A DNA stretch of 64,000 nucleotides from Fluviicola sp. (GTDB lineage: Bacteria; Bacteroidota; Bacteroidia; Flavobacteriales_D; Crocinitomicaceae): contig JARWZO010000019.1 of the NCBI GenBank assembly GCA_029866325.1, positions 434,001 to 498,000 of the forward strand, written 5' to 3'. The position numbers and the translations under genes were made by a program. Shown piece after piece: positions 1 to 64,000 of the stretch. Within the stretch, counting starts at the first letter, position 1; each line of letters opens with the position of its first letter. The notes beneath the pieces were generated by a model that made no database searches, had not been told where the DNA came from, and was given only the letters and a program-made list of their open reading frames with translations.

Positions 1-164
1 TCTGTAAAAGCTAATAAAACAAGATTTTTTTGGTCCATCCCTTTCAACAACGCAGCTTTCACCTCTCTTCGCACCAACTTGCGCTCATAACGAAGCCACA
101 AATAAGAACTCGCCACCGGAACGGTGAAGCAAATCAACAGAAAGATGCCTACTAGTCTTTGCAA
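1..164 (-). CDS. Partial membrane-anchored protein, N-terminus only (runs off left edge)
   Basis: Reverse strand reads LQRLVGIFLLICFTVPVASSYLWLRYERKLVRREVKAALLKGMDQKNLVLLAFT.. with one N-terminal hydrophobic segment; in-frame stop just upstream; start would be TTG. Confidence 0.4.
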   Translation of the reverse strand, partial: MQRLVGIFLLICFTVPVASSYLWLRYERKLVRREVKAALLKGMDQKNLVLLAFT

Positions 165-267
165 TGCATTTGAGGGTTTAAAGTTGCCAAATTAACCTTT
201 TTTCGCACTCAATTCTTTCACACAAGAGCAAAAATTGAAAACCTAACTAACATGACGTATAGAAAAG

Positions 268-298
268 GGAAAAGTCAGTCACAGACCTGACTTTTTTT
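268..298. terminator. Probable hairpin terminator
   Basis: AAAGTCAG-tcacagac-CTGACTTTTTTT; coordinates approximate. Confidence 0.5.
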
Positions 299-454
299 GA
301 TATGATCCGGATTTTGGATTGGCTTATCAAATTGAATCCCTCGTTTTCTTCGAAAACTTCAGGCTTTTTTCTCTCGTCCCTTACCGAAAACAAGTTTCGG
401 ACGGTGCCAAAAGAAAAAATCCCGAAAGCTTAACCTTCGAGATTCAATTTCCTG

Positions 455-539
455 CGGAGAGTGAGGGATTCGAACCCCCGGTACCTCGCGGTACAACGGT
501 TTTCAAGACCGCCGCAATCGACCACTCTGCCAACTCTCC
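455..539 (-). tRNA. tRNA-Ser (anticodon UGA)
   Basis: Reverse strand GGAGAGTTGGCAGAGTGGTCGATTGCGGCGGTCTTGAAAACCGTTGTACCGCGAGGTACCGGGGGTTCGAATCCCTCACTCTCCG: acceptor stem GGAGAGT/ACTCTCC, long variable arm, GGTTCGAATCC T-loop, anticodon TGA. Confidence 0.95.
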
Positions 540-712
540 GCGACAAAAGTAGTAATACTTTCATTTCTGACAAGCCCGACGCTAAAAAAAACCTGTATTA
601 ATTACTTGTTACTTGAAAATCAACATACTTTAATCAATCAGATTTCATTTCCTTGCCCTAATAGCCCGATTTAAGGTCGATATTCACTACTTTTAACACA
701 GAAAATCATCGT

Positions 713-2170
713 ATGAACCGTTTGCTTCTAACTTTATGCTATGTGTTGGCTCTAAGCTGCACCATTTTCGGCCAGACCGGAAAGCTAAAAGCATATATCG
801 ACCAAAAAACCTATTATTCTCCCGAATTGGGGAATTATGCTGAAATTCAACTGCAATTTGTAGGTCATTCACTCAAGTATGAACCCGTAGAAGGTGGATT
901 GCGTTCGAAAGTAGCAATCAACATTGCCGCTGTAAACTCGGCAAACGACACGTTGGTTACCGATGCCTACGTTCTCGAAAGCCCGATAATGCGCGATTCC
1001 ATTATTGAGGACTTCTTCGATATTATTCGTTTTCCGCTGGCTCAGGGAAATTATACCGTTCACATTTCATTACTTGATCTGGTTGCAAATACCGGTGAAA
1101 TGCGCGGTGAAATCGAGATGCAAATTCCTACTTACGCCAGAACAATCAGTGTTTCCGATATTCTAATCGCCGAATTTGCCAATAAAACGACTGAACCTAC
1201 GGTGTTTTCCAAAAGCGGATACGACATCATTCCCCGGATTTCCAATTTCTATCCGACTGATTTGACAAGTTTGCCTTATTACACCGAATTGTATAATACA
1301 GACATGCTACCCGACTCCTTGTTTGCAGTTCGTCAGCGCATTATCTCAACCACCGATTCTAAAGAAATGGTTGAATTTACGCGTTTCACCAAAATGACAG
1401 CAGCTCCGGTAGTTCCACTGCTACGAAATGTTGATATTTCAAAATTGCCCTCGGGTTCTTACCGTCTGGAATTGGCAATACTGGACAGAAGCAACGCCGA
1501 ACAAGGCGAAGCGGCTTACTATTATTTTGAACGCATCAATGAATTTGAAGCATTTACCAACATTGATGATATTGTCTTGAATCCTGAATTTCAGTCATTG
1601 ATAACGGATGATTCGGTGGAGTATTACCTCGCGAGTCTTATTCCGATAGCACGACCTGCAGAGGTCAAAAACATTCTGGACAACATCAAAATAGGCAATA
1701 AGGAAAACTGCCGTAAACACTTGCAACAATTCTGGATTCAAACTTCGGGCAACAATGCCTTTAATGCATGGGTTGATTACAAAAAACAAGTATTGCTAGT
1801 CGAAGAAATGTATGGCAACAATTTCCAAGATGGTTACGAAACCGATCGTGGACGTGTGTACCTGCAATATGGTCAACCCAATCAAATCATTACGCGAGAA
1901 ACATCGCCTTCCGAATATCCTTACGAAATCTGGCATTACTACAAAATCAAAATGTACAGCAACAAACGTTTTGTATTCTACAACCCTGATTTGGTAAACA
2001 AAGGGTATCGTTTGTTGCATTCAGACATGGTGGGTGAACAACAAAATTACCGTTGGCCTCAGGCATTGGCAAAACGAAACAGTTCCAATATCAATATCGA
2101 CGATCCGAATGACGGCAATAATTCGCACTACGGTGGAAATGCGCTTGAGGATTACAACATTGCACGCTGA
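713..2170 (+). CDS. GWxTD domain-containing protein
   Basis: Signal peptide; C-terminal region ..FNAWVDYKKQVLLVEEMYGNNFQDGYETDRGRVYLQYGQPNQI.. typical of the GWxTD family. Confidence 0.85.
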   Translation: MNRLLLTLCYVLALSCTIFGQTGKLKAYIDQKTYYSPELGNYAEIQLQFVGHSLKYEPVEGGLRSKVAINIAAVNSANDTLVTDAYVLESPIMRDSIIEDFFDIIRFPLAQGNYTVHISLLDLVANTGEMRGEIEMQIPTYARTISVSDILIAEFANKTTEPTVFSKSGYDIIPRISNFYPTDLTSLPYYTELYNTDMLPDSLFAVRQRIISTTDSKEMVEFTRFTKMTAAPVVPLLRNVDISKLPSGSYRLELAILDRSNAEQGEAAYYYFERINEFEAFTNIDDIVLNPEFQSLITDDSVEYYLASLIPIARPAEVKNILDNIKIGNKENCRKHLQQFWIQTSGNNAFNAWVDYKKQVLLVEEMYGNNFQDGYETDRGRVYLQYGQPNQIITRETSPSEYPYEIWHYYKIKMYSNKRFVFYNPDLVNKGYRLLHSDMVGEQQNYRWPQALAKRNSSNINIDDPNDGNNSHYGGNALEDYNIAR

Positions 2171-2177
2171 GTAGTTT

Positions 2178-3209
2178 ATGTCACATCCAGATTTGGCGAT
2201 TGTTATTCTCAATTGGAACGGACAACGCTTTCTTGAACAATTTTTGCCCGCTGTAATTGCACATTCGGCTCCTCACCGTGTTGTGTTGGCTGATAATGCT
2301 TCCACCGACGATTCGGTCGCGTTTGTGAAAACCCACTTTCCAACAGTTGAAGTGGTTGTAAATTCAGAGAACGGTGGTTTTGCCAAAGGATACAATGACG
2401 CTTTAAAACAGGTTGATGCCGAATTTTACCTGTTATTAAACAGCGATGTTGAAGTCACCGAAGGTTGGTTGGAACCGTTATTGGAAGCGATGAAAGATCC
2501 GAAAGTTGCGGGTTGTCAGCCAAAAATAAACGCTTTTAATCGCAAAGAACATTTCGAGCATGCCGGTGCGTCTGGAGGATTCATTGATCGTTTTTTCTTT
2601 CCGTTTTGTCGCGGACGTATTTTCAGTGCCATCGAATCCGATCATGGTCAATACAACTACCCTTCAGACATTTTTTGGGCAACAGGAGCCTGTATGCTAA
2701 TTCGTTCGGAAGTTTACTGGAATACCGGCGGATTGGACGAACGCTTTTTCGCGCACATGGAAGAAATCGATTTGTGTTGGCGCGCTCAGCGAATGGGACA
2801 TCGTTTTATGGTGCTTCCTGCTTCTACGGTATATCACGTTGGCGGTGGAACCTTGGATTATCTTTCGCCCCGAAAAACGTACCTCAATTTCAGAAATAGT
2901 TTGTTGATGATTCACAAGAATTACGATGGTCCGCTTTTCTGGATGCTTTTTCGCCGGATGTCATTGGACGGAATTGCAGCAACCGTGTTTTTGTTCAAAG
3001 GACAATTCCCGCATTTTTGGGCTGTTTTCACAGCACACATGTCATTTTACAAGCTAATTCCTTCTTCTAGAATAGAACGCAAAAAATACGCACACTTGAA
3101 GGGTGAAATTTCCATAGGAAAATACCGTGGAAGTATTTTATTTGCCCGTTATATCCAAGGTGTAAAAGACTTCAGTAAACTGAATCAGCGCTTGTTTAAG
3201 AACGATTGA
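2178..3209 (+). CDS. Glycosyltransferase family 2 (rhamnosyltransferase-like)
   Basis: AIVILNWNGQRFLEQFLPAV..ADNASTDDS..LLLNSDVEV..FFAHMEEIDLCWRAQRMG. Confidence 0.9.
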   Translation: MSHPDLAIVILNWNGQRFLEQFLPAVIAHSAPHRVVLADNASTDDSVAFVKTHFPTVEVVVNSENGGFAKGYNDALKQVDAEFYLLLNSDVEVTEGWLEPLLEAMKDPKVAGCQPKINAFNRKEHFEHAGASGGFIDRFFFPFCRGRIFSAIESDHGQYNYPSDIFWATGACMLIRSEVYWNTGGLDERFFAHMEEIDLCWRAQRMGHRFMVLPASTVYHVGGGTLDYLSPRKTYLNFRNSLLMIHKNYDGPLFWMLFRRMSLDGIAATVFLFKGQFPHFWAVFTAHMSFYKLIPSSRIERKKYAHLKGEISIGKYRGSILFARYIQGVKDFSKLNQRLFKND

Positions 3210-3598
3210 AGGGCCAGTTGGTAACCTTCTAATCCGAATCCCATAATGGAACCTGTGCATACTGCTGTGATCAGTGAATCATGTCGGAAAGCTTCGCGTT
3301 GCGCTAGGTTGCTGATGTGTACTTCTACAACCGGAACAGAAATCGCCGCTATGCAATCGCGAATAGCAACGCTGGTATGGGTGTAACCTCCTGCGTTCAA
3401 GATGATTCCATTGTGTTGAGAAGCCTGCAATGCATTGATGATTTCGCCTTCAACATTGGATTGCACATAGTCAATGACACAATCTTGGGTTGTTCTTAAC
3501 ACTTCCAAGTAATCCAGAAACGTTTGATTGCCGTAAATTTGTGGCTCACGTGTGCCCAGAAGGTTTAAATTAGGGCCGTTAACAATTAAGAAATTCAT
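3185..3598 (-). CDS. aroQ: Type II 3-dehydroquinate dehydratase
   Basis: MNFLIVNGPNLNLLGTREPQIYG..NAGGYTHTSVAIRDCI..VEVHISN. Confidence 0.95.
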   Translation of the reverse strand: MNFLIVNGPNLNLLGTREPQIYGNQTFLDYLEVLRTTQDCVIDYVQSNVEGEIINALQASQHNGIILNAGGYTHTSVAIRDCIAAISVPVVEVHISNLAQREAFRHDSLITAVCTGSIMGFGLEGYQLALQSFLNKR

Positions 3599-3600
3599 AC

Positions 3601-4506
3601 ATGCGCAATTGGGAACGCTATATTAAGCAATTTGTTCATTACTTGAAAATAGAACGCAGTTTAGCTGAAAACTCGATTTTGGCTTATCAGCAGGACATTG
3701 AGAAGCTAAAAGATGCTTGTATGGCACGGGAATTGTCAGCCGAAACGGTTTCAACCAACGATCTCAAAACCTTTATTGCAGGATTGTATGATCTTGGGTT
3801 GAGCGCCCGCTCACAGGCACGTATCATCAGCGGATGGAAACAATTCTTCGATTTTCTACTGCTGGAAGACATTCGCAAAGATGATCCGAGTGAAAACCTG
3901 GATTTACCCAAAATAGGTCGCAAATTACCTGAAGTGCTAACCATAGAGGAAATAGACCGGATTGTGGCTGTTATTGACATGGGAAAAGCCGAAGGTCAGC
4001 GCAACAGGGCAATCATTGAAACCTTATACAGCTGCGGCTTGCGCGTCAGTGAGTTGGTCAACTTGAAACTGCAGGATTGTTTTTTTGAGGAAGGATTTAT
4101 ACGCGTGATCGGAAAAGGCAACAAAGAACGCTTGGTTCCGGTGAGTCCTTCGGTGATTGAAGAAGTGGGTGATTATTTAGAGAACCACCGTCCTGAATTG
4201 CCAATTAAACGCGGACAAGAAGCCTACGTATTTCTCAACCGTCGAGGCGCGCAACTCACGCGCGTCATGATTTTTACGCTGATCAAAAACTATACGGCTT
4301 TTGCGGGAATCCGGAAAAACATAAGTCCGCATACCTTTCGTCATTCATTTGCAACACATTTGATAGAAGGTGGAGCAAACTTACGTGCCATTCAGGAAAT
4401 GCTGGGCCACGAAAGCATTACAACCACTGAGATTTACACGCATTTGGATCAACGTTTCTTGCGCGAAGCCATTATTTCTTACCATCCGAGAAACGCGAAA
4501 TCTTAG
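3601..4506 (+). CDS. xerD: Site-specific tyrosine recombinase XerD
   Basis: R..HxxR..H/Y catalytic signature: LYSCGLRVSELVNLKL, HTFRHSFATHLIEGGANLRAIQEMLGHESITTTEIYTHLD. Confidence 0.92.
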   Translation: MRNWERYIKQFVHYLKIERSLAENSILAYQQDIEKLKDACMARELSAETVSTNDLKTFIAGLYDLGLSARSQARIISGWKQFFDFLLLEDIRKDDPSENLDLPKIGRKLPEVLTIEEIDRIVAVIDMGKAEGQRNRAIIETLYSCGLRVSELVNLKLQDCFFEEGFIRVIGKGNKERLVPVSPSVIEEVGDYLENHRPELPIKRGQEAYVFLNRRGAQLTRVMIFTLIKNYTAFAGIRKNISPHTFRHSFATHLIEGGANLRAIQEMLGHESITTTEIYTHLDQRFLREAIISYHPRNAKS

Positions 4507-4533
4507 ATTTTTACTAGAGTTTAATGATAATTC

Positions 4534-4680
4534 TGTATCGGCTGGCCGATACACTTTTTTATTCACCACAAATGCACTGATTTTAGCTCCGCTAACGCCC
4601 TCGCTGATTATCATTAGTTGTGATAATATATTAGGCGCTGCCGTTAGGCACGCAAAAATCTGTGCATCTGTGGGAGACCA
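4534..4680 (-). repeat. Dispersed non-coding element, copy 1 (degenerate)
   Basis: Reverse complement is co-linear with 57321-57467: TCCCACAGATGCACAGATTTTT ... ATAATCAGCGAG..CGTTAG ... GTATCGGCCAGCCGATAC. Confidence 0.65.
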
Positions 4681-4711
4681 CGAACCCACGTTATTACTAG
4701 AGGGCGTAATC

Positions 4712-6229
4712 TTAAAACCGGAAGTGAACTCCAAATTGCGGTGTGATGAAATAGCGCTTGCGATCCAATCCTTCATAAATCAACGCTTGCTTCATTTCCC
4801 AACCGGTGCTCACTCCTGCACTAAACATCCACTGATTCCAGGTATAAGTTGCGTGGAAACGACCCGTTAGATTCATACTGAAATTATTGACTGTTGGCGC
4901 AGGCATACCATTCAATTCACCTTGAGAAACCTTATAGAATTGGAATACTGCTCCTGCGTTGACCAACAAGCCCCATTTATCCGAAAAGGAAAAATGTTTG
5001 GTGAAATACAGTGGAATACTCATGGTTTGAATGCGATTCAATTGCGTAAAATTGGTTGAAAGCGTATCGTCAAAATAATAGATTGTGTCTTGATATCCGG
5101 TAATGGAATCAGGCATATTCGGATTTTCATAAAGTGGAATACTATCAAAGATCACAATTGCCGAATCTAAAATTTGCAGGTTTGTTAGTTTAAATGTTTC
5201 CTGACGTTGGTTAAACCCAAAACCGGTAGTCAATCCATAACCTGCAATAAGATTGCGATTCACTTCTGCTGAAAACTGAAACGATGGTTTTTCGGAAACG
5301 GATCTCAATTGGTCATTGCTTTTGGAGTTAATGCCAAATGACGGTCCTGCATAAACGGAAGCCGTCCAATTCGTATCACTTTTTGGTTTATCGTTCTTTC
5401 CGTTTTTATTTCCAGGCTTAACATCCTCGATATTAGTAGAATCGGGCGTTTGAGGAGTTGGCGACCCATTAGGTTTGCCCGAAATCGGATCAGTTTTTTC
5501 AGGTGAATTTGAACCATCTCCCGCACCTTCATTCCCCTTAGTCGGATCTGATTTCCCTGTTCCATTTTCAGATGAATTACCTTCTTTTATGGCAATACCT
5601 GAATTTTTCAAAGCAAGGTTGGTTAAATTCAAGGTAGACAGTGCATCAAAACTTAGTGTTCCTGAATTGCTTTTCTTACCTGATGATTTTTTACCTGATG
5701 GGTTCTTCCCTATAGTATTTTTCCGTTTCGGTAGGTTGGTTTTCGCCGAACGATTCTTTTGATTTCCGGTATTCGATGTCAATGACCTATTACCTTGACC
5801 ATCGTTCTTCCCTTTTGAAGAGGCTTGATTTCTAGCTGAATGATCCTGTTGTTTTGTTCCGGAAGTCGTTTCAGATGAGGTACTGTTCTTATCATCCGAT
5901 TGGCCGGAAGATGAAGTAGCTGTATGATGTGTTGAAGAATGATTGTTAGAATGAGTTGTTGTTGAAGCAGAAGTATTAGCTGGCGTTTCGGTTGATGCCA
6001 ACTGGTTTACCGGTGCAGTTGCACCTTGTTTTTCGGATGAACGGGCAAAAAAGAAAAGCAAAGACGATACTCCAAGGAATAACACCGTGCCTAAAATCCA
6101 CCAAATGCGTTTATTGGAAGCTCCACCGATTCTACTATCGATTGCTTCTTTTACCGCAGACGGAGGCGCTACTTCGAAATGATCAAACGAAGAGCGAAAT
6201 AAATCTTCTATGTTATTGTCCTCTTTCAT
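4712..6229 (-). CDS. Putative transenvelope anti-sigma factor: cytosolic N-terminus, one TM, S/T/N/K-rich linker, C-terminal outer-membrane beta-barrel
   Basis: TM WWILGTVLFLGVSSLLFFFA near residue 45; ~200-residue low-complexity linker; C-terminal porin-like strands ending FITPQFGVHFRF; ATGA overlap with the upstream ECF sigma gene. Confidence 0.75.
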   Translation of the reverse strand: MKEDNNIEDLFRSSFDHFEVAPPSAVKEAIDSRIGGASNKRIWWILGTVLFLGVSSLLFFFARSSEKQGATAPVNQLASTETPANTSASTTTHSNNHSSTHHTATSSSGQSDDKNSTSSETTSGTKQQDHSARNQASSKGKNDGQGNRSLTSNTGNQKNRSAKTNLPKRKNTIGKNPSGKKSSGKKSNSGTLSFDALSTLNLTNLALKNSGIAIKEGNSSENGTGKSDPTKGNEGAGDGSNSPEKTDPISGKPNGSPTPQTPDSTNIEDVKPGNKNGKNDKPKSDTNWTASVYAGPSFGINSKSNDQLRSVSEKPSFQFSAEVNRNLIAGYGLTTGFGFNQRQETFKLTNLQILDSAIVIFDSIPLYENPNMPDSITGYQDTIYYFDDTLSTNFTQLNRIQTMSIPLYFTKHFSFSDKWGLLVNAGAVFQFYKVSQGELNGMPAPTVNNFSMNLTGRFHATYTWNQWMFSAGVSTGWEMKQALIYEGLDRKRYFITPQFGVHFRF

Positions 6230-6765
6230 GCTCTTACTTTTTCGGCTTCCAACAATTGTTGGATCATTCGTTTTGCTTTAAAGAATTGTGATTTACTTGT
6301 GCTTTCACTGATTTCAAGGTGTTCGGCAATTTCTTTATGCGTCAAATTTTCTATTACAAACAAATTGAATACCGTTCTATACCCATCGGGCAATTTTGTC
6401 AAAACGGCCAGGAGCTGCTTGCGTAATAGCTCCTGATCTTCCGTTTCGATATTCATTTCGTGTTGCTGATCAAAGAACGAATCTTCTTCGTGCAACACAA
6501 ATTTGTAGTGCTGTTTAATGTAGGTCAACGCGCAATTGATTGTGATTGTTTTTATCCATGCTGCCAGCGGTTTGTCTAATGAATATTGACCACTATTTCT
6601 GTAAATGCGGATAAAAGCTTCTTGCAATACGTCTTGCGCATCATCCTGGCAACGTGTGTAACGAAGGCATACCCCGAACATGGCCGCCGAATAGGCAGCG
6701 TAAATAGCGTCGAAAGCTTTGCGATCGCCATTCTTAAATCGTTCCTCTATTTCCTTCGTTATCAC
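6226..6765 (-). CDS. ECF-family RNA polymerase sigma factor
   Basis: Sigma-70 r2/r4: YTRCQDDAQDVLQEAFIRIYRN, LPDGYRTVFNLFVIENLTHKEIAEHLEISESTSKSQFFKAKRMIQ. Confidence 0.93.
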   Translation of the reverse strand: MITKEIEERFKNGDRKAFDAIYAAYSAAMFGVCLRYTRCQDDAQDVLQEAFIRIYRNSGQYSLDKPLAAWIKTITINCALTYIKQHYKFVLHEEDSFFDQQHEMNIETEDQELLRKQLLAVLTKLPDGYRTVFNLFVIENLTHKEIAEHLEISESTSKSQFFKAKRMIQQLLEAEKVRA

Positions 6766-6791
6766 ACGTTTTAATTCATTTCCTGACGGAA

Positions 6792-7127
6792 TTAGTTTCC
6801 ATTTGGCAACGAGTCACCCGGATTTCCTCCGCCACCATTCCAGATGGTTGTATCTCCACCATTGTTTCCGCCGCCGTTGTTTCCACCGCCACCGTTCCAA
6901 ATGGTAGAATCTCCCGGATCTCCTCCTCCACCGTTCCAGATGGTTGTATCTCCGCCATTGTTTCCACCGCCACCATTCCAAATCGTGGAATCGTTCGGAT
7001 CAACATAAGTTGTGTCACCATTTGATGGATCTTCACAATTCGGCCCGAAAGGCTCTTTCTCACACGATTGCAACAACAATGCTCCTCCAAACATTCCTGT
7101 CAACACCACTAAAACTACTTTTTTCAT
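6792..7127 (-). CDS. Small lipoprotein with Gly/Asn-rich (D)[T/S]TIWNGGGG repeats
   Basis: Signal peptide with lipobox (LLLQSCEKE); four TIWNGGGG units; same strand and just upstream of the ECF sigma gene. Confidence 0.75.
   Translation of the reverse strand: MKKVVLVVLTGMFGGALLLQSCEKEPFGPNCEDPSNGDTTYVDPNDSTIWNGGGGNNGGDTTIWNGGGGDPGDSTIWNGGGGNNGGGNNGGDTTIWNGGGGNPGDSLPNGN
6815..6990. repeat. Tandem imperfect repeat encoding TIWNGGGG units
   Basis: Recurring ccgccaccattccagatggttgtatctcc-type units on the + strand. Confidence 0.75.
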
Positions 7128-7226
7128 AACCCTTATTTTTTATTGCTACTAACTCAGTTACCTGAGCCAATTTCAAAAGGTTGCCTGATGATGAAAAAAG
7201 TTTGTTTAAAGGAGACGTAAACGGTC

Positions 7227-8231
7227 TTAGAAAAGTTCGGTGTCTTCCATGCGTAGGCGGGCGCGATTGATGAATTGGGTCAAACTTTCAAAATAGGCGT
7301 TGCGTTGCCGCGGATTTTCCATACTAATACAGATACAGCTTTTGAGCATCGATTGAAACACTGCAAACGATTTATTCACATAATCCTGATCGATGGTATA
7401 CAGGTAATTCATCATGTTGTGGGTAATATACAACATGCGATAGGCATTGGTTTCAGCAATAACCGTATTGTCTTGAATGTAGGTTTGATGTAGGTAAAGC
7501 TTAAAGCTTCCTTCATCGGTGATAACGGGCTGACCGATGATGAATTTTCGTCCGATCTCTGCCTGATCCTGAATGTGCAAGAGTACCTTTTCGACCTCAT
7601 CCAACAAAAAAAGCGCGTCTTCTTTCGAAGCGAAATACCCCAATTCATAAAACGAAACAATCTCACGAACCAATCCTTTTCCGGCATCGAAGCCAACAAC
7701 CTCGGTGCTTTTGATACGAATGTAGAATTGCAGCATCTGTTGCAATGACTCATCGGAAATATCACCCTTCCAACCTTTGTAGTATTTCTCATTGTCCAGT
7801 TTCGGGATTTTGAGATAACACTTGGCAAAATACATGAGTTTGAACCGAATCAGCGCCGGCGAATTGAGCAATTGAAAAATGACCAAATCGAGGTACGACA
7901 TAAACAATTCCGACGTGCGTTGTGCCGCCATGCGCTTATACCCTTCCAGAAGTCCATTTAAGTAGTTCTCAAAGGAAAACTCGCTTCGTTGGATGGGATT
8001 GTACTGAAAGGTGACGCTTTGTCCGCTAACGCCAATTATCTTATCGATTGATAAATCGTATTTTGAGCAGAGCAATCGAATTTCCTCGGGCTTAAGCGCT
8101 GTTTCACCCCGAGCCCGACGGTAAGCCGAATCACGCGAAAGATCAAGATCATCCATGAGCAACCGACCGAGCGACGTATCGTGCGGTAATTTTGCTTTGA
8201 GTTGTTCGAGGAGTCGATTTTGAATGTCCAT
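7227..8231 (-). CDS. Helix-turn-helix transcriptional regulator (Bacteroidota type)
   Basis: N-terminal HTH MDIQNRLLEQLKAKLPHDTSLGRLLMDDLDLSRDSAYRRARGETALKPEEIRLLCSKYDLSIDKII; start refined to 8231. Confidence 0.75.
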   Translation of the reverse strand: MDIQNRLLEQLKAKLPHDTSLGRLLMDDLDLSRDSAYRRARGETALKPEEIRLLCSKYDLSIDKIIGVSGQSVTFQYNPIQRSEFSFENYLNGLLEGYKRMAAQRTSELFMSYLDLVIFQLLNSPALIRFKLMYFAKCYLKIPKLDNEKYYKGWKGDISDESLQQMLQFYIRIKSTEVVGFDAGKGLVREIVSFYELGYFASKEDALFLLDEVEKVLLHIQDQAEIGRKFIIGQPVITDEGSFKLYLHQTYIQDNTVIAETNAYRMLYITHNMMNYLYTIDQDYVNKSFAVFQSMLKSCICISMENPRQRNAYFESLTQFINRARLRMEDTELF

Positions 8232-8328
8232 GCTACTAAGATAGTAGTTTTGCTGAAAGTGTAAAATCTCCTTAAAACAAAACGGCTGCATACGTAAAAT
8301 ACACAGCCGTTCGTTTTTTAATGTTTTT

Positions 8329-10812
8329 TTAGTTTTTCACCAAGCGCACTGTTACCAATTCACCGTTTGAAAGACCTTGTAATACATAAACTCCGTTAGA
8401 AGCTTTTGTCAAATCAATTACAACTTCTGTTCCTTGAACTGTCAAAGCCGCATTCATTGTTTTACCTTGCAAATCAACCACTTTTAAGTTAGTTAACTGG
8501 TTATTGGCTTCCATTGATACGGTAAACAAACCATTGCTTGGATTCGGGTAAGCAACCCGATTTTCCTGCAAAACTTCATTGATTCCTAAACAAGCATCTA
8601 CCAAGATATTATCAGTAGCTGAATTAGAACATCCGTTAGCATCTGTGTAATCATACGTTATGGTATGAGTTCCCGATCCAGCAGTTGCAGGGTTAAAGCT
8701 TCCTGCTGCTACTCCCGTTCCAGAATAGGTTCCGCTAGCAGGTGAACCACCTGACAACGTTAAAGCATTGTTATACACACAAAGAGTTGCTACCGGAAGT
8801 ATAAGACTAACTGTTGGCGTAGTATTCACAACAATACCAGTTGTAGCCTCATTTGAACAGCCATTTCCATCTGTGTAAGTATAGGTTATAACTTGTGAAC
8901 CAGCAGTAGGATTAAAATTACCTGCCGTTACACCGGTTCCTGAATAAGTTCCGCCAGCTGGTAAACCACCTGTCAACGCAAAAGGTGCTGCGTCTGAACA
9001 TACATCTGGAATTTGGTTTTGCGTAACTACCGGACCATTTACAGTAACAAGTGTTGAAGCCGTATTTGAACAACCGTTAGCATCTGTGTATGAATAGGTA
9101 ACCGTTTGTGAGCCTGAACTTGGATCAAAGTTTCCTGCTGAAACACCTACTCCGGAATAAGAACCACCTGCAGGAGAACCACCTGTAAGCGCAAATGGCC
9201 CAACATTATCACATGTGGATAATGGACCTTGAGCAACGGTCGGAGAACTATTAACCGTGATTATAGTAGAAGCTGTATTCGAGCAACCATTTCCGTCTGT
9301 ATAATTGTAAGAAACTGTTTGTGTTCCTGAAGATGGATCGAAATCGGATCCTGTAACCCCAGTTCCCGAATAAGTTCCTCCAGCCGGCGATCCACCTGAG
9401 AGTGCCAATAAACCACTGTTATCGCAAACGGCTGCAAGAGCACTTTGAGTAACCGATGGGGACGCATTCACCGTAATGGAAGTGGAAGCAGTATTCGAAC
9501 AACCATTTCCATCTGTGTAAGAATAAGTAACCGTTTGTGTTCCTGAAGCCGGATCAAAATTAGATCCGGTAACTCCCGTACCTGAATACGAACCTCCTGC
9601 AGGTGAACCTCCTGAAAGCGCCAGCAAACCACTATTATCGCACGTAGCAGCAATTGAACTTTGTGTTACTGTTGGTGCTGTGTTCACAGTTATAGTATTG
9701 GAAGACGAGTGTGGACATGCATAAGCATCGGTATAATTATACGTAATTGTTTGTGTACCAAAAGCAGGATTAAAAGAAGACCCTGTAACTCCGGTTCCTG
9801 AATAGCTACCACCTGCTGGTGCTCCTTGAGTAAGATTATATGCGCCAGCATTATTGCACAATGTAGGCAATCCGTTGAGTGAAGTAGGATTTGCCGGACA
9901 ACCAATAAGGATGGAGTAACTTTGTATTCCTGTACATCCGCTTGCATCTGAAACCGTTACTGTAAAGTTAAATGTTCCGGTTGCTGTTGGTGTTCCCGAA
10001 ATAACTCCTGCGGTTGAAAGCGTCAATCCACCTGGCAGCGCTCCAGCGGTAACTGCAAATGTTGGCGTTCCCAACGCTCCTGATTGCGTTAACGTATTGG
10101 TGTAAGCTGAACCTGCAGTGCCACTAAGTAACGGGCCCGCAGCAGTTAAAGTAAATGTTGGACATACATACGGTGTATAGATAATGTTATCCAATCCAAT
10201 AAAATCTGAATTGGCACCTAAAGAACCACCACCAGTTACGAAATAACGAAAACCGATACGCCCCGAAGTTGGTGCCGCCAATCCTGAGATGGTAATTGTG
10301 TATTGTGTCCATGTTGTTGGGTAAACTCCCAATACAAGTGCTGGGTTAACACTCAATAAAAGTGTTGTGAAATCACCGACTGCAGCACCTGAACCAACAT
10401 TAGCACTTGCCCCGTTGGTACTCAATCGCACTTCTAGGCGGTCAGCATAAGTATCTGGTACAGCTTTTCTAGTGTAAAATGTAATAACATCACCGTTTTT
10501 AAATGTACGAAGAGGTGTTACCAACCAGTTACTGATTGTACCAGTAGATCCTGTATTATTAAAGTTCGCACTGATATAAGCATTCGTAGCTCCATTAAAA
10601 GCATCAAAAGGACCACCTCCGGATATAGCCGGTCCTTGTGTCCAACCTGTGGCTCCAACGGGTGTACTGACATTGGATAAGGTCCAGCCACCTCCAGCCA
10701 ATAAGGTAATATTATCAAAATTCTCGGTAAACGCCTGAGCATTTACGTTAGCAAATGGAGTCAACGCCAGCACTATTGCAACGATTGCTCCTTTAATTGT
10801 AGCTTTTCTCAT
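8329..10812 (-). CDS. T9SS type A sorting-domain secreted protein with choice-of-anchor J-like N-terminus and ~72-aa tandem repeats
   Basis: Signal peptide; C-terminus NRVAYPNPSNGLFTVSM...GVYVLQGLSNGELVTVRLVKN; six repeats of GGSPAGGSYSGTGVTGSxFDPxxGTQTVTYxYTDGNGCSNTAS. Confidence 0.88.
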   Translation of the reverse strand: MRKATIKGAIVAIVLALTPFANVNAQAFTENFDNITLLAGGGWTLSNVSTPVGATGWTQGPAISGGGPFDAFNGATNAYISANFNNTGSTGTISNWLVTPLRTFKNGDVITFYTRKAVPDTYADRLEVRLSTNGASANVGSGAAVGDFTTLLLSVNPALVLGVYPTTWTQYTITISGLAAPTSGRIGFRYFVTGGGSLGANSDFIGLDNIIYTPYVCPTFTLTAAGPLLSGTAGSAYTNTLTQSGALGTPTFAVTAGALPGGLTLSTAGVISGTPTATGTFNFTVTVSDASGCTGIQSYSILIGCPANPTSLNGLPTLCNNAGAYNLTQGAPAGGSYSGTGVTGSSFNPAFGTQTITYNYTDAYACPHSSSNTITVNTAPTVTQSSIAATCDNSGLLALSGGSPAGGSYSGTGVTGSNFDPASGTQTVTYSYTDGNGCSNTASTSITVNASPSVTQSALAAVCDNSGLLALSGGSPAGGTYSGTGVTGSDFDPSSGTQTVSYNYTDGNGCSNTASTIITVNSSPTVAQGPLSTCDNVGPFALTGGSPAGGSYSGVGVSAGNFDPSSGSQTVTYSYTDANGCSNTASTLVTVNGPVVTQNQIPDVCSDAAPFALTGGLPAGGTYSGTGVTAGNFNPTAGSQVITYTYTDGNGCSNEATTGIVVNTTPTVSLILPVATLCVYNNALTLSGGSPASGTYSGTGVAAGSFNPATAGSGTHTITYDYTDANGCSNSATDNILVDACLGINEVLQENRVAYPNPSNGLFTVSMEANNQLTNLKVVDLQGKTMNAALTVQGTEVVIDLTKASNGVYVLQGLSNGELVTVRLVKN
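8600..9900. repeat. Six ~216-bp tandem coding repeats (about 72 aa each)
   Basis: Recurring ggatcaaa..cctgt..actcc.gt.cc.gaata.g.acc.cc.gc.ggtg.acc motif at ~216-bp spacing. Confidence 0.8.
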
Positions 10813-10821
10813 AAGTTTCGA

Positions 10822-11178
10822 TTAACGTTGATTAGTACTTGTAGCGAGTTGTTGTTCAATGTAAAGCAGTTCAGTTTCTAATTCTGAACGAACATGATCT
10901 ACAGAACAAGTAGCGATCTCTTTCGCAAGCAAGTTTTTGTAGTCATTTTGCAAAACAGTCAATTCTTGTTTAAACTGAGCCAACTGACCTCGTGATGATG
11001 TTACGGCTTGCTGAACCTGAAGTTCTTTCTGATTGATTTTTTCTGCTTGCGTTTTCAGCGATGGAATGGCGCTAACGGCCTGAGGAGCAACGTGCCGCCC
11101 TTCTGATTGCTGTTGGCCATAAGCTGTCATCGTAAAGCACGATAAGACAAGACCAACTAATAGTAATCTTTTCTTCAT
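10822..11178 (-). CDS. Small secreted hypothetical protein, coiled-coil-like
   Basis: Signal peptide MKKRLLLVGLVLSCFTMTAYG then Q/E/K-rich sequence; 10 bp upstream of the T9SS gene. Confidence 0.6.
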   Translation of the reverse strand: MKKRLLLVGLVLSCFTMTAYGQQQSEGRHVAPQAVSAIPSLKTQAEKINQKELQVQQAVTSSRGQLAQFKQELTVLQNDYKNLLAKEIATCSVDHVRSELETELLYIEQQLATSTNQR

Positions 11179-11311
11179 AGGAATGGATGTATTAAATAGT
11201 AATAAGTGTTGTAAAGAAATATTTCTCTCAACAGCTTAAGACGTTAATCTATCCAAATGCGTTGCTTGGGCGCTCAATTGACCCATTGGTCGAAAAAAAA
11301 ACTAACTTCCT

Positions 11312-12625
11312 TTAGTCTATCAGCTTTCCGTAAAGATCATAGTGGTCTGCCGAGGTGATTTGTACGTTAGCAAAATCACCGATTCGCACAAAGCCCTCCG
11401 ATTTCTTAACAAGAACTTCATTATCAACCTCTGGCGAATCAAATTCGGAACGCCCGATAAAATAATCGCCTTCAGCGCGGTCGAACAACACTTTGTAATT
11501 ATTCCCGACTTTTGCCTGATTCAACTCATAACTGATGCCTGATTGCAATTCCATGATTTCATCGGCGCGTTGACGTTTCACCTCATCGGTAACATCATCG
11601 TTGAGTGAAAAAGCATGGGTATTTTCTTCGTGTGAATAGGTAAAAATGCCCAAACGGTCAAAGCGTGTGCGTTCTACAAAGCTGTACATTTCATTGAAAT
11701 CGGCTTGCGTTTCTCCCGGATAACCGGCAATCAACGTGGTACGCATGGCTATTCCCGGTACTTTTTGGCGAATTTCTTCTACCAGGTTTTCCGTTTTTTC
11801 GCGGGTAATTCCACGACGCATTGATTGCAGTATTTTGGTAGAACCGTGTTGCAACGGCATATCGAGGTAGTTGCAAACGTTTGAACGATTGTTCATCACA
11901 TCCAATACATCCATCGGGAAACCGGACGGGAATGCATAATGTAAGCGAATCCAATCGATTCCTTCTACATCCGAAAGGCGGTCAACCAATTCGGCGAGGT
12001 TGCGTTTTTTGTAAATATCGAGTCCGTAATACGTCAAATCTTGAGCGATCAGGAGAATTTCTTTTACACCACCGGCGGCCAATGATTTAGCCGAAGTAAG
12101 CAATTGATCCATCGGTGTAGAAACGTGTTTTCCACGCATCAGCGGAATGGCACAAAACGAACACGGACGGTCGCAGCCCTCAGCAATCTTGAAGTAAGCA
12201 TAATGTGCCGGAGTGGTAAGCAAACGTTCACCCACCAACTCGTGTTTGTAATCCGCTTTGAGTGTTTTCAATAAACGTGGCAAATCACGTGTTCCGAAAA
12301 AGGCATCTACTTCAGGAATTTCCACTTCCAAATCGTCTTTGTAACGCTCAGAAAGACAACCGGTAACATACACTTTATCCACCAAACCTTCGTTTTTCGC
12401 ATCGGCATAGCGCAGAATGGTATCAATGGATTCTTGCTTGGCGTTGTCGATGAATCCGCAAGTATTGATGATCACAATAGACGCATCATCTTGCGTTGAT
12501 TCATGTTCTACATCAAACTTATTGGCCTTTAATTGTGCCATCAACACTTCCGAATCGAAGGTGTTTTTAGCGCAACCAAGCGTTACTACATTGACTTTAT
12601 TTTTACGAAGTGTTTTGGTTTTCAT
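11312..12625 (-). CDS. rimO: Ribosomal protein S12 methylthiotransferase
   Basis: VNVVTLGCAKNTFDSEVLMAQL; radical SAM CDRPCSFCAIPLMRGKH; start refined to MKTKTLRK. Confidence 0.95.
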   Translation of the reverse strand: MKTKTLRKNKVNVVTLGCAKNTFDSEVLMAQLKANKFDVEHESTQDDASIVIINTCGFIDNAKQESIDTILRYADAKNEGLVDKVYVTGCLSERYKDDLEVEIPEVDAFFGTRDLPRLLKTLKADYKHELVGERLLTTPAHYAYFKIAEGCDRPCSFCAIPLMRGKHVSTPMDQLLTSAKSLAAGGVKEILLIAQDLTYYGLDIYKKRNLAELVDRLSDVEGIDWIRLHYAFPSGFPMDVLDVMNNRSNVCNYLDMPLQHGSTKILQSMRRGITREKTENLVEEIRQKVPGIAMRTTLIAGYPGETQADFNEMYSFVERTRFDRLGIFTYSHEENTHAFSLNDDVTDEVKRQRADEIMELQSGISYELNQAKVGNNYKVLFDRAEGDYFIGRSEFDSPEVDNEVLVKKSEGFVRIGDFANVQITSADHYDLYGKLID

Positions 12626-12776
12626 TGCCGGAATGCTTTTCAAATATGCCTGCTTTCTGTTGAAAGAGCGTGCAAAGTTACGTCAAAAACTTGGTTACAC
12701 TAAATGTTGGTACAAAACTTGCCTTTACGATCATTGACGAAGATGTTTATATTTGTGTAAAACCAAAACAACGAAC

Positions 12777-13226
12777 ATGAAAACAATCCTTCTTTCCATG
12801 AGTGTGTTGATGCTATTGGCATGTGGAACCAAGAAAATTGCCGGAGACGGAACAGGACAGACCATTGAGATGAAAACGGAAAAACGACTTACAGCAACTG
12901 TTGGTAAATCAGAAATGAGCACCAATCAAACGAAGATTACAAGCGCCAGTATTAAAGGAAATAAATTGATGCTGAGCATTTCTTATTCGGGAGGCTGCAA
13001 AGAACACTCGTTTAGCTTGGTTGGTGATGAAGCAATCTCCAAATCATTGCCACCGCACCGCACTGTGTATTTGATTCATTCCGGCGAACAAGATTTGTGC
13101 AAAGCTATGATCATGAAAGACCTTGTATTTGATATCAAAAATCTGGCTTACAAACAAGAGAAAGGCAGTGAGATCTTCCTGAAAATTGACGGTTGGGAGG
13201 AAGAATTGAAATATACGTTTGAATGA
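12777..13226 (+). CDS. Hypothetical lipoprotein
   Basis: MKTILLSMSVLMLLACGTKK lipobox. Confidence 0.65.
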   Translation: MKTILLSMSVLMLLACGTKKIAGDGTGQTIEMKTEKRLTATVGKSEMSTNQTKITSASIKGNKLMLSISYSGGCKEHSFSLVGDEAISKSLPPHRTVYLIHSGEQDLCKAMIMKDLVFDIKNLAYKQEKGSEIFLKIDGWEEELKYTFE

Positions 13227-13250
13227 TGTAATAGAATATTTACTATTCAA

Positions 13251-13282
13251 AAAATCCCGAACGATTAATCGTTCGGGATTTT
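13251..13282. terminator. Bidirectional terminator
   Basis: Perfect 32-bp palindrome AAAATCCCGAACGATTAATCGTTCGGGATTTT between convergent genes. Confidence 0.85.
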
Positions 13283-13310
13283 TGTTTAAAACATATACAT
13301 ATTTGAAACA

Positions 13311-13330
13311 GCGCGGGATGTGTCCCGCGC
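13311..13330. repeat. CGGGA-N4-TCCCG hairpin
   Basis: GCGCGGGA-TGTG-TCCCGCGC. Confidence 0.7.
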
Positions 13331-13339
13331 CTGCGACAA

Positions 13340-14233
13340 TTATTTCTGCGGAATTGGCGGAAATCCCGAATCCTTCATTCGGTCAATTTCCTTTTGTGGA
13401 ACTTTGCGAATCAACAAATAAACGCCAATCAACACAAACGGGATACTTAACAACTGTCCGGTATTAAACAACGGTTTTGTTTCATCGAATGCAGATTGAC
13501 CTTCTTTGATGAATTCGATCAGAAAGCGCGCTAGCCAGATCAGCACCATGAATGCGCCGAAAATACGTCCAGGCATTTCTTTCGCCTTGGTTTTCCAATA
13601 CATGTAAAGCAATACCGAAAAGGTAAAGATGTAGGTCATTGCTTCGTATAATTGCGCCGGATGACGGTATACATGTTCGCCATCGACCAAATATTCATTT
13701 CCTTCATTCATGAATTTGAATCCCCATGGCATGTCGGTTGGTATGCCGATGATTTCGTGGTTTACGAGATTCCCCAAGCGGATACAGCAACCCGCAATGG
13801 CTATTGGTGCAACAATGCGATCTAGGATCCAAAACATGGGACGTTTGGCAATTTTTCGTGAGAAGTAATAAAGTGTCAATAAAATGACAATTGCAGCTCC
13901 ATGACTTGCCAAACCGCCTTCCCACACTTTGAAAATACTCATGGGGTTATCAAAATATCCTTCCTGAAGCACTGTTCCATCAGGACCATAGGTATTCCAC
14001 CACGGACCATAAAACAACACATGTCCCAAACGCGCACCAATAATGGTTGCCAACACCACATAGATCAGCAATTTATCCAAAATCATCTCCGGAACATGTT
14101 CATACTTAAACATGCGTTTGATAACGAAATAACCGATGATTAGTCCGGAAACAAAGAGCAATCCGTATAAATTCGGTGTCGAATATCCGTCAATCAGTTG
14201 TGATGAAACTGTCCAGTCAATGCCAAGGTTCAC
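13340..14233 (-). CDS. lgt: Prolipoprotein diacylglyceryl transferase
   Basis: Multi-TM; GARLGHVLFYGPW, EGGLASHGAAI, RLGNLVNHEIIG, HPAQLYEA. Confidence 0.95.
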   Translation of the reverse strand: MNLGIDWTVSSQLIDGYSTPNLYGLLFVSGLIIGYFVIKRMFKYEHVPEMILDKLLIYVVLATIIGARLGHVLFYGPWWNTYGPDGTVLQEGYFDNPMSIFKVWEGGLASHGAAIVILLTLYYFSRKIAKRPMFWILDRIVAPIAIAGCCIRLGNLVNHEIIGIPTDMPWGFKFMNEGNEYLVDGEHVYRHPAQLYEAMTYIFTFSVLLYMYWKTKAKEMPGRIFGAFMVLIWLARFLIEFIKEGQSAFDETKPLFNTGQLLSIPFVLIGVYLLIRKVPQKEIDRMKDSGFPPIPQK

Positions 14234-14244
14234 GTTGTACGATT

Positions 14245-15315
14245 TTATTGTTGGTCGAAAGATACTTGTTTTTCGCGATTCACCTTAAAGGCAAGCTGAC
14301 TTCCACGACCTTTCTTGAAAATGCGGTTGCTGTTGTTGAGCCCTTTTCGCAACTCTTTTTGTTCTTCAAGCGGCAAATGAAAAATGTCTACACATTCTTG
14401 CGAACAACAATTATCCATCTTTTCCTTGCAACTATCGCACTGAATAAACAACAAATGACATGCTTCGTTTACACAATTGGTGTGCGTATCGGCAGGTTCG
14501 CCACACTGGTGACATTTTGAAATAATTTCATCGGTAATGCGTTCGCCACGACGTTCATCAAACACGAAGTTTTTACCCAAAAATTTGTTCTCTAATCCTT
14601 TTTCGCGGCATTCATTCGCGTATTTAATGATTCCGCCTTCGAGTTGGTGTACATTTTTAAAACCACGGTGCTTGTACCAAGCCGAAGCTTTTTCACAGCG
14701 AATTCCTCCGGTGCAATACATCACAACGTTTTTATCTTCGTTTCCTTTCAGGTATAAGTCTTCGATGATCGGCAACGACTCACGAAACGTATCTACATCG
14801 GGCAAGATCGCATCTTTGAAATGCCCTACTTCGTGCTCATAATGGTTCCGGAAATCGACCAAAATGGTATTCGGATCGTTGGTCAACTTATTAAATTCTT
14901 CGGCATTCAAATGAATTCCTTTGTTGGTGACATCGAAGGTTTCGTCCGTCAAACCATCGGCTAGAATTTTGTTGCGCACCTTCACTTTCAATTTCAGGAA
15001 CGGGAATACTTCACCGGGTTCTTCTACCGCTTTGTTCAGGCGAACGCCATTGAGAAATTCGATGGAATATAAATCGTTTTGAAAACGAATGTAATTGTCG
15101 GTTGGAACGGAAATTTGCGCGTTAATGCCTTCGTTGGCCACGTAAATTCTCCCAACAACTTGCAGGTTTTGCAGTAATTGGTAGAGGTAATCTCTAAAAA
15201 GTTGAGGGTTGGGAATTTGAACATAATGGTAGAACGAAATGGTCACAAAAGCATGACCCTCGGCTCTGAGTTGTTGTTCCAATTCCTCTTTACTAAATGT
15301 ATTCCACAGTTGCAT
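14245..15315 (-). CDS. trhO: Oxygen-dependent tRNA uridine(34) hydroxylase (rhodanese family)
   Basis: Rhodanese CTGGIRCEKASAWYKHRGFKNVHQLEGGI; C-terminal Cys-rich segment; start refined to MQLWNTF. Confidence 0.9.
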   Translation of the reverse strand: MQLWNTFSKEELEQQLRAEGHAFVTISFYHYVQIPNPQLFRDYLYQLLQNLQVVGRIYVANEGINAQISVPTDNYIRFQNDLYSIEFLNGVRLNKAVEEPGEVFPFLKLKVKVRNKILADGLTDETFDVTNKGIHLNAEEFNKLTNDPNTILVDFRNHYEHEVGHFKDAILPDVDTFRESLPIIEDLYLKGNEDKNVVMYCTGGIRCEKASAWYKHRGFKNVHQLEGGIIKYANECREKGLENKFLGKNFVFDERRGERITDEIISKCHQCGEPADTHTNCVNEACHLLFIQCDSCKEKMDNCCSQECVDIFHLPLEEQKELRKGLNNSNRIFKKGRGSQLAFKVNREKQVSFDQQ

Positions 15316-15556
15316 GCTATGTCGTTTAAATGTAAAAAGTTGCTGCAAAGATAAGAGAGCCTCTTTAAATTTCCCATTTTAATTCGATTCCGCATCTTTT
15401 CAGCTACAAATTCGTTACATTTTTCGTCGTAATCACGCCATTATGCCTGCAAAATGCGCCTCTTTTCGCTTGAAAATATGCATAATCATTCTCAAAAAAG
15501 AATTTTAAACAGGCTCTAAATTTGATTAGATTTGAACGACATTATACTGATCGCGA

Positions 15557-17536
15557 ATGGCAACCCACAAACAGAAAAAGAGCACTGCAAAACCGACATC
15601 CAAACCCAGCACTGTTGTTTCGATTCCACCATTATCAGAAACTGTTTTGGATAAACGGATTTTCTGGGTGTTGTGCACGATTGCTTTTATCTTGTTTTCG
15701 AACACGCTCACCCACGGATTCGTGCTCGATGATCAAGCCGTTATTGAACAAAACAAGTTTGTACAGGAAGGTTTTTCGGGAATTTCCAAGATCATGACAA
15801 CCTTCTATTGGGAAGGATATTGGGAATCAAATGGTGGTTTGTATCGTCCGCTATCATTGGTACTATTTGCTGTTGAATGGGGCATTTCACCCAACAACCC
15901 GTTTCTTCATCATTTCATCAATGTATTGCTTTACGCAATCACCATAGGTGCGTTGTACAAACTATTACGTCTGATTTTCAAGCAATATACACTTTGGATT
16001 CCTTGTTGTATTGCGCTGTTGTTTGCGGTTCACCCTATTCATACCGAAGTGGTGGCAAACATCAAAAGTCGTGATGAGATTTTGTGTTTTTTGTTTTTCG
16101 TGCTCACATTCCGGGTGGTGATTACCAGTGAATTGAAATTGTGGAAGCATCGTTTGATGGCTGCAGGATTGTTCTTGCTTTGTTTATTGTCGAAAGAAGC
16201 AGGTATTTTGTTTTTACCCGTTATGGGACTTTATTTCTTGTTGTTCCGTCAGCAAAAAGTGTTGCAAATTGCACGATTGTTTCTACCAATTGTGGCTATT
16301 TCGGTAGCCTGGTTGGCAGTTCATCAATGGATTATTCAATCGTCGGTTCATGAACGGATAACTTACACTTACCTCGATAATTCGGTAGTCGGTTGTCCTG
16401 ATTCGGCATCGCAAGTTGCTACAGGAATTGCCATTCTGGGCCGTTATTTACTGAAAGCGTTTGTTCCGGCAAACATGAGTTACGATTATTCCTACAACGA
16501 AATCCCATGTGAGAGCGTTGGTTCTCCGATTGTTTTACTAACGCTGGTTGTTTTGATTGGAATGGGCTATCTCATTTACCGCAACTGGAAAAAACACCCC
16601 GCAATTAGTTTCGGATTGTTGTATTTCCTGATCACCATTTCGTTGGTTACAAACGTGTTTACATTTATCGGCGCTACGATGGGAGATCGTTTGTTGTTTG
16701 CTCCGGTATTGGGAATTTGCATTGTTGTTGTGGTTGGTTTGTACCTGCTTTTCAAACAAACGGAAGCCAATGCTTCGCGCACTAGTGCTTTTTACGGCAT
16801 TGCATTTATCGCGTTTTTAGCTGGTATTTTTTCCTTTCAACGCAACAAAGATTGGGCTTCTAATGAAACATTGTTTGCCGCCGATGTTGCCAATGCTCCT
16901 AATAGCGCTCGTGTTCATTTTAATTACGGAGCTCTTTTAATGGCGCAATTGCCTGAAGATATCAACCTACAACAATCGCAATTACCTGAAATTGCGGATG
17001 CGTTTGAACGAGCCTTGGCGATTGATTCTAGTGATAGAGGATCACATGTGAATTTGGGTGTGTGTTACTATCGTTTGAAAGATTATCCGAAATCAATTGA
17101 CCATTCTAGAAAAGCACTGAAACTAAATCCGCAGGATGCTACCATTGCTGCAAATCTTGCCGATGCGTTTTTCAAGAACAATCAATTTGACAGCGCTGTG
17201 GTTCGTTACAAAATCCTCATTTCAACGAAACAAGCCACTGCAGGAAATTACAGTTTTATGGGAACGGCATTTTTCAACATGAAACAGTACGAAAAGGCAA
17301 TTCCTGTCTTCAAAAATGGATTGAAGCGTTACCCCAAAAACGAAGAGTTGTTGCTGAATTTGGGCAATTCTTTTGGTGCTTCGGGTCAATTTGACCAAGC
17401 AATAGTTACCTTTTTAGAACTACTCGCAATCAATCCGAACAACAAACAAGTGATGCAGTTTTTAGCCATGACCTACCAACGATTGGGTGATGGTGTCAAC
17501 GCCCAGAAATACGCAACCATGGCAACTACTCCTTAG
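15557..17536 (+). CDS. TMTC-like multi-TM protein with C-terminal TPR repeats
   Basis: ~10 TM helices with GFVLDD..GLYRPLSLVLFAVEW.., LLFAVHPIHTEVVANIKSRDEIL; TPR units AxNLADAFFKNNQFDSAVVRYK. Confidence 0.8.
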   Translation: MATHKQKKSTAKPTSKPSTVVSIPPLSETVLDKRIFWVLCTIAFILFSNTLTHGFVLDDQAVIEQNKFVQEGFSGISKIMTTFYWEGYWESNGGLYRPLSLVLFAVEWGISPNNPFLHHFINVLLYAITIGALYKLLRLIFKQYTLWIPCCIALLFAVHPIHTEVVANIKSRDEILCFLFFVLTFRVVITSELKLWKHRLMAAGLFLLCLLSKEAGILFLPVMGLYFLLFRQQKVLQIARLFLPIVAISVAWLAVHQWIIQSSVHERITYTYLDNSVVGCPDSASQVATGIAILGRYLLKAFVPANMSYDYSYNEIPCESVGSPIVLLTLVVLIGMGYLIYRNWKKHPAISFGLLYFLITISLVTNVFTFIGATMGDRLLFAPVLGICIVVVVGLYLLFKQTEANASRTSAFYGIAFIAFLAGIFSFQRNKDWASNETLFAADVANAPNSARVHFNYGALLMAQLPEDINLQQSQLPEIADAFERALAIDSSDRGSHVNLGVCYYRLKDYPKSIDHSRKALKLNPQDATIAANLADAFFKNNQFDSAVVRYKILISTKQATAGNYSFMGTAFFNMKQYEKAIPVFKNGLKRYPKNEELLLNLGNSFGASGQFDQAIVTFLELLAINPNNKQVMQFLAMTYQRLGDGVNAQKYATMATTP

Positions 17537-19044
17537 CGGATTTTGTTGGTTAAGAAATAATGAATTCCGGCATTTAACCCAAAGGAAACGCTATTGTGAA
17601 ACTCTTGTCCATCGATGGCTTTTGCGAGATTTGTTCTGCCATTGATGGAAGCTCCGACACTGAATCCGAGATTATTGACACGATACGTTAAGTCTGCCGC
17701 CCCGAAACCGTGCACTACAAAATCGCTTCGGTTGATTCTTGATATGTCATTTGACGAATAAGACAGATAATCTTTGGTCATAAATAACTGATTCAACCCA
17801 AAACCAAACGAGGTTGAAATCATCCACTGTTCATTAAAGACAAAATCGTATCCCGTGAAGAGGTTCAAGCTGAAACTGCGGTAATCAAAGTTGTATTCAC
17901 CGATTCTGGTTGTATCATTTTGGTAAATCAGGATTCCCACACCGTTGTCAATCCAATACTCTTGTGAATAATCGACAAATGCGTCCCAGCCACCTTGAAG
18001 ATAAGTTGCTCCAACCCCCAATTGCATGTTGTTTTTCAAGCGCTTCTGAAAACTAAACGTTGTTGTAAACTCGTTATTGACGGTTGGTCTCAAGATCACT
18101 TTATCACCGAAATAGTAATATGCTAATGCAGGAATGGAGTCTGTAATACCATCATTTTCATTTTCTATCAGTTCTGTTTTAAGCGGAACATACCCTAATC
18201 CGGCTTTAAGGCTGAATTTACTTTGTGGCCATACAACCGGTGGACGCGTTTTTACCCTACTCAATGTATTTCCGGAACTGTCGATTGCCGGTTCAACAAT
18301 TGTCTCTTCAACTTTTCCAACCGGTATTTCAGTTGATGCAAGTAAACTATCCGTTGAATTTGGCAACGATTGTACCGTGAGCATCGGAACAGATTTTTTG
18401 TTCTTGAGCGGTAATTCAGTCATGCTTTCAGTTAACACAGCTGAGCGAATAGGTGTTGCTTTTCGTTGTTTTGACTCTTTCGATAATCCGATGGGAGAAA
18501 ACGACTCTTGCTGGGCAATCAGCTCAGGTTTACCGGTCGAATTACCATATTGAATCATTTCTTGTTTCGGAACAAAAGTTTCTTTTTGTCGGGAAAGAAC
18601 AGGAGTATTGAAAGAAGATTTTACTTCATTAAACGACTGTGTGGAAGCGGGCAATTCTTCAACAGAAGTACCGGCAAGTTCTCCTTCACTAAGAATAGTC
18701 GAATCAATTAATGGAGATTCCCCTAGAAGTTGAAGTTCATCTTTCAATTCGGCAGAAGCAGCCAAAATAACCTTGTTGTTTGTTTCGACCGCAACATGAT
18801 CAGGCGCATAGACTATTGCTACACCTGTACCTGTCACCACAGTAGCAAGACCGAAATACATGGTGATTCCCCATTTGGCAAAGAAGCCTGTTTTAGCAAC
18901 AGTTGTTGCAGTTGTAACTGCCGTTTTTGCGGCGATTGCGGTCGCCAAAGCACCATAACTCAAATGAGAAGCATCGGGTTTGAAGTTCTCTAACCCGCTT
19001 TTAAACATCCCATCTATCTCATCATGCTCTTGCATAGCGCACAC
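17533..19044 (-). CDS. Putative transenvelope anti-sigma factor, second locus: N-terminal cytosolic part, one TM, linker, C-terminal beta-barrel
   Basis: MQEHDEIDGMFKSGLENFKPDASH..; TM FFAKWGITMYFGLATVVTGTGVAIVYA; C-terminal barrel-like strands KFSLKAGLGYVPL...VSFGLNAGIHYFLTNKIR; overlaps the ECF gene. Confidence 0.72.
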   Translation of the reverse strand: MCAMQEHDEIDGMFKSGLENFKPDASHLSYGALATAIAAKTAVTTATTVAKTGFFAKWGITMYFGLATVVTGTGVAIVYAPDHVAVETNNKVILAASAELKDELQLLGESPLIDSTILSEGELAGTSVEELPASTQSFNEVKSSFNTPVLSRQKETFVPKQEMIQYGNSTGKPELIAQQESFSPIGLSKESKQRKATPIRSAVLTESMTELPLKNKKSVPMLTVQSLPNSTDSLLASTEIPVGKVEETIVEPAIDSSGNTLSRVKTRPPVVWPQSKFSLKAGLGYVPLKTELIENENDGITDSIPALAYYYFGDKVILRPTVNNEFTTTFSFQKRLKNNMQLGVGATYLQGGWDAFVDYSQEYWIDNGVGILIYQNDTTRIGEYNFDYRSFSLNLFTGYDFVFNEQWMISTSFGFGLNQLFMTKDYLSYSSNDISRINRSDFVVHGFGAADLTYRVNNLGFSVGASINGRTNLAKAIDGQEFHNSVSFGLNAGIHYFLTNKIR

Positions 19045-19582
19045 TCATTTTTTGTTCCAATATTCCTTTAATCATTTTGCGTGCTTTCAGCAATTGTGAT
19101 CGCGACGTACTTTCTGTTATTTCCATATAATCCGCAATTTCCTGGTGTGTAAGACCATCTATTGCGTATAAGTTAAACACTGTTCGGTAACCGTTTGGCA
19201 GTTCATGAAGAATGGCGATCAAATCTTGTTGTGTAAATGTACCTTCTTCTTTTTCATCGTCAACCGGAGCATGTGCACTATCCAACTCTCGCTCATTTTC
19301 AATGAGTTTGAACCGATAATTTTTCCGTATATACATTAGTGCCGCATTAATCGCAATCCGTTTAATCCAGGGACCAATAGGTTTGCTTTCATCGTATTGT
19401 TCGTAGTTTGTGTAGGCACTAATAAAGGTTTCTTGTACCACATCATTCGCATCATCCTTGCAACGGAGATAGCGTAACGCAATACCATACACCATTGATT
19501 TGTGTGTATTGTATAACCGCTCGAAATTTTCCGGGCGTTTTTGCTCTATCGCTTTTTCTCTGCTATGTTTGTTTGTAAACAA
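19022..19582 (-). CDS. ECF-family RNA polymerase sigma factor
   Basis: LRCKDDANDVVQETFISAYTNYEQ; LPNGYRTVFNLYAIDGLTHQEIADYMEITESTSRSQLLKARKMIKG. Confidence 0.93.
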   Translation of the reverse strand: MFTNKHSREKAIEQKRPENFERLYNTHKSMVYGIALRYLRCKDDANDVVQETFISAYTNYEQYDESKPIGPWIKRIAINAALMYIRKNYRFKLIENERELDSAHAPVDDEKEEGTFTQQDLIAILHELPNGYRTVFNLYAIDGLTHQEIADYMEITESTSRSQLLKARKMIKGILEQKMSVRYARA

Positions 19583-19965
19583 GAAGTTGGTGTTTGATGT
19601 TTCGGCAATTTAGTGATTAAGACTCTTGTTTATTCTTTCACAATTGCCTTTTATCCGATAAATTACTTCTGAATCTTGGAAGCCTTAACCCCTTGTTTTA
19701 ACCCATTTCGAACTGCATATTTCCACATTTTTGATTCTTACCAATAGCGCATGCATATTCTAATATCACCTATTACATTCTAATCGGTTACTTTCAATCA
19801 ACACAACACACACATCACGCAACTTATATGCTACGAATAATCGTGCGTTGCCTGATGGAAAGCTTTTTTTGAAAAAAGAATCTAAATTGGAAACCTGACT
19901 TGAAATATTTCTTTTTGAGTGGTATTAACTTTACCACAATTTGTGGAGTCAAATAAATTCATCTT

Positions 19966-20196
19966 TCTTACTTTTTGCCAAGGCTGAAAAAGTAAGCAAA
20001 ACATCCTTTCGCGCCATTCTAAGCCGCTCGTGAAAAATGGCTCTTTCTGTGTTTTAAGGTCAAAAGTGTCAGATCAGGATCTGGAACGCAACACACAGCA
20101 GATTTGGCAATCGCTGTGCGTTTTAGCGCTTTTGACAAAACACAACGAAACAGCCTTTTTTCTTACTTCGCTTCCAAGAATTGGCGCAGTCCGCAA
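19966..20196 (+). repeat. 231-bp structured dispersed repeat, copy A
   Basis: ~96% identical (9 mismatches by eye, no gaps) to 38687-38917; several internal inverted repeats. Confidence 0.9.
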
Positions 20197-20282
20197 TGTA
20201 TATTTTAGGAAAAAAAAGATATCTCAGTCACGAATATCTGATTTAATTAGTAGAAAGATTATACTGTTTTCCGACTTATCAA

Positions 20283-21536
20283 TTATGTTTTTTGCTTTTT
20301 CTTTTTGGCAGCAGGAAAAAGGATGTTGTTAAGGATCAATCGATATCCCGGTGAATTGGGATGAAGGCTTAGATCGGTTGGTGGATCGCCCACGCGGTGT
20401 TGATAATCTTCCGGATCATGACCACCGTAGAACGTCCACGTGCCCTGACCTAATTCACCATGCACATAACGCGCCGTTTTCAGTTCTTTATTCTCTCCCA
20501 AAATCAATACGTTCGATTTGATCTGGTCTTTTTTGAAGTCGGTTGTTTGTCCCATGAACCCGTTGATCACATCCGTATGACATTGCGTCAACATCGTAGG
20601 AACGACATCCCATTTGGCTGAAAACTCAAACAAGGTGAATTTATCCTGACTTTCGGGAATTCGGTGCAATTCGGTTCCATCGATGGTAGAATATTCGTAC
20701 GTCATCGGATCGCGTACCAATTGAAACTGCTCAAAAGCAAGTGTTTTAGAATAATCGAGTTTATCCTGCGCTTTGGGATCTGCCCCATCACCATCAAACA
20801 TCCGCTCACAAATATCGGTTTCATGTGCCGCCAAAGCAATATCAAAACTATCGGTTCCGCTACACATGGTAAACAAAAATCCACCGCCGGCAACAAAGTT
20901 TTTGATGTTGTTGGCTACTGCCAGTTTCATTTGCGACACTTTCTCAAAACCGAGTGTTTTCGCCAATCCTTCTAAGTCGGCTACCTGATTACGGTACCAT
21001 GTTTCATTCCTACTGGCAGCGTAGAATTTACCATATTGTCCGGTAAAATCTTCGTGGTGCAAATGCAGCCAATCGTATTTCGGGAGCACGCCCATCACAA
21101 TGGATGAATCGTAAATTTTATCGTACGGAATTTCGGCATATTCAAGTACCATCGTAACGGCATCATCCCACGGAAGTGCACTCGAAGGTGTGTAAACGGC
21201 AATTTTGGGAGCTTTCTCCAATTGCACAACCTCCATATTGGTTTCAGGATTGGCAATTTGTGAACGAATGGCATTTGCTTGACCATCAGCAATAACTTCG
21301 TAACTCACTCCGCGAATAATCAACTCTTCTTCAATGGCTTGCAAGTGCGGGAATAAAAACGAACCGCCGCGATAATTGAGCAGCCATTCCATTACCACAT
21401 CATTGTTGAGCACCCAATAAGAAACACCGTAAGCTTTGAGGTGATTGGTCTGACGTTCATCCATGGGTACCAAAATAGCACTCGCGAAAGTCGATTTGAC
21501 ACAGATCAGAAAGGCGAAAACCAGAAAAATTCTCAT
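20283..21536 (-). CDS. Secreted Bacteroidota protein of the family often labelled 'asparagine synthetase B'
   Basis: Signal peptide then ILVPMDERQTNHLKAYGVSYWVLNNDVVMEWLLNYRGGSFLFP..; recognised from similar annotated proteins. Confidence 0.6.
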   Translation of the reverse strand: MRIFLVFAFLICVKSTFASAILVPMDERQTNHLKAYGVSYWVLNNDVVMEWLLNYRGGSFLFPHLQAIEEELIIRGVSYEVIADGQANAIRSQIANPETNMEVVQLEKAPKIAVYTPSSALPWDDAVTMVLEYAEIPYDKIYDSSIVMGVLPKYDWLHLHHEDFTGQYGKFYAASRNETWYRNQVADLEGLAKTLGFEKVSQMKLAVANNIKNFVAGGGFLFTMCSGTDSFDIALAAHETDICERMFDGDGADPKAQDKLDYSKTLAFEQFQLVRDPMTYEYSTIDGTELHRIPESQDKFTLFEFSAKWDVVPTMLTQCHTDVINGFMGQTTDFKKDQIKSNVLILGENKELKTARYVHGELGQGTWTFYGGHDPEDYQHRVGDPPTDLSLHPNSPGYRLILNNILFPAAKKKKQKT

Positions 21537-21620
21537 GATTGATTTAATTCTTATAAAATTACGAAATAATTCTATGCAAAAATGAAGCCTGAATTGGTTT
21601 AAGATTCTTTAAGAACCTCG

Positions 21621-23207
21621 TTAAAATGGCGTAGAATCCCCCTGAATGAAATCGTCTTCGATGTTGTTCATGTTACTTCCCAACGTAATAGTGCGGGTTG
21701 GCATATCAAAATCACGACTAGCTGTCATACCTGCATTGAGTGAAGCCGGATTAAAATCCTGGTTGTTTTCTACCACATCTTCGAAATTCTCGAATCGTGC
21801 GTATTGTCCAACAAAGCGCAGACGTACAGAATCGAGCGCACCGTTACGGTGTTTGGCGATGATCACCTCACCTACTCCCTGATTGGAAGATCCGTCTTCA
21901 TCTTGCATCAATCCATAGTATTCCGGACGGTAAAGGAAACCTACGATATCGGCATCTTGCTCAATCGCTCCCGATTCACGTAGATCGGAAAGCATTGGTC
22001 GTTTGTCTCCACCACGCGTTTCAACCGAGCGACTCAACTGCGAAAGTGCAATGATAGGTATGTTTAATTCTTTGGCAATTTCTTTGATGGAACGTGAGAT
22101 CGTTGAAATTTCCTGCTCGCGATTCCCGACGCCTTTTCCACCACCGGCCGACATCAGCTGCAAGTAATCGATGATCACCATCTGAATGTCGTACTGCATT
22201 TTCAAACGACGGCATTTTGCCCGCAAGTCGAATACCGACAAACCGGGTGTGTCATCAATGTATATAGGAGCTGTGGAAAGCTTCGTAATACGTGTATAAA
22301 GTTGTTGAAATTCATGTTCTTCCAGTTTTCCTTTTCGGAGTTTTTCGGCACTGATTCGCGATTCGCTTGAAATCAAACGTTTCACCAATTGTACCGACGA
22401 CATCTCCAAAGAGAATACTGCTACTCCCATATTAAAATCGACCGCTGTGTTGCGCGCCATTGACAATACGAAAGCCGTTTTACCCATGGCAGGACGAGCT
22501 GCGATTACGATCATATCTGAACGTTGCCAGCCAGATGTCAATTCATCCAGTTTGCGGAATCCGGTTGGAACGCCTGATAAACCGTCGCTGTTTTTGGCCG
22601 CTTGTTCAATCTCGTTGATCGCCTCCATTACCACCGATTGCATGGTCGAAATGGATTTTTTCATGTTGTTTTCGGCAATACCGAACAATTGCCCTTCGGC
22701 CTTGGTTAGCAATTCAAAAACGTCGGTCGTTTCTTCGTAAGCATCACGTAAGGTTTCAGAACACATGCGAATAATCTCGCGCTGAATGTGCTTTTGCGCA
22801 ATGATACGAGCGTGGTATTCAACGTGTGCCGAAGAAGCAACACGCTGTGTGAGCGACGATATGTAAACGGCACCACCGGCCACTTCCAATTCCCCCTTGT
22901 CTTTTAGCTTGTGGGTTACGGTAAGTAGGTCAATCGGATTGGATGTTCCGAATAACTCACGGATAACTCCGTAAATGTATTGGTGTTTCGGATCGTAGAA
23001 ACTTTCGGTCGACAACATATCGATGGTATCGGTTACCGCATTCTTTTCCAACATCATGGCTCCTAAAACCGCCTGTTCCAAATCGGTTGCATGCGGCGGA
23101 ATACGCCCCATATCAGCCGCTAACGGAAGAATGGTGTTTTTGGTTCGTGCGCCTACGCGACGCGTGTTGTTGCCTGATTGTTGTTCATCCATTCTGCAAA
23201 GATACAA
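21621..23207 (-). CDS. dnaB: Replicative DNA helicase
   Basis: PPHATDLEQAVLGAMMLE; Walker A AARPAMGKTAFVLSMA; MVIIDYLQLMS; LSQLSRSVETR. Confidence 0.97.
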   Translation of the reverse strand: MYLCRMDEQQSGNNTRRVGARTKNTILPLAADMGRIPPHATDLEQAVLGAMMLEKNAVTDTIDMLSTESFYDPKHQYIYGVIRELFGTSNPIDLLTVTHKLKDKGELEVAGGAVYISSLTQRVASSAHVEYHARIIAQKHIQREIIRMCSETLRDAYEETTDVFELLTKAEGQLFGIAENNMKKSISTMQSVVMEAINEIEQAAKNSDGLSGVPTGFRKLDELTSGWQRSDMIVIAARPAMGKTAFVLSMARNTAVDFNMGVAVFSLEMSSVQLVKRLISSESRISAEKLRKGKLEEHEFQQLYTRITKLSTAPIYIDDTPGLSVFDLRAKCRRLKMQYDIQMVIIDYLQLMSAGGGKGVGNREQEISTISRSIKEIAKELNIPIIALSQLSRSVETRGGDKRPMLSDLRESGAIEQDADIVGFLYRPEYYGLMQDEDGSSNQGVGEVIIAKHRNGALDSVRLRFVGQYARFENFEDVVENNQDFNPASLNAGMTASRDFDMPTRTITLGSNMNNIEDDFIQGDSTPF

Positions 23208-23277
23208 TATCGTACATCCATGAAGGAACGAAATATTGTTTTTTAGTTACGAAGATGAAATGAACAGGTTTTTAACA

Positions 23278-23769
23278 TTATACCGGATTCCCTGATTTTA
23301 CCAATTGCATGATTTCTCCGATTCGGGTTTCAAAAACCGTCGATTCTACCGGAACCACTACCTTTTGGAATAATTCAATCAATTCATCGGAATGCACTGC
23401 CGATTTTTGAGTAGCAAATTCGAAGTAGGAAAATTTCACCCACAACACTGCTTTCAGGTGCGTTTGATCCGTGTTCCACATAAGCATTTCGGCCGTTAGT
23501 GCGCGTTCGGAATAATCGATCAATTTGGTTTCAATGATCACTTCTTCAGCCACCATTGCAGGTTTCAGATAAGCGATTTGGTTCGAAGCAACCACCCAAG
23601 CGCATCCGGTTTTTTTCAGTTGAGTGAAAATATCGAGGTTGTAATGTTCGGTCAAATGATCTTCACGGGCATTGAAAAAATAGTCCAAAAAACGACCGTT
23701 ATTGAGGTGATTAAACGGATCGCAGTCCTGGAATCTGATCTTTACGCGTGATGTTGGTTTTTTTTCCAT
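23278..23769 (-). CDS. Acyl-CoA thioesterase (4HBT hotdog family)
   Basis: RVKIRFQDCDPFNHLNNGRFLDYFFNARED. Confidence 0.85.
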   Translation of the reverse strand: MEKKPTSRVKIRFQDCDPFNHLNNGRFLDYFFNAREDHLTEHYNLDIFTQLKKTGCAWVVASNQIAYLKPAMVAEEVIIETKLIDYSERALTAEMLMWNTDQTHLKAVLWVKFSYFEFATQKSAVHSDELIELFQKVVVPVESTVFETRIGEIMQLVKSGNPV

Positions 23770-23784
23770 GAGTTGTTTTATTAC

Positions 23785-23798
23785 ATACCAATCGGTAT
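23785..23798. promoter_or_regulatory. Candidate TetR operator upstream of the thioesterase gene
   Basis: ATACCAATCGGTAT, one mismatch from the palindrome ATACCGATCGGTAT upstream of the TetR gene. Confidence 0.6.
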
Positions 23799-23817
23799 CT
23801 GAATGAGTAAAAAAATG

Positions 23818-24414
23818 CTAGTTTAATTTCAGTTGTTCGATCATCTCATCGATGATATTTAAGATATTCTGTAAATAATTCGGATCGTCGTTGAGCATGG
23901 AAAGGTAAACGCCACCTTCGATCATGGCATAGATATTTCCGGCCAACAGAGCGGCATTTGTCTCAGGTTTCACTTGTTGGTGCTCAATTCCCTTTTCAAT
24001 GATTCGAATCAGGTTACCGATCAATTGAGCGGCGGTTTCTTTGGCAGCTTTGTACAATTGCGGATTCACATGCTGGGCGTCAACACCAACATTTAAGATC
24101 GGACAACCGCCACGAACTTTGCTCCACTCAAAATAAGTTCGGTAAAATCCGGTGATGGCATACAACTTATCAATGGCATTGGTTGCCGAACGAATTCCTT
24201 CCGCCATCGGACTCAGCACAAATTCAATGTTTTTGTAGAATGCTTTCAGCGCCAAATCTTCTTTATTTTTGAAGTTGCAGTATATGGCGCCTTTGGTAAG
24301 TTGAGTGACTTCGGTGATATCCGAAAGACTGGTACCGATGTAGCCTTTTCTATTGAAAAGCGGAGCCACACGATCCAAAATGTATTCTTCCGTTGTTTGA
24401 TCTGCCTCTTTCAC
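23818..24414 (-). CDS. TetR/AcrR family transcriptional regulator
   Basis: ILDRVAPLFNRKGYIGTSLSDITEVTQLTKGAIYCNFKNKEDLALKAF. Confidence 0.93.
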   Translation of the reverse strand: MKEADQTTEEYILDRVAPLFNRKGYIGTSLSDITEVTQLTKGAIYCNFKNKEDLALKAFYKNIEFVLSPMAEGIRSATNAIDKLYAITGFYRTYFEWSKVRGGCPILNVGVDAQHVNPQLYKAAKETAAQLIGNLIRIIEKGIEHQQVKPETNAALLAGNIYAMIEGGVYLSMLNDDPNYLQNILNIIDEMIEQLKLN

Positions 24415-24444
24415 CGGGTTTGATTTTGGGTAAAGATACAGTAA

Positions 24445-24458
24445 ATACCGATCGGTAT
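24445..24458. promoter_or_regulatory. Candidate TetR autoregulatory operator
   Basis: Perfect 14-bp palindrome ATACCGATCGGTAT 31 bp upstream of the TetR start codon. Confidence 0.65.
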
Positions 24459-24536
24459 GTGTGTTATTTGATTTTTCCTGAACAAGATTTAATTGATTTT
24501 ATTTTTCACCACGAATAAACGGTGAATTAATGGAAA

Positions 24537-25301
24537 TCAAACAGCCAACTCCAATCCCACCGGACAGTGGTCGGAACCATGAATTTCGTTGTGAATCGTG
24601 GCCGATTTCACCTGACCGAGGAACGATTCACTGACCAAAAAGTAATCGATTCTCCAGCCGATATTCTTCTCACGAGCGCCACCACGGTAACTCCACCAAG
24701 AATATTTCACCTCATCTCCATTTTTGGCTCTGAAAGAATCAATTAATCCGGAGGCAAGATAATTGTCCATTCCGTCCATTTCTTCCTGCATGTGTCCGGC
24801 CGATTTGTTGTAATTGGCTTTCGGGCGAGCTAAGTCGATGGATTTATGCGCCACGTTCAAATCGCCACAAACGATCACCGGTTTTTTAGCTTCCAGTCCT
24901 TTGAGGTATTTCAGGAAATCGGCGTCCCACGTTTGGCGGTAACCTAAGCGCAACAATTCACTTCCCGAATTTGGAGTATATACCGTAATCAGGTAAAAAT
25001 TGGCGTATTCCGCACAAATAACCCGACCTTCTTTATCGTGTTCGGCGATTCCCATATCGAAGGTAATACTGATTGGCTCCGTCTTCGATAAAATGGCTGT
25101 TCCTGAATATCCTTTTCGTTCCGCTTCGTTGGCATACACGTAAGTATAGCCCAAAGGAGCAACGGTTTCTTTGACCTGTTCTACAGTGGCTTTGGTTTCT
25201 TGCAGACAGATCATGTCCATACCCATGACTTGCATGTCGGTTAAAAATGATTTTCCTGCTATGGCGCGGATTCCGTTTACGTTAAAGGATAGAATTTTCA
25301 T
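24537..25301 (-). CDS. xth: Exodeoxyribonuclease III
   Basis: MKILSFNVNGIRA..CLQETKA..CGDLNVAHKSIDLARPK..GSDHCPVGLEL. Confidence 0.94.
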   Translation of the reverse strand: MKILSFNVNGIRAIAGKSFLTDMQVMGMDMICLQETKATVEQVKETVAPLGYTYVYANEAERKGYSGTAILSKTEPISITFDMGIAEHDKEGRVICAEYANFYLITVYTPNSGSELLRLGYRQTWDADFLKYLKGLEAKKPVIVCGDLNVAHKSIDLARPKANYNKSAGHMQEEMDGMDNYLASGLIDSFRAKNGDEVKYSWWSYRGGAREKNIGWRIDYFLVSESFLGQVKSATIHNEIHGSDHCPVGLELAV

Positions 25302-25432
25302 GGATCATTGATTTGAGGATAAATATAGCGATGAAATTCAAAACTGAAAATGTAAAATTGAAAAGTACCGATCCAAAACAGACTTCCTTTATCAGTCACT
25401 TCGGATCAAGATTTAGCATTAATTTTACACCC

Positions 25433-27565
25433 ATGAATGGTTTTGACCGGCAAACCTTGCATGATCTGGAATTTGTACAGATTCGCGAATGGTTGACAGC
25501 TTATAGTATTGGAGAAACAGCACAACAACGATTGGCCGATCTTGAGCCGTCGAATGATTTTCCGTTGGTGGAACAAGCATTGCTACGTGTAGCCGAATTT
25601 AAGACCATTCGTACCGATGGCGAGTCATTTCCTTCATTGGATTTTGATGAGCTATTGCCCGAAATCAGGCTGCTTCCTATCAAAAATGCCGTGTTGCAGC
25701 AGGAAGGATTTGTGCGCATTGTTCGCGCTTCTGATTTGGTGAATTCCTTGCTTCATTTCTTTGATAAACGTTCGCAGGATTTCCCGGAATTGACAGCCTT
25801 ACTCACCAATGTTTATCATACCCGCGAACTGATTGATAGCATCGAAAAAGTATTCGATCGCAAAGGTCAGATCAAAGATGACGCTTCTCCTGAACTAGCT
25901 CGAATCCGACAACAAATCGGGGTTTTGCGCAACCAAATCAACCGCAATTTCGACAAGGAAATGCGCAAATGGCTCAAAGAAGGTATGCTGGGCGAAACCA
26001 AGGAAGCATTTGTGAATGAACGACGCGTATTGACGGTGATGTCGAGCCACAAACGCAAAATTGGCGGATCGGTGGTGGGTTCTTCCAAAACAGGAAGTTT
26101 GACCTTTATAGAACCTGCTGTAAATGTGCCGCTCAATAACGAATTGGAACTTTCGCTTGATGATGAGCGCAAGGAGATTTTTCGCATTTTACAGGAACTG
26201 ACCCGCGAAATTGCCCATCATTTACCGTTGATTGAAGCGTACCAGATTCTGTTGACCGAATTGGATTTCATCAACGCCAAAACAAAACTAGCGCTGGAAT
26301 TAAACGCGGTGCTACCGGGCATTGTGCGTCATACACGAATCGAATTAATTGATGCTTTCCATCCTATTTTATGGAAAACCAATAAACTGGCCGGAAAACC
26401 GACACTTCCTCAGAGTTTGATTTTAGACCAAAACGGCAGAATGTTGGTGATTTCCGGTCCGAATGCCGGTGGAAAATCAATCACGCTGAAAACAATTGGT
26501 TTGTTGCAAGTGATGCTTCAGGCAGGATTACTGGTTCCGGTGCATGAAAACAGCCAATTGTGTTTTTTTCAGCAGGTGTTGACCGATATTGGTGATAATC
26601 AATCCATCGAAAACGAGTTGAGTACCTATTCGTATCGCCTCAAGCGAATGAAATATTTCCTAAAGGTTTCAAACAAACGAACCTTGCTCTTATTGGACGA
26701 ATTCGGTACGGGTTCTGATCCTGAATTGGGAGGCGCGCTGGCGGAAGTGTTTTTCGAGGAATTGTACAAACGCAAGAGTTACGCGGTCATCACTACACAT
26801 TACGCCAACATCAAACTCAAAGCAGATCGTTTGCCGCAAGCCGTAAACGGTTGCATGCTATTCGATACTGAAACACTGGAACCGCTTTACCGTTTTTCAA
26901 TGGGGCAGCCGGGAAGTTCATTTACGTTTGAAGTCGCGCAAATGAATGGCATTCCGATGAATTTAATTGAAGAAGCCAAAGGAAAACTCGACGACAGCAA
27001 AGTAAACATGGACCGATTGCTGCATGAATTAAATCGTGAGAAATCGTATCTGGAACAACTGAACAAAGCGCACATTGAAGCGCAAGAATTGGCTGAAGCC
27101 GCTCGGTTGGATTACATTCAGAAAAAAGAACGCTTCGAAGAACGCATGCGCGCGCAGCAAGATGTGATCGAAAAAAATAACTTGTACCTCAATTCGGGGA
27201 AAAAGATGAAGCAATTCATTGATCGTTATCAAACGAAATCGCGCAAAAAAGACAGCAACAATCCACTATTGGAAGATGTGCGAAAATATTTGTTGGTCGA
27301 AAAATCGAAAATCGAGGAAAGTAAACGCAAGGAGGAGTTGGTAAAGCAAGCCGGTATTCCAATAAAAAAACCGAAAAAACAAAAACCGGGTGTTGTTGAA
27401 AAAGATCCTTACCAGCGCGATAAGATTGTGTTGGGTTCAACAGTGAAAATGATCGAAACCAAACAATCGGGAACGGTAGAAGAAATCAAAGGACATTTAT
27501 TGACGGTGGTTTTCGGTTTTATGCGCTTGAAAGTGGAGCGTGAGAAACTGATGTGGGTGAAATAA
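25433..27565 (+). CDS. mutS2: MutS2 family protein (Smr domain not visible)
   Basis: Walker A VISGPNAGGKSITLKTIGL; LLLLDEFGTGSDPELGGAL; start refined to MNGFDRQTLHDLEF. Confidence 0.9.
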   Translation: MNGFDRQTLHDLEFVQIREWLTAYSIGETAQQRLADLEPSNDFPLVEQALLRVAEFKTIRTDGESFPSLDFDELLPEIRLLPIKNAVLQQEGFVRIVRASDLVNSLLHFFDKRSQDFPELTALLTNVYHTRELIDSIEKVFDRKGQIKDDASPELARIRQQIGVLRNQINRNFDKEMRKWLKEGMLGETKEAFVNERRVLTVMSSHKRKIGGSVVGSSKTGSLTFIEPAVNVPLNNELELSLDDERKEIFRILQELTREIAHHLPLIEAYQILLTELDFINAKTKLALELNAVLPGIVRHTRIELIDAFHPILWKTNKLAGKPTLPQSLILDQNGRMLVISGPNAGGKSITLKTIGLLQVMLQAGLLVPVHENSQLCFFQQVLTDIGDNQSIENELSTYSYRLKRMKYFLKVSNKRTLLLLDEFGTGSDPELGGALAEVFFEELYKRKSYAVITTHYANIKLKADRLPQAVNGCMLFDTETLEPLYRFSMGQPGSSFTFEVAQMNGIPMNLIEEAKGKLDDSKVNMDRLLHELNREKSYLEQLNKAHIEAQELAEAARLDYIQKKERFEERMRAQQDVIEKNNLYLNSGKKMKQFIDRYQTKSRKKDSNNPLLEDVRKYLLVEKSKIEESKRKEELVKQAGIPIKKPKKQKPGVVEKDPYQRDKIVLGSTVKMIETKQSGTVEEIKGHLLTVVFGFMRLKVEREKLMWVK

Positions 27566-27597
27566 CCCGCTAGAATGAGATCACTCAACTCCCTGGT

Positions 27598-28014
27598 TCA
27601 ACAAGTTTGGAATACTCCCGTTGTATCTTCTTTTTCATTTAACAAAACATACTCGCTTGTTGAATTGAATAAATGTTTTCTATGTTGCACTCCCCAAGCG
27701 CCAATTTCATAGATTACTTTTTGCAATGATTTTCCATATTCGGTAATTTCATATTCTACTGTAATGGGTTTTGTATTGCAAACTGTGCGTTTTACCAGTT
27801 GATTGATTTCCAATTCCTGTAATTCTTTTGAAAGCATTTTAGCACCAATTCCACCAACTGTTCGTTTCAAATCCATGAATTTCAACTTTTCAGTCATGAT
27901 CAACGTGCCTATGATTTGAACTTTCCATTTACCCGAAAGCAATTCCATTGTATCGCGAATAGCCAATAGGGTATGATTACAGGCTTCTGACCGCTCTTGC
28001 TTTTCTTTTTTCAT
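27598..28014 (-). CDS. HxlR family transcriptional regulator
   Basis: CNHTLLAIRDTMELLSGKWKVQIIGTLIM..LKELEINQLVKRTV. Confidence 0.9.
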   Translation of the reverse strand: MKKEKQERSEACNHTLLAIRDTMELLSGKWKVQIIGTLIMTEKLKFMDLKRTVGGIGAKMLSKELQELEINQLVKRTVCNTKPITVEYEITEYGKSLQKVIYEIGAWGVQHRKHLFNSTSEYVLLNEKEDTTGVFQTC

Positions 28015-28066
28015 AATTCAACTTTCTCTTTACAAAAATAGGTTTTGATACCTGTATCTCTAAGTT

Positions 28067-28102
28067 AGTTTCTTCAAGGAAACTAGTTTCTAAAAGGAAA
28101 TC
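28067..28102. promoter_or_regulatory. Two abutting 18-bp sites, candidate HxlR operator
   Basis: AGTTTCTTCAAGGAAACT followed directly by AGTTTCTAAAAGGAAATC between divergent genes. Confidence 0.55.
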
Positions 28103-28103
28103 A

Positions 28104-28538
28104 ATGGCAAAAGTAAACTATCCATCCGATAGCTTTGCTCAAAAATTCAAACTCATGAAAAAAGACAACATTATTTATTGGATCTCAACCGGACTATTTG
28201 CAGCCATGATGAGCCTTTCGGCAACAATGTATTTTATTTCTCCGGAAATAAAAGCCAATTTTGACAAACTCGGTTTTCAGGACGCGTTTCGCATTGAACT
28301 CGGCGTAGCCAAGCTCTTAGGGGCTTTGGTCTTGATTCTTCCTTTCTTTAAAGGAAACATCAAAGAATGGGCCTACGCAGGTTTCGGAATCACATTGATC
28401 TCAGCGTTTATTCTTCACTTAAGTGTTGGTGATCCTGTAGGAGATAGCGTTGCTCCCCTAGTATTTTTTGGAATCATAGTGCTTTCGCATGTTTATTATC
28501 ATAAGCGAATGAAGAATCAGCTTGTAGCTGCTAAATAA
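28104..28538 (+). CDS. DoxX family membrane protein
   Basis: Four-TM protein; LGVAKLLGALVLILPFFKGNIKEWAYAGFGITLISAF. Confidence 0.82.
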   Translation: MAKVNYPSDSFAQKFKLMKKDNIIYWISTGLFAAMMSLSATMYFISPEIKANFDKLGFQDAFRIELGVAKLLGALVLILPFFKGNIKEWAYAGFGITLISAFILHLSVGDPVGDSVAPLVFFGIIVLSHVYYHKRMKNQLVAAK

Positions 28539-28600
28539 AAATCAAGTTTAGGAAATGAGCAGTTGTTGGCATCGGTTTATTACTTTCGAAAAAAAACCAA

Positions 28601-29809
28601 ATGTTAACAACTGCTCAACTTGCTTCTCAGACTACTTATAGTTTATTATCTGTTTTTATCGAACGGATATCTTTTTATGGCGTTCGTTCTTTATTATTGA
28701 TGTACCTGATTAGTGATAGCTTAAACTGGAAAGAAGAACAAGCACTTTCATTATATGCAATTTTCATCACTGCAAATCAATTAATGAGACCGCTTGGAGG
28801 ATTGGTGGCAGATTTCTTACTTGGTATTAAACGAACCGCTATGTTGGGAATGCTGCTGCAATCTTTAGGGTGCTTTACGCTTGTGATAAACACAAATACA
28901 TCACTTTACGCAGGCTTATTGCTCATCACAATCGGAAGTGGATTATACTCACCTGCGAACATCGCCCACTTGTTACGAATCTATAATGGCAGACGAACAA
29001 AAACAGATGGTGCATTATCTATCAATTACTTAATGATTAATGCTGGTGCATTTCTTGGTCCATTTCTTTTATTTCCATTTACAGATACTATTTCTTATCA
29101 TTTATCATTCATTGTAGCTGGAATATTATCCATCTCAGGACTCGTATTGACACTCTTTTATAAAGAACAAAGCTACCCTGTACCGCCATCAGAGAAAAAT
29201 CAATTTTCCAAAACGCTAAGCTTTTGGGCGATAATCGGTATTATCGTTGCCTGTACTTTTTACTGGTTCGCTTATTCAACAGGAACCAATTATTTTTCTC
29301 AGCAACAATTCGATCCAGAAAGTGCGATAGAAAATATGGTTATTGTAATGATTATAGCAGCAATTTTAAGTGTTATCTGGTATTTCGTTTCAATAAAACC
29401 AGCTATAAAGTACATGTTAGGAGCATTTATAACGGGTGCTGCCATATTGTTATTTCAGATATTTGGATATTCATCAATAAACATGCTGGTCGTACCAATT
29501 TTACTTGGCTTAGGAGAACTCTTATTTTCAATATCCGGATATTCCATTCTTCAACGTTTCACCAATCAGAAATACATCTGTACAGTCATAGGTTGCACAT
29601 TGGGAATCTCATCTTTCTTATCCAACAATCTAACCAACTGGTTTTATGATAAATACAACAACAACTTCCTTGGTAGCTTTTTCGGAGTAGTCGGCTTATT
29701 TCTCACAAGTATTATACTCCTCATACTGATTCTGGTTTTTAGAAAACACAAAGGAAATAGTGACGCGGATAGATTTCCCATAACAGATAACTCCCTCATT
29801 GACCAATAA
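28601..29809 (+). CDS. MFS/POT-like transporter
   Basis: Multi-TM; ERISFYGVRSLLLMYLIS..LGGLVADFLLGIKRTAMLG. Confidence 0.78.
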   Translation: MLTTAQLASQTTYSLLSVFIERISFYGVRSLLLMYLISDSLNWKEEQALSLYAIFITANQLMRPLGGLVADFLLGIKRTAMLGMLLQSLGCFTLVINTNTSLYAGLLLITIGSGLYSPANIAHLLRIYNGRRTKTDGALSINYLMINAGAFLGPFLLFPFTDTISYHLSFIVAGILSISGLVLTLFYKEQSYPVPPSEKNQFSKTLSFWAIIGIIVACTFYWFAYSTGTNYFSQQQFDPESAIENMVIVMIIAAILSVIWYFVSIKPAIKYMLGAFITGAAILLFQIFGYSSINMLVVPILLGLGELLFSISGYSILQRFTNQKYICTVIGCTLGISSFLSNNLTNWFYDKYNNNFLGSFFGVVGLFLTSIILLILILVFRKHKGNSDADRFPITDNSLIDQ

Positions 29810-29817
29810 ATACGAAA

Positions 29818-30579
29818 TCACTCCCCCAACCGCACCCGAAAACCTGCCGATGAACTAAACACCATTTTTCGTACACCAATTGGCGGTCGGCTATCGTAGA
29901 AAAAATTGTATTCCATGCGAATATCAAGGCGCTTGAGAATGTGAAAACCCAAGGTGTACTGTCCGGCAACGCGAATATCATTGAGGTCAGTCCAAAGCGG
30001 TTGCGCATAAGTAGCTGCCGTAAACGAAAATCCCTTTTTGCTTTCGATGAACCACGACAGGTAATTACTCCAGCGCAAGTCTTCGTTGATCACACCATCC
30101 GATTGCAATTCTTCGTATTCGTAAAAGGTGGAGGTTCCCACAAAACAGCGAATGTTATTGGTATCCAGAAACTTCCAGCGAATGCCTGTTCCAACCAATG
30201 AGCGTACTTTCTGGTTCAGCAACTGGTTGTATTGCACCTGTGCATACGATTCCCATTTCCACGGACTGTTGAACAAACGATACGCATAACGAAAATGCGA
30301 CATTCCTGAATTGGCATACACTTGCCCCTTTCCTCCTGTATAGACCAAATCAGACAACAAGAGGTAATAATGCTTGCGGCTTTTGTATTGCACTTTCGGT
30401 CTGAAATTGGCCGAATAAAACAGTTTGTTGTTTTGAATGGCTGAAAATCCGGCATCTAAACTTCCGCTCCAACCCGCAGTATCGTCGTAAATGCGTTTGT
30501 TTTCGATGTTTACGACTTGTGTTCGACCAATCATTGAGTTTCCAAACACCAGTGAAAAAAGAAACAGATATGCTTTCAT
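29818..30579 (-). CDS. Outer-membrane beta-barrel protein (DUF481-like)
   Basis: Signal peptide; alternating strands ..GKGQVYANSGMSHFRYAYRLFNSPWKWESYAQVQYNQLLNQKVRSLVGTGIRW.. Confidence 0.7.
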   Translation of the reverse strand: MKAYLFLFSLVFGNSMIGRTQVVNIENKRIYDDTAGWSGSLDAGFSAIQNNKLFYSANFRPKVQYKSRKHYYLLLSDLVYTGGKGQVYANSGMSHFRYAYRLFNSPWKWESYAQVQYNQLLNQKVRSLVGTGIRWKFLDTNNIRCFVGTSTFYEYEELQSDGVINEDLRWSNYLSWFIESKKGFSFTAATYAQPLWTDLNDIRVAGQYTLGFHILKRLDIRMEYNFFYDSRPPIGVRKMVFSSSAGFRVRLGE

Positions 30580-30584
30580 GGAAC

Positions 30585-31706
30585 TCATTTAGGCGCTACA
30601 CGATAAAGGAAATAAGCAATGATTCCAAACATCACATTCGGAATCCAAACGGCGGCAACAGGCGGAAAACCGACTTTTATGGCGGCTACTGTGGTGACTT
30701 TCATCGCGAAGATGTAAACAAATACAAACACCAAACCGATCGCAATGTTGATTCCGATTCCACCGCGTTTCTTTCTGCTGGAAACCGAAACACCGATTAA
30801 GGTGAGAACATAAGTGGCAAACGGATACGATGTCCGCTGATGCAATTCGATCTCAAACGTAGGAACCATGGGGTTTCCCTTTTTCTTTTCCTTTTCAATG
30901 AAGTTCGTTAATTCCGTATAAGTCATGGCTTCGGCAATGTTTTCACGCTGCGCCATTTCATCGATCCGAAAATTGAAGATGGTATCTTTAAAATGACCTT
31001 CCACAATGGTATCATTCACAAATTTCAATTCCTTTTCACCGATTTCATTGATGACTTCTGTTGGTGGTGTAACGATCCTGATGTAATAATCGGTCAGTTG
31101 CCATCTATTGGTTCCCGGGAATCCTTTGGCCGAACGCGCTCTGAAAAAGCGAATCTGTTCTCCGTCTTCGTTGAATTTCTGAATTTCCAAATCATTGATT
31201 TGTTTGGCTTCGTCAATAAACACGCTGAAATGCACAAACTCATTTCCAGGAAATTCGGCCTGATAATTTTCAATCGCCAAACGATCACGGTAGTAACGTT
31301 CTTCAAAATCGAGTCGCACTTTGTTGGATCGCGGAATTACAAAATGATTGAGCGCGAATGACATCATTGTAAGCACAGTAGCTCCTATCATGTAAGGTCG
31401 CAATATTCGAATGAAAGGCCTGCCACTGTTGAGCATCGGGATGATCTCGGTTTCCTGCGCCATTTTTGCAGTGAACCAAATCACGGAAATAAACACGATC
31501 AGCGAAGAGAATGTATTACCGTAATAAACGAGGAAATTGAGGTAATAATCGGTAATAATTGCCGACATCGGCGCTTCATTATCAATGAATTCCTGTAAAC
31601 GCTCAGCCAGATCAAATACCATTGCAAGCAACATGATCACACCCATCATAAAGAAGAAGGTTGTGAGGAATTTGCGAATGATGTATCGATCTAAAATTTT
31701 CAGCAT
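30585..31706 (-). CDS. LptF/LptG-type permease (YjgP/YjgQ family)
   Basis: MLKILDRYIIRKFLTTFFFMMGVIMLLAMVFDLAERLQEF..; C-terminal TM helices. Confidence 0.9.
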   Translation of the reverse strand: MLKILDRYIIRKFLTTFFFMMGVIMLLAMVFDLAERLQEFIDNEAPMSAIITDYYLNFLVYYGNTFSSLIVFISVIWFTAKMAQETEIIPMLNSGRPFIRILRPYMIGATVLTMMSFALNHFVIPRSNKVRLDFEERYYRDRLAIENYQAEFPGNEFVHFSVFIDEAKQINDLEIQKFNEDGEQIRFFRARSAKGFPGTNRWQLTDYYIRIVTPPTEVINEIGEKELKFVNDTIVEGHFKDTIFNFRIDEMAQRENIAEAMTYTELTNFIEKEKKKGNPMVPTFEIELHQRTSYPFATYVLTLIGVSVSSRKKRGGIGINIAIGLVFVFVYIFAMKVTTVAAIKVGFPPVAAVWIPNVMFGIIAYFLYRVAPK

Positions 31707-31721
31707 GAGCCTGTTTTCCGT

Positions 31722-32852
31722 TTATATTCTGCGTCCGAGCTTTTGTACTTGTTCGTCTTTCCAGGTTCGGAAAGTTCCATCCAAAATACGACGTCGCGCC
31801 TCTTTTACCAACGCTAAATAAAAGGCTAAATTATGAATCGTAGCAATTTGTATGGCTAAATTCTCCTTGGCTTTTACCAAATGATGCAAGTAAGCTTTGG
31901 TATAAACCTGATCAACATAAGCCGTTCCGGCAGGATCAATTGGCGAAAAATCCATTTTCCACTTTTCGTTTTTAATGTTGATCGTACCTTCTGAGGTAAA
32001 CAACATTCCGTGGCGAGCATTGCGAGAGGGCATCACACAATCGAACATATCAACTCCCAATGCAATGGCTTCGAGAATATTTACGGGTGTTCCCACTCCC
32101 ATGAGGTAACGCGGTTTTTCAGTTGGTAAAATAGAACACACCAAATCGGTCATGCTGTATAAATCTTCATCCGGTTCACCAACCGACAATCCACCGATGG
32201 CATTTCCAACAGCACCTTGTTCGGCAATAAACTCCGCTGATTGCTTGCGTAAGTCGGGGTAAACACTTCCCTGAACGATTGGAAACAGCATCTGATTGTG
32301 TCCGTACTTGGGTTCGGTTTTGTCCATCTGCGCAATGCAGCGTTTCAACCAGCGATGGGTCATGTGCATGGAACGTTGTGCGTAATCGTAATCGCACGGA
32401 TAGGGCGTACACTCATCAAATGCCATGATGATATCGGCACCGATGGTTCGTTGAATGTCAATAGCGTATTCTGGCGAAAAGAAATGATAACTTCCGTTGA
32501 TGTGCGATTGAAAACGAACACCTTCTTCAGTAATTTTTCGTGATCCTGCCAGTGAATAAACCTGATAACCGCCGCTATCGGTCAAAATCGGGCGTTCCCA
32601 ACCCATGAATTGATGCAATCCTCCGGCAGCTTCCATTACATCCATTCCCGGCCGCATATACAAATGATAAGTGTTTCCGAGAATAATTTGCGCATTCACA
32701 TCGTCGCGCAATTCTTGTTGGTGCACACCTTTCACGGTACCTTGTGTACCGACCGGCATAAAAATGGGTGTTTCAATGGTGCCATGATCCGTATGGAGCA
32801 TTCCTGCCCGTGCTTTTGACTGCGGATCTGTGTGCTTTAGCTCAAAGTGCAT
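31722..32852 (-). CDS. tgt: Queuine tRNA-ribosyltransferase
   Basis: PIFMPVGTQGTVKGVHQQEL; LTDSGGYQVYSL; GVGTPVNILEAIALGVDMFDCVMPSRNARHG; start refined. Confidence 0.96.
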   Translation of the reverse strand: MHFELKHTDPQSKARAGMLHTDHGTIETPIFMPVGTQGTVKGVHQQELRDDVNAQIILGNTYHLYMRPGMDVMEAAGGLHQFMGWERPILTDSGGYQVYSLAGSRKITEEGVRFQSHINGSYHFFSPEYAIDIQRTIGADIIMAFDECTPYPCDYDYAQRSMHMTHRWLKRCIAQMDKTEPKYGHNQMLFPIVQGSVYPDLRKQSAEFIAEQGAVGNAIGGLSVGEPDEDLYSMTDLVCSILPTEKPRYLMGVGTPVNILEAIALGVDMFDCVMPSRNARHGMLFTSEGTINIKNEKWKMDFSPIDPAGTAYVDQVYTKAYLHHLVKAKENLAIQIATIHNLAFYLALVKEARRRILDGTFRTWKDEQVQKLGRRI

Positions 32853-32935
32853 AAATGTGTTGAAAAATAAACGTTGCAAAGATAAGTGGATTTCAGAAAG
32901 CGCCCCATCTTTGTGGTTTTAGAAGCGTTTTTCAT

Positions 32936-34067
32936 GAAGATTATACCGGAATTACAGGACCCGTTTGCCTTTTACACCTTTTGGATATTCGCCGGGGTCG
33001 TTTTTCTGCAGCTACTTTATGTCATTTTGTTCTTCGGAAGACTGGCTTTTAAGAAAACTGCTCCACCCAATCCGCAATTGCCTCCGCTCTCGGTGGTGAT
33101 CGCCGCGCGCAATGAATCGGATAATTTGTTTGAAAACCTTCCGAAGATTCTGGCACAAGATTATCCGCAATTTGAAGTAGTTGTGGTAAATCATCAATCG
33201 ATAGACGATTCTCGTCACCTACTCAGTGCTCTTCAGCGCGATTACAAAAATCTGGTGGTGATGGAATTAGAGAAAAGCAAACACCTGTTAGCTAGCAAAA
33301 AACTACCACTCACTCTCGGAATCAAAAAAGCACAACACGAGCATTTGGTGCTTACTGATGCCGATTGCAGTCCTGCTAGTGACCAATGGTTGCGCCGAAT
33401 GGCAGAAAAATTTTCTGAGAAAAAAGAAATTGTGTTAGGTTACGGTCCTTACAAAACAGAACCCGGATTTCTGAACAAAATCATTCGCTTCGACACCACA
33501 ATGATTGCCGTGCATTATTTTAGTATGGCATTGATGCGCGCGCCTTACATGGGAGTCGGTCGAAATATGGCATACACAAAAACGGTTTTCAACTCAACCA
33601 ACGGGTTCAAATCGCACTACGCGGTTTCTTCCGGCGACGATGATTTATTTATTCAGGAAGCGGCAAAAAAACGGAATTACACCATTCAACTGACTTCGGA
33701 TAGCTATATGTACAGCGATGCCAAAACAACCTGGGAAACATTCGTCATGCAAAAGGCTCGCCACTACAGCACTTCGCCCCGATACAAGGTTTTCAAGAAG
33801 CTATTGTTAGGAATCTATCCGTTCACTATGTTATTACTAGTGCTTTCCTTTGTTATTTTGATGCTTCAACCGGAATGGAGACTACATGCTGGAATCGGTT
33901 TTGGACTGGTTTTTGTAATTAAGTGGTGGTTGTTGGGTAAATGTTTTCAACGTCTCAGATCGACAGGATTCATAGCTCTACTGCCATTTTTAGACTTGTT
34001 GTATGTGCTCATCACTCCGTTTTTTTATTATTCAACGCTTCAAAAAGGATCTTCGAAATGGAAGTAG
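32936..34067 (+). CDS. Membrane-associated glycosyltransferase family 2
   Basis: LSVVIAARNESDNLFENLPKILAQDYP..LTDADCSPAS..SGDDDLFIQEA; flanking TM helices; start inferred (ORF opens at 32886). Confidence 0.85.
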
Positions 34068-34663
34068 GTGAGCATTTATCCGATAAAGCAAAATTCGACC
34101 TTGTATTGGTTGATGCCGCTCGTAATGGCGATCAGGCGGCATTTGCCTCGCTGATGGAGCGTTATCGGGAGTCGATCTACTTCATGATGATGAAAATGGT
34201 GCGTAACTCAGACGACGCAGATGATTTGACCATTGAAGCTTTCGGAAAGGCGTTTAGTCGACTGGATCAATATTCCCCAAGTTTCGCTTTTAGTACATGG
34301 TTGTTTAAAATCGCATCGAATAACTGCATCGATTTTATCCGCAAAAAACGCATCAAACTCACTTCGATGGATACGGGTTACACCAACGAAGACGGTGAAA
34401 GTATTCGCATTGATGCCAAGTCTCAAACCCGCGACCCGGAAGAAACGATCATTCACAACCAGAAAGTGAAGCACATGCGTCAGCTGGTAAGCAAATTGAA
34501 ACCACGCTATCGTGAGTTGATTGAGAAACGGTATTTTGAAGAATTGAGTTACGAAGAAATTGCCGAAGAATTGAACCTTCCGCTTGGAACCGTAAAAGCG
34601 CAGTTGTTTCGCGCACGTGATTTCTTGGCACAGATGATGGAGCAAACGAAGGACGCCATTTAG
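34058..34663 (+). CDS. Sigma-70 family (ECF-type) RNA polymerase sigma factor, no adjacent anti-sigma candidate
   Basis: VRNSDDADDLTIEAFGKAFSRLDQYSPSFAFSTWLFKIASNNCIDFIRKKR; r4 ELSYEEIAEELNLPLGTVKAQLFRARDFL. Confidence 0.92.
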   Translation: MEVGEHLSDKAKFDLVLVDAARNGDQAAFASLMERYRESIYFMMMKMVRNSDDADDLTIEAFGKAFSRLDQYSPSFAFSTWLFKIASNNCIDFIRKKRIKLTSMDTGYTNEDGESIRIDAKSQTRDPEETIIHNQKVKHMRQLVSKLKPRYRELIEKRYFEELSYEEIAEELNLPLGTVKAQLFRARDFLAQMMEQTKDAI

Positions 34664-34906
34664 GATGCTTGATGTTTTGATGTTGGATTTTTGATGAGGC
34701 TTTCCTAAGCTTTTGAATCCTTGAAACAAAGCTTGAACTAATTAAACCGCTATTAACTCTCAAAACCACCAAACGGAATCCTATCAAACACTGCGTCCGC
34801 CTTTGGCATGATCCGTAATTTTACATCTTCTGAGATAACACTGAGTACAGATGATAAGCTTTACTTCTTCGGAAGTCCGTAATTCAACATCAAAAATCAA
34901 GCATCG
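34664..34906. repeat. Intergenic segment bounded by ~21-bp inverted repeats
   Basis: GATGCTTGATGTTTTGATGTTG (34664-34685) and CAACATCAAAAATCAAGCATC (34886-34906). Confidence 0.6.
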
Positions 34907-34915
34907 AACATCTTT

Positions 34916-36709
34916 TTAAGATTCCTCTCCAACATAAAACCCATCCACCAACGATTGGTATTTCTCGAGGATAATTTTGCGTTTGAGTTTCAATGTCGGC
35001 GTCAATTCACCTGTTTCAATGGCAAATTCATGTTCAAGTAATGCGAACCTTTTGATCTTTTCCCAGCTTCCGTAAAGCTCGTTGTATTTATCTACTTCTT
35101 TCTGCAATAAGCCACGAATCTCTTGTGTGCACAATAATTCACCGTATGGAACATCGGCATTCACACCATGCGTTTTTGCCCAATCAACAATTGCTGCTTT
35201 GGTAGGAACGATAAGCGCTCCCGGAAATTTTTGGTTTTCACCAACCACCATCATTTGTTCAATGAAGCGCGATTCTTTGAATTTATTCTCCATCGCCTGA
35301 GGCACAATGTATTTTCCACCCGATGTTTTGAAGATCTCTTTTTTACGATCCGTAATTTTCAAGAATTGCTCATCGACCCACGTTCCAATATCGCCAGTAT
35401 GGAACCAACCTTGCTGATCGATTACTTCTGCAGTTTTGTCGGGAAGATTGTAGTACCCCATCATCACATTAGGACCTTTTACCAAAATCTCACCGTCTTC
35501 GGCCAGTTTTACTTTCACACCTTCAATCAGCGGACCCACCGTACCGATGCGAATACCGCGCTTGAGGCAGTTCACAGAGATTACCGGCGATGTTTCCGTG
35601 AGTCCGTAACCTTCTAATACATTAATACCCGCAGCTAGGAAAATTTGCGCCAATCGCGGTTGCAATGCTGCACTACCGGAAGCTACAGCTCTCACACGAC
35701 CACCAAGCGCTTCTTTCCATTTCGAGAAAATCAATTTGCGTGCGATTGCCAATTTGAACTTATACCACGCCGACTTGCCTTTTACATCGTATTGTTCAGC
35801 TACACGAATGGCCCAGAAAAACAAGAAACGTTTGATACCCCTTAATTCGTAGCCTTTGGCCATAATGCGATCAAACACTTTTTCCAGCAAGCGCGGAACC
35901 GCTGTAAATACCTCGGGTTTTACTTCACGGATATTGTCACCGATTGTATCCATCGATTCGGCAAAGTGAATGGATGAACCTTGATACATATAAAGATAGT
36001 GCAGCATGCGTTCGTACACATGGCATGCAGGCAAAAAGGTCAATACATTGGAATGCTGATCTGCGGGAATGGCATAAGCACAAGCCAACACATTTGAGAT
36101 CAGGTTATTGTGCGACAACATTACTCCTTTCGGATTACCGGTTGTGCCCGACGTATAAATAATGGTTGCCAAATCTTCATTACGGACATTGGCTTTCAGC
36201 GCTGTAATTTGAGCGGTTGAAATGTTTTCGCCTTGCTCGACAATCGAACTGTAATACGGTAAACCATCTACCTCATCAAAGCAAAAAAGTGCTTCCAATG
36301 ACGGAATCTGTTCGCGGATCCCCCAGATCTTGTCATAGAGTTCTTTTGTACCTACAAAACCGAATCGAATACCGGCATCATTAAAGATATGTTTGTAGTC
36401 AGCAACTGAAATATTCGGATAAACCGGAACGACAACTCCACCAATTTGTAAGATGGCAATATCCATTAAATTCCATTCCACCCTGTTGGGCGAAACAATG
36501 GCCACTTTTTGTCCCGGAGTCACACCTAAGGCTACCAATCCGCGCGATAACGCATTGACTTGCTGTAGAAATGACTGTGTTGACATAGGAATCCACTCAC
36601 CGTCTGTTTTAGTTACAAACATTCCTTTATTGGGGAAAGCACTTAACTGATGATATGGAATATCGAATAACCGCTTCACTTGATTCATATCCGTCTCTAT
36701 AGTCCTCAC
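34916..36709 (-). CDS. AMP-dependent synthetase/ligase (long-chain fatty-acid--CoA ligase-like)
   Basis: TIIYTSGTTGNPKGVMLSHNNLISN; EGYGLTETSPVISVN; GWFHTGDIGTWVDEQFLKITDRKKEIFKTSGGKYI. Confidence 0.93.
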   Translation of the reverse strand: MRTIETDMNQVKRLFDIPYHQLSAFPNKGMFVTKTDGEWIPMSTQSFLQQVNALSRGLVALGVTPGQKVAIVSPNRVEWNLMDIAILQIGGVVVPVYPNISVADYKHIFNDAGIRFGFVGTKELYDKIWGIREQIPSLEALFCFDEVDGLPYYSSIVEQGENISTAQITALKANVRNEDLATIIYTSGTTGNPKGVMLSHNNLISNVLACAYAIPADQHSNVLTFLPACHVYERMLHYLYMYQGSSIHFAESMDTIGDNIREVKPEVFTAVPRLLEKVFDRIMAKGYELRGIKRFLFFWAIRVAEQYDVKGKSAWYKFKLAIARKLIFSKWKEALGGRVRAVASGSAALQPRLAQIFLAAGINVLEGYGLTETSPVISVNCLKRGIRIGTVGPLIEGVKVKLAEDGEILVKGPNVMMGYYNLPDKTAEVIDQQGWFHTGDIGTWVDEQFLKITDRKKEIFKTSGGKYIVPQAMENKFKESRFIEQMMVVGENQKFPGALIVPTKAAIVDWAKTHGVNADVPYGELLCTQEIRGLLQKEVDKYNELYGSWEKIKRFALLEHEFAIETGELTPTLKLKRKIILEKYQSLVDGFYVGEES

Positions 36710-36943
36710 AATATATGTATTAAAAATTAGCCAAAGATGTCGAAATATTCATTGAAAAGCGCGATTTGTTTTTTTACTTCATAACAATCATCTGCACCGA
36801 TGTATTTTTATGCTGTGGGAAAATAGTTTTCTAAAATGCGATCAAGCGCAAGTCGGTCAACTAGTTGGAAAGTGAAATACGATTTTGGTTTGCGTTTGAT
36901 CGTCTAACGATTTTTGGTTTGTTAAAAAGGTTCGTTTGCCGAC

Positions 36944-36986
36944 GAGCCTTTTTTGTTTTGTGTAAATCACAAAACAAAAAAGGCTC
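36944..36986. terminator. Strong hairpin (bidirectional terminator candidate)
   Basis: GAGCCTTTTTTGTTTTGTG-TAAAT-CACAAAACAAAAAAGGCTC, perfect 19-bp stem. Confidence 0.75.
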
Positions 36987-37002
36987 GGGAAGCGTCCCGA
37001 GC
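36983..37002. repeat. CGGGA-N4-TCCCG hairpin
   Basis: GCTCGGGA-AGCG-TCCCGAGC. Confidence 0.7.
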
Positions 37003-37016
37003 TTACATACAATGTG

Positions 37017-38642
37017 TCACTCGGATGTATATCGTTCCCGACCGCGAATAAATACCTTAAACGCATAATTCGATTCAAACTCGGTGCGAATGCGGAACGG
37101 AAAAGCCAAAATGACAAACGTTGCTTCTTTTCCTTTTTCCAATGTTCCGATGCGTGATTCCTGAAAACTGGCATAAGCAGGCCAAATGGTCATTCCGCGT
37201 AAGCACTCTTCTTCTGTAAGCGCTTCTTCGGGCAAAAAGCCACCAATCGGCTCACCGTCGGCATTGGTGCGATTTACCGCCGCTTGGATTGTCAAATACG
37301 GATTGGTCAATTCTACCGGAAAATCGGTTCCCAGCGCCAGCATACCGGTTTGATTCAATAATGTTTTATAGGCGTAAGCTCCTTTCAAACGATCAGTCCC
37401 CAAACGTTGTTCTGCCCAACGCTGATCGCTCACTGCGTGCGTGGGTTGTACGGATGGAAAAGCTCCTGTTGTGGCGAATAACTCAAAATCGTTCAGGTCA
37501 ACTACCTGCGCGTGTTCGATGCGCCAGCGGTGATCTGCATTACGCTCGCGAATCTGCACCAGTAAGTCCAATACCAATCGGTTGGTTGAATCGCCAATAG
37601 CATGAATGTTTACCTGATAACCGATCGATTCAGCCATCAAGGCAATGCGCTGTAAATCTTCGGCAGAGGTCGTTAATAATCCATGCGAATGCACATCGTC
37701 TGTATACGGTTGTTTCAACAATGCACCATGTGAACCAAGCGCTCCATCCCCCATTACTTTAAAGGAACGAACGATCAAATTTTTGTGTTTGATCTTGCCA
37801 CTTTTCTTCGCGAAGGCAATGTTTTCTTCTGTAGCATAAAGCATTACATACAAATCCAAATGCAGTTTATTCTGATCCACCAAGCGTTTCAGCAACTGAT
37901 AATCTTTTTGCTCAACACCGGCTTCGTGTACACCTGTGATTCCGTATTGCAATAATTCCTGTTGTACAGTTTGTAAACTGGTAGCCAAATCCTTTTTCGG
38001 GAAATCAGGAAAGCGTTTTGATACCAATTCAATGGCGTTGTCGAGTAATAATCCGGTACAACGACCTTCTGTAACGGCAATGCTTCCTCCGGTAACGTTC
38101 GTTTCTGGAGTGATTCCGGCCATGTCCAACGCTTTTTGATTTACTAAAGCAGCATGACCGTCAATTCGATGAAGTAATACGGGGATATTCGGGAACAATT
38201 CTGTTAAACGCTCATTGGTTGGCAATACATCCGTTCCCCACAATGACTGATCCCAACCGCGACCGAGAATAAAGCCTGAAGGATGTGCCTGGCTGTATTT
38301 TTCAACCCGAACCACCAATTCGCTAAACGATTTACAGCCTACCAAATCAACCGAAAGCAATTGTCGGGCATAACTCATCATGTGTCCGTGCGCATCTGTT
38401 AATCCTGGGAAAACATCTTTCTTTCCGGCATCAATGTATTCGTCGGCACTGTATTTATTCAGAATTTGTCGCTCAGGGCCAACTTCAACTATTTTACCAT
38501 CCTTTATCGCCATGGCTTCCTCGATGGAATTTTCGTTGTTCATGGTGTGGATGCGTGCATTGTGGATCACCAAATCAACTGATTTTCCTTTCATACAGGA
38601 AACCAAGCTCAATGCAAGTAGGAGTGGTAAAAAACACTTCAT
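37017..38642 (-). CDS. Amidohydrolase family lipoprotein (YtcJ-like)
   Basis: Lipobox LSLVSCMKG; VFPGLTDAHGHMM..RGWDQSLW..NIHAIGDSTNRLVLDL..GTDFPVE. Confidence 0.9.
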   Translation of the reverse strand: MKCFLPLLLALSLVSCMKGKSVDLVIHNARIHTMNNENSIEEAMAIKDGKIVEVGPERQILNKYSADEYIDAGKKDVFPGLTDAHGHMMSYARQLLSVDLVGCKSFSELVVRVEKYSQAHPSGFILGRGWDQSLWGTDVLPTNERLTELFPNIPVLLHRIDGHAALVNQKALDMAGITPETNVTGGSIAVTEGRCTGLLLDNAIELVSKRFPDFPKKDLATSLQTVQQELLQYGITGVHEAGVEQKDYQLLKRLVDQNKLHLDLYVMLYATEENIAFAKKSGKIKHKNLIVRSFKVMGDGALGSHGALLKQPYTDDVHSHGLLTTSAEDLQRIALMAESIGYQVNIHAIGDSTNRLVLDLLVQIRERNADHRWRIEHAQVVDLNDFELFATTGAFPSVQPTHAVSDQRWAEQRLGTDRLKGAYAYKTLLNQTGMLALGTDFPVELTNPYLTIQAAVNRTNADGEPIGGFLPEEALTEEECLRGMTIWPAYASFQESRIGTLEKGKEATFVILAFPFRIRTEFESNYAFKVFIRGRERYTSE

Positions 38643-38686
38643 ATCATATTTTTTTATTGATCGGTCTCAAACGTACCACAATTTTC

Positions 38687-38917
38687 TCTTACTTTTTGCC
38701 AAGGCTGAAAAAGTAAGCAAAACATCCTTTTGCGCCATTCTAAGCCGCTCGTAAAAAATGGCTCTTTCTGTGTTTTAAGGTCAAAAGTGTCAGATCGGGA
38801 TCTGAAACGCAACACACAGCAGATTTGGCAATCGCTGTGCGTTTTAGCGCTTTTGACAAAACACAACGAAACAGCCATTTTTCTTACGTCGCTTCCTTGA
38901 ATTGGCGCTGTCCGCAA
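38687..38917 (+). repeat. 231-bp structured dispersed repeat, copy B
   Basis: Same length and orientation as 19966-20196, ~96% identical by eye. Confidence 0.9.
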
Positions 38918-38995
38918 GCTAAATAGCCGATTAATAGAAGGTTATGTGTTACGAATTTTTGATTTTACTAAAATCGTTTAGTGGTATGATTAAGA

Positions 38996-39760
38996 CTAAT
39001 CAATTTTTTTATTAAAAACAGTAGAACTTGCTTGAGCGGTTGGCATGATTACCAAATCGCTGATTGTTACATGCGGCGGACAATTGCACACATAGAAAAT
39101 GGCATCGGCGATGTCTTGTGCTTTTAACGGCTCAAATCCTCTATATACGCTATTCGCGGTTTCTTCGTCACCTTTGAAACGTACAATGGAAAACTCAGTT
39201 TCAGCAGCTCCGGGAGCAATATTACTTACTTTGATTCCGAAATTCACCAAATCTAAGCGCATGGAACGCGAAAGTGCATCTACGGCATGTTTGGTTGCAC
39301 AGTACACATTTCCGCCGGCATACACCTCTTTTCCGGCGATACTCGCCAAGTTAACAATGTGCCCGGAACCATTGGCTTTCAAAAGTGGAATAACGGCTTT
39401 CGATACATACAATAATCCTTTGATATTGGTATCAATCATGCGCTCCCAATCATCGGTTACGGCTTCATCCATCGGACCACGACCAACAGCCAAGCCGGCG
39501 TTATTTACTAAAACGGTTAAATCGCCAACCAGATCTTCACTAAGCGAACTGATTGCAGCAATAACTTCCGTTTCGTTCCGAACATCGAAGTTCAGAATTT
39601 CAACGCGGTTGGAAGCCGTTTTTAATTGTTGTTGCAAGTTTTTCAAGCGATCCAATCTTCGTCCGGTAAGGATCAAGTCCCATCCTTCATTAGCAAATCG
39701 AATCGCAGTAGCTTCGCCAAAGCCGGCAGTAGCGCCTGTTATGAGGGCAACTTTTCCCAT
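38996..39760 (-). CDS. SDR family NAD(P)-dependent oxidoreductase (YdfG-like)
   Basis: ALITGATAGFGEATA; NNAGLAVG; YCATKHAVDALSRSMRLDL. Confidence 0.93.
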   Translation of the reverse strand: MGKVALITGATAGFGEATAIRFANEGWDLILTGRRLDRLKNLQQQLKTASNRVEILNFDVRNETEVIAAISSLSEDLVGDLTVLVNNAGLAVGRGPMDEAVTDDWERMIDTNIKGLLYVSKAVIPLLKANGSGHIVNLASIAGKEVYAGGNVYCATKHAVDALSRSMRLDLVNFGIKVSNIAPGAAETEFSIVRFKGDEETANSVYRGFEPLKAQDIADAIFYVCNCPPHVTISDLVIMPTAQASSTVFNKKID

Positions 39761-41208
39761 GTTTCTGTTGGTTTTGTTTTTTTAAAAAGTAAGGCTGCAG
39801 CTACAAAAATAGCCAGGTAAGCAGGAATACGGTATCTCACCATTGCGCCCAGCACAGGTGTAATCCACCCGATTAAAAGCAGTAAACAAATGGCAAACAA
39901 CATCAAGGAAACAACCTTTAGTTTGGTTTGATTACTTGCCGATTTCCAAAAACTGAATGCATAAAGCACCCAACCGAATAACACAATGGTTTCCACAATG
40001 GCAAAGTATTTTAACCAACCACCCGGATCACCGAAAAACGGACGAAAAGCAGCATTGGTAAATGCTTCCGGAATATTTTTCACCAGTTGAGTAGACGATG
40101 AACGAATAAACGTGACGGGAATATAACTTGTACAACCGTTTGATCGGAAGTACATAAACCATGCTTTTTTATTGGGTTGCAATGTTACATCTTCAAACGG
40201 AAGCGCTTTTCCCAGCGCCACTTTTTTAGCATGGAGCGGTCGCTTTAAAAACACAGAAGAATCATCTTCGTTGATGTTCAAATACTGAAACTGATCGGGG
40301 CGAAAGAAATAAAAACAACTGTCTGCATAAGCATGAATTCCTCCTTTACCGATGTTGATGAAATCAAACTGTTTACGCGTCAGGTAAAACACTCCTTTTT
40401 CGCGTGGAGCAGGCATAAGAGTCAGTGCTCCGATAAAAACCACAAACATCACCGAAAAGGCGAGCCAAATGCGTTTTTTAAACACTTTCACCGTTACTAT
40501 ATACAATGCGATTGCCGGCAACAGACATAACAATACGTATGGTTTAAAGGCAATTAGTAAGAGTAATCCCAAGCCCCAACGCCAGATACGTCCGGCATTC
40601 CCAAGATCACCGAACCAAGCTCTGATAACCAAACACAAACCCAAAATCATCAAGGGCTCTTTGAGCATGCTTCCCGTCCAGAAAACCAAACTCGGAAACA
40701 AAATCAAGGCGTACCAAAAACGGCGTTTCGGAAAAGAAATAGCGGTTGAAAATGTTAGGTACAATTCACGAAACCCCAATAAGGATAAAAATCCGAAAAC
40801 AACGACATGCAAGTATACATTGCCGTTTGAAAGGAAATAAAGCAAGCTATTGACCCGAATGACATTCTTGGAATCATTGATCAATGTCAGGTTACCGCTA
40901 CTCCAATGAGTTGTTGCACTTAAGTAATGATCAATCATGGATTGGGTTTCCATTCCGGCTAAAAAACGTAGGTAATCGGCAAACGATTCATGTGCCACCT
41001 GATTGAGCAAGGCGCTTTCACGCATAAAAGCTTCCGGATCGGCGGTTAAGGTTCCCGAACCGTAATATTCGGAATAGACCACCAAAAACAACCAACTTAC
41101 GGTCAATTTGATCGCCCAAGCAATCAATAGGTCGTATTTCAACAAACCGTCGGTAGTGCGCTTCCAAAGTATCCAGGCGCCGATCAATAAGAGGAGAAAA
41201 ATGACCAT
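39739..41208 (-). CDS. Multi-TM hypothetical protein
   Basis: Many hydrophobic segments; overlaps the SDR start by 22 bp on the same strand. Confidence 0.7.
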   Translation of the reverse strand: MVIFLLLLIGAWILWKRTTDGLLKYDLLIAWAIKLTVSWLFLVVYSEYYGSGTLTADPEAFMRESALLNQVAHESFADYLRFLAGMETQSMIDHYLSATTHWSSGNLTLINDSKNVIRVNSLLYFLSNGNVYLHVVVFGFLSLLGFRELYLTFSTAISFPKRRFWYALILFPSLVFWTGSMLKEPLMILGLCLVIRAWFGDLGNAGRIWRWGLGLLLLIAFKPYVLLCLLPAIALYIVTVKVFKKRIWLAFSVMFVVFIGALTLMPAPREKGVFYLTRKQFDFINIGKGGIHAYADSCFYFFRPDQFQYLNINEDDSSVFLKRPLHAKKVALGKALPFEDVTLQPNKKAWFMYFRSNGCTSYIPVTFIRSSSTQLVKNIPEAFTNAAFRPFFGDPGGWLKYFAIVETIVLFGWVLYAFSFWKSASNQTKLKVVSLMLFAICLLLLIGWITPVLGAMVRYRIPAYLAIFVAAALLFKKTKPTETWEKLPS

Positions 41209-41341
41209 TGTGCTCCGAAAGTAAGCACTATTTCAGAAACACGGAGAGAATTCGGGAAGTTTAATCCACAGGTTTGCTAACAAAACAAGGAAGAACCAAC
41301 ACGATAGTTGTATAAATCATACACATTATTTATATTTACGT

Positions 41342-41355
41342 TTTATACGTATAAA
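41342..41355. promoter_or_regulatory. Candidate toxin-antitoxin autoregulatory operator
   Basis: Perfect palindrome TTTATACGTATAAA 2 bp upstream of the antitoxin ATG; GTATAAATCAT repeated at 41310-41320 and 41349-41359. Confidence 0.6.
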
Positions 41356-41357
41356 TC

Positions 41358-41594
41358 ATGAGTACATTCACCAGCACACTCCCCGACGACCTCTTACAAC
41401 AGCTTTCCGAAAAGGCAAAACAATTGTCATTACCCAAAAATAAGCTCATCGAAAAGGCATTACGCATTTATCTTGAGCAATTAAACAGGGCTGAATATAT
41501 ACGTTCGTACAAATTGCTTTCGGAAGATGAAGACACGCTGTTACTAGCTGAAGAAGGCATGATCGAATACTTGAATCAATTGGACAAAGAATGA
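41358..41594 (+). CDS. Ribbon-helix-helix antitoxin
   Basis: MSTFTSTLPDDLLQQLSEKAKQLSLPKNKLIEKALRIYLEQL; 4-bp overlap with downstream toxin. Confidence 0.85.
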   Translation: MSTFTSTLPDDLLQQLSEKAKQLSLPKNKLIEKALRIYLEQLNRAEYIRSYKLLSEDEDTLLLAEEGMIEYLNQLDKE

Positions 41595-41923
41595 AACAAG
41601 GCGAAATTTGGTATGTCGATTTAAATCCTATCAAAGGAAGCGAACAAGCCGGTATGCGCCCAGTGGTAATCATTAGTGGCAATTTGATGAACACCTATCT
41701 CAATGTGGTGATTTGTTGTCCGCTTACATCAAAAGTGAAGAACTACAAAGGAAATGTTGTGTTGACACCTTCAAACACCAATAACCTGGAATTACCTTCC
41801 GAAATCCTGACATTTCACATTCGCTCTATTTCCAAAGAACGATTGATTCGGAAGATGGGCAGCATTTCTAAAAGGGAACTTCAGCAAATTCACTTAGGGT
41901 TAAATGAAATTCTAACGTATTAA
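41591..41923 (+). CDS. Type II toxin, PemK/MazF family
   Basis: MKQGEIWYVDLNPIKGSEQAGMRPVVIIS..CCPLTSKVKNYKGNV. Confidence 0.93.
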   Translation: MKQGEIWYVDLNPIKGSEQAGMRPVVIISGNLMNTYLNVVICCPLTSKVKNYKGNVVLTPSNTNNLELPSEILTFHIRSISKERLIRKMGSISKRELQQIHLGLNEILTY

Positions 41924-42062
41924 CCTCAATTCGATTATAAATCGACTCCTATAGCTTTTACCATTAACCGTTTTTTTCTTTTTAGAAAAACAGGTATTTA
42001 TACGTGGTTCTATCAATGAAGATTTCTATAGGTTTGTTTCGAAACCAAAAAATACTTCACTG

Positions 42063-43400
42063 ATGAAAAAAAATGTATTCTATCTATGTCTTTTATTGGG
42101 CGGAACGATTGCGCTGCTGGCAAATTGCGGTGGCGAAGGAAGTTCAACAACGGATGTAACTACGCAAGAAACCGGAACCGTTGCACCCGACCCCGATTGC
42201 GTTACCGCTCCGGCGAGCTGGTTTAAAGGACCTACAACTGCGGCTCCGAGCGATTATGGACCTTTCTCTGATACGTCAACCACTACCGATTGTGATTTCC
42301 ACCTTTGGTCGTGGCAAAAATTTTTGTCGCTTACACGGTCTGATAAAAAACTTGCCCCGTTTGAAGATTTAATCCAAGTGGATAATGATTTAAACAAAAT
42401 GGGGAAACAACTAAATCTGATTGATAGCAGTCAAGCTGGGTCTGGAGGAACGCTTTACGATAAAAACAACCGTGCTGTTCATTACTCTATCTACTTGAAT
42501 GATTCAATGTATGCTTTCCAAACAAGGATGCTTCCTGTTTTCAAAAAGAACTTGAATAATTTAAAAGCAAAAGGTTTGGATACCTTAAACTATCCGGTTG
42601 GATGCATCGAAATCAAGGCTTCATGGGTGCTTACCTCAGGTATTCCAAAAGGAACAATCCAGGATTATTACATCAGCACAGCTACTTTAAACGGTAAACC
42701 CGTTCAAGTAGCGCTGATCGGAATGCACATTGTAGGAAGAGTTGACAAGCATCCGGAATTGGTTTGGGCAACGTTTGAGCATGAAGGTCTGGCACCGGAT
42801 TATGATTGGAGTAACTCCAACACAAATCAAGTATTAAGTAAAAATGACTTTGTGTTTTACAACGCAAATACTACTGCCAATAATTGCCCTATGAACAACA
42901 ATGCAAAGAGTGCGGTTGGATTCACCAATATTTTCAATTTCTATAAATTGGGAATGCCTCAAAGCTACAACAATAGCGCTGTGCCTTCTTCAAGAGACTT
43001 GAGCAATAACGCCAATATTGTTGCATTAAACAAAAGTGTAAAGGCGCAGTTGAGCAACGATACCGGACCTTGGTCTATGTATTTTTACAAAGGTTCTATT
43101 TGGCTCAATGATCCTGACGATTCCAATTTCCAACCGGGTGATGGCAATATCGGAAGCCTGACCAATGCCTCGCTGCGCGGATCTAGAGCAATCGGCAATA
43201 TCTCAATGGAAACCTTCGTTCAAAATCAAAGCTCTAAAAGCATCAACAGCGGTTCTATGAATTGCTTCGATTGTCATGGTACTTCTGACTTTAAGAATAA
43301 GGTAAACGGCCAACCGGCAGCATACAACCTGGCGCTTAGTCACTTGTTCATGAACGCACTTTCCAATTACGGACTCAAAAAGCCGATCAAATCGGAATAA
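42063..43400 (+). CDS. Lipoprotein with a single CxxCH heme-binding motif (cytochrome c-like)
   Basis: Lipobox ALLANCGGEG; C-terminal MNCFDCHGTSDFKNK. Confidence 0.75.
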   Translation: MKKNVFYLCLLLGGTIALLANCGGEGSSTTDVTTQETGTVAPDPDCVTAPASWFKGPTTAAPSDYGPFSDTSTTTDCDFHLWSWQKFLSLTRSDKKLAPFEDLIQVDNDLNKMGKQLNLIDSSQAGSGGTLYDKNNRAVHYSIYLNDSMYAFQTRMLPVFKKNLNNLKAKGLDTLNYPVGCIEIKASWVLTSGIPKGTIQDYYISTATLNGKPVQVALIGMHIVGRVDKHPELVWATFEHEGLAPDYDWSNSNTNQVLSKNDFVFYNANTTANNCPMNNNAKSAVGFTNIFNFYKLGMPQSYNNSAVPSSRDLSNNANIVALNKSVKAQLSNDTGPWSMYFYKGSIWLNDPDDSNFQPGDGNIGSLTNASLRGSRAIGNISMETFVQNQSSKSINSGSMNCFDCHGTSDFKNKVNGQPAAYNLALSHLFMNALSNYGLKKPIKSE

Positions 43401-43484
43401 ACGGAAAACCACTTCACGTATATACTAAAAGAGGCTGTCTTACGAATCAGACAGCCTCTTGCTTTAAGGTGTTTTTAGTCAGAA

Positions 43485-43871
43485 TTACCCCAATCGGTCT
43501 TTTCTTACCTGAAGCAGCGCCTCAGATTCGGCGTTATGCTCCTTAAGCGACCAACCATCGGTATTGATTGTTTCTATCCAATTATTATTGGCTGTTTTTC
43601 GGAACACCTGCGCACCTAAACCGTAAACCGAACCAAGTCCTTGTTCTAATTCATTTACGGTCATTTCCGGCGTTATTTCCCAGTCACCCTCTGTATGAAT
43701 TGTCCTGCACTCTCCAATGGTTTTAGTTGCATCCAATTTAAACTTCAATCCTGAAGCGGTTCCGGGTTTATGGAGTTTTGAAAAAAATTCAATTTTCAAA
43801 TAGGGAAATTCGGCACTAAACGCTTCCTGAAGCGATTGCAGTGTGTTTTCGTCTTTTATAATCAGTTTCAT
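43485..43871 (-). CDS. Conserved hypothetical protein (128 aa)
   Basis: Intact ORF with plausible composition; no recognised domain. Confidence 0.6.
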   Translation of the reverse strand: MKLIIKDENTLQSLQEAFSAEFPYLKIEFFSKLHKPGTASGLKFKLDATKTIGECRTIHTEGDWEITPEMTVNELEQGLGSVYGLGAQVFRKTANNNWIETINTDGWSLKEHNAESEALLQVRKDRLG

Positions 43872-43875
43872 ACTA

Positions 43876-44038
43876 AGAGCCTGTTTAAAATTGTTTGATA
43901 AGATAAATTATTAAGTCATTTTGAGCGAAATGAGGCAGATTTTGGAGCCATAGAGGGCGACTCTGGGGAAAAAATCGAACGAAATTGTAGCCAAAATGGC
44001 TTATAAGAATGAAATCAGAACAAATTTAAACAGGCTCT
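43876..44038. repeat. 163-bp MITE-like near-palindromic element
   Basis: 14-bp terminal inverted repeats AGAGCCTGTTTAAA/TTTAAACAGGCTCT; internal sequence also partly self-complementary. Confidence 0.75.
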
Positions 44039-44883
44039 AAGTCTTCATGAATGGTTAAAAGCGGCAATTCTGCATGGAAAGCCATTTGTTTGGTATTCGG
44101 CTCGCTAAACAAGCGTTCCAGCAAAGAATGATTACGTGGCATCATCACCACCATATCAGCTTTTCGCTCATGTGCAAACGCGTTTATTCCAGCTACAATA
44201 TCAGCGTGTTCAATTTGATGAAAGGTATGCGCAACATTTGCCAATACATGATCCAAATGCACTCCGGCAATGGCCTCGTCAACAGACGTCATTGAATGTT
44301 CATGTGGCGTAACGTTTAAAATCAACACATGTGCTTTGAATAATTCAGCTAGGTGAACAAGCGGACTCAACTGATCATTTAAATGCTGTACACGCACATA
44401 ATCACAGGCCAAAACAATTTTCTTGATCGGTTGAAAAATGATATCTTTTTCAATAACCACTACCGGACAAGTTGCCAAGTGCATGATTTTGGTAACAGCG
44501 CTGCCAAACAAACGCTCATCCAGGTAACTCGCACCTTTCATTCCCATCACCAATAAATCAACCCGGTGATCCTTCATGTATTGTTCTATTTCTTCAACCG
44601 GACCGCCCTTTACGGTAACCATTTCAACTGTAATCTCTTTTCCGTACGTTGCATGAATATCCGCTTTTAGGTGCTTCAAGGTGTTTTTATACGTTACTTC
44701 CAAATCAGCAGCCGATGGCATCATAAAGGTAACGTCGGTTACAAGATCGGGAACATAATACGCATGAAGGAGCACTATTTTGGCGTGTGTTTTCTTCGCC
44801 AATTGAGCCGCATAATGTACCGCACTGGTAGCACTGTCAGAAAAATCCGTCGGTACCAGGATTGTTTTAAATAAGGTATCCAT
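44026..44883 (-). CDS. Universal stress protein, UspA family (tandem Usp domains)
   Basis: FKTILVPTDFSDSATSAVHYAAQLAKKTHAKIVLLHAYY; VDLLVMGMKGASYLDERLFGSAVTKI. Confidence 0.92.
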   Translation of the reverse strand: MDTLFKTILVPTDFSDSATSAVHYAAQLAKKTHAKIVLLHAYYVPDLVTDVTFMMPSAADLEVTYKNTLKHLKADIHATYGKEITVEMVTVKGGPVEEIEQYMKDHRVDLLVMGMKGASYLDERLFGSAVTKIMHLATCPVVVIEKDIIFQPIKKIVLACDYVRVQHLNDQLSPLVHLAELFKAHVLILNVTPHEHSMTSVDEAIAGVHLDHVLANVAHTFHQIEHADIVAGINAFAHERKADMVVMMPRNHSLLERLFSEPNTKQMAFHAELPLLTIHEDLEPV

Positions 44884-45005
44884 AATCGTGTGTGTGTTAT
44901 TCATTTGATCCGTCCCAGCGACATTCGCCGGACGCTTGTTTCCTGATTTTAATCAGTTGTTAATCAAGTTTTTTAAGTTAAAATTTGCTCTAACTGAATG
45001 TCTGA

Positions 45006-45848
45006 TCAAATCTGAACGATCAACATCGGTGCGTTTCCACGAAAAGCCATCCGTTTGGTTTCAGAGCCAATTATCAAATTATGCAAAAAGGTGTGTTCAT
45101 GTGGTACCATGGTAAGCAAATCAATCTTGTATTTATCAATAAATTCATTCAATCCATGCACCACTTCAGCATCCTGATATTGATGAAATGTATGACTCAC
45201 TCCTTCCAGAGCGTGATCAATGGCAACACCTACAACCGCCTGATCGGGAGTTGGAACTTCCAGCGGATTATCGGCAATATGCAAAATGTAAACATGTGCA
45301 TCCAGCAACTTCACCAACGCTTTAAACGGAGCAAACACTTTTTCAGGATGCTCAATTGTTCGGTAATCACAGGCCAGTGCAATCTGTTTGATCTCTTTGA
45401 AATCGGTTTTTGCTCCAATAGACAAAACCATACATGGAGCTGTTCGCATAACGGAAACGGTAACACTTCCGAATAAATGTTCATCAATAAACCCTTCGCC
45501 CTGCATTCCCATGACAATCAAATCGGCAAAACATTCTTTCGCAAAACGCTTAATCTCATCTTTCGGGAATCCTGGAAGAAACGTGTACGAAACCTTTGAT
45601 GGGTCGCCCAAACGATGAGCTACATCTGCCTGAAGCTTCTCCATTTCTTCACGTATACCGGTTTCAACTTCAAGAATTGATGGCATAACCACCGAAACAT
45701 CGGTGACTACTGTTGGGATGTAATACGTATGAAAAAGGATCAATTTAGCGTTTGCTTTTTTAGCGATTTCCACCGCGAAATCGATTGCATTTGAAACCTT
45801 ATCGGACAAATCCGTAGGGACCAAAATAGTTTGAATAGTTGCTTCCAT
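45006..45848 (-). CDS. Universal stress protein, UspA family (tandem Usp domains)
   Basis: IQTILVPTDLSDKVSNAIDFAVEIAKKANAKLILFHTYY; ADLIVMGMQGEGFIDEHLFGSVTVSV. Confidence 0.92.
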   Translation of the reverse strand: MEATIQTILVPTDLSDKVSNAIDFAVEIAKKANAKLILFHTYYIPTVVTDVSVVMPSILEVETGIREEMEKLQADVAHRLGDPSKVSYTFLPGFPKDEIKRFAKECFADLIVMGMQGEGFIDEHLFGSVTVSVMRTAPCMVLSIGAKTDFKEIKQIALACDYRTIEHPEKVFAPFKALVKLLDAHVYILHIADNPLEVPTPDQAVVGVAIDHALEGVSHTFHQYQDAEVVHGLNEFIDKYKIDLLTMVPHEHTFLHNLIIGSETKRMAFRGNAPMLIVQI

Positions 45849-46107
45849 AGTGACGTGTTTTTGTGCTAACCAAAGTTCGTTCTATGGCATCGTGAAAGAT
45901 AGAACTTTCATCAGGCTAAATGTTGATTTTTATCATAAAATGGCTTTTTTTAACCTATATTTTGAAAGGTAGTATTTCCAAAAACATCTCCCACAGATCA
46001 TCTTGGCAAGCTTTCATTCACAAAAAAGTCCCATTGTTCAAAAAACAGGAAAACTCGGCCAACTAGGTTGAACGGAATAATTAACTTTGCGCAAACATTC
46101 TTTACCG

Positions 46108-48345
46108 ATGAGTAGCACACTTCAACAAGTAGCAACAGTAGAACAAGCATTAGAACTAGGTTTACGTACCGATGAATTTGAAATGATTCAGGAGATTTTA
46201 GGTCGCACACCGAATTTCACAGAAACAGCCGTTTACTCCGTAATGTGGTCTGAACACTGTTCGTATAAAAATTCTATTTTCTGGTTGAAACAATTGCCGA
46301 AAGACGGTCCGCACATGCTGGTGAAAGCCGGAGAAGAAAATGCCGGATTGGTTGATTTGGGCGACGGTATAGGTTGCGTATTCAAAATCGAATCACACAA
46401 TCACCCGAGTGCATTGGAACCTTACCAAGGCGCTGCAACCGGAGTTGGAGGTATTAACCGCGATATTTTCACCATGGGAGCTCGTCCGGTAGCGCAATTG
46501 AACTCATTGCGTTTCGGTGACATCAAAGAAGATCGCACCAAATGGCTAGTGAAAGGTGTTGTGAAAGGAATCGGTGATTACGGAAATGCATTCGGTATTC
46601 CGATTGTGGGTGGCGAGGTATTTTTCGATAAATCATACAACCAAAACCCATTGGTAAATGCCTTTTCTGCAGGTATCATCGATACGAAAAAAGTGATTTC
46701 AGCTAAAGCGAAAGGTCCCGGAAATCCGGTTTACATTGTAGGTTCTGCCACAGGTAAAGACGGAATTGCAGGTGCCGCCTTTGCGTCGAAAGATATTACC
46801 GAAGAATCCGCTAATGATTTACCATCGGTGCAAGTGGGCGATCCGTTCATGGAGAAATTATTATTGGAAGCAACGATGGAATTGTCGATGACCGATGCAA
46901 TTGTTGGTATGCAAGACATGGGAGCTGCAGGAATTACCTGTTCAACTTGTGAAATGAGCGCCGGCGGTGGTGTGGGAATGGAAATTCACCTCGACCGTGT
47001 TCCAACTCGTCAGGATAATATGTTGCCTTACGAAATCTTACTTTCCGAATCACAAGAACGCATGTTGGTGGTCATTCAAAAAGGAAAAGAAGATGTGGTA
47101 AAAGGCATTTTCGATAAGTGGGATTTGCATGCCGAAGAAATTGGAACGGTAACAGACGATGGTCGTGTTCGCTACTACATGAACGGTGAATTGGTAGGCG
47201 ATGTTCCTGCCGAATCGTTGGTCTTGGGTGGTGGAGCTCCGCAATACCAGCGCGAGTATTCAGAACCTGCTTATTATCAAGAATACAAGAAATTCAACAT
47301 CGATAGTGTAAAACAACCGGAAGACTTGAAAAAAGTGGCTTTCCACTTGTTGAGCCAGCCGAATATCGCTTCAAAACGTTGGGTTTACGAACAATACGAT
47401 TCCATGGTTGGAACCAAAACCATGTCGACCAACCGACCTACAGATGCAGGAATTGTGCACCTGAAAGGAACAGAAAAAGCATTAGCCATGACGGTAGATT
47501 GCAACTCACGCTACGTCAATGCTGATCCCGAGGTCGGAACTGCGATTGCCGTTTCGGAAGCAGCACGTAATATCGTGGTTTCGGGTGGTATTCCAAGTGC
47601 AATTACCAACTGTTTGAACTTCGGAAATCCTTACAATCCTGAATCTTACTGGCAGTTTGTTGGCGCCATCAAAGGAATGTCGAAAGCATGCTTGAAGTTT
47701 GAAACGCCGGTAACAGGCGGAAATGTTTCCTTCTACAACCAATCAAACATCGGTGGAAAAGAAATTCCGGTATTCCCTACTCCAACGATCGGTATGATTG
47801 GTGTGATTCCGGATAAAACAAAAATCATGTCGCTCGATTTCAAACAAAAAGGCGATTTGATTTTTATTTTGGGTGATACGGTTAATGATATTTCTTCGTC
47901 AGAATACTTGGTGACTTACCATGGAATTGAAGCTTCACCGGCTCCGCATTTCGACTTAGACAAAGAATTTGATTTGCAGGAAGCTGTAAAAGGGTTGATC
48001 GCTATGGAATTGATCAATGCAGCTCACGATTGCGCCGATGGCGGATTGTTTGTTTCGTTGGTGGAAATGTCGATGCCACGCGGTCTTGGATTTGATATCG
48101 TCACCGATTCTGAAGTACGTGAAGATGCCTTCTTGTTTGGTGAAGCTCAAAGTCGTGTTGTGGTAAGTGTTCCGGAAGAAACCGAAGAAGAATTCATCGA
48201 ATTCATGATGGGAAGTGGTGTAAGCTATACCTTACTCGGACACGTTACCAAAGGAAAAATGATGGTCGATGACGAGCATTTCGGATTCATTTCCGAAGCG
48301 AAAGATATCTTCGACAACGCCTTGGGTAAATTGATCGAAGGTTAA
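46108..48345 (+). CDS. purL: Phosphoribosylformylglycinamidine synthase subunit PurL
   Basis: [57 protein letters not shown]. Confidence 0.97.
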
Positions 48346-48355
48346 TTCCTGAAAG

Positions 48356-48982
48356 ATGGAATTGATCGAACGTTATTTTCCCGAATTAACGGAAAAACAA
48401 CACGCGCAGTTTGCACAACTGAAACCGCTCTACGAAGAGTGGAATGCACAAATCAATGTGATTTCCCGCAAGGATATGGATGATTTCTATGAGCGGCATG
48501 TACTGCACTCTCTCGGAATTGCCAAAATAATGACCTTTACTCCGGGTTCATCCGTACTCGATATCGGAACCGGCGGCGGTTTCCCCGGAATTCCATTGGC
48601 CATTCTGTTCCCCGAAGTGCAATTCCACTTGGTTGATTCCATTGGAAAAAAGATCAAAGTGGTGAATGAAGTTGCTCAGGCGCTTGGATTAACCAATGTG
48701 CGCGCTACACATGCTCGTGCAGAAGACATCAAGGAACAATTCGATTTCATTGTAAGTCGCGCTGTAACAGCCATGTCGGCTTTTCTTCCATGGACCAAAG
48801 GTAAATTCCTGAAACAACACAACAACCCGCTTAAAAATGGTATTTTGTACCTCAAAGGTGGCGATTTGACCGAAGAATTGGCTCCCGTTAAACAATCACT
48901 AAAACTTCATCCGTTGAACACATTCTTTTCGGAGGAGTTCTTTGAAACCAAAGCTGTGGTTTATGTTGATATGAGCAAGTAA
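48356..48982 (+). CDS. rsmG: 16S rRNA (guanine(527)-N(7))-methyltransferase
   Basis: WNAQINVISRKDMDDFYERHVLHSLGIAK; VLDIGTGGGFPGIPLAILFPEVQFHLVDSIGKK. Confidence 0.96.
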   Translation: MELIERYFPELTEKQHAQFAQLKPLYEEWNAQINVISRKDMDDFYERHVLHSLGIAKIMTFTPGSSVLDIGTGGGFPGIPLAILFPEVQFHLVDSIGKKIKVVNEVAQALGLTNVRATHARAEDIKEQFDFIVSRAVTAMSAFLPWTKGKFLKQHNNPLKNGILYLKGGDLTEELAPVKQSLKLHPLNTFFSEEFFETKAVVYVDMSK

Positions 48983-49027
48983 GATTTTTTTGACTTACAT
49001 TCGTTCATCAACACCAAACATACTACT

Positions 49028-49621
49028 GTGAAACATGACCGTTTTCTGAAACTATTCGTTATGGCACTGTTTGCCACAATTGCCTTGCAGTCATGCGATA
49101 TGAGCAAGTATTATTTCAGGATGCATTCAACTTCAAAAAACAAACACTTTCAAACAGATAGTCGACCAATATCGGTAAAATCTGAATCCTTTAATGCAGC
49201 TGAAAAAAAAGACATTTCAACTACGAGCGATAGCCTTGGGTATTCTTCCTATGACTTAGCAGGAACTGCATTAGATTCTACTCAACTAATAAAAACGCAT
49301 ACCCCAATTAACAGCCCAAAGTTGTTTTTTCAGAAAACAAATGAATTAGAGACTGTGAAGCGCAACACTCAAGCAAAAGAGCAGCATGGCATTTCCACTT
49401 CACAAAAAGCAAAAAGCTCGTTTCCATCAGAAATTGAAATGGCGTCGGTTTTTTTCTTTTTCTTGATGATCTTGATCATCTTTATCGGTATTTGCGTTTT
49501 CTTGATTTCCTGGGTTTTTACTCCCGCAATGCTTGCCTTAAAAATTGCACTTTGGACAATGGCCGGACTAGCTATTTTGCCAATCATTCTATTCCTAATC
49601 GTGCTTTTTTTAAATATCTGA
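49028..49621 (+). CDS. Hypothetical lipoprotein/membrane protein
   Basis: Lipobox TIALQSCDMSK; two C-terminal TM segments. Confidence 0.6.
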   Translation: MKHDRFLKLFVMALFATIALQSCDMSKYYFRMHSTSKNKHFQTDSRPISVKSESFNAAEKKDISTTSDSLGYSSYDLAGTALDSTQLIKTHTPINSPKLFFQKTNELETVKRNTQAKEQHGISTSQKAKSSFPSEIEMASVFFFFLMILIIFIGICVFLISWVFTPAMLALKIALWTMAGLAILPIILFLIVLFLNI

Positions 49622-49658
49622 GTTCCAATCAGCATTGTCTTTAGATTGAAAAATAAGG

Positions 49659-50000
49659 CTAATGATAATAATTCACGCTTCCTTTTTGAGTGAAGGCCTC
49701 ACCATTACTGTATTCACCGGTAACAATAATCGTATAAACACCTGCTTCGGTAGGCTTCCCACTCCAAACATGCGTTAAGTATTCAGATTCGTAAACCTCG
49801 ATTCCCCAACGACTGTAGACCTTCACGTTGGTTTTCTTTACCGCGCAACTGCATAAAATGGATACCGTATAATCAGGTATTTCAGGGTTTTTCGATACCG
49901 CCACTGATTGAGGAAACTTCCATGTGCAGGTGCTTTCGGTTTGAGAAAAAAGAGTTCCGCTGCAGAGCAGAAATAATCCAATGATGATTAATTGTTTCAT
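49659..50000 (-). CDS. Minimal secreted protein made of a CHU_C/gliding motility-associated C-terminal-like domain
   Basis: Signal peptide; NVKVYSRWGIEVYESEYLTHVWSGKPTEAGVYTIIVTGEYSNGEAFTQKGSVNYYH. Confidence 0.75.
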   Translation of the reverse strand: MKQLIIIGLFLLCSGTLFSQTESTCTWKFPQSVAVSKNPEIPDYTVSILCSCAVKKTNVKVYSRWGIEVYESEYLTHVWSGKPTEAGVYTIIVTGEYSNGEAFTQKGSVNYYH

Positions 50001-50140
50001 GCTATAAATGTATAAAAACCTCAGTACAATCCTGCTGACATTCCGTTCGATTTTAGCCTATACTCTCTTCCAACAACAAGACAACCAAACTATTGAATTA
50101 ATCACCTAAAATCCGTAACCTTGTTTTTGAATCCGCATTA

Positions 50141-51880
50141 ATGCAATCAATGGCAGACCAAGAATTAATCGAACAACACAGCCTGAAGCAATCATTCGTG
50201 TTTCGTTCCAAGATGTGGGGATTGATTCTTAAACGCAGTCTTGCCAATTTCGTATCAGGTAGCCAAAAACAACACGGTGGAACTTCGTTGAAAAATGCGC
50301 CCGTAATTGCCGCTTCGCATACCGAACTATGGAACCGGTACGACAACACACAAAACTGGATTCTCACTGCCGGAAAAATAGAAAACTTACGCATCGCCGT
50401 TCGACAAATTAACGGACTGGAAGTACCCGCCAATAGCATTTTTAGTTTTTGGAAACACATCGGAAATCCGAATTGGGGAAAGCAATACGTTATTGGTCGA
50501 GAAATCAGAGAAGGCTGTATTATTCCCACCAAAGCAGGCGGTTTGTGTCAACTGTCAAACGCGTTATATGATGCAGCCCTCAATGCGCATTTTGAGATTG
50601 TAGAACGCCACAAACACACCAAAGTTGTGAAAGGTTCACTGGCAGAACAAAACCGCGATGCAACTGTAAAATGGAACTACATCGACCTGCGTTTTAAGTC
50701 GGAATATGCATTCAGAATAGAAGCCGAACTGACAGCAACGGAATTGATTGTACAGTTCAAAAGCATGGAGAAATCCATAAACGAAAGCGACAATGCTTTT
50801 GTCTCACAAGCCGTAGCTTCCATCAACGATTGTTTCTCGTGCGGAAACACATCCTGCTTCAAACATCCGACAGGAAAAGAGGTCGAAGAACGTAGCGGAA
50901 CTACCGCTTATTTATTGGATGAAGCTTGGCCGGAATTTGATGCTTACATCGCTGAAAATGCAAAAGCTACTGACTACTTTGCACTTTCGGTTCACAATAG
51001 TCGACTCATCAAATCTGCCCGATACCGTTGGAAAAATGGTTCAGGTCGCTTGGTAAAGAATACCAACTTCGCAGCATTGAAGCGTTCCATTCAACTGCGC
51101 ATAGCAGCCAAACGCAAACAAAATCCGTTTCAGGCAGCATTAAAAGCCGATGATCTTCTTGCCCGAAAATTGGTGCAATCCATACCGGTTGATTGCACGC
51201 ACATAGTTATTTCGCAGAATTTACTCCCAGCTGCTTGGCAAAGTGGCATCTTTGGTGGTCGAACATTTGACGTACTCATGACGCGTTTACCGATAGAAAA
51301 CCTTCACCGGCAATTGGATGAAGCGCACAATTTACATCCGGAAAGCGCTACGTTAAATGATTTCAGAGCTCCCGAATCACTTGTAAATCAAGAGCAATCA
51401 GCCCTCAATCAAGCTCGAAAAATCATAACACCTCATCGAGCCATCGCTTCTGTTTTTACCAACAAAACGGTTTTACTCGATTGGCAACTTCCTAAAACGG
51501 ATGCAAAAGCGTCATCCGGAACCGAAATCCTGTTTCCAGCTTCGGCATTGGGCAGAAAAGGGGCCTATTCAATGAAACAATTGGCGCAGGAACTCGATCT
51601 TTCAGTAACCGTTTTGGGGAAAGCAACCGAGCGAGAAGGGTTTTGGGAAAACGTTGACATTAAATCGTTTACCAAGTTGGAAAATGTAAGATTGATCGTT
51701 TACCCGACAACGATTGAACACCAACCGCGTTTGCTTTTAAAAGCACTAGCTATGGGCATTCCGATTATCACCACTCCAGCTGCAGGATTACCGGAAAGCA
51801 CGTTGGTGACTATTGTTCCCGTGAGTGATTACGAGGCGTTGAAAACCGCTTTCTTATTTCGAATAAACGAGGAAAAATAA
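50141..51880 (+). CDS. VanW-family protein with C-terminal glycosyltransferase-like region
   Basis: VanW: NLRIAVRQINGLEVPANSIFSFWKHIGNPN..GGLCQLSNALYDAALNA; C-term KALAMGIPIITTPAAGLPES. Confidence 0.8.
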   Translation: MQSMADQELIEQHSLKQSFVFRSKMWGLILKRSLANFVSGSQKQHGGTSLKNAPVIAASHTELWNRYDNTQNWILTAGKIENLRIAVRQINGLEVPANSIFSFWKHIGNPNWGKQYVIGREIREGCIIPTKAGGLCQLSNALYDAALNAHFEIVERHKHTKVVKGSLAEQNRDATVKWNYIDLRFKSEYAFRIEAELTATELIVQFKSMEKSINESDNAFVSQAVASINDCFSCGNTSCFKHPTGKEVEERSGTTAYLLDEAWPEFDAYIAENAKATDYFALSVHNSRLIKSARYRWKNGSGRLVKNTNFAALKRSIQLRIAAKRKQNPFQAALKADDLLARKLVQSIPVDCTHIVISQNLLPAAWQSGIFGGRTFDVLMTRLPIENLHRQLDEAHNLHPESATLNDFRAPESLVNQEQSALNQARKIITPHRAIASVFTNKTVLLDWQLPKTDAKASSGTEILFPASALGRKGAYSMKQLAQELDLSVTVLGKATEREGFWENVDIKSFTKLENVRLIVYPTTIEHQPRLLLKALAMGIPIITTPAAGLPESTLVTIVPVSDYEALKTAFLFRINEEK

Positions 51881-51901
51881 ATTTGTATCTTTCTTCCGTC
51901 T

Positions 51902-52708
51902 ATGGAATACCACGAATATCCTCCGTCAGCTGCGTTGGCACCTTTTGTAAAATGTTTTTGGTCATTGGAAAGCGATGATGAAACACATGAACGTGATCGG
52001 ATTTTCCCCGATGGCAACATCGAACTTATTCTCCATTACCGCGATTTATTTAAGAAATATGATGATGCTGGAAACGCAGTTGTTCAACCCCGAAGTTTCT
52101 TTCATGGTCAGTTGAAACGCTACTTTGAGCTACAACCAACCGGTAAAGTAGGTGTTTTCAGCGCGCGCTTTCATCCTGCCGGTTTACGTCCGTTTGTTCC
52201 TTTCAGCGTATCTAAAATTACCGACCTTACGGCACCAACAACGCAAGCTTGGGGAGAGAAAGCTATTCAGCTTGAACGCGATTTGCTTAAAGCCGATACT
52301 ACTGAACAACGTATTTCGATCATGGAAACGTTTCTCCTTGGTCAATTGAATCAGGAACAGGTTGATGCAATCGTTGAGAACTGTGTTGGTTCAATCATTG
52401 AACAATCGGGTATTACGAGTGTAGATGAACTTACGCAACAACAAGCAATTGGCAAAAGGGCATTGGAACGCAGATTTCAGCAAAGTGTGGGACTTTCACC
52501 AAAGTTGTTTGCCCGCATTATTCGATTCAATTATGCCCTTCAGTTGATCGAAAAACGTGATTTTAGTAATTTCACCGTTATTGCTTACGAAGGTGGTTTT
52601 TACGATCAGGCTCATTTTATCAAGGATTTTCACGATTTAACGGGACTCAATCCCAAACAATATTTCTCGAAAAACTTGGAAATGGTTCGTTTTTTCAACC
52701 TCGATTAA
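51902..52708 (+). CDS. AraC family transcriptional regulator
   Basis: C-terminal HTH KRALERRFQQSVGLSPKLFARIIRFNYALQLIEK..AYEGGFYDQAHFIKDFHDLTGLNPKQYF. Confidence 0.92.
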   Translation: MEYHEYPPSAALAPFVKCFWSLESDDETHERDRIFPDGNIELILHYRDLFKKYDDAGNAVVQPRSFFHGQLKRYFELQPTGKVGVFSARFHPAGLRPFVPFSVSKITDLTAPTTQAWGEKAIQLERDLLKADTTEQRISIMETFLLGQLNQEQVDAIVENCVGSIIEQSGITSVDELTQQQAIGKRALERRFQQSVGLSPKLFARIIRFNYALQLIEKRDFSNFTVIAYEGGFYDQAHFIKDFHDLTGLNPKQYFSKNLEMVRFFNLD

Positions 52709-52771
52709 ACAACGACGCGTTTTTACAATTTTCTACCAAAACCGATTCGCACTTTTGCTAAAAATTTAAGC

Positions 52772-53275
52772 ATGAAAAAAATCGTATTCTCTTTTACAAT
52801 CATTGCCCTGCTTGCCGCGTGTGCGGATGAACAATCGACCTCCGAATCAACTGAATCAACTAACAAACCCGCTTACGAAGGCCACAAACAAGCTTCGTGG
52901 TTATTAGGACGTTGGGAAAACAATTCAGATCAGGGAAATTTATCTGAAGTCTGGGAAAAGAAAAACGATTCATTGTACATCGGTACTTCTTATTTCGAAA
53001 TCAATGGTGATACTGTTTTCAATGAAAGTGTTGAGTTAATCGAGAAAGATGGTGTTCTGAATTACATTGTTTCTATCTCCGAAGGCGATCAAGGTCCGGT
53101 ACCGTTTAAGCTAACAAAATCATCCGATACAGAATTGGTGTTCGAAAATCCAAAACACGATTTCCCGCAAATGATTACCTATACCCACAAAGGTGATTCG
53201 GTAATCGCTATCATTTCCGGAAAAGAAAAGGGAAAACCCAAGAAAGAGGTTTTCGCCATGAAAAAAACAAATTGA
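52772..53275 (+). CDS. DUF6265-like lipoprotein
   Basis: Lipobox LLAACADEQ; WLLGRWENNSDQGNLSEVWEKKNDSLYIGTSYF. Confidence 0.7.
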   Translation: MKKIVFSFTIIALLAACADEQSTSESTESTNKPAYEGHKQASWLLGRWENNSDQGNLSEVWEKKNDSLYIGTSYFEINGDTVFNESVELIEKDGVLNYIVSISEGDQGPVPFKLTKSSDTELVFENPKHDFPQMITYTHKGDSVIAIISGKEKGKPKKEVFAMKKTN

Positions 53276-53303
53276 TAGTGATATTATTGTTGTTGCTGCT
53301 GTA

Positions 53304-53325
53304 GGCGCGGGACGCATCCCGCGCC
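53304..53325. repeat. CGGGA-N4-TCCCG hairpin
   Basis: GGCGCGGGA-CGCA-TCCCGCGCC. Confidence 0.7.
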
Positions 53326-53361
53326 TTATTTTGCAATAATGACCATTATTACAAAATACAA

Positions 53362-53381
53362 GTTCGCGATGAATCGCGAAC
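53362..53381. repeat. Short hairpin
   Basis: GTTCGCGAT-GA-ATCGCGAAC. Confidence 0.6.
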
Positions 53382-53416
53382 CCACAATGATCAACATCAC
53401 AAAAAATATCCCACAA

Positions 53417-53447
53417 AAAAAACGATCCGCCTGAGGCGGATCGTTTT
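53417..53447. terminator. Bidirectional terminator
   Basis: AAAAAACGATCCGCC-TGA-GGCGGATCGTTTTT between convergent genes. Confidence 0.85.
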
Positions 53448-53469
53448 TCTATAGGGTTGTCATCGAAGT

Positions 53470-54012
53470 TTAATCTTCAATTCTGTATTTCTTGAAAAAA
53501 GCATCCCAATCCCACAGGAAATTCCCCACAATAGCATCCATACGCTTTAGGAAAAGCGGGTTCGGAGCTTGCATTCTGCGGAAATATTCATCCTGATAAT
53601 CGTTGAGGTTGTATTTGTGAAAAACCGCTTTTGACATAGCATACACCATGTTTTTTGACGGATGATTGATCCGGAGCATGAATTTCTGATATTCGCGCAC
53701 CGTTTCTTCGGCTTCGGCAGCTGATGCCTGCATCATTTTCCCAAGCTTATCAAAAATCAACTGCTCTACACGCACAGCTTGTTCCACCTCAAACGTACTT
53801 TCCAAGCACGAAAGATTGGCTACCATAACAACCATTGAAAACTGACCGTTTTTTTCTTCCTGAATATTTGGCGAAGTAATGAATGCAGGGTCTTCGTTGA
53901 TCAATTGAGCAACTTCTCCAAAACCATTCTCTACCATCTCCAGAATTCCATTCATGAAAACGTTAGCTAACTGATTGTCTGATAATTTCTTTTTCAATAA
54001 TGATCCTAGCAT
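53470..54012 (-). CDS. Conserved hypothetical protein
   Basis: Intact 180-aa ORF, no recognised domain. Confidence 0.6.
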   Translation of the reverse strand: MLGSLLKKKLSDNQLANVFMNGILEMVENGFGEVAQLINEDPAFITSPNIQEEKNGQFSMVVMVANLSCLESTFEVEQAVRVEQLIFDKLGKMMQASAAEAEETVREYQKFMLRINHPSKNMVYAMSKAVFHKYNLNDYQDEYFRRMQAPNPLFLKRMDAIVGNFLWDWDAFFKKYRIED

Positions 54013-54219
54013 AGGCTTAATTGCAATATCGTTCTTACAAAGATAGATGCAATTATACCAGTCAATTAGCTGTGTATTACTGAAATGTTAACTAAGTTAT
54101 CAACAGCTTCAACGAAGCAGAATTGGTTGTTTTTCCAGAAATTAACATTCCTGTGTTTTGTAACTAATTGAACGATGCACCATTTGAAATGTATACATTT
54201 GAACAACTGCATCTTTTTT

Positions 54220-55314
54220 ATGAAACTGTACTCACCCCTTTTCGGAATTATCGCCTGTGCGCTGGCCGGGGCTGTTGTTTGCAGTTGTAATAATCCTTCT
54301 GAGTCCGGACAATCAACGCAGCCAATTGTAATTGACACTGAACAAATTACAAAAGAAACCATTGTTTCCGACGCAATCGCGGATGCAACCCTTGAATCAC
54401 CAACAGTTGTAAAAGTGGCATTTGCCGTAAGCGGAAAACTGGAAAAAGGTGAGCTGACGCTGGAAGAAGGATCGCATTTCAAAAAAGGACAGTTGCTGTA
54501 TCAAATCAACAACAAAGAAGCTTTTGCTGCATTGAGTCGGGTAAAAACCGAACTGGCAACTCATTTGGTGCAACTTATGCCGGAAATCGAAACACAATTT
54601 CCCAGTGAAAAAAACAAGTGGGTACGGTTTATGGAAGAGCTGAAACCACAATTCCTTACGCCGACTCTCCCCGCTTTCAAAACTTCCAAAGAACGCTACC
54701 TGTTTACCGAGAAAGGTTGTTTGACCGATTATTACCGCCTTCAGGAAATGGAAACGAATATGGCCAATTATTTTTACATCGCCCCGTTTAATGGTATGGT
54801 GATCGCCATTTCGGAACAACCCGAAAATCAACTGAAAGCAGGAAAAGTCATTGCAACTATCGCCAAAGAAGAAGCGCTTCGTGTGAAAGGCGATATTGGA
54901 ACTATCCAGCTCAATACCTTTTCGGAACAATCACCTTTGGTTTGTACCGTTCAGGGTGACACTATCGGAAATGCCATTTACAAATCACGCAATGGCCTCA
55001 TTAATGGAAAAACAGAAAAAATGCACTACTGGTTCGACCTGAAATTGTTTCGAAAACGTCCACTTTTTCATGGAATGAAAGTGCAACTGGTGATTCCGAA
55101 AGCAAAGCGTACAGCAGGCGCAAAAGTACCGCTAAGCGCGCTGAAAGGTGAATCAATTCAGGTATTCAGAAATGGCAAAATTCAGGAAAAATCAGTTCAG
55201 ATCGAACAAAGTGATTCTAATTCAGCATTTGTAAGCGGTTTGAACTCAGGCGACTTGATAGTCGTTACGTTTCAACAATCCGTTGATCCGAAAGCAAGGT
55301 ATCAATCGCGTTAA
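54220..55314 (+). CDS. RND/HlyD-type periplasmic adaptor lipoprotein
   Basis: Lipobox VVCSCNNPS; biotinyl-lipoyl-like GKLEKGELTLEEGSHFKKGQLLYQIN; FNGMVIAISEQPENQLKAGKVIATI. Confidence 0.78.
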   Translation: MKLYSPLFGIIACALAGAVVCSCNNPSESGQSTQPIVIDTEQITKETIVSDAIADATLESPTVVKVAFAVSGKLEKGELTLEEGSHFKKGQLLYQINNKEAFAALSRVKTELATHLVQLMPEIETQFPSEKNKWVRFMEELKPQFLTPTLPAFKTSKERYLFTEKGCLTDYYRLQEMETNMANYFYIAPFNGMVIAISEQPENQLKAGKVIATIAKEEALRVKGDIGTIQLNTFSEQSPLVCTVQGDTIGNAIYKSRNGLINGKTEKMHYWFDLKLFRKRPLFHGMKVQLVIPKAKRTAGAKVPLSALKGESIQVFRNGKIQEKSVQIEQSDSNSAFVSGLNSGDLIVVTFQQSVDPKARYQSR

Positions 55315-56525
55315 TGATCCAAGTTACACAACTCGAAACGATAGTTGCTATCCGTACGTTCATAAGAACCTTCTAATTGTTGAGTCAACAAATCGATCAA
55401 TTCCAATCCGAAACCTTCACTATCTTCCGGTTTTGCTTTCCAGCTACCGGTATCACTAAATTCCAATAACAAACGGTTTAAGTCTAATTGTTTGATTCGA
55501 ATAGAGATTTCTCTTTTTTCAGTGCCATCGAACGCATGTTTCAACGAGTTGGTCATTAATTCATTGATCAATAATCCAAGCGGAACTACCGTTTTCAGCC
55601 CGATTCGCTTCACATCCGACTCAAAATAACAGTTGCTTTCTTTGTGTTCTTTTCCGAAAGAGGTCATAATCTCACTTGATAAATCACGCAAATACCCCTC
55701 AAAATCAATGGTCGACAGCTCCTTTTCTTGGTACAATTTCTGGTGAATCAGCGACATGCTCATGATCCGGTTCACTGCTTCGGCAAAATGGCGTTTGGTT
55801 TCTTTTGATTTCACTTCTTCGCCGTGCATACGCAGCAAACTGATAATGATTTGCAGGTTGTTTTTTACGCGGTGGTGAATTTCCTTTACTAACGTAGCAT
55901 TTTCTTCATTCCGTTTCAGAATGATCTGATTTTGCTCCCCAAGCTCTTGGTTGGCAATGATTAGTTGCTTTTCGGCATACGTTTGAAACAATAAATATTG
56001 GTGCAACAGATAACCGATCATAAACAATCCAAGTGCAATTTCTATTAGTACACCAATCGACTCAATCCAAGTAGCAGGACGATTAATCGGTGAAGTTCCA
56101 TTTAAAAAATAGGCTAAATGTGTGATGACTGACAAACTGTTTATAAGAAGAAAGAACAATCCAACTCTGCGGTTCAATCCAATAAACGAAAAGATAATGA
56201 TCGAAACCACCCAAATTAATTCAGCAATGTGAATGGTATTCGTTTCTGTAAAAAAAGACACGGCAATCAATGAAGATCCGCCGATAGAATAAGACCAAAA
56301 AAGGTGTTCATATCGCTTGGTTTTGTATAGGTAAATCAATCCTCCTACGGCTATCAATAGCGCAGCAAAGTATATTATGAAAGCAATTGGGTGAATGGTA
56401 ATCAATGAAAATGACAACAGCGCAAAAACCAATGAAAAAATGATTGACAAGCGCCAGGTAAGCAGGTATTTACCACGATCCGTGTATTCGGAAAAGAAGG
56501 ATGTATCAGGGCTGAAAAATCGCAT
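55311..56525 (-). CDS. Sensor histidine kinase (HisKA_2 type)
   Basis: Six-TM N-term; LVKEIHHRVKNNLQIIISLLRMH; LGLLINELMTNSLKHAF; GFGLELIDLLTQQLEGS. Confidence 0.92.
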   Translation of the reverse strand: MRFFSPDTSFFSEYTDRGKYLLTWRLSIIFSLVFALLSFSLITIHPIAFIIYFAALLIAVGGLIYLYKTKRYEHLFWSYSIGGSSLIAVSFFTETNTIHIAELIWVVSIIIFSFIGLNRRVGLFFLLINSLSVITHLAYFLNGTSPINRPATWIESIGVLIEIALGLFMIGYLLHQYLLFQTYAEKQLIIANQELGEQNQIILKRNEENATLVKEIHHRVKNNLQIIISLLRMHGEEVKSKETKRHFAEAVNRIMSMSLIHQKLYQEKELSTIDFEGYLRDLSSEIMTSFGKEHKESNCYFESDVKRIGLKTVVPLGLLINELMTNSLKHAFDGTEKREISIRIKQLDLNRLLLEFSDTGSWKAKPEDSEGFGLELIDLLTQQLEGSYERTDSNYRFELCNLDH

Positions 56526-56706
56526 AGTTTTACACTTGCTTAGTAGTATTAGACAATCAATTGCCCAAATTACTTAATTCAAAACGATAATCACAATCAG
56601 ACCGTTCAAATTTTCATCCAGCAAAAATGGTAGGCTTGAAAAATCTGATCCGATTTCTTCTTCATCCGTAAGGAACGGAAAAGCTTCATTTACAAGTGAA
56701 ACGGGA

Positions 56707-57120
56707 TCATTTTCGCTTGCGGAAATAATTGTCGTTGTATTCTATCGGTGAAATATGCATCACTACTGTATCGCCTTTGTAGAACAGCGGATAGTTTTGT
56801 TCTTTTTTGTTGAACATCACGTATTCATATTCATCCAAAACAGGAAGTTGCGTATTTGAGAACTCATATTTATCGAGCTTCTTACCATTTTTATAAACAA
56901 ACATTTCGCTTTTCCGTGTGATTTTTAAGGTGTATGTGCCGGAAACTTCAGTCGGTTCTATTTTTTTGCCATTATCATACGAGCAAATATAATCGTACTC
57001 ACCAATCAAAAAAGCCAAATCTCCTGAAATAACTTGGTCGCGCTGAAAAGATGCGCCCACAAAAAACAAACCGATCACCGCGATCAGACGCAACGGTTTC
57101 ATCCAACTTTTTGACTTCAT
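56707..57120 (-). CDS. Hypothetical secreted protein
   Basis: N-terminal signal-like segment MKPLRLIAVIGLFFVGASF. Confidence 0.6.
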   Translation of the reverse strand: MKSKSWMKPLRLIAVIGLFFVGASFQRDQVISGDLAFLIGEYDYICSYDNGKKIEPTEVSGTYTLKITRKSEMFVYKNGKKLDKYEFSNTQLPVLDEYEYVMFNKKEQNYPLFYKGDTVVMHISPIEYNDNYFRKRK

Positions 57121-57320
57121 GACTTTTGGGTTTTAAATGTGTTTCGTATCAAAAATACCGTTGTCATTTGAAAGAAACAAGTGCGTGTTTCAAAAACGGC
57201 CGACTTAAGGTGTAAACGGCTCTCTTGGTTGAGCGATCCCCGCAAAAGGTATTCTTAGCAGTAGTAGAATTTCCTCCGCCACGCTGCCACATCTATATTT
57301 CCATGAGTTGTATAATTGAC

Positions 57321-57467
57321 TCCCACAGATACACAGATTTTTATGCGCTTCAGCCTCAGGCTGACAGCGCATGTATTATGTGTTAGATATTCAATAATCA
57401 AGCGAGACCGTTAGGCGAGCCAGATCTGTGCATCTGTGGGAAACATAACGTATCGGCTAGCCGATAC
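57321..57467 (+). repeat. Dispersed non-coding element, copy 2
   Basis: TCCCACAGATACACAGATTTTT ... ATCTGTGCATCTGTGGGA ... GTATCGGCTAGCCGATAC; co-linear with reverse complement of 4534-4680. Confidence 0.7.
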
Positions 57468-57568
57468 CCACCAACTAGATTACGGAACAAGTCATATTTA
57501 TTCCAAATCATTGTCACTTCTTCCTTCGCAATTACGTTTTACCTATATTTGATACTCAAACTTACCCG

Positions 57569-58570
57569 GTGAAAAACGCATGGTTGTATTGTTTCCTGTT
57601 ACTGACAGTTCCTTTTTTCGGAATTGGACAGGATATTCACTGGTCGCATGTAAACCGCCAACCGCTTTATCAAAATCCAGGGAATACCGGTCTATTCGTA
57701 GGTGATATTCGTATTACCGCCAACTACAAAGACCAGTGGCGCCAAGTTAGCGTTCCGTTTTCAACCTTTGCCATAGCCGGCGACGCCAAATGGAAAGCCA
57801 AAGATTTGAGCGGAGGATTATTATTGTTCTACGATCAGGTTGGTGATGGAACGTTTAAAACCATCGAGCTGCAAGGTTCGGTTGCCAAACAACTGAAATT
57901 AAGCTCCGATTCCATACATTGCCTTTCGGTTGGTTTGCAATTCGGAATGAATCATCGGCAAGTAAATATGAATCAGTTTTACTTCGATAATCAATTCAAT
58001 GGCATTAATTTCGACCCGACACTTCCAAGTCAGGAAACCTTTGCCAACGATGCCCGCACCAATATCTCTGCGGCTACCGGAGCGGTTTATTCCTGGAACA
58101 GATCAGCTAATGAGAAACTGACCGCGGGGATAGCAGGATTTAACCTCAACAGACCCAATCAGGGATTTTACGGCCAAAAAATACTCCGCGACAGACGCCT
58201 AAGTGTGTTTGCCATTTACGAGCGTCCGATCAATGCCGATTGGTCCATTTTGCCCGGATTTTCGTTTAACCTGCAGGGCAAATACCGCGAGTTGTTGCTT
58301 GGCGGACAAGGGCGTTATACCTTGGTCAATCGCCTAGGAACATACCGCGCTGTTGACGGTGGAATTTGGTTCCGCAGTCGGGATGCGATCATTGTTCGTG
58401 CAGGAGTTGCCATCCAAAACTGGTCGGTAGCCTTGAGTTACGATACCAATATTTCAAAACTCACACCTGCTAGTAACCTTCGTGGTGGTTTGGAGTTATC
58501 AGCTCATTACATCATTACCCGGTTCAAACCGAAAAACACCATTCACCGCGTATGTCCAGACTATATCTGA
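57569..58570 (+). CDS. PorP/SprF family type IX secretion system membrane protein
   Basis: HWSHVNRQPLYQNPGNTGLFVGDIRITANYKDQWRQVSVPFSTFAIAGDAKW. Confidence 0.92.
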   Translation: MKNAWLYCFLLLTVPFFGIGQDIHWSHVNRQPLYQNPGNTGLFVGDIRITANYKDQWRQVSVPFSTFAIAGDAKWKAKDLSGGLLLFYDQVGDGTFKTIELQGSVAKQLKLSSDSIHCLSVGLQFGMNHRQVNMNQFYFDNQFNGINFDPTLPSQETFANDARTNISAATGAVYSWNRSANEKLTAGIAGFNLNRPNQGFYGQKILRDRRLSVFAIYERPINADWSILPGFSFNLQGKYRELLLGGQGRYTLVNRLGTYRAVDGGIWFRSRDAIIVRAGVAIQNWSVALSYDTNISKLTPASNLRGGLELSAHYIITRFKPKNTIHRVCPDYI

Positions 58571-60804
58571 TTGGTTTGTTTTCGCTGCTTTCCTGGGGAA
58601 GCATTGCTCAAAATGAATTGGGGAAATACCTCGAATTTGCCGATCAACAATACCAAAAAGGCGATTACATCTATGCCTTGACGTATTACGAAAAGGCGAT
58701 GGAAATCGATTCCAATTCGGTGAGCATTCTCTGGAAATATGCCGAAACCCTGCGTGCTTACAAAGATTACCGCAAAGCTTCTTATTACTACGAAAAAGTC
58801 TACAACAAGGAAGAAGCGGCCATTTATCCGTATAGCCTCTTGTATTGGGCGTTGATGGAAAAACAAAACGGAAATTACGCTCAGGCAATCGAGTTGTTTA
58901 AACGTGCCAAAAAGAAATACGCTAAAGACAAAAAGGACTATACATACCTCAAAACCAAGCGCGAACTGGAATCGTGTTTGTGGGCACAGTCGGCTTTAAA
59001 AGATACGTTTGAGATCAACACGCTCACTCTTCCCGAAGGATTAAACACTGTCAACTCCGAGTTCGGTCACGGGTTTGTTGATTCTCTGTTTCTTTTTTCT
59101 TCGCTTCGGGCCGATTCAGTGGGTGGAAATCAGGAAATCTACGACCCAAGTTACACCAATCAATTGTATACCTTTCCAATTCACGATTCTACTACTGTTT
59201 CATTGCAAGCCGAACGGATTCTAGCGCTTTCGCAAGCAGGATTTCACGCCGGAAACGGCACATTCAGTCTCGATGGAAAACGCTTTTATTTCAGCCAGTG
59301 TACAGGCGACGAAATGCAATTCAACTGCCGTATAGCCGTTTCTCGATACAGTAACGGTAAATGGTCGAAACCCGAATTATTGGGTGAGATCATCAACGAA
59401 CCGAATGCCAATACCACGATGCCATCCATTGCGCTGTTTGAAAAAGAAGAAGTGTTGTTTTTTGCTTCCAATAAAGAAGACGGAAAAGGCGGGATGGATT
59501 TGTATTTCTCTACGATTAAAAACGATGGAAATCAATTTGGGAAAGTACGCGCTGTTCCCAAAGTCAATACCATTGACAATGAACTGGCACCTTGGTACGA
59601 TTCAAAGGAACAGAAACTCTACTTCGCTTCGTCGTGGTGGGACGGTTTCGGTGGTTACGATGTTCATTTTTCACCGATGATCAACGGTAGTTTTGCCGAA
59701 GTGGTCAATGTAGGACTTCCGTTCAACAGTCCGGCAAATGATTTGTATTACTTTGAAAAAGGCGATTCTATATTTGTTTCCAGTAACCGTTTGGGCGTGG
59801 AATATGCAAAAAACCCAACTTGTTGCAGCGACATTTTCGCTTATGCACCGCCTGTTGTCATTATTCCGGAAACCAAGCGTGAAACACTCATCGACCTCAA
59901 CAAACGATTGCCGGTGACACTGTATTTTCATAACGACGTTCCCAACCCGCGCTCGCATGAGCCAACAACCAAAGTCAACTATACCGACAGCTATACCGAT
60001 TATACCGCAATGCTTCCCGAATACAAAAAGGAATACTCTAAAGGACTGTCGGGTGATCGTGTGACGGAAGCAGAAGAAGACATCGAAAGTTTTTTTACCG
60101 AGTACGTGGATCAGGGTGTCAAAGACTTGTCGCTTTTCAAAACGCTGTTGCTCGAAGAATTGCAAAAAGGATTCCGCATCCGGATCAGCGTGCGTGGTTT
60201 TGCAAGTCCGTTGGCAAAAACCGAATACAATGTCAATCTTACCAAGCGACGAATTGCTTCATTGGTAAATCATTTGCGTATTTGCGACAACGGTGCTTTT
60301 GCTCCGTATCTGGATGGAACGGCACTCAACGGCGGTATGCTGGAAGTAGTGGGTGTGCCTTTCGGGGAATACACCGCTGACCAAATCACCAGTGACAATC
60401 CGAATGACTTGAAAAACTCGGTTTTCTCACGAGCAGCTGCCCGCGAACGGAAGATCGAAATTCAAAGTGTCAGTTACCTTGACACCGATAGCTTGTTCTT
60501 TTTAGTGGATGTTGAACCAACTTCCATTGTTTTGGGAAAAATCAGTACGACTGCTTCGCTGAATAAGACATTTTCGGTTTACAACACCAGTGAAAATCCG
60601 TTGACAATCCAAAAAATTGAGGTGCGCGATTCATTGTTCACAGCACGTTTTAATCCGCTGATTGGTGTTTCTAAACGATGCGAGATTACCATTTCTCCGG
60701 CAAAGCCTCTTCCGGTTGGTATTTTTTCATTGCCAATGGATTTGTATTTCGAAGGATTTGAAAAGCCGATTCGGGTGATGATTCTCGGCGAAGGAACTAA
60801 TTAG
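58552..60804 (+). CDS. PorE-like multidomain protein: TPR, PD40 repeats, OmpA-like domain, C-terminal DUF1573-like domain
   Basis: TPR YALTYYEKAMEIDSNSVSILWKYAETLRAYKDYRKASYYYEKVY; PD40 NAGNGTFSLDGKRFYFSQC; OmpA-like IRISVRGFASPLAKTEYNVNLTKRRIASLVNHL. Confidence 0.85.
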   Translation: MSRLYLIGLFSLLSWGSIAQNELGKYLEFADQQYQKGDYIYALTYYEKAMEIDSNSVSILWKYAETLRAYKDYRKASYYYEKVYNKEEAAIYPYSLLYWALMEKQNGNYAQAIELFKRAKKKYAKDKKDYTYLKTKRELESCLWAQSALKDTFEINTLTLPEGLNTVNSEFGHGFVDSLFLFSSLRADSVGGNQEIYDPSYTNQLYTFPIHDSTTVSLQAERILALSQAGFHAGNGTFSLDGKRFYFSQCTGDEMQFNCRIAVSRYSNGKWSKPELLGEIINEPNANTTMPSIALFEKEEVLFFASNKEDGKGGMDLYFSTIKNDGNQFGKVRAVPKVNTIDNELAPWYDSKEQKLYFASSWWDGFGGYDVHFSPMINGSFAEVVNVGLPFNSPANDLYYFEKGDSIFVSSNRLGVEYAKNPTCCSDIFAYAPPVVIIPETKRETLIDLNKRLPVTLYFHNDVPNPRSHEPTTKVNYTDSYTDYTAMLPEYKKEYSKGLSGDRVTEAEEDIESFFTEYVDQGVKDLSLFKTLLLEELQKGFRIRISVRGFASPLAKTEYNVNLTKRRIASLVNHLRICDNGAFAPYLDGTALNGGMLEVVGVPFGEYTADQITSDNPNDLKNSVFSRAAARERKIEIQSVSYLDTDSLFFLVDVEPTSIVLGKISTTASLNKTFSVYNTSENPLTIQKIEVRDSLFTARFNPLIGVSKRCEITISPAKPLPVGIFSLPMDLYFEGFEKPIRVMILGEGTN

Positions 60805-60808
60805 ATCA

Positions 60809-60878
60809 CAGATTGGCAGATTACAGATTGCAGATTGACAGACTGCATCTAATCTGCAATCTGCCAATCTGTAATCTG
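60809..60878. terminator. Hairpin built from CAGATT repeats between convergent genes
   Basis: 28-nt arms CAGATTGGCAGATTACAGATTGCAGATT / AATCTGCAATCTGCCAATCTGTAATCTG, 14-nt loop. Confidence 0.6.
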
Positions 60879-60884
60879 ACCCAT

Positions 60885-63800
60885 CTAGATATTCTCCAAA
60901 TCCACCTGGCGCATGCCGCCAAAGAACTTCACTATCTTTTCTCCTACACCGGGCACTTCCACGTGAATGATATAAACGCCGCTCGAAATAGGGATTCCTT
61001 TGTTGTTTTTTAAATCCCAATCGATTGATGTGACTTGATTGTCCTTTTTAAACGTTCTGATCAACTTACCACTCACATTGTAAATGGTCACCGTACATTG
61101 ATCCGGAAGATTCGTGATTTTCACCCGATTGTCCAAACGCGAACGCTCGTATTCTGAAAACGCATAATACGGGTTCGGAACCACATTGATGATGTCTAAC
61201 ACACTTGTCAGTTCTTCCTGACTTCCGGTGGTGGTCTTGATATCGTCCATGCTCCAGCCGTACATCGGTTTTCCGCCGTTTAAGTTCGTTGCAACACGAT
61301 TTTTGTATTCGCGGTTCACATGTACATTGATCGTTACATCGGTTTCACGCAAATCATGCCCAGGGCTCAAAATCGGATTGGCAATCCACATCAAACTTTC
61401 AAACAAATCACCGTAAGATGCTGTTGTAGCCGTTGTGTATTGATCGTAAACCCAATCATTCACTCCGTCGTAATAAGGGGCAGGTGTGAAAAAAGAGCCG
61501 TTACCAACTTCGGTTCCGTAAACATAAATCGGATGTTGCCCGCCCATCACAGGTATTCCGTTGTTGTCAACGATCGTTTCAGTCGGATTCCATTTCATAT
61601 CGGCTCCGTTTTCACCACCCAGAAACGAATTTTCACCAAATGCCAAGTGCAAGCGCGCTCCGGTTTCCAAATCAATGGCATAGCCGGGGAACCAACTCAT
61701 CCCCATTGTTTGGGTTACTTCGCTGGCGTTGTATCCCGGATCACCTGATTTACGCCCTGCCTTATCTACCGATGGCGATTTCCGCAATTCCCCCGGTTTA
61801 CCTCCACCAACATTCAGGTTTGGATCGCGGCCTAATTCTACCACCACGCAGCGTGTCCATTTTGACGGATCATTGCTAATGACCAATTTGATGCTTGGTA
61901 AGAACGAAATACTGGCTCTTGCCCGCGATCCTGAATAAGAAGCAAAACTACTCGGATACGCCAACGGCATAAAATCACATTGGTAACCCGTTACACGATG
62001 TGGTGCTATTCCACCACCCAACAATTTGCTGTACTGCTCTTTCGGATCTTTTCCAACCTCGTCGGTATAACAGCACGGATTCAAATAATCCGGTGGCAAA
62101 GGATCACATTCCGTAGCTTGATCCGGTGAATACGTTCCTGTTCTGATCCAATTGGTCGGAAACAACGCTGCATCGTCTTGAACGAATCGCAACCAACGTT
62201 TCGACGAATCGGAAAATTCATACGAAGATGAAATGGGTTCTGTATAACGTGCGGCCTCATTACCACCACCCCCACTAGCAAAATAATATTGTTTCTGGTA
62301 AATCTGTACCGAAATTCCCCATTTTGGGATCAGTTGCTCGTTGTCCATCTCAATGGTGGTTTCAGAACTCACCATATCAATCAAGTTCCCACCCTTTTGG
62401 TCGTAGCGGTAAATCACCCAACTTGCCGTGTCAATATTAGAATAATCAAGGAATTTGCACTGGAAATATCCTCCGGCCAAATTCAGCGGATCGATTACTT
62501 TGATGTTGATCGGACCGCCGCCATAATCGTATTCAGGATCTTCCATGTAACCGGTAGAAACAATTTCATTTTCGGATGCCGCTGTTAGTCGCAAGGCATT
62601 GTTTCCGTTTCCGAAACCGTCGAGTCGTGTAATGCGCGGTGTTTGACCATAAGTTGCCGATTGAATTGTTCCACCCCATTCCGGTGAAGGATTGTGAGGC
62701 ACAGCTACTGCCGCCAACAAAGGTGTTCCATCAACATTGATGCGCGAACGCAGGTACGGTTTTTTCTGACCGTCGAGTTTTGTGGCATCATTCGGGTCGT
62801 AAACCTTGTAGTTGTTGTAACCGTAGGCTACTGCGAGGTAATAATAGTTTTTATGATTCACAAGGGTTCGTGAGCCGCTGGCAAATAAGTCTTCGGTGAT
62901 GCGGAAGGTATGTTTGATTCCTTCATCTGAACCGTCCACTTTTTCAACCGGAATAGAAAAGCCTAACTCCTCGTCGAATTCAAAATTAACCAAACGACCT
63001 ACTCCGTTTTTCACATCACATTGGGCTACTAAACGCGCTTTGGTTTCGTCTTCCAAATCGGTCACCGAAACTTCGTCGTTTAGCAATTGAAAGATCTGAT
63101 ATCCTTCAAAGCGGTAAAAACGGTCGGTATAACTCGGATCGATATTGATTTTATCCTCTTCAATGTAATCTTCGGGTGTTTGTTGGTAATTGTTTGACGT
63201 TCCTTTCGGATTGTCTAACATCAAAATCAATTCATTGTTCAATTCCTGAATAGTCAACACCGGTGCATGAGGAGGTTCCGTAATTCGAAAACAGTTGTCA
63301 AACAATGCCTGAGCTTTGGTATCAGCAGTTTTTAATGCTTCAACGGAAGCGAAAAGACTTCCTTCGTTGCTGCGGGCAAACACGATTCCTACAGTAATGT
63401 TGTTCACTGCTCCCGGACGCAATGTAAACGGTCCTGCGGATTGCACAAAACGTCGATCACCGGGTTGTGTACTAGCACCATTGTCTCCGGTCGGATCAAC
63501 TTCCGACCAGTCAAAATTAGCTCCCGGATCTGCACCTTGCGTTCCCCAAGCAAACGGATCGGAATCAGCCGGGAACATATAATTTGCAGGCGTAGCAAGT
63601 GCCCCTGGCGAGGAAGCAATTCCTGTACCTCCATACACCATTTCATCGCCAAAACGCCACAATCCTTGCATGTAATTGTAGTATTGCAACGCACTTTCAG
63701 GATCTGATTGCGCAACGGGGCCATTTCCTGTGTAGTAAACAAACCGGCGCATCCCGAAACGTTCGTTGTCCACAATGCTATCTCCGTAACCGATTCCCAA

Positions 63801-64000
63801 TCCCGGATAAACGATACCACCGGCAGCAATAGCCGTTTGGGTTCGCAATGACGAATCACCTGTGGTAATCAACGGATTGTCGATTCCGTCAGGATCTTGG
63901 TATGGTCCTTCAAAAAAGTCGATTCCGATAGCAGGCGGATTTTCTCCATAGCCAATTCTACCTGATTGTGTTTCATCGTTTAAGTCACCGTTGTAAACAT
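60885..64000 (-). CDS. Large secreted protein with C-terminal T9SS/FlgD-like sorting domain (5' end beyond window)
   Basis: C-term FSEYERSRLDNRVKITNLPDQCTVTIYNVSGKLIRTF..GVYIIHVEVPGVGEKIVKFFGGMRQVDLENI; frame stays open upstream of listed TTG start to 64000 (..VYNGDLNDETQSGRIGYGENPPAIGIDFFEGPYQDPDGIDNPL). Confidence 0.88.
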   Translation of the reverse strand, partial: VYNGDLNDETQSGRIGYGENPPAIGIDFFEGPYQDPDGIDNPLITTGDSSLRTQTAIAAGGIVYPGLGIGYGDSIVDNERFGMRRFVYYTGNGPVAQSDPESALQYYNYMQGLWRFGDEMVYGGTGIASSPGALATPANYMFPADSDPFAWGTQGADPGANFDWSEVDPTGDNGASTQPGDRRFVQSAGPFTLRPGAVNNITVGIVFARSNEGSLFASVEALKTADTKAQALFDNCFRITEPPHAPVLTIQELNNELILMLDNPKGTSNNYQQTPEDYIEEDKINIDPSYTDRFYRFEGYQIFQLLNDEVSVTDLEDETKARLVAQCDVKNGVGRLVNFEFDEELGFSIPVEKVDGSDEGIKHTFRITEDLFASGSRTLVNHKNYYYLAVAYGYNNYKVYDPNDATKLDGQKKPYLRSRINVDGTPLLAAVAVPHNPSPEWGGTIQSATYGQTPRITRLDGFGNGNNALRLTAASENEIVSTGYMEDPEYDYGGGPINIKVIDPLNLAGGYFQCKFLDYSNIDTASWVIYRYDQKGGNLIDMVSSETTIEMDNEQLIPKWGISVQIYQKQYYFASGGGGNEAARYTEPISSSYEFSDSSKRWLRFVQDDAALFPTNWIRTGTYSPDQATECDPLPPDYLNPCCYTDEVGKDPKEQYSKLLGGGIAPHRVTGYQCDFMPLAYPSSFASYSGSRARASISFLPSIKLVISNDPSKWTRCVVVELGRDPNLNVGGGKPGELRKSPSVDKAGRKSGDPGYNASEVTQTMGMSWFPGYAIDLETGARLHLAFGENSFLGGENGADMKWNPTETIVDNNGIPVMGGQHPIYVYGTEVGNGSFFTPAPYYDGVNDWVYDQYTTATTASYGDLFESLMWIANPILSPGHDLRETDVTINVHVNREYKNRVATNLNGGKPMYGWSMDDIKTTTGSQEELTSVLDIINVVPNPYYAFSEYERSRLDNRVKITNLPDQCTVTIYNVSGKLIRTFKKDNQVTSIDWDLKNNKGIPISSGVYIIHVEVPGVGEKIVKFFGGMRQVDLENI

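Follow-up and report, generated by a model that had tools for sequence, protein, structure and literature searches.

A Dma-type transenvelope anti-sigma factor predicted beside an ECF sigma gene of Fluviicola

The 505-aa protein encoded next to an ECF sigma gene in Fluviicola sp. is probably a dedicated transenvelope anti-sigma factor of that sigma factor, and was set beside Dma1 and Dma2 of Bacteroides thetaiotaomicron by its layout. This assignment is based on the covariation between the first helix of this partner protein and region sigma4 of the sigma factor, and on the recovery of the partner's N-terminus by a held-out profile. The initial annotation, in which one polypeptide spans both membranes and passes the state of the outer membrane to a sigma factor, was supported in outline, namely by the layout, a predicted contact, a predicted barrel and a linker of sufficient length. 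The design itself is already known, having been reported in Bacteroides and Phocaeicola; new here are the predicted docking residues, two predicted target promoters and the set of paralogues. The features located in the window (the whole stretch of 64,000 nucleotides that was analysed) are listed in Table 1.

Table 1. Predicted features of the sigma/partner locus and of a second pair, with positions in the window.
Feature	Position	Strand	Description
Dma-type partner, predicted transenvelope anti-sigma factor	4712..6229	(-)	505 aa; ATGA overlap with the sigma stop
C-terminal OmpA-type 8-stranded beta-barrel, residues 287-505	4715..5371	(-)	AlphaFold2, Foldseek; ends QFGVHFRF
Disordered periplasmic linker, residues 65-286	5372..6037	(-)	pLDDT about 30; length conserved, sequence not
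Inner-membrane helix, residues 40-64	6038..6112	(-)	hydropathy 44-62; AlphaFold2 helix 40-64
N-terminal two-helix anti-sigma domain, residues 1-36	6122..6229	(-)	E8 lies in helix 1, I30 in helix 2
ECF sigma factor gene	6226..6765	(-)	179 aa, GTG start; Pfam Sigma70_r2/r4_2; orthologues 54-75% identical
Putative lipoprotein, 111 aa	6792..7127	(-)	LLLQSC lipobox, Gly-rich DTTIWNGGGG-like repeats; situated between the promoter and the sigma gene
Predicted ECF promoter GGCAACCTTTTGAAATTGGCTCAGGTAACT of the operon	7156..7185	(-)	conserved upstream of orthologues; not found upstream of the L035 operon
Second sigma/partner pair	17533-19044 and 19022-19582	(-)	503-aa partner, 23-nt overlap, like layout

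The coordinates, strand and lengths of the two genes all agreed with the description first given of them, including the ATGA shared by the sigma stop and the partner start (6226-6229, minus strand). The sigma factor was matched by Sigma70_r2 (E 5e-13) and Sigma70_r4_2 (E 3e-14) in Pfam. The sigma gene, the overlap and the partner gene were kept together at seven orthologous loci, and the closest named orthologous contig is that of a Fluviicola MAG (75% sigma identity). Given these seven loci and the 257 unique like pairs collected in this study, the arrangement is more than chance. Conservation of the partner was highest in residues 1-36 (42-61% identity among orthologues), with 22-26% in the barrel and 12-25% in the linker. 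With its clamp conserved and its barrel evolving fast, the partner would suit an input specific to the lineage and an output that stays fixed, and relaxed constraint may be an alternative source of this pattern. The putative lipoprotein is accessory, being present in only some of the orthologous operons and missing in most. It was ruled out as an obligatory co-sensor, with none lying between promoter and sigma gene in G003, G005, G006, G011 and G012.

A structural model of the partner was made by AlphaFold2 with six orthologues. It contained two short helices (7-16 and 24-34), a transmembrane helix (40-64) and a disordered stretch (64-284), and the short N-terminus with one transmembrane helix, as claimed earlier, was seen both in this model and in the hydropathy profile. 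The S/T/N/G/K-rich linker, previously put at about 200 residues, measures 222 residues with 63.5% S/T/N/G/K and is disordered. Its contour length is about 80 nm (0.36 nm per residue) and an end-to-end distance near 14 nm is expected for a disordered chain, so it can cross a periplasm, in agreement with the earlier estimate. Linker length was held at 198-242 residues in the seven orthologues despite the low sequence identity, as expected if the span matters.

Within residues 288-504 eight confident strands were modelled (pLDDT mostly 80-95, with a low-confidence loop at 358-385), and not a soluble periplasmic domain, the outcome against which the initial annotation had weighed its reading. Foldseek matched the barrel in the PDB to OmpA (9fzc, E 4e-8; 9fzd and 1qjp with a target-normalised TM-score of 0.77) and further to OmpX, NspA and Ail; the BFVD matches were likewise outer-membrane barrels. 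On the strength of the model and these matches the C-terminal domain is taken as an OmpA-type barrel of eight strands. The barrel part of the first description stands, whereas its porin-like character was ruled out by the strand number and the OmpA/OmpX-type matches. A Pfam barrel model was matched by the Fluviicola partner at E 5e-4, under the curated cut-off, and by five of the seven orthologues (best E 6e-7). The last eight residues of the partner, as well as the ends of most aligned orthologues, fit the BAM beta-signal consensus. No direct PDB sequence match was obtained for the whole partner or for its N-terminus, and the N-terminal region of about 36 aa had no significant Pfam or NCBIfam match.

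The predicted contact between the two proteins was derived from covariation. Pairs were collected from relatives at the levels of genus, family, order and phylum; the partner gene overlapped the sigma gene in 187 of the 257 unique pairs, 80 of them exactly by ATGA. Mean-field DCA was performed on the concatenated sigma and partner alignment (Neff 178), giving 20,530 position pairs including those within sigma. E8 in partner helix 1 and K165 in the sigma4 helix ranked first overall and E8-F161 second, while G31-F18 ranked seventh. A contact between sigma and the N-terminus, on which the initial annotation had made its reading depend, is thus predicted by E8-K165 and E8-F161. Across the alignment the residues at K165 and E8 were mostly K-E or R-D. 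The top coupling of 2.77 compares with null maxima of 1.09 in global shuffles and 1.47 in shuffles within 15, 31 or 47 clades; shuffling within 68 clades, which left most pairings intact, gave 2.62. E8-K165 was still the top inter-protein pair when the genus was left out and when partners of at least 395 aa were used alone. It fell outside the top five for the 51 barrel-like partners alone, a subset that is underpowered at Neff 35. The coupling of helix 2 to sigma2 (I30-I52) was weaker than that of helix 1 to sigma4, and helix 2 most likely docks on sigma2.

By HMMER alignment K165 corresponds to RpoE R178 in 1or7, with the chain numbering taken as three above that of the protein, as deduced from the chain length of 194. 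In a DCA study of class I anti-sigma domains, the model pair of which was RpoE R178-RseA D11, a single residue of helix 1 was coupled to two residues of sigma4 (PMC7406223). Judged by alignment, the interface recovered independently here is of this same kind, an acidic residue of helix 1 meeting a basic residue of sigma4. Likeness to CnrY/CnrH lies in the use of two helices, of which the first binds sigma4 and the last sigma2, as described for the class II CnrY (PMC7406223). The Fluviicola domain differs from RseA and CnrY in its size of about 36 residues, in having no significant Pfam, NCBIfam or PDB sequence match and in its fusion to a barrel; the RseA-like ASDI, in contrast to these two helices, has about 100 aa, four helices and a recognisable profile.

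A profile was also made from only 47 partners, each under 330 aa in length and none of them from the genus, and searched against the 335 ORFs of the own-genome loci. It retrieved the Fluviicola partner at E 1.2e-9, and every match with E <0.01 was a partner adjoining a sigma gene. Since a profile of short partners retrieves it, the N-terminus is common to anti-sigma candidates too short to hold such a linker and barrel.

Of the known systems, Dma1/Das1 and Dma2/Das2 of B. thetaiotaomicron each combine an ECF sigma gene with an adjacent partner whose domains reach from the outer membrane into the cytosol, and Dma proteins are described as Bacteroidota-restricted (PMC13088901). The Dma-like layout proposed for the Fluviicola protein was recovered in all its parts, an adjacent ECF sigma gene, an N-domain, one transmembrane helix, a long linker and a predicted barrel. 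A sigma factor of group ECF21 is one criterion of the Dma family; the matches of the Fluviicola sigma factor were to general ECF models. Three Dma proteins occur in B. thetaiotaomicron, compared with eight barrel-type pairs in the Fluviicola genome, a member of the Flavobacteriales. Deletion of Dma1 or Dma2 leads to sigma-dependent hypervesiculation, and Dma1 acts through NigD (PMC13088901). In Fluviicola a T9SS surface protein is predicted as the additional target, and the NigD / NigD_N family had no match in its genome, so the vesiculation link is not to be carried over. An hhalign comparison of whole proteins, in which the orthologue set was aligned to two partners from the Bacteroidales, was not significant, and the sigma factors were 33-38% identical to the Bacteroidales ones. 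When Bacteroidales N-domains were sought among 20 ORFs, L048 was found at E 0.003 and L037 was not found.

A second likeness is to Phocaeicola vulgatus M0N98_03760/03761, where the gene after a sigma gene encodes an anti-sigma factor that is predicted to reach across the periplasm and to end in an outer-membrane barrel (PMC9308784). That sigma gene was induced 33-fold by an envelope-damaging toxin, and the output of the system is a longer O-antigen and toxin resistance (PMC9308784), which is not predicted for Fluviicola. The C-terminal domain of the Fluviicola partner shares the eight-stranded fold of OmpA and OmpX; unlike OmpA, its barrel is C-terminal on an inner-membrane-anchored protein and comes without the OmpA periplasmic domain.

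In the mechanism proposed, the two-helix N-domain would clamp the sigma factor, helix 1 docking against the recognition helix of sigma4 and helix 2 most likely against sigma2. The partner would be anchored in the inner membrane by its single helix, the disordered linker, about 220 residues long, would cross the periplasm, and the predicted OmpA-type barrel would be inserted in the outer membrane while tethered. A signal at the barrel, or failed assembly of the barrel, could then remove the N-terminal clamp, with stepwise proteolysis as the probable route, and the freed sigma factor would read promoters of the form GGCAACCTTT-N13/14-GTAACT, upstream of its own operon and of a T9SS-secreted surface protein.

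A long, disordered linker with so little sequence conservation would also suit a protein that spans both membranes only briefly, being cleaved in maturation into an inner-membrane anti-sigma factor and a separate OmpA-like barrel. Shorter partners with a like N-domain do exist (L043, L044 and L045), and next to L044 lies a separate gene whose product has an OMP-like end. Such cleavage is unlikely, however, as linker length is conserved among the orthologues and their linker alignment showed no conserved cleavage motif. The OmpA-type fold and the constant linker length would equally fit a barrel and linker acting mainly as a mechanical tether between the membranes, with the sigma coupling reporting only the integrity of the tether. 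Against this, Pfam detected no OmpA-type peptidoglycan-binding domain in the partner, the last strand of which is the end of the protein, and several paralogous sets have divergent C-termini, which suggest different inputs; hardly any probability was assigned to a mere tether. Covariation cannot give the sign of regulation, and some FecR-type proteins play activating roles, which would speak for a positive regulator or a FecR-like sigma-maturation factor in place of an inhibitor. This is considered very improbable, because the contact maps onto the inhibitory RseA D11-RpoE R178 interface, no FecR domain was matched in the partner by Pfam, and the P. vulgatus protein of related architecture acts as an inhibitor (PMC9308784).

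For the transenvelope anti-sigma factor and its sigma factor, candidate targets were sought with the promoter element found upstream of the operon. The orthologues conserve this element, L031 having GAC in place of GGC and L036 a GTATTT that is weaker. A related pattern gave one match in the window against 0.05 expected. The strict pattern gave eight matches in 14 genomes of the genus against one in the control, six of them upstream of the sigma operon and one extra each in G000 and G003. This extra site lies 17-18 nt upstream of the ATG start of a gene for a 570-aa protein that carries a signal peptide and a T9SS type-A sorting domain; in the own genome (G000:C20:76242-76271, L369) it is the one further exact copy of the sigma operon promoter. 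The 570-aa protein is followed by one of 239 aa, the T9SS tail of which is similar. G008 carries its own GAC variant before both the operon and the orthologue of the 570-aa protein; the full site was missing at the target orthologues of the other genomes with readable upstream sequence. Looser patterns showed no enrichment. With up to three mismatches no further convincing site was found in the own genome, and a large regulon was rejected, that search having given the two exact sites and fewer sites than the reversed control. Two exact sites and no other convincing one predict autoregulation of the operon and control of one T9SS-secreted surface protein. This link is analogous to that in Flavobacterium psychrophilum, where an ECF-type promoter motif was found upstream of T9SS genes and of a sigma/anti-sigma pair (PMC9723704).

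The pair is one of about ten paralogous sigma/partner pairs in the 4.68-Mb assembly, in which 31 Sigma70_r2 matches were counted. Eight pairs have a barrel-type partner of 404-505 aa, with weak support for some; the barrel of L079 had no Pfam match. For the second pair in the window the held-out profile found the N-domain at E 1.6e-4, and the barrel was matched weakly in Pfam (E 0.3). A third sigma gene of the window (33941-34663, plus strand, Sigma70_r2) had no detectable same-strand partner directly downstream. In two further pairs of the genome the N-domain is joined to another C-terminus, and one of these, L056, has CHU_C above the Pfam cut-off.

Other C-termini were also found in the wider collection. 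Among 90 representative partners Pfam matched CHU_C in 34, PKD_4 in 27, OMP_b-brl_2 in 22 and OMP_b-brl in 16 (E <=0.01). L056 (5221-6105, plus strand), L202 (333-1490, minus strand) and L040 (5545-6822, plus strand) are transmembrane anti-sigma candidates with an N-domain as in the Fluviicola partner and a C-terminus made of a PKD chain and/or a T9SS type-B sorting-like domain. This group matched CHU_C at E 2.6e-7 and TIGR04131 with 48.8 bits against a cut-off of 35 bits, and L202 scores above the cut-off of the NCBIfam model for the T9SS type-B sorting domain. It is possible that this type senses the state of the T9SS, and no description of such a sensor was found in the literature searched. 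A model of the Brumimicrobium type showed like helices and a transmembrane segment, a linker and then Ig/PKD-like domains, with PorU of P. gingivalis as best PDB match. In a sample of the phylum the sigma profile matched 73 of 74 genomes of the class and, with weaker scores, 51 of 223 outside it (E <=1e-30, tallied by hand).

The signalling design known experimentally from gut Bacteroides and Phocaeicola extends by these predictions to free-living Flavobacteriales. With a barrel in the outer membrane and a clamp in the cytoplasm, a signal at the cell surface could reach gene expression directly, and the proposed E8-K165 docking together with the two predicted promoters makes this outer-membrane-to-transcription question testable by point mutants and reporters. 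In a published survey class I anti-sigma domains adjoined only 6% of Bacteroidetes ECFs (PMC7406223), and the short shared N-domain is a candidate for part of the remaining partners. We propose tentatively, at somewhat less than an even chance, that this small two-helix module is a phylum-wide plug wiring envelope devices of the Bacteroidota (outer-membrane barrels, or PKD chains with a T9SS type-B sorting domain) to ECF sigma factors. If true, one mechanism would sense either the state of the outer membrane or T9SS traffic, and much of the shortage of known anti-sigma factors in Bacteroidota would be explained.

The N-domain motif of the Fluviicola partner was also seen in the large partners L049, L050 and L051 (889-1018 aa), which have a barrel-like C-end. 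The N-terminal anti-sigma motif seems to be duplicated in L066 (3570-4862, minus strand), L067 (5391-6713, plus strand), L274, L284 and L224, perhaps for multivalent or multi-sigma binding, with up to four matches of the motif profile in L224.
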